DNA of 20,000 nt from Eimeria necatrix (Eukaryota > Apicomplexa > Conoidasida > Eucoccidiorida > Eimeriidae), in the NCBI RefSeq assembly GCF_000499385.1, contig NW_013654795.1, forward strand, positions 1 to 20,000, given 5' to 3'. Shown here piece by piece: positions 1 through 20,000 of this stretch. Below the pieces are notes generated by a model. The model saw nothing but the letters and a program-made list of their open reading frames with translations, had not been told where the DNA came from and did not search any database. The number at the start of each line of letters is the position of its first letter. Position 1 is the first letter of the stretch. Position numbers and translations under genes: made by a program.

Positions 1-175
1 TGCAAAGTTATTCAATTAAGAAGTATTCATTTAAAATGTCAAATTAAATAAAGGAAATGCAAAGTTATTCAATTAAGAAGTATTCATTTAAAATGTCAAA
101 TTAAATAAAGGAAATGCAAAGTTATTCAATTAAGAAGTATTTATTTAAAATGTTAATTTAAAAGAAAGGAAATCC
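1..175. repeat. 57-bp AT-rich tandem repeat, three copies
   Basis: A 57-bp unit starting TGCAAAGTTATTC is repeated at 1-57, 58-114 and 115-171. The first two copies look identical. The third has several substitutions, and a decayed fourth start follows at about 175. It lies downstream of the last visible exon of the Sin3-like gene, so it is 3' flank or a further intron. The array probably continues past the left edge. No coding potential is apparent. Confidence 0.9.
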
Positions 176-295
176 AAATTTATTCAACTAAGAACGCGAA
201 TGCAAACAAATGCGGAGCCCCGGCACTTGCAACTTGCAACTCGAAGTCTTCGGAGTTGAACAAGAGAAACCAAGGACTTCCGGGCTTTTCCAGAA

Positions 296-366
296 TGAAA
301 ATTAAATAAATAAATAAAAACTGCAATTAAAATTAAATAAATAAAATAAAAACTGCAATTAAAAAG
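296..366. repeat. AT-rich duplication of about 32 bp, two copies
   Basis: Two nearly identical copies of an ATTAAATAAATAAA-type unit ending AAAACTGCAATTAAA lie head to tail at about 300-330 and 331-363. They sit just downstream of the stop codon assigned to the Sin3-like gene. The stretch 176-380 otherwise shows no convincing gene. One frame on the minus strand at about 184-300 stays open and could be a further exon, but it resembles nothing I recognise. Confidence 0.7.
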
Positions 367-380
367 CAAAAAGAGATCAA

Positions 381-3311
381 TTAAAAGGGAAAAGGCACTT
401 GTTCAGTGTTGTTTCCGAAGATCCGGCGAAAGCAAGAAAGGTGAATTTGCTTGAAGACCGAAGGCCGGACTGTGCAGAGGCGGCGCTGGTCCGCGGGAAA
501 ACGCAAAAGGGCTTTTTCAATTAAGTCCAATCTTTTCAAAGAAGATTCCAACAAAGAAATCCGCAAGTCCCATTCGTAGCGCGAGTCCGCCAAGTTCAAG
601 AGCGCCTCTTCGTGGCGGTTCATGTAGCGCGCCTGGCTCTCCGAGCTGTCCGGAAACAAAGCCCACCTGCGGGTAAAAACGAAACAAATAAAACATTTTA
701 AAACGAAAATATTATTTAAATCAAAACAAGAAAAGAAAAAACGAAAAAAGAACCAAGAGAACACCTCCACAGCCGATTCCCAAAGGCCAACAAGAAATGC
801 CCAGATCCCGCCTGTCCACTGCGGCGCGTGCAAGAACTACAAAAGGCAGTATAAATGCAACACAAAGAATCTTTTTAATGGGTTCGAATCCCCTTATTTC
901 CGCATTTAATTAAAATGGTTGTCTGGGAATGAATTCCTGATTAAAACTGCTCAAAACTGGCATTTCAGAAAATTCTCCCGCAGCATTTGCCGAACAACCT
1001 CTAAATGCGCAAGCACTTGCACATTAAAAGCGGCAATTAAAACTATTTGCTTCAACTTCTTCCAGAAAAGCAGAAAAAAAGAAAGATCGGCCGAGCGCTC
1101 ACTGCCCACCTGTCGTTCAACACTTGCCAGGCCAGCCCGTCTCTGCCGCTGCAGGCCAACGCCGGCCACTCTTCCGGCAATTTCCTGTAAGAGCCGTTTC
1201 GAGGCAAAGCGTCGTATTGCTGGCGAGTCAAAGGGGGCCTCGCGGGGCCCGCGGCTTTCTGGGCCTGGAGGACCAGCACGAGCCGCCGCAGCGCCTCCAG
1301 CCCGCGCGCGGAGGCCGCGGCCGCGGCCTCGAACGCGGAAAAGGCCTGATTGAACACAACAAACAAAAAGCAAAACTTAATTGCAAATATATTCAACAAA
1401 TGCCAGCTAAAGAGCGGCTCCCGAGCGGGTTTCGCAGGCAGGGGCCCCTCGCCGCCGCGCGGCTGCAGGGCCTGCGGCATTCAACTTTGGTGTTTCGCGC
1501 CGCTGCATTTCATTTCAGATTTTGCAAATTGAGAATATTATAAAAACAAATTTCAGCCGCTCACGTCGTCTTTGAAAAGCCTCCCTGCGTTCCAGTCGTC
1601 CAGCACTCCGTAGAGCGGCTGCAGCCACTTGTAGCTCATGAGCTGAATCATCAGCTCCTGGCTGCGAAAGCGACAGGGAGATATATTTCGAGACAACAAG
1701 TCCGCAGCAGCTGCCGCCAGAGTCTTCACTTCTTCAGAAAAACCCTTTTCTTCCTTCGCAGACAAAGAAGAACCGCAATCGGCAGAGTTTCCAGTGCCGT
1801 TCGCCAACTGCTCGCAAAAGGACAATTCAAGAAAACGACTTCACCACTTTTCGCTGTCTAACGCGCATGCATTCGAGCTGCGGAATCTTCGCAAAGAAAG
1901 GCTGCGTCCTTTTGCTTAGATATGAAAGTGCACTTCTGCATTTATTTATTAATTAATGCACTTCGGAGTGCGTATTGCAGACAGGCACAAGTGCAAGAAA
2001 GGCAAGCGCGCGAGCATATGCCTGTGAAACAGGCATATAAATATGCATTTTTCCATCAGTATAAACCCCAAAATATAAATAAGAATGCGCAAAACACAAA
2101 TACGAATGATATTGTGCTTCTTTCAATGCCGGCCACAAACATCGCGCAAACTTGAACTGGGATCCATAGCTGCCAGCGGCAGTGCCTCGCCAGTGTTACG
2201 CAGCAGCAGAAGTAGAAAAGTAATCAAATTAAATGAGTTCTAGAATTTCCCTTTTAATTTTTGGGTTCTTTTAAAGCGAAACAGGGCAAACAAACGGGGC
2301 AGAAGGGCCGTTTCAAAACCTGAAAAGTGTTGCAAGAACTCACCGCGGCAGCACTGGAGTCTGTAGTTGGCGTTTCAGTTTTGACGTGCGCAAGTCCATT
2401 GGCGTTAATTCCCAGATCGTTTTTGCTTTCTGGATTCAAATTAACAGCATTATCTGCTGAGTCGCCAGTGTGCGGGTCTGCTGCACTTGCTGCTGCGAGT
2501 TCCCGAGCCTTCTCCGGCTCCGTCTTCTGCGCGGCTTCCTCGCTTTCCTGCAGCCTGCTGGCTCCAATGTCCCGAAAGAGCCTCAGCAGCACTCCCAGTT
2601 TTTCAGTGCAGTCCGGATAGCGGGCAAGAAGAGCTGCGATTCGCTGCAGCGCGAGGGAAGAGGAAACTTCGCCTTTCGCGGCCCTGGCAATCAAGTGGTC
2701 CACTTCCAGCCGCAAAGCCACGGACTGCTTCGAAACTCCGTTCAAAAACAAGTCGCACAAGTGCCGCAGCGAGGCGCGGGAGTCCTGACAAGCTGCAACT
2801 GCAAGCAGAGCGCAGCAAACACAGCCAAAGCCGCACCCTCACCGAAGCTGCAGCAGCTGCTGCTGCTGCCACTGCAGCTGCTGCTGCTGCTGCACTGAGA
2901 ACAGCCACTAAACTGAGAGCAGCAGCAAAAGAAGCGCTGCTTCCTGCAAAGCGCCCGCTGAAGCAGCAAGGGAAGCAGCAGCAGGCCCGGCGCCGCCTCT
3001 TGCAAGAACGGGCCGACTTGCCGTTGCGCGCGGCGAGGAGCTTCACGACTTGTTCTATTTCCTTTCCAGCTTTAAAGTCTTCGCTTTTAATTGTCAAAAT
3101 GAGCCGCTTTATGTCGCCAGAGACGTGGAACCACGCGGGGAAGGCCGCGAAGGCCAAGTCCAACTCCTCGCTCAAAGCCCCAAAGGCCAGTCTTCGCGCC
3201 AGAAACATCCGCACTAAGTGCAGCACTGCAGACGCCAGGCCTCGCGCGCGCTCGGCGCAGCCGCCGGAGAGCCCCACTTGGTACGCCAGCCGGTACGCCG
3301 AGTGCACCTGC

Positions 3312-3350
<39 letters not shown>

Positions 3351-4147
3351 CGTCGCCCAGCGCGTCCAGCAGCAGCAGCAGCAGCAGCAATTGGGAAAAA
3401 GCGCAAGTGCTAGTCAGTGGAGGCGAAGGAGCAGACCTGGACGGGCTCGTCGTCGAAGGGCTTGGTGAGTTCAAGAGCCTGGTCTTTGCGAATGACTCCG
3501 TCGTTTTTCTCGATGCAGAACTGCTGCACCAAGAGCTTCCTGATGGCGCGGATGACGAGGGGGTGGCCCCTGAAGAGCAGCTGCATGCGGTGCAGCAAAA
3601 TGTCGCGGCTGCCGCGCTGCGTCTTCTGCGCCATGCAGCTCTTGAGAATGCTGTTGAAGATCGCGTACTTCTCCGGCGCCATGTTCTGAATCAGCACGCA
3701 CATCGCGGCCGCGGGGTTTCCCGCGTGAATCAAAGTCCGGTCGGGAAAGAACAAAGACATGCACAGCGACACGTCCGGCGCGTCGGGGAAGGAGTGCCCA
3801 ATCAGGAAAGCCAGTTCTTCCACCCGCAGCCGCTGCCGCTTGACCTGATCCAGCACGCGCCGCAGGCAAACCAGGCTCTGCGGGCCCCCGGCGAACCGCT
3901 TCGTCAAGTACGCCTCCAGTTCGCCCCACATCAGCTGGAAGTCCTCGCTCGTCGCTTGTTCGGGGCTCGCCGGCTGCGGGGGCCCCGGGGGCCCCGGGGG
4001 CCCCGGGGCCCCTTCCGCCCGCGCGGGAGGCGAGTCCGCTCTGCACGGCGGGGACTGCGGCGAGGCGGCCAAATCGTCGGACGGGGGAGAAACAGAAGGC
4101 AACGGCGCGCTAGGCGCAGCCTGCTTTTCCGCGGTTGGGGGGGCCAT
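381..4147 (-). CDS. Sin3-family transcriptional corepressor (PAH repeats and HDAC-interacting domain)
   Basis: Proposed exons on the minus strand: 4147-3437, 3307-3047, 2784-2344, 1807-1565, 1345-1110 and 666-381. Phases agree throughout and give 725 aa. Sin3 proteins are nuclear scaffolds that bring histone deacetylases to DNA-bound repressors through PAH domains. Residues about 77-140 (EAYLTKRF ... FFPD) and 148-212 (LLFRGHPLVIRAI) fit the PAH helix pattern. A third, weaker PAH-like unit lies at about 333-390 (LALQRIAALLARYPD). Residues from about 585 match the HDAC-interacting domain: GSYRKLPEEWP, CSGRDGLAWQVLNDRW, then NRHEEALLNLADSRYEWDL, then IHLSCFRRIFGNN. The NDRW motif is rebuilt exactly across the last intron. 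The start is the first ATG of exon 1. Exon 2's donor, exon 4's start and the true 3' end are uncertain. The protein stops early inside the domain, so further exons beyond a possible donor near 393 are likely. A Gly-Pro run is encoded near 3980-4012. Confidence 0.85.
1808..2343 (-). other. 536-nt intron of the Sin3-like gene
   Basis: The donor is a near-perfect GCG|GTGAGT at 2344/2343 and the acceptor is GAGCAG before 1807. The interior is AT-rich and shows no gene. Short open frames on both strands at about 1922-2155 have no recognisable content. Confidence 0.65.
3308..3436 (-). other. Intron of the Sin3-like gene containing CAG/CTG triplet runs
   Basis: The 129-nt intron runs from a CAG|GTCTGC donor to a GCGCAG acceptor. 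On the transcribed strand it holds two CTG runs (plus-strand CAG at 3312-3349 and 3377-3390), the larger ending at the acceptor. Reading through would add poly-Ala in one frame or poly-Leu in another, but exon 1 meets a stop at 3410. Splicing joins ...DEPVQ to VHSAYRLAYQ in phase. Confidence 0.65.
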
Positions 4148-5654
4148 CTTCTCCCTGCTGTTCAGGTTTTGCAGCCGCAAGCGCCAACCATCACCCGGCA
4201 AGTCTCGGGCCCTCAACAGCGGCAAATACGGCTGCTGTGGAGTCCCAAAGACCCGCCGCTACGCCCTTGCGCGCTCAGAGGCAAACTGGGCGCCGCTTTC
4301 GCCCCAGACAGCCGCTGGCACGACGCGACGGCGGCAGGCGACTGCTGATGAGCGATGCGGCTTCGAGGCCTCCGAATCCGCCGCCTTAACTCGACTCCTT
4401 TCAGCCTCTTAGCTCACTACAATACACGCGGCATGGTGAAAGAATGCGAAATTCGGCGCCCATTGATTTTCACGAGTCAGACGGCATCCTTCCAGATCCT
4501 CGAGCATTAGTGAGGGAAACCCGCCGTCGGGAGAAGAGCCCCAAAAATCTGCATTCCACGTGTTTACGAGACGCGAATGAGCATAAGATGCTAAAATATC
4601 GAGCTAGACGTAGAACAATGGAGAATCCTACACGGGTGTGGTGTGACCTAGCGCCGAGCCCCACCAGGAGCGCTGGGGGTGATTGAGAACCACAGCCTAC
4701 AGTAACGGAGCCAAAGGATGTAACTAAAAGCTGCTTTGGTAATTCTTTACTCGTATTTTCTGTAAGACGTGGAGATTGAGGGAATCGCCGTCCCTGGGGC
4801 AGCTAAATGTTTCTCCTGAGTCAAACGAACCGGGGAGGCCCTGTGCAAGCAAGCTGCCACGAAACTGCTCACGTACAAGCCCGTAGAATACGGGATGGTC
4901 CAAACGTTGCAAAAATTAATTGTTGAATTTTCAAAGCTTGCCGAACCAGCAGGCGAACTGCTACCGTTTGAATCAGTATTGCTCAACCAACCAAGTGGTG
5001 TGCCGACGTTATGTGAGGCTCAGGCAGGATGCGCCAACTGCACGAGCATGTGTAATATATTGGCCGTAATGTCATAGCGACGTAATCCTGAGGCGACAGA
5101 GGCCTTCAAGTATCGTTTCAGTCTAATTATGTGCTGGCTAGGCCTGTGTAGTAGAGTTAACGGCGAGTAGTTGGGAGGCAGCGCAGGTAGTGCGTAGATA
5201 AGTTAAGTTTGGAGCCTTTAGAGGAAAACATAAGTAAAGAAGTCATTAGAACATTCTTTTTCTTCAAGAAATGTCGGAATGTAGGAGACTTCCATAATCC
5301 CGACATTCTGCAAACTAACTTGACAAAGGGCAGTAGTTGGTTCTTCTGATTTCGGAACATGGGCAGTTGTTTAGTCGTGCAAGCTCATCGAAACGAACTG
5401 TTTTGGCTTATTCAGCTTACTAGCGCTTTCAAATGAATTACTGTCCGAACTGGAAAATAGAAGTGGCGATCCGATGTTGGATCATCATCACAGGACTGGC
5501 GATACAGCAGTGCGATCTCGCGTGCTCCTCAGGTGTACGTACGGTGAACCTGGATCACTCGCAAACCAGCTGACCAACGACATTCGCAAATTCTCGTATT
5601 TGGGAAAACATTTTAGCCATCTGCCTGTGGTATTCAAATATATTCCAAGTAACC
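4148..5654. promoter_or_regulatory. Divergent intergenic region between the Sin3-like and LamG genes
   Basis: About 1.5 kb separates two divergent start codons, so it should hold both promoters and 5' untranslated regions. Base composition changes here from GC-rich triplet-repeat DNA (up to about 4.4 kb) to balanced, repeat-poor DNA. Short open frames on both strands are not supported by splice sites, domain content or codon pattern. I could not identify a specific promoter element. Confidence 0.4.
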
Positions 5655-7145
5655 ATGAGGCAATTCATCCCCATCGTCTGCTTCTCCCTTCTGGGCGCCA
5701 GTGCTGAGCCCTTCAAGGCGACCAGCCCAGTTTGCGATGTTGCCGTCGAAACTGCACTGTGCCTGCACAATGCGGAGAAGATTTTGATGCCTGATGCTCG
5801 CCCATATGGTAAGAGTAGCAGCAACCTCTTGAAGCCACGCAGCATCATTCTCATTCAATTCGTTCTTTAGGCATGGAGGTTCACCTGACCTTCGACGAGT
5901 CCCGCCCTCTTGACACGAGTGGCAAAAAGAATCACGGATCCGGCGAAGTTATGGCTGCAGCTGGCATTGGCGGCGTTGGAAGCTCTGGCTTGTTCCGCAA
6001 CAACTACGTGTATGTCCCAAGCTCGGAGAGCTTCAAGTCTGCTGACTTCTCATACACCTTCTTCGTGTATCTTCTTGAGGATGCCAAGTCGAGGTTAGTA
6101 ACAATTTGGGCATTTTTCAATATGGAGGACGGAAACAAGTTTCGTGTAACAGATCCATCAACGACTTGCATGACCAGTTCTGCCCCATCATGCACAAGGG
6201 CACCATGCGTGAGGACGTTCAGGAAGCCTCCCCAGCCCTCCTTGTGAACCCTCGTGTAAGTAATCTTTGTTTCAACATTCTGCTGAGACCTTCCTGCATC
6301 GAACGCTCAACAGGATGGACGTGTCAAAGTCGTCCTTGGCACTACTGGCAGCGCAGCACGTAGGGCTCAAAAAATCAGCATAATCCAAACAGCAAAGACT
6401 ATATCAACCTTCTTCAGCTGGAAATGAGATGCAAAGCAACTCCAGACTTCGCCCTCACCAGTGGTATCACCTTGGCGGTAAGCAAGTTGAGACTACCCCT
6501 TCACATTTTTCGAGACCTATGGCCTGTCTCCGTAGTCGTACGCCATCAAAACCGGATGAGGCTCTATGTTGACGGAATCCTCGACTCTTCTCTCGTCACT
6601 GAAGGCTCCACCAAGACCAATGACCTCCCTCTTTTCGTCGGTGGTGCCCCCTACGCCGAGAACGTTTGTGACATGCCAATGCTTCTTGACGAGTTCCGCA
6701 TGTTCTCATACGTAGGTTTCACTATTCGATTTTGACAGAGAGAATAGAGACAAATGCGTTGCTTTCAGGCTGTTGGCCGTGACCACATACAAGCCGAAGC
6801 CTCCGTCGCACTAGGTGGCATTGAGCCCTCATACCTTCACATCGGTTGCACCAACTGCAAGTGAGTATAATCGTAGCTTTTGGCAATCTTGTACGGTCCT
6901 TACTCCCGACTTCAGCAAGGACGAGGCTGCTGAGTCTTGTGCTGATGGCTATCATCTATGCAGTAAGCTGACTTTGCCAGCATCACATATTGCTAAGATT
7001 CTAATCTCATTTCTCATCAGGCAAGCTAGAACTCTACAACGGTGGATTCCACGTTGCGCGGAAGCTTTCTCTCGGCACAGCACTTGTTTCCGCCGGATCC
7101 GCGACCCCAGCGAGGGGCGCCGGCCTGTGCTGCACAGATGCATAA
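5655..7145 (+). CDS. Secreted LamG/ConA-like jelly-roll protein with Cys-rich C-terminus
   Basis: Nine exons: 5655-5808, 5871-6093, 6153-6255, 6314-6359, 6418-6477, 6536-6711, 6769-6860, 6916-6962 and 7021-7145. Nearly all donors are strong (GTAAGA, GTTAGT, GTAAGT, GTGAGT, GTAAGC), and the phases give 341 aa. Residues 1-18 form a signal peptide (MRQFIPIVCFSLLGASA). There is no later membrane segment, so the product is likely secreted or stored in a secretory organelle. Residues about 54-240 form a laminin-G-like fold: an opening VHLTFDESRPLDTSG strand, QWYHL near 188-194, then RLYVDG near 204-209, and an LFVGG strand. These are the hallmark strands of LamG and pentraxin-like domains, which usually bind sugars or proteins. 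The tail has CTNC, ESCADGYHLC, ELYNGGFHVAR and a terminal LCC, suggesting a second disulfide-bonded module. I do not recognise a named family member and assign no specific function. Confidence 0.9.
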
Positions 7146-7871
7146 GCTATAACTACTCGTTGTTGAGTTTTCCAACTTTAATGTTTTTTCATGCTGCATC
7201 GCGGCTCTGTCGACATGAGCGTTTCGTAGTCCTTTGGATGTATGCTGGATCTAGTTCGAGGCATATAGCTAATCATTGTCAAGTATCCTTACATTTAAAC
7301 TTTAGCTTTGTGGCGGTAGGTTTATTTTGTCCAGCATGGTTGCAGGTCACTTAGTCGGGTGCCAGTGGCAGGAATGCAAGAGGTCACCTCTTTGAAAGTT
7401 ACACAACGACAGAGACAGGAAAATTTACTGCACCGATAAAATTCTTAGTCTTTTTTTATTGCAGGATTCTTTAATTCTTTGGCATTGCTCCTTTCTGCAC
7501 AATCCAGATCACCGCCGCGGGTGGTGGCTTCGCTCGAGCCAAATGAGCCGAAGATGCAGGCGGAGTAAAAATATCTTCATCCGGACGCAAACACCTACAG
7601 AATATAACCGTATGGCTTTTTTTGATATTTTTCTCTCTTTTATGCATAATTATTCAGGGATCATTTACTCCCAACTTCGTTTCTCTGGGGCTTGCGACAT
7701 TTGGGCCCTTGCCTTCGACTTTCTTTCAACTAAATGTTTCCCCGAATATAACCTATTTTTTTATTCAAATCACGTTCGTCAAGTCATTTACCCGGTTAGA
7801 CGTGGAACAGTTTCTGTCTTGGCCATGATTTTAAGACAGGGAAGAACAATTTCGTGTGCAGGGCATGAATC
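7146..7871 (+). other. Intergenic region between the LamG gene and the CEP131-like gene
   Basis: A 726-bp, rather AT-rich stretch with T-runs (for example near 7449-7456 and 7617-7625). Open frames here carry no recognisable domain. It should contain the 3' end of the LamG transcript and the promoter of the downstream gene. An additional 5' exon of the downstream gene cannot be excluded. Confidence 0.4.
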
Positions 7872-10800
7872 ATGACGATCAACACACCTGTATCTGCAGT
7901 GACATGTGGGGTTGGGACTGTAGGCACGTTACAAAGTACAGATCATCCGGACGTTAAGGATAGCCTTGATGCGGAGTGCCCAGCCGTGCCGTCTGAGGAT
8001 AGAATACTCGACTTTCTGACCTTTCTTGACCAAACGGCATCGAATTCCGTAGCTTGTGACGGACAAAGCCTACGACAAACGCATCCCTCTGTCGATTCGA
8101 CAAGAAATGCAAACCTGCTGTCCAGAATATCGACTCTGGAAGTCGAGCTCGAGGACAAGGAACACAACCTCAAGGCCTTACGGGAGCTTCGCGAAAGAGA
8201 GAAACTTCAGGGAGAACGGCTTCGTAGGCAGTTACAGTTACAGCTGCAGGAAGAATTGACGAGGACCACTGTAGGCAGTTAGAAATTTTGCCCCTTCGCT
8301 TTCCAGTAGAATAGTGTTGCGTTGCGGATGATCTTGCAAGACGAATTGGCTGTCCCATTCAGCCCAAAATAAACCCGTAGTAGCAAAGAACGGTACGACA
8401 CAACTCGTTAGTCTTTGAAAAGGGTGGCGATTAGCGCACCGGAAGATCCCGATGGTGGTCTCCGCAGGAAAAGTACGAGCGACAGTCCGCAAGGCAACAG
8501 GAATTGTTGTGTCAGTTACAGGATGAAAAGAAAGAGATGGCTTCTCGCTACCAACGTCTCGCGGATGAGATGCGCGAGCTTGAGAGAAGATTTAGCGCTA
8601 AAACTGCGGAACTGCACAAACAGTATGGAAAGGAACTGGAGCGTCAAAGGAAAGCTTTTCTCTCTGGTGAAAAGGTGAGCCCGCCTTCGGTGGAACTCCT
8701 TCTCCTGTCTAAGTGGCATCTGTGGTGGCCCGTCACGGACTTCGCTTCACGCGAAAGCTGATGCGCTTGTTGGGCAAATGGCTTTTCGGAAAACTTCAGG
8801 CCCGCCGGGACGCGTGGGAGCGCGACCGGGCTCAGGAGATAAAAGAAATAACAATAAAGGGTCTGGAGCCTGAAATTCAGAGGCTGCTGGACAAGCACAG
8901 AAATGAGAAGCGCTGTCTAGAGGAGAAGCTGAAGAAAGTAGCGAACGATGTGCGTCGCGTCAACTCTGCACTGGGTCTTCGTCTCACAGCAGCGCATTTG
9001 AAATGTTCACATTTTCTCCCACTTCGACTGAAAAGCGAACAAACCCTATTTTCTGACACTACTGCTTTTGAAACGCCTCAGATGAAAAGCCAGCTGGAAC
9101 AAGAGCTGGCCTCGCAGAAGGCACTAGCGGCGAGGCAGATGGAAGAGGCGTTCGAGGCCGAGCGAAGCCAACACAGGCAGGAAGTCCGGGAGATGCAAGA
9201 ACGCTTCGAGGCCGAAGTGAGAGGCAGAGGACTTTGAAAAGGAGCCATAGTGCGGAAATTAGCGCTAAAAAGGCGTTTTTTATTATTTAGTTCGTCCAGC
9301 TGCCCTTTCTTTGGTGCAACGGACATGCTCGCTGTGTCGCTGCGTAGATGTGTGACGCAAACGCAGATGAGGAGAGAAAAAGAACTTTTAATGGCAAAGC
9401 ATCGAGAAGAAGCAGCCAAGTGGGAGTCGGAGATAAAAGACGGCAAGAAGTCTCTTCAGGGCGAAATCACGTGGGTCGTGAATTTCGTCTTTCCCCTTGA
9501 AAGCTGCACTTGCAGCAAGAGGCACTGAAGACAGCGTTGTTTACGCGACTAAAAGGAACAAATTGAGGACTTCAAACTGTTTTTGACTCCACTTTGAGCT
9601 CAGAAAAGCGCGAGAAGAGGAGCAGCAGCGCTGCAAGGAGGTGGCGAACCAGTTCGTGGCGGAAATGGAACGCCTGCGGCAAAGCCACGCAGCCGAAGTT
9701 CGGCAGGCGGAGGATTCTGCAAAGGCGAAAGAAAAGGAACTTGTGGCTAAAATGGAAGTCGCCAAAGCTGCAGCCATCAAAGAGGCGGTGGAAACGGCGA
9801 AAAAAGAAATGGAGGCGGACTGCCACAAGTGAGTCACGTGCAGAAACAAGAGCGAAAACGCCTGCAGTCCGAGTGCAGAGCAGCAGCCTAGCCAGAGATC
9901 AGGGTTTGAACGAAAAGACCAAAACACTGACATGTGCGGGAAAAGAAACAAAGTTGTATTTAATTTGTTTGCATTGTCTTGGATTTGCGACTTGAAGCGG
10001 CCGCTGAGCTTTCAGCTGCCGCGGGGAGTTCCTCAAACCCGTTTCTGTGTTTGCGATTTGGGGGCGAAGACGCGCTGAAACGAACAAATGGCTTTATTTT
10101 GTTTTATTTGATCAAATAGGAAAATCGAACATTTGTTGGAGCGGCTGAGTGAAGAGCAAGTGGAGGCGCAGAGCCGCCTGGAAGGCCAGTGCAGCGAAGC
10201 CCTCGCTGCAGCTCAGGCCAATTTCGAGAAGACCAAAAGCGAATTGGCCAGCGAAAAAGAGAAGTTGGAAGCAGAATTAAAAGTACGCCAACGGGCAGCC
10301 GCAAGAGCCTCGCAAGTTTCCTTTTATCTTTCAAGTTGAGTTTCCGTGGCCTAGATCAAGTGCAGTTCAGTCTTGAACGGAAAGCACTTAGGCGCAGCTG
10401 CAGCTGCTTCTGAACATGCAAGAACTCGCGACTTAGCGCATTTACTTGGCCTTGTGTTGGAGGCAAAGACTATTTTAATAGAACTGTAGTGAGCAGTTTT
10501 AAAACTGAGACAAAAGAGGCTGTGGCGGGCACTTTTTCAAGACTGCGGCGAAAGCTGCACTCGCAGTTTCTGGCTGCGTGCGCGTGAAGGCTGCAAACGA
10601 AAAACGCCTGAGTCTGGAGATTTATATTTCGCGCTTGGAAACTGAGGCGGAACTGAAAGACAAAATGCAAAAGGAGCTGCAGACTGCACTCGACGAAGTC
10701 AGCGGCAAGGCGCAGGTGAGGCTTCTGGAAGCCACAGAGAAGCTGAAACACAAGAGAGCCTTTCAAATGGTGCTTCTGCTGCTCGAGCAGCTTAAGTTGC

Positions 10801-12197
10801 TTCCTTAAAAACAAAAGTTGCACTAAAATTGAGTTTTTGATGCGTGGATTCCCCGGATTCCCTTGGAACAACGCCAGGCGCTGGAAAGCGAAAGGGAGAG
10901 GAAAAACGAGAAGCTCCAGACGGAGTGGGAGATCAACAAGCAAAAATTCGAAGTAACTCACCGAAATAAATGGAAAATGTAGATTTGAATGGAAAATTTG
11001 AGGAAAAAGAAATAAAAAAGAATAAAAAAGAGCCAAAATTGTCTCAAAATGCAATCCGCAGCCGCCTTTGTCTTCTCAGGAGCAGTGCCAGCAACTGGAA
11101 ACGCAGCGGCAAACCCTGGACGACTTGAGCAGCAAACTGGCGGCAGCAAACGAGCAAATCAAAGAAATGAAAATAAAAGAAAACAGCAGAATGGAAAAAG
11201 TGGAAATTAAAGTGAGAGAAACAATAAAGGCCAAAGATCAGACAATCCAAAGCCTCAAAGACGAACTCGCCGCCAGCAACACGAAAGTAAGTAGCGGGCT
11301 AACAGGCAAGCTACTTGACGCATTAATTACAAACACTTTCAAACTGTTTTAAAAATAAATCTTCAAGATTAAATTCTTGTTGATGTCCTTCTCGACTGAC
11401 AAGTGGAAAGGTGAAAGACGCCAGCGAGCCACCTGGCCTGTGTTCAGTTTCTTGCAAATGAAAGAACAAAGCTAAGGGGAAATCAATTGCTGCTATTTTA
11501 GTGTGTTGTTCAAATGTCTTCATGTGAAGTACAATTTTATTTTTAAAATTGGGAGATGTGAACTTCTTAAGACAACCGTAGTCAAGCTTTAGTTTTCAAT
11601 TAAGCCACGTGCGCTTTCCCGAACATCAGGTTCAGATGTGCCTTTTGAATTAAAACTTGCCTGTTTATTTAATTTTCTTAATTTCTAAGCTTCTAATTTG
11701 AAATTTAATTTTTGTTTCCGAATTTCAAACGACATTCTTTTCATGGGCTGCTCATCACCTCAGTCGGTTTGCTACTCGCGTTCGTCTTCAGCGTTTCAAT
11801 GCATCGATCAGTTGCCCCGGCAAACAGCCCCATTTTCGTTGAAACTTCGGAGAACTTTAAATAAATAAATTATTTTTGTTTAAATGTTTTTAATTGGCGC
11901 CTTCAGGTGGAGCATTTGCGGAACTTGATGAGTCGGCAGCGCCTGGAGCTGATGAAGGGCATTTCCTCTTCAGACTTCTTTCCCGCCGACTCCGTCGAGT
12001 CCACTGCAGCCTCTTTGCTGCCGCCAATAAATAAAAACAAAACTTCAGATTTAGTCGGCAACAACAGCAATTATTTAACTGCAAGCTCCCGACTAAGACG
12101 GGGAACAGGCACAGAACGGAAAGCAGCAGCGCGAGTTCACACGAAACCCAAAAACGGGTTCGACTCGAGCCTTAGCAAAAGGGAAACGAAAGACTGA
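7872..12197 (+). CDS. CEP131: CEP131/AZI1-like centrosomal and basal-body protein
   Basis: Eleven exons: 7872-8270, 8468-8674, 8800-8937, 9082-9216, 9367-9470, 9604-9828, 10120-10282, 10590-10715, 10878-10952, 11080-11286 and 11907-12197. All phases agree and give 689 aa, shorter than the roughly 1,080-aa human protein. CEP131 (AZI1, Drosophila Dila) is a coiled-coil protein of centriolar satellites and the basal-body region that is needed for ciliogenesis and flagella. The diagnostic match is at residues 216-232, IKEITIKGLEPEIQRLL followed by DKHRNEK, the family's most conserved block. The segment before it (EKYERQS ... LCQLQDEKKEMASRYQRLADEM) aligns in order with the family. The C-terminus KVEIKVRETIKAKDQTIQSLKDEL ... 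VEHLRNLM matches the family's C-terminal block. Residues 42-54 (EDRILDFLTFLDQ) resemble a short N-terminal family motif. Most of the rest is charged heptad coiled coil. Exon 3 could instead end at 8949 (GAT|GTGCGT), also in phase. Coccidian microgametes are flagellate, which suits this role. Confidence 0.92.
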
Positions 12198-12884
12198 CCT
12201 GAATTGCTTCGACTGAGCTTTTTAATTTGTTTTTTTGTTTTTTTTTTCTGTTTTATAATGCATTAATTGCGTTAGTTTGCCCCTGGATTGCCATCTGCAT
12301 CGCGTTCATGAACAAGGTAGGCTGCGCGGGGGAAGACTGGAGGTTCAACCTCAATCGGACTTGCACAAAAAGAGAAATGAAATATATAAAAGTAAACTTT
12401 AGGGTTTATTGAAATGAATTTATCAAAAAGGGCCCATAATGGCCGGAACAAGTCACAGGTCGAGGCCCAGATCACCTCCCCTTGCAGAGCGTTCAAGTTG
12501 CAAAACTTGTGAATGGAGAAGAAACCTCAGTTGTGAATTCTCTCACTCAAGATGCAGCAAAAAGAAAAGCTACAATTAGTTGTTTTCAAATTCAATTTAT
12601 ATTCAATTCATCTCCACTCTGTGCTGAACAGCTTGAAATCCTCTTTCTCACTTTGCAAATAAGAATTTTTCGAAGTTTCAAAACGAGTTTTGCCCCACTC
12701 GCTGCGGGTAGTTTGCCGAGTTAATGCCACTTAATTGCCCAAAGTTAATATCAATTAAAGTGAAAAGATAAGCTGAACAAAAAGCTGAATCAAATTTAAT
12801 TACAAGTCCCTCGCTGGCTGCAGCTTTGCCGGGCAAGGCAGTGCACAACTCCGTGGACGCGAAAGCGAGCTGGAAAGTTTGTTG

Positions 12885-13022
12885 TCTTTGCATTTTAAAT
12901 TCCCTAATTGGTTTATTTCTCCATTTCATTTCTTTGCATTTATAATTCCCCAATTGGTTTATTTCTTCATTTCATTTCTTTGCATTTTCAATTCCCTAAT
13001 TGCTTTACTTCGCCACTTCATT
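12885..13022. repeat. 46-bp tandem repeat, three copies
   Basis: Copies at about 12885-12930, 12931-12976 and 12977-13022 share a TCTTTGCATTT ... CCCTAATTG ... TTTCATT framework with scattered substitutions; the third is the most diverged. It lies in intergenic DNA downstream of the CEP131-like gene. Confidence 0.85.
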
Positions 13023-13305
13023 TCTTGTTCCATTCAAGAACTCGTTCGAGCCAGTTCAACTCACCCACAGCCTGCCGTTCCCTCTCCAGGCCTTGCTGAC
13101 TTATTGAATCATTTTTGCCGAAATCAAAAGATGATTTTGCCAAAAAATAATACTAAGTGCTGCCACTTTCTCTGAATTGAATGTTCTATTTTATTAAACT
13201 ACTTATCTAAGCTCTACACAAAAAGAAGTAAAGAAGCGGCAGTTCGCTAAGTATGAAGTTCGAGAGGCAACAGCGTTTCTTTGGGGGATCCAGGGCTTCC
13301 GCCGT

Positions 13306-13425
13306 CTCCAAGAAGCCACTCTTGCGCAAATATAATCCCATTTACTTTTAATAAAGTGATTTAGGCTCCAAGAAGCCCCTCTTGCGCAAATATAATCCCA
13401 TTTACTTTTAAAAAGAGATTTAGAT
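13306..13425. repeat. 60-bp tandem duplication, two copies
   Basis: CTCCAAGAAGCC begins at 13306 and again at 13366. About 45 bases through ATATAATCCCATTTACTTTTAA are nearly identical between copies. The position is 3' of the polymerase gene. Confidence 0.85.
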
Positions 13426-13540
13426 CTTTAATGAGTTCAAAAGATTCGCCTGAGTTGGTCCACTGCAAGGCCACAGCTGGCCGCTGTGCAGAATCCAGCG
13501 CCGCCCGGGGCCCCTTCTTTCTTCGTTTGCGAATATTGGG

Positions 13541-13598
13541 GAATATTTTAAATGCTTTAATAAGCATTTAAATGCTTATTAAAGCATTTAAAATATTC
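13541..13598. repeat. Perfect 58-bp palindrome without spacer
   Basis: The two 29-base arms, 13541-13569 (starting GAATATTTTAAATGC) and 13570-13598, are exact reverse complements with no loop. A second, imperfect complementarity flanks them (CTTTCTTCG near 13517-13525 and CGAAGAAAG near 13601-13609), which could extend a cruciform or RNA hairpin. It lies about 70 bp beyond the polymerase stop codon, on its 3' side, in convergent intergenic DNA. Because the arms are self-complementary, the same short peptide frame appears on both strands; that is not evidence of coding. Confidence 0.95.
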
Positions 13599-13668
13599 TT
13601 CGAAGAAAGAAACAACAAATTGAATTCGAATTCAACTCCGAACTCGCATTTTGTTTGCGTTTCCGGGC

Positions 13669-16600
13669 TCAGTCGTCGAGATCGCCCCAGCTCGGGCCCG
13701 CCTTCACGACCACGGCCAGCGGCACGGAAAGCGGCAGCGCCTTTTCCATTTCGCGTTTCAAAATGAATTTAACTCTTTCTTTTTCTTCGCCGCGGCACTC
13801 CACGATGATCTCGTCGTGCAGGGAAAGCAGCAGGCGGGGCCGCGCGCAGAAGTTGCTGAGCGGCGGAAGTTGAACACTCCGAAAGCCGGCCTTTAAGTCC
13901 CAAACCCGGGAAAATTGCAACTAAAACTCCAATTCAGTGGATATTTTCTGCTTAGAAAACCCCCAAGTTCCGCGGAAAGCCCCGCGGAAGCCCCGCTTTC
14001 CGCCCCGTTCAACTTCACTCACCTCCCCTGGAAAGCCCGCTGCACCCGCAGCATCGCCCGCTTTATTACGTCGCTGGCGCTCCCCTGAATTATATAATTC
14101 ACCGCCTGTCGCTGCAAAGAAGGACTTTCGCGCAACTCCGCACTCACGCGGCGACGGCGGCCTGTGCACCCACAAACCCTAAACCCTAAACCCTAAACCC
14201 TAAACCCTAACCCTAAACCCTAGCCCGAAACCCGGAACCCGGCACGTGGAAGCTTAAACTCCAGACCCAAAACCCCAAAGCTAAACCCTAAACCCAACCC
14301 TAAACCCAACCCTAAACCCTAAACCCTAAACCCTGAGCGCTGAAGCCAAACCCTAAACCCTAAACCCTAAACCCTAAACCCTAGCCTGCGGGAGCGACCT
14401 GCGAGGGTGGTGAGGAATCCGTGTTTCCTGGCGGCTAGAATGGCGTCTTTTGCGAATTTGGAAACTTCCGGAAAAGAAAAAGAAAACTGCTGGCGAACTT
14501 TTTGGGCTTCTTCGGGCCCGACGGAAAGCTGCTGGCAAATTGGCTGCAGCCCGCCGCCGTAGAGCAGCGCGAGGCAAACCACTTTGGCCTGCAGCAGCTT
14601 CGAAAGGACTTTTTATTTATTTTGTAATTTTATTTTATAATTTTAAACTTTTAAAATCCAAATTTAATGTTTTTATTTCACTGACACCGCCGCCCTGACA
14701 CTGCGCACTGGCCAGCGCAGCGACAGCTGAAAAGCAAATCGCCAGCCGACTCCAAAGATGCCAGAAACCCTACCGCCTTAACCCTAAACCCTAAACCCTA
14801 AACCCTAAACCCTAAACCCTAAACCCTAAACCCGGAAGGGGCAGTTAGTGCATCGTCAGCGCACCGAATTGCCCACAGCCAGAAACCAAACCCTGAACAC
14901 TAAGGCTTAAACCCTAAACCCCAAACCCTATACCCTAAACCCTAAACCCTAAACCCCAAACCCTAAACCCTAAACCCTAGAGCTGACGCTGTTTCTGAGT
15001 TGAGGCGTAACCTGGTCGACCTGGACTTTGGTGAATTCCGCTGCCATTTCTTTGTAGACGTCTTTTTCCCCTTTTGCAAAAATCCCACTCAGGCGTCCAG
15101 GGCCGCAAAAATGAGCCTACACAACAAAACCCTAAACCCTAAACCCTAAACCCTAAACCCGAATCCCTGAACCCCAAACCCTAAACCCTACATTGTGGTT
15201 CATGTAGGCGCACGGCTGCTCGGAAGGGAGCGAGTGTGTGTCCTTGGCAGCAAGGAGCAGAGATGAGCACATACCCGCAAGCCCCAAACCCTAAACCCTA
15301 AACCCTAAACCCTAAACCCTAAACCCTAAACCCTAGGGACAGGCGGCAGGCGCTGCGAGCCTGACCAAAACCCTCATTTCGATTTGCGCGAAGTCCGCGG
15401 AAACCAGAACCTCCGTTTTAGGGTTTGAGGGAACAAAAGCTGTTCTGCATCGCAGCTTCAGGTCCACCGCGGGGGCCCCCTGCGCTGGGGTGTACGTACA
15501 CCCCGCTGGGGTGTACGTACACCCCGCTGGGGTGTACGTACACCCCGCTGGGGTGTACGTACACCCCAAAGTCAAAAGAACTTCTTTCGGAACTGTTTGC
15601 AAATTGCAGTTGGAAGAAGATAAACGGCCTGTCACCGTTCGGGTTTGGTTCCACCGACAGTAAACCCTAGCCGTCGCAAACCGCAAACCCTAAACCCTAA
15701 ACCCTAAACCCTAAACCCCAAACCCTAAACCCTAGAGGCGGAGTGCTCAAGACGCACAAACGCGGGCCGCTGCCTTCTGGGCGAAGTGTCCAGGGCCTAG
15801 GACTCAGCGATCAGCTCTTAGGGTTTAGGGTTTAAAATTTAGGGTTTAGGGTTTAGGGTTTAGGGTTTACCTGGGCAACTCCGGCTGCTGAACTCGGTTC
15901 GCAGCCCAAGGGGTACTAAACCCTTCGGCTTTCTTCTTGGGGGCCTTTGGGGGGCCCCCAGGGGCCCCCGGGGGCACAAGAAAGGCCAGGGGCCCCACAG
16001 CAGGGGCCCTTTCTGCAGTGCTGTGCAGCTGTGGGGAAACAAGGCAAACCCTAAACCCTAAACCCTAAACCCTAAACCCTAAACCCTAAACCCTAAACGC
16101 TAAACCCTAAACGCTAAAGCCTGAATTTTGAGCGGTGAATTTAAAGGGCATTGAGGGCCATGCGCGAGCTCTCCTGGGCTGAAAGAAGGGCAAGAGGGTT
16201 TAGGGTTTAAGCTTCTGCTCATTTAGGGTTTAGGGTTTAGGGTTTACCGGGGTTAGGGGGGCCAAGAAAGTGGAGTAAAGCTTCGCTATTTGCCGATAGC
16301 GCTGCAGCAGCGGCACCACCGGGTGGCTGTCTCGCAGGCTCTGCAGCAGCAGGCCCCGCAGCAGCAAGGGTTTAGGGTTTAGGGTTTGAGAAGGAGGGTT
16401 TAGGGTTTAGAGAGCCCCTGGAACGGCCCTAGGGTTTAGGGTTTGGGCTCCTAGGGTTTCAGCTGCAGCGCACAGAGCCAAGGGTTTAGGGTTTACTTGG
16501 AGAACATTGTCATCAGTGCACTGCTGCTTCAAACCCTCCACTTGAAACCCTCCAGGGGGCCCCCCCGGGGGCCCCCCAGGGGGCCCCAGTTTGAGTTTGT

Positions 16601-18050
16601 TGTAAATGAGGTCTGCAACTTGTTTAGGAGAAGAGGGAGAAAAAGAAAAGCCAACAGCAGCGCAGCAAGCAGCAGCAAGGTGCTCGAGTTCTGCCTGAAG
16701 CACCCGCAAACCCTAAACCCTAAACCCTAAACCCTAAACCCTAGACGACAAACCCTAAACCCTAGACCCCAAACCCTAGACGACAAAACCTAAACCCTAA
16801 ACCGTAAGCCCTAGACGACAAACCCTAAGCCCTAAACCCTAAGCCCTAGACGACAAACCCTAAACCCTAAACCCTAAACTCTAGACGACAAACCCTAAAC
16901 CCTAAACCCTAAACCCTAAACCCTACCTGCAGCCTCTCCTTGTGGGGCGCCACAACAGACTCGTCGCAGGCAACGCCTGTGGCCTCCATTAGCGACAGCA
17001 GCAGCGCCACGGGGCCCTCCTGCTCCACCAAAACCCTGCGCGCAAACCCTAAACCCTAAACCCTAAACCCTAAACCCTAAACCCTAAACCCTATGTCGTG
17101 GGCCACTCAGAGGCTGAACAGAGAGTGGCGTCGAAGAGCCTTCTGGCTGGAAGCTGCTGCACCCGCGGCGAGGCACTGGCGCCCGCAAAACCCTGCCTAG
17201 GGTCAGGGTTTAGGGTTTAGGGTTTAGGGTTTAGGGTTTAGGGACCTGCATAAACCCTCAGAAAGCATGTGGGGCCCCAGCGCAGCAGCTACTGCTGCTG
17301 TGGCGGAATTGGCTTTGAGGCAATTCGCCCAAAGGAAACTCTCGGCAGCAGCAACCCCCGTGTCCAGCGGCGACAAACCCTCCTGAACGCAAACCCTAAA
17401 CCCTAAACCCTAAACCCTAAACCCTAAACCCTAAACCCTAAACCCTAGAGACCTGAGCCTTGAACACTGGCCTCCGGTTCAAAGCCCGAAAGCGGAAGCG
17501 CTCGCTCAGTACATCTGGTGCCTCGCCCTCCGCCCTCCAAAGCCTAAACCCTAAACCCTAAACCCTAAACCCTAAACCCTAAATCCGAGAGCGCACAAGG
17601 ATCTGCGGCAAGTTGAGTTTTGCTGCTGCAGTGTTTATTGCAGCAGCAGCAGCAGATATCTCAGGGTCTTCGGGGGCCCACAGCCACGCCATCAGAGAAA
17701 CATCGAAGAAGGCGACGGACCCAAGTGCTGCAAACCACAAACCCTAAACCCTAAACCCTAAACCCTAAACCCTAAACCCTAAACCCTAAAGCGCAGGCAG
17801 CCAAGCACGGACTGTGAGCCTCACGACGTGAAGGAGCCTTCTACCCGGCCGCAGGGGGAGCCAGCTCCGGAGAAAGGCCTAGGGTTAGGGTTTAGGGTTT
17901 AGGGTTTAGGGTTTAGGGTTTAGGGTTTACGTATTTCTGGGCGCTGCGCAAGAAGGGGCCTGAGGGCTTCTTGGGCGTTCCAAATCAGCAGCAGCCCTTT
18001 TGCTTTTGGTCTTTTGGCCCCCGAGACAAACAAGTCTTGCATTAAATCCC

Positions 18051-18100
<50 letters not shown>

Positions 18101-19880
18101 GCCTCCCCCTGCTGCTGCTGCTGCTGCTGCGCGAACTGGGCCAGGGGAACAACAAAGTGCTGCCACTGCGTCGGGGGGCCCCCCACGAGCAGCTTCAGGG
18201 CATCTTCAGGGTCCCACTGGGGGCCCCCCTGGCCCTCTGGGGGCCCCCCCAGACCCTGGGGGCCCCCCCCAGGGTCTGGGGGCCCCCCCTGGGTCTGGGG
18301 GCCCCCCCCAAGGTCTGGGGCCCCCTCCAGCCCGTGGGGGCCCCCCCCGAGGTCTGGGGGCCCCCCCTGGGGCTGGGGGGCCCCCCCGCGGCCTGGGGGC
18401 CCCCCGAGACCGGGGGGGGCCCCCCCAGGGCCTGGGGGCCCCCCAAGACCGTGGGGGCCCCCCCCAGGGCCTGGGGGCCCCCCGAGACCGGGGGGGGCCC
18501 CCCCAGGGTCTGGGGGGCCCCCCGCAGTACCCTTGGAAACCACAAGAGCCACGGGCTGGGGAAAACGGGCCCTGAGGGTTTTAATCTTAAAACATGCAGC
18601 TTCTAGTTTGCTGCTGCTGAGGCTGGAAGTGCTGCCGTTCTCCAGCAGCAAACTAAACACAAATGCTGCAGGGGGGCCCCCACAAATCCCAGCGGGGGCC
18701 CCACAAGGGGGGCCCCCCGCACCCCCAGGGGGGCCCCCCCCAGCACCTTCTCCCCCGCCAGCAGCCCCGGGGGCCCCAGGGCTTTGAGGGGCCCCTGGGG
18801 CCCCTCCACTCTGGGGGCCCCCCGGCGGCTGGGGGCCCCCCGGGGTCTGGGGGGCCCCCGCGGTCTGGGGGGCCCCCAGGGTCTGGGGGGCCCCCAGGGT
18901 CTGGGGGCCCCCCGGGGTCTGGGGGGCCCCCAGGGTCTGGGGGGCCCCCAGGGTCTGGGGGGCCCCCAGGGTCTGGGGGGCCCCCGGGGCCCCTAGAGTG
19001 GGGGGCCCCCCTGCTGCTGCGTTTGGAGTTAGTTCGAAGTTGGAGGCAGCAAATTCCGCAAACTGAGACGAAGTCCACAGGAAAGAAACGTCCTGCACGC
19101 CCCAAACCCCAAACCCTAAGCCCTAAACCCTAAACCCTAAACCCTAAACCCTAAACCCTAAACCCTAGTTAGCGAATCTGAGGCCCAGCCGCTGTGCAGT
19201 CGCTCCTGGGGCCTGAAACTTAATCACCAGCGCTTCCTCGCCGCATCCTCTGCACCCAAAACCCTAAACCCTAAACCCTAACCCTAAACCCTAAACCCTA
19301 AACCCTAAACCCTAAACCCTAGCGGAGAGCCCCTCACTTGCCGCTGCTCCCAAGCACTGCACAGGGCCTTCCAGGCCTTCACTGGGTCGAACAAGAGGGG
19401 CCCCTTTTGTTTCTTTTTTTCTCCACTTTTATTTATTTTCTTTTCTTTTCGCGCAGCTTTGGGGGCCCCCGGGGGCCCCTTGGGGGCCCCCGGGGGGCCC
19501 CCGGGGGCCCCCGGGGGGCCCCCCTGGGGGCCCCCCTCCCCGCTGTACCCTGCGTTGGGGGCCCCCCCTGCTGCTGCTGCTGGGGAGTCAGGGGGCCCCT
19601 CGGAGTCCTCGGAGAGGCTCAGGGGGGCCCCCGACTCTGCTGAAAAGGGGGCCCCTTCGGGAGTATCTACAGTGCCCAAGGGGGCCCCCGAGGAGGGGCT
19701 TAGCTGCTGCTGCTGCTGCTGCTGCTGCTGCGGGGCCCCAGGAGACCCAAAAGGGTACAGGGGGGCCCCCGGGGGCCCCTGGGGGCCCCCTGGAGGCCCC
19801 TGGGGGGCCCCTGGGGGCCCCCCCAAGGAGGCAGTGGAGGGGCTGCAGGCTGATTCGTTTGTGGCTGCAGGCGGGGAAGG

Positions 19881-19934
<54 letters not shown>

Positions 19935-20000
19935 GTCTAGGGCGGAAGGGGGCCCCCTAGGGGCCTCTGCGGGTGTGGGGCCTCCGTGGAAAGCGATTTG
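13669..20000 (-). CDS. Family A DNA polymerase, theta/nu-like (N-terminus beyond the window)
   Basis: Exons on the minus strand: 20000(open)-19338, 19092-17931, 17727-17597, 17527-17453, 17382-17246, 17035-16927, 16694-16497, 16340-16248, 16028-15871, 15666-15366, 15116-14988, 14588-14399, 14161-14023 and 13855-13669. All phases close, giving 1,223 visible residues. Family A polymerases copy DNA in repair or organelle replication. Residue numbers count from the window edge. Palm and finger motifs are present: TGRLSSSNCNLQTVPK; motif A SADFAQIEMRVL with Asp about 1000; motif B RNSAKVVCLALLYG with Arg 1050, Lys 1054 and Tyr 1062; RQAVNYIIQGSASDVIK; motif C LSLHDEIIVE with Asp 1176 and Glu 1177. 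Thumb motifs FSPSSPKQVADLIYNKL and RYRQIAKLYSTFLAPL precede motif A. Upstream is an exonuclease-like fold without clear acidic residues. The extra segment before motif A, the degenerate exonuclease and the ending GPSWGDLDD favour a POLQ/POLN type over a Pol I or apicoplast (PREX) type. The 17453-17527 exon start is the least certain. A helicase domain, if present, would lie right of the window. Confidence 0.9.
15487..15567. repeat. Four tandem copies of an 18-bp perfect palindrome, 21-bp period
   Basis: GGGGTGTACGTACACCCC occurs exactly at 15487-15504, 15508-15525, 15529-15546 and 15550-15567, each pair separated by GCT. On the minus strand the 21-bp unit keeps frame and encodes GCTYTPA four times, between the TGRLSS...VPK segment and motif A of the polymerase. 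I found no pair of splice sites that removes it in phase, so it is probably translated as a surface insertion. Confidence 0.9.
16708..16925. repeat. Telomere-like array with an AGACGAC variant heptamer
   Basis: This block fills nearly the whole intron 16695-16926. Its AAACCCT heptamers are interrupted at irregular spacing by AGACGAC (four clear cases) and by AAGCCCT variants. The recurring CCCTAGACGACAAACCC junction suggests local spreading of one variant through the array. Confidence 0.8.
17383..17452 (-). other. 70-nt intron made almost entirely of telomere-like repeat
   Basis: Donor CAG|GTCTCT and acceptor GCGTTCAG bracket about eight TTTAGGG heptamers (transcribed strand). Apart from the splice-site bases there is almost no other sequence. 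The phase matches the exons on both sides (...PVFKAQ to EGLSPLD). Confidence 0.75.
17528..17596 (-). other. 69-nt intron made mostly of telomere-like repeat
   Basis: Donor CTT|GTGCGC and an AG acceptor within GGCGGAG bracket about six TTTAGGG heptamers. The acceptor choice is uncertain because several AGs are close together. The one used keeps frame between ...LNLPQIL and GEAPDVLSERF. Confidence 0.55.
18049..18131. repeat. CAG run then CTG run encoding poly-Ala and poly-Gln
   Basis: About 17 AGC triplets (18051-18099) are followed by about seven CTG triplets (18111-18131) on the plus strand. On the coding minus strand these give seven Gln, then Gly-Glu, then about 17 Ala. Such homopolymeric amino-acid runs are typical of Eimeria proteins. 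Confidence 0.9.
18173..19008. repeat. GGGGGCCCC-rich minisatellite coding for Gly-Pro repeats
   Basis: Two sub-arrays flank a non-repetitive island at about 18532-18660. One, about 18173-18530, has a variable unit of GGGGGCCCCCC plus AGGTCTGG-like spacer. The other, about 18660-19008, includes an 18-bp unit (GGGGGGCCCCCAGGGTCT) between 18845 and 18980. On the minus strand they encode GGPPGLGGPPGPGG-like and GAPQTL repeats in one open frame. The Gs and Cs form many short inverted repeats. Confidence 0.9.
19457..19825. repeat. Gly/Pro/Ala-coding GC repeats with a CTG run
   Basis: Clusters of GGGGGCCCC at 19457-19545 and 19736-19825 encode GGPPGAP-type repeats on the minus strand. The (CTG)9 run at about 19705-19731 encodes poly-Gln. 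They lie in the first visible polymerase exon, whose non-repetitive end reads LLFDPVKAWKALCSAWEQRQ. Confidence 0.85.
19882..19933. repeat. CTG/TGC run encoding poly-Ala
   Basis: About 16 TGC triplets on the plus strand encode about 16 Ala on the minus strand in the polymerase frame. The frame remains open through the run to the right edge (ending QIAFHGGPTPAEA when read from the edge). Confidence 0.9.

What the first reader, a model, noticed from the sequence alone, without database searches (positions are those of the whole stretch)
14162..19337. A polymerase gene whose introns are built from telomere-like heptamers
Twelve of the 13 visible introns (all except none lacking heptamers outright, with 14589-14987 and 14162-14398 only partly filled) contain AAACCCT/TTTAGGG blocks, and no assigned exon does. 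Correct phase and conserved polymerase motifs across every junction make the intron calls strong. Interstitial telomere-like repeats are known in Eimeria; their near-systematic use as intron filling in one gene is the striking part. The repeats may be mobile or templated insertions, or tolerated because splicing removes them. A polymerase theta-like enzyme is itself associated in other organisms with templated insertions at breaks, so the coincidence invites a look at mechanism.
Basis: partly seen in the sequence, partly recalled or inferred. Interest (0 to 1): 0.88.

Follow-up and report, generated by a model that had tools for sequence, protein, structure and literature searches.

The report
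Telomere repeats filling a gene's introns
In an Eimeria-like parasite genome a DNA-polymerase gene has short telomere-type repeat blocks in almost all the introns that could be modelled, a dense case of a repeat already known across such genomes, and the blocks tend to start and stop at fixed points of the repeat, as if each had been written by a telomerase-like enzyme.

Summary
A family A DNA polymerase on the minus strand (13669-19092) splices from 14 modelled exons into one 1032-aa open frame. AAACCCT/AGGGTTT arrays lie in 12 of its 13 introns, cover 1010 of 2325 intron bases and no exon base. Seven of the 13 introns are also backed by homology, six of those with arrays.

Eimeria genomes carry this heptamer in repeat-rich bands outside coding sequence. 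Four units put stops in all six frames. A paralogue on another contig has none. Intron against intergenic density was not tested. Pol theta is not shown.

New here: array ends are phase- and base-locked, most often C[AAACCCT...CCCTA]G. Genome-wide, 3160 left edges of one phase against 261 of a control phase; 2345 right edges against 230. The neighbour is C or G in 83 of the first 100 rows at each edge, about one third each in controls. I read this as telomerase-like, templated insertion at breaks, tolerated in introns (0.55). No empty site was found, and splicing shapes part of the pattern.

The parts
13669..19092 (-). family A DNA polymerase gene, 14 exons modelled (3' end complete; 5' end not modelled)
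   Evidence: 14 exons joined at GT-AG give one 1032-aa frame; Pfam DNA_pol_A 1.9e-87 for the 687-aa C-terminal part
13856..14022 (-). last intron, GTGAGT..CTCAG, no heptamer array; homology-backed
14162..14398 (-). intron, 127 of 237 bp in arrays (14174-14383, G-rich in sense); homology-backed
14589..14987 (-). intron, 115 of 399 bp in arrays (14765-14833, 14888-14979); homology-backed
15117..15365 (-). intron, 99 of 249 bp in arrays (15127-15190, 15282-15335); homology-backed
15667..15870 (-). intron, 98 of 204 bp in arrays, G-rich and C-rich in sense; donor GTAAACCC is the array itself; homology-backed
16029..16247 (-). intron, 93 of 219 bp in arrays, both orientations; donor GTAAACCC; junction at the edge of the homology
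16341..16496 (-). intron, 67 of 156 bp in C-rich-sense array pieces; donor GTAAACCC; homology-backed
16695..16926 (-). intron, 127 of 232 bp in arrays (35-bp higher-order unit, 16708-16925); donor GTAGGG runs into the array; homology-backed
17036..17106 (-). intron, 50 of 71 bp array; frame and splice sites only
17197..17245 (-). 49-bp intron that is nearly all array: 39 bp exact, the rest the donor GT and an imperfect last unit ending CCCTAG; frame and splice sites only
17383..17452 (-). intron, 57 of 70 bp array; frame and splice sites only
17528..17596 (-). intron, 41 of 69 bp array (acceptor could be 6 bp further); frame and splice sites only
17728..17930 (-). intron with two arrays in opposite orientation, 97 of 203 bp; donor GTAAACCC; frame and splice sites only
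19100..19167 (.). heptamer block 5' of the modelled exons
19254..19321 (.). heptamer block 5' of the modelled exons

Best explanation
The gene lies in a repeat-rich stretch of an Eimeria-like genome. The arrays are interstitial telomere-type repeats written into the DNA by a telomerase-like, template-directed process at breaks. The G-rich strand is most often started at one point of the template (seen: C|TAGGG) and ended at one point (seen: GGGTTT|G), so the typical insert is 7n+1 bp, C[AAACCCT...CCCTA]G. The broken ends are then rejoined (inferred). Four or more units put stops in all six frames, so in genes only inserts removed by splicing survive, and this gene keeps them in 12 of 13 modelled introns. 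C-rich-sense arrays can lie directly on the 5' splice site as GTAAACCC. Shown: gene model, arrays, locked ends, stops. Inferred: insertion, telomerase as the writer, breaks as the sites, survival by splicing.
For: 85 blocks in the window plus 23 fetched stretches: left start phase AAAC 40, right end phase CCTA 34; uniform phase rejected at 9e-17 and 8e-12. Simulated random-phase insertion gives 13-16% per phase against 47% and 40% seen. The base before the AAAC start is C in 33 of 40, the base after the CCTA end is G in 31 of 34. Without the window: 66 blocks, 29 and 22, with C in 24 of 29 and G in 22 of 22. Genome-wide: 3160 left edges of this phase against 261 of a control phase; 2345 right edges against 230. 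First 100 rows read: C 83, G 83, against about a third each in the controls. The commonest interior change is the same step as the stop, T7 to C, 12 of 23. Matches above cut-off to the TERT RNA-binding domain and to Ku, each to part of the profile. Precedents: P. falciparum telomere healing, first bases added GGGTT in 9 of 9 events (PMC5550746, passages); mammalian interstitial repeats inserted at breaks with in-register bases (PMC2246262, section 9).
Against: No empty site was found: 14 joined flanks gave 28 matches, 19 to the sites themselves and nine fragments of which none spans a junction, so insertion itself is not shown. No telomerase RNA was identified, and that this genome's telomere is TTTAGGG was not tested. 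More than half of the left edges and of the right edges (45 and 51 of 85) are in other phases, and of 31 perfect blocks 14 are 7n+1. In the window the edge type goes with sense orientation: AAAC left edges in 11 of 14 blocks that are G-rich in sense and 0 of 5 that are C-rich in sense, so splicing shapes part of the pattern. My attempt to orient blocks elsewhere failed its check (12 of 19 right). The lock is weaker in flanks under 50% GC: left 8 of 21, right 5 of 21.
Confidence: 0.55

Rival explanations
1. Ordinary microsatellite: the arrays grew by replication slippage from chance heptamers in the repeat-rich stretches and are seen only outside coding sequence because they break frames. Nothing is inserted.
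For: Published view of heptamers as simple repeats outside coding frames. Short exact runs are the commonest class, 73 of 9-13 bp and 32 of two units. Single heptamers are in excess in array-bearing stretches, 84 against 9 for the reversed word.
Against: Slippage does not predict one favoured left phase, one favoured right phase, and C and G as neighbours, 10-12 fold over control phases genome-wide. The run spectrum does not fall steadily: 14, 17, 11 and 18 runs of 4, 5, 6 and 7 units.
Confidence: 0.25
2. Splicing selection: the ends look locked because arrays fill introns up to the splice signals, and only ends that keep the donor or acceptor survive.
For: All 5 modelled introns with a C-rich-sense array start at that array (GTAAACCC in 4, GTCCCT in 1; two of the five, 17930 and 17245, rest on frame alone), and no other intron of the 13 has a GTAAAC donor. 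The G|TAAACCC edge: 1484 matches with -2 not T and -1 not C, G at -1 in 73 of the first 100 rows. 411 matches of GTAAACCC..CCCTAG within 61 bp, some overlapping, some with other bases between.
Against: The commonest edges, C|TAGGG and GGGTTT|G in the G-rich sense, make neither GT nor a new AG at the junction and are found inside introns of this gene, apart from the splice sites.
Confidence: 0.12
3. A mobile element or introner carries the array and inserts at CpG.
For: The two flank bases read C and G in 15 of 21 blocks with both locked edges.
Against: No comparable preference beyond one base on either side. No target-site duplication of 2 bp or more above shuffles (7 of 2 bp and 1 of 3 bp seen in 84 blocks, 5.4 and 1.4 expected), though 1-bp repeats are in excess, 34 against 20.5.
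Confidence: 0.08

Closest known systems
AAACCCT/AGGGTTT heptamers of Eimeria repeat-rich (R) segments
   Same: same unit, together with CAG repeats, outside coding sequence (PMC4287421, PMC9131526, PMC3505466, PMC7564333; passages)
   Different: none of those passages reports fixed end phases or bases, or the intron-by-intron filling of one gene; Reid 2014 and Ling 2007 were not held
Interstitial telomeric sequences of mammals inserted at double-strand breaks
   Same: short telomere-type arrays at internal sites, with a non-random junction (PMC2246262, passages and section 9)
   Different: there empty orthologous sites show insertion; here none is at hand, and one start phase and one stop phase are favoured
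Telomere healing in Plasmodium falciparum
   Same: addition starts at one template position in all nine events (PMC5550746, passages)
   Different: there a new chromosome end forms; here the repeat is inside contigs and both ends are locked
Introner elements (recalled, no call)
   Same: many similar non-coding inserts that coincide with introns; one 49-bp intron here is nearly all array
   Different: no shared element sequence, no target-site duplication of 2 bp or more, many introns only partly filled

Membership tests
Eimeria R-segment heptamer repeats | AAACCCT/AGGGTTT tandem unit, abundant genome-wide | tested here: met
   44,244 21-mer starts, control 24
Eimeria R-segment heptamer repeats | banded distribution together with CAG repeats | tested here: inconclusive
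   uneven as expected: of 24 sequences 11 have no 21-mer and 13 have 1-71; array-rich ones also have CAG runs, but L010 and L019 have CAG runs without heptamers; stretches of 10 kb cannot show bands
Eimeria R-segment heptamer repeats | outside coding sequence | tested here: met
   0 array bp in the 14 modelled exons; one gene only
Interstitial telomeric sequence | unit equals the organism's own telomere repeat | not tested
   no telomere was read; published papers call it telomere-like
Interstitial telomeric sequence | empty orthologous or paralogous site shows insertion | tested here: inconclusive
   14 joined flanks, no match across a junction
Interstitial telomeric sequence | junction shows telomerase priming (fixed or in-register start) | tested here: met
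   G-strand start C|TAGGG in 31 of 85 blocks; end phase favoured tenfold over a control phase genome-wide
Introner-type mobile intron | target-site duplication | tested here: not met
   2 bp or longer not above shuffles
Introner-type mobile intron | inserts coincide with whole introns | tested here: inconclusive
   nearly all array in 1 of 13 introns; C-rich-sense array at the donor in 5 of 13; partly filled in most others
DNA polymerase family A | Pfam DNA_pol_A above cut-off with ordered pieces | tested here: met
   294 bits against cut-off 34.3; pieces in profile order
DNA polymerase theta | helicase domain with the polymerase domain | tested here: inconclusive
   POLQ_helical only on C216; 5000 of the 6827 bases held upstream of the window read N

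The most novel reading that the evidence does not exclude
Telomerase-written inserts have made introns in this lineage. An array put into an exon with its C-rich strand in sense supplies both a 5' splice site (G|TAAACCC) and a 3' splice site (CCCTA|G), so it can be spliced out at once; the 49-bp intron 17245-17197 and many of the 411 GTAAACCC..CCCTAG matches would be such events. (Lowered from 0.15 to 0.13 on checking: that 49-bp intron rests on open frame and splice sites, without homology.)
Probability: 0.13. Interest if true: 0.88.

Novelty: new variant of a known kind. Interest (0 to 1): 0.52.

Why it matters
Heptamer arrays of Eimeria have been described as simple repeats of unknown origin. 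Ends locked in phase and base at thousands of sites turn that into a testable statement: a template wrote them. If so, this genome is a large natural record of telomerase acting at internal breaks, it predicts bases around the telomerase RNA template (5'-C AAACCCUA G-3'), and it offers a route by which repair could supply intron sequence and splice sites.

Tried and rejected
Polymerase-theta coincidence: no helicase part seen with the window gene; pol I, theta and nu score alike; the best NCBIfam match is DNA polymerase I, below its cut-off.

Special attraction to this gene: a family A paralogue on C560 has gaps between its exon matches but no 14-mer in the 4.3 kb held. The window gene is still the densest stretch in my sample, 71 21-mers per 5150 bp against 40 in the next.

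Empty sites by joined flanks: 14 of the 21 blocks with both locked edges (the seven window blocks left out); no match across a junction. Target-site duplication: not above shuffles at 2 bp or more; 84 of 85 blocks used. Sense orientation of arrays elsewhere by codon usage: failed its check on the window, 12 of 19 right; 25 of 66 outside blocks called, no clear difference. Intron against intergenic density: not done, no annotation at hand. Rfam on the window at gathering scores: no match.

Limits of the sample: 24 sequences, 239,786 bases, of which 18,874 read N. Stretches were picked by contig number, not at random, and L001 is the rest of the window's contig. L024-L027 were left out of the block counts because they overlap the window or were fetched for the polymerase. 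Blocks without an exact double unit were dropped. The genome-wide edge patterns leave out edges next to one kind of variant unit, and base counts there use only the first 100 rows printed. The control phases were chosen after seeing the sample. Long arrays may be missing: contigs can break at them.

Full report
WHAT IS THERE. The window is bases 1-20000 of contig C143 of an unnamed 44.0 Mb genome. It looks like Eimeria or a close coccidian: it has CAG, GGGGCC and AAACCCT repeats. The species was not identified; the E. falciformis assembly is 43.7 Mb (PMC4287421, passages), and Cyclospora also has repeat-rich regions and CAG repeats (PMC4851813, passages; that text holds no word beginning with 'telomer' or 'heptamer'). 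On the minus strand a family A DNA polymerase is spread over many small exons. Six separate pieces match Pfam DNA_pol_A in profile order. Ten 3' exons joined at GT-AG give 512 aa in one frame. In the best alignment to a solved polymerase 7 of the 9 junctions lie inside aligned segments, one at an edge and one outside. With four more exons the frame is 1032 aa and there are 13 introns; the four added introns rest on frame and splice sites alone. The 5' end was not modelled; of 6827 bases held upstream of the window 5000 read N.

ARRAYS AND INTRONS. The 104 exact double heptamers of the window lie at 14174-19320. Arrays occupy 1010 of 2325 intron bases, in 12 of 13 introns, and no exon base. Of the seven homology-backed introns six carry arrays. 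One 49-bp intron, 17245-17197, is nearly all array: 39 bp exact, plus the donor GT and an imperfect last unit that ends in CCCTAG. All five introns that hold a C-rich-sense array start with that array, four as GTAAACCC and one as GTCCCT; the other eight introns have other donors. The ten 3' exons hold five single heptamers.

WHY MUCH OF IT IS EXPECTED. Four heptamer units contain stops in all three frames of each strand, so an exon cannot hold such an array. The E. [quoted passage not shown] E. tenella has repeat-rich regions with this heptamer and CAG (PMC3505466, PMC9131526, passages). My sample is uneven in the same way: 11 of 24 sequences without the 21-mer, 13 with 1 to 71. The first 14,173 bases of the window have no exact double heptamer. 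A family A paralogue on C560 has none in 4.3 kb. The window gene is the densest stretch of the sample (71 against 40 for the next), so it looks like an extreme case rather than a separate kind.

WHAT IS NEW: LOCKED ENDS. I delimited 85 blocks by local alignment to the endless repeat. Their ends are not random. Read on the C-rich strand, 40 of 85 start at AAACCC and 34 of 85 end at CCCTA, against 13-16% per phase when arrays are inserted in silico at random phase in the same kind of DNA. Before the AAACCC start stands C in 33 of 40; after the CCCTA end stands G in 31 of 34; positions further out show no comparable preference. Without the window the figures are 29 and 22 of 66 blocks, with C in 24 of 29 and G in 22 of 22. 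Whole-genome counts agree: 3160 left edges in this phase against 261 in a control phase, 2345 right edges against 230; all four patterns leave out edges next to one kind of variant unit. In the first 100 rows of each, C and G stand at 83 and 83, while the controls have about one third of each possible base. Blocks with both favoured phases are 7n+1 bp in 18 of 21; of all 31 perfect blocks 14 are.

MECHANISM. On the G-rich strand the common array reads C|TAGGGTTT...AGGGTTT|G. A favoured start and a favoured stop are what copying from a short template gives. The base before TA-GGG is a pyrimidine in 51 of 54 blocks that reach that point (31 C, 20 in-register T), as if it paired with a template G. 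The commonest interior variant, G instead of A after GGGTTT (T7 to C on the other strand, 12 of 23 single changes), is the same step as the stop. Parts of TERT and Ku domains are encoded. In P. falciparum telomere healing the first bases added were GGGTT in all nine events (PMC5550746, passages). In mammals, telomere repeats inserted at breaks show in-register bases at the break (PMC2246262, section 9). Hence my reading: telomerase or a telomerase-like enzyme wrote these inserts at breaks and the ends were rejoined. The enzyme, the breaks and the rejoining are inferred.

WHAT SPEAKS AGAINST. No empty site was found. In the window the AAAC left edge is seen in 11 of 14 blocks that are G-rich in sense and in 0 of 5 that are C-rich in sense, and the second edge class, G|TAAACCC (1484 matches; G in 73 of the first 100 rows), is a 5' splice site in four introns here. 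So splicing selects part of the pattern. More than half of the ends are in other phases. The lock is weaker in flanks under 50% GC. My attempt to orient arrays elsewhere was not reliable. One-base direct repeats around blocks are in excess (34 against 20.5), which I cannot explain.

SEARCHES FOR PRIOR REPORTS. The listings showed no title or abstract start on locked end phases of Eimeria heptamers or on introns made of telomere arrays. I opened passages of ten papers, and one section of one of them in full. Only open-licence papers are held; Reid 2014 and Ling 2007 are not, so an earlier report is possible.

VERDICT. Observation confirmed. The general phenomenon is known. The end grammar of the arrays is, as far as I could search, undescribed and deserves a species comparison.

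Noticed in passing
window 15483-15567: Four perfect copies of a 21-bp unit (CGCTGGGGTGTACGTACACCC) in frame inside the polymerase domain, between the NLQTVP stretch and motif A; the stretch also matches its own reverse complement.
   Followed up: partly
window 18217-18989: Long GGGGGCCCC-type repeats read through in frame in a polymerase exon as Gly/Pro-rich protein, with a CAG-type run at 18052-18099 coding poly-Ala.
   Followed up: no
window 13541-13598: Perfect 58-bp palindrome just 3' of the polymerase stop codon.
   Followed up: no
sampled loci, more than 40 bp from any double heptamer: Single heptamers are nine times commoner than the reversed word (84 against 9) in array-rich stretches and not in array-poor ones (27 against 22); decayed arrays may account for part.
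   Followed up: partly
L013 587-632 and 810-855: A tandem duplication with 223-bp spacing carries the same 46-bp array twice with the same left flank.
   Followed up: no
L013 1181-1216 and 1266-1301: Two arrays of equal length (36 bp) in opposite orientation 49 bp apart.
   Followed up: no
L014 6640-6730: Two arrays, 67 bp apart in register, that end AAA and are followed by a single inverted unit (TTAGGGTTT, TGAGGGTTT).
   Followed up: no
L023 1-60 (contig C500 start): A contig begins inside a 60-bp array, so the assembly may break at long arrays and their length spectrum may be cut.
   Followed up: no
window 16708-16925: Higher-order 35-bp unit of heptamers spaced by AGACGAC inside one intron.
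   Followed up: no
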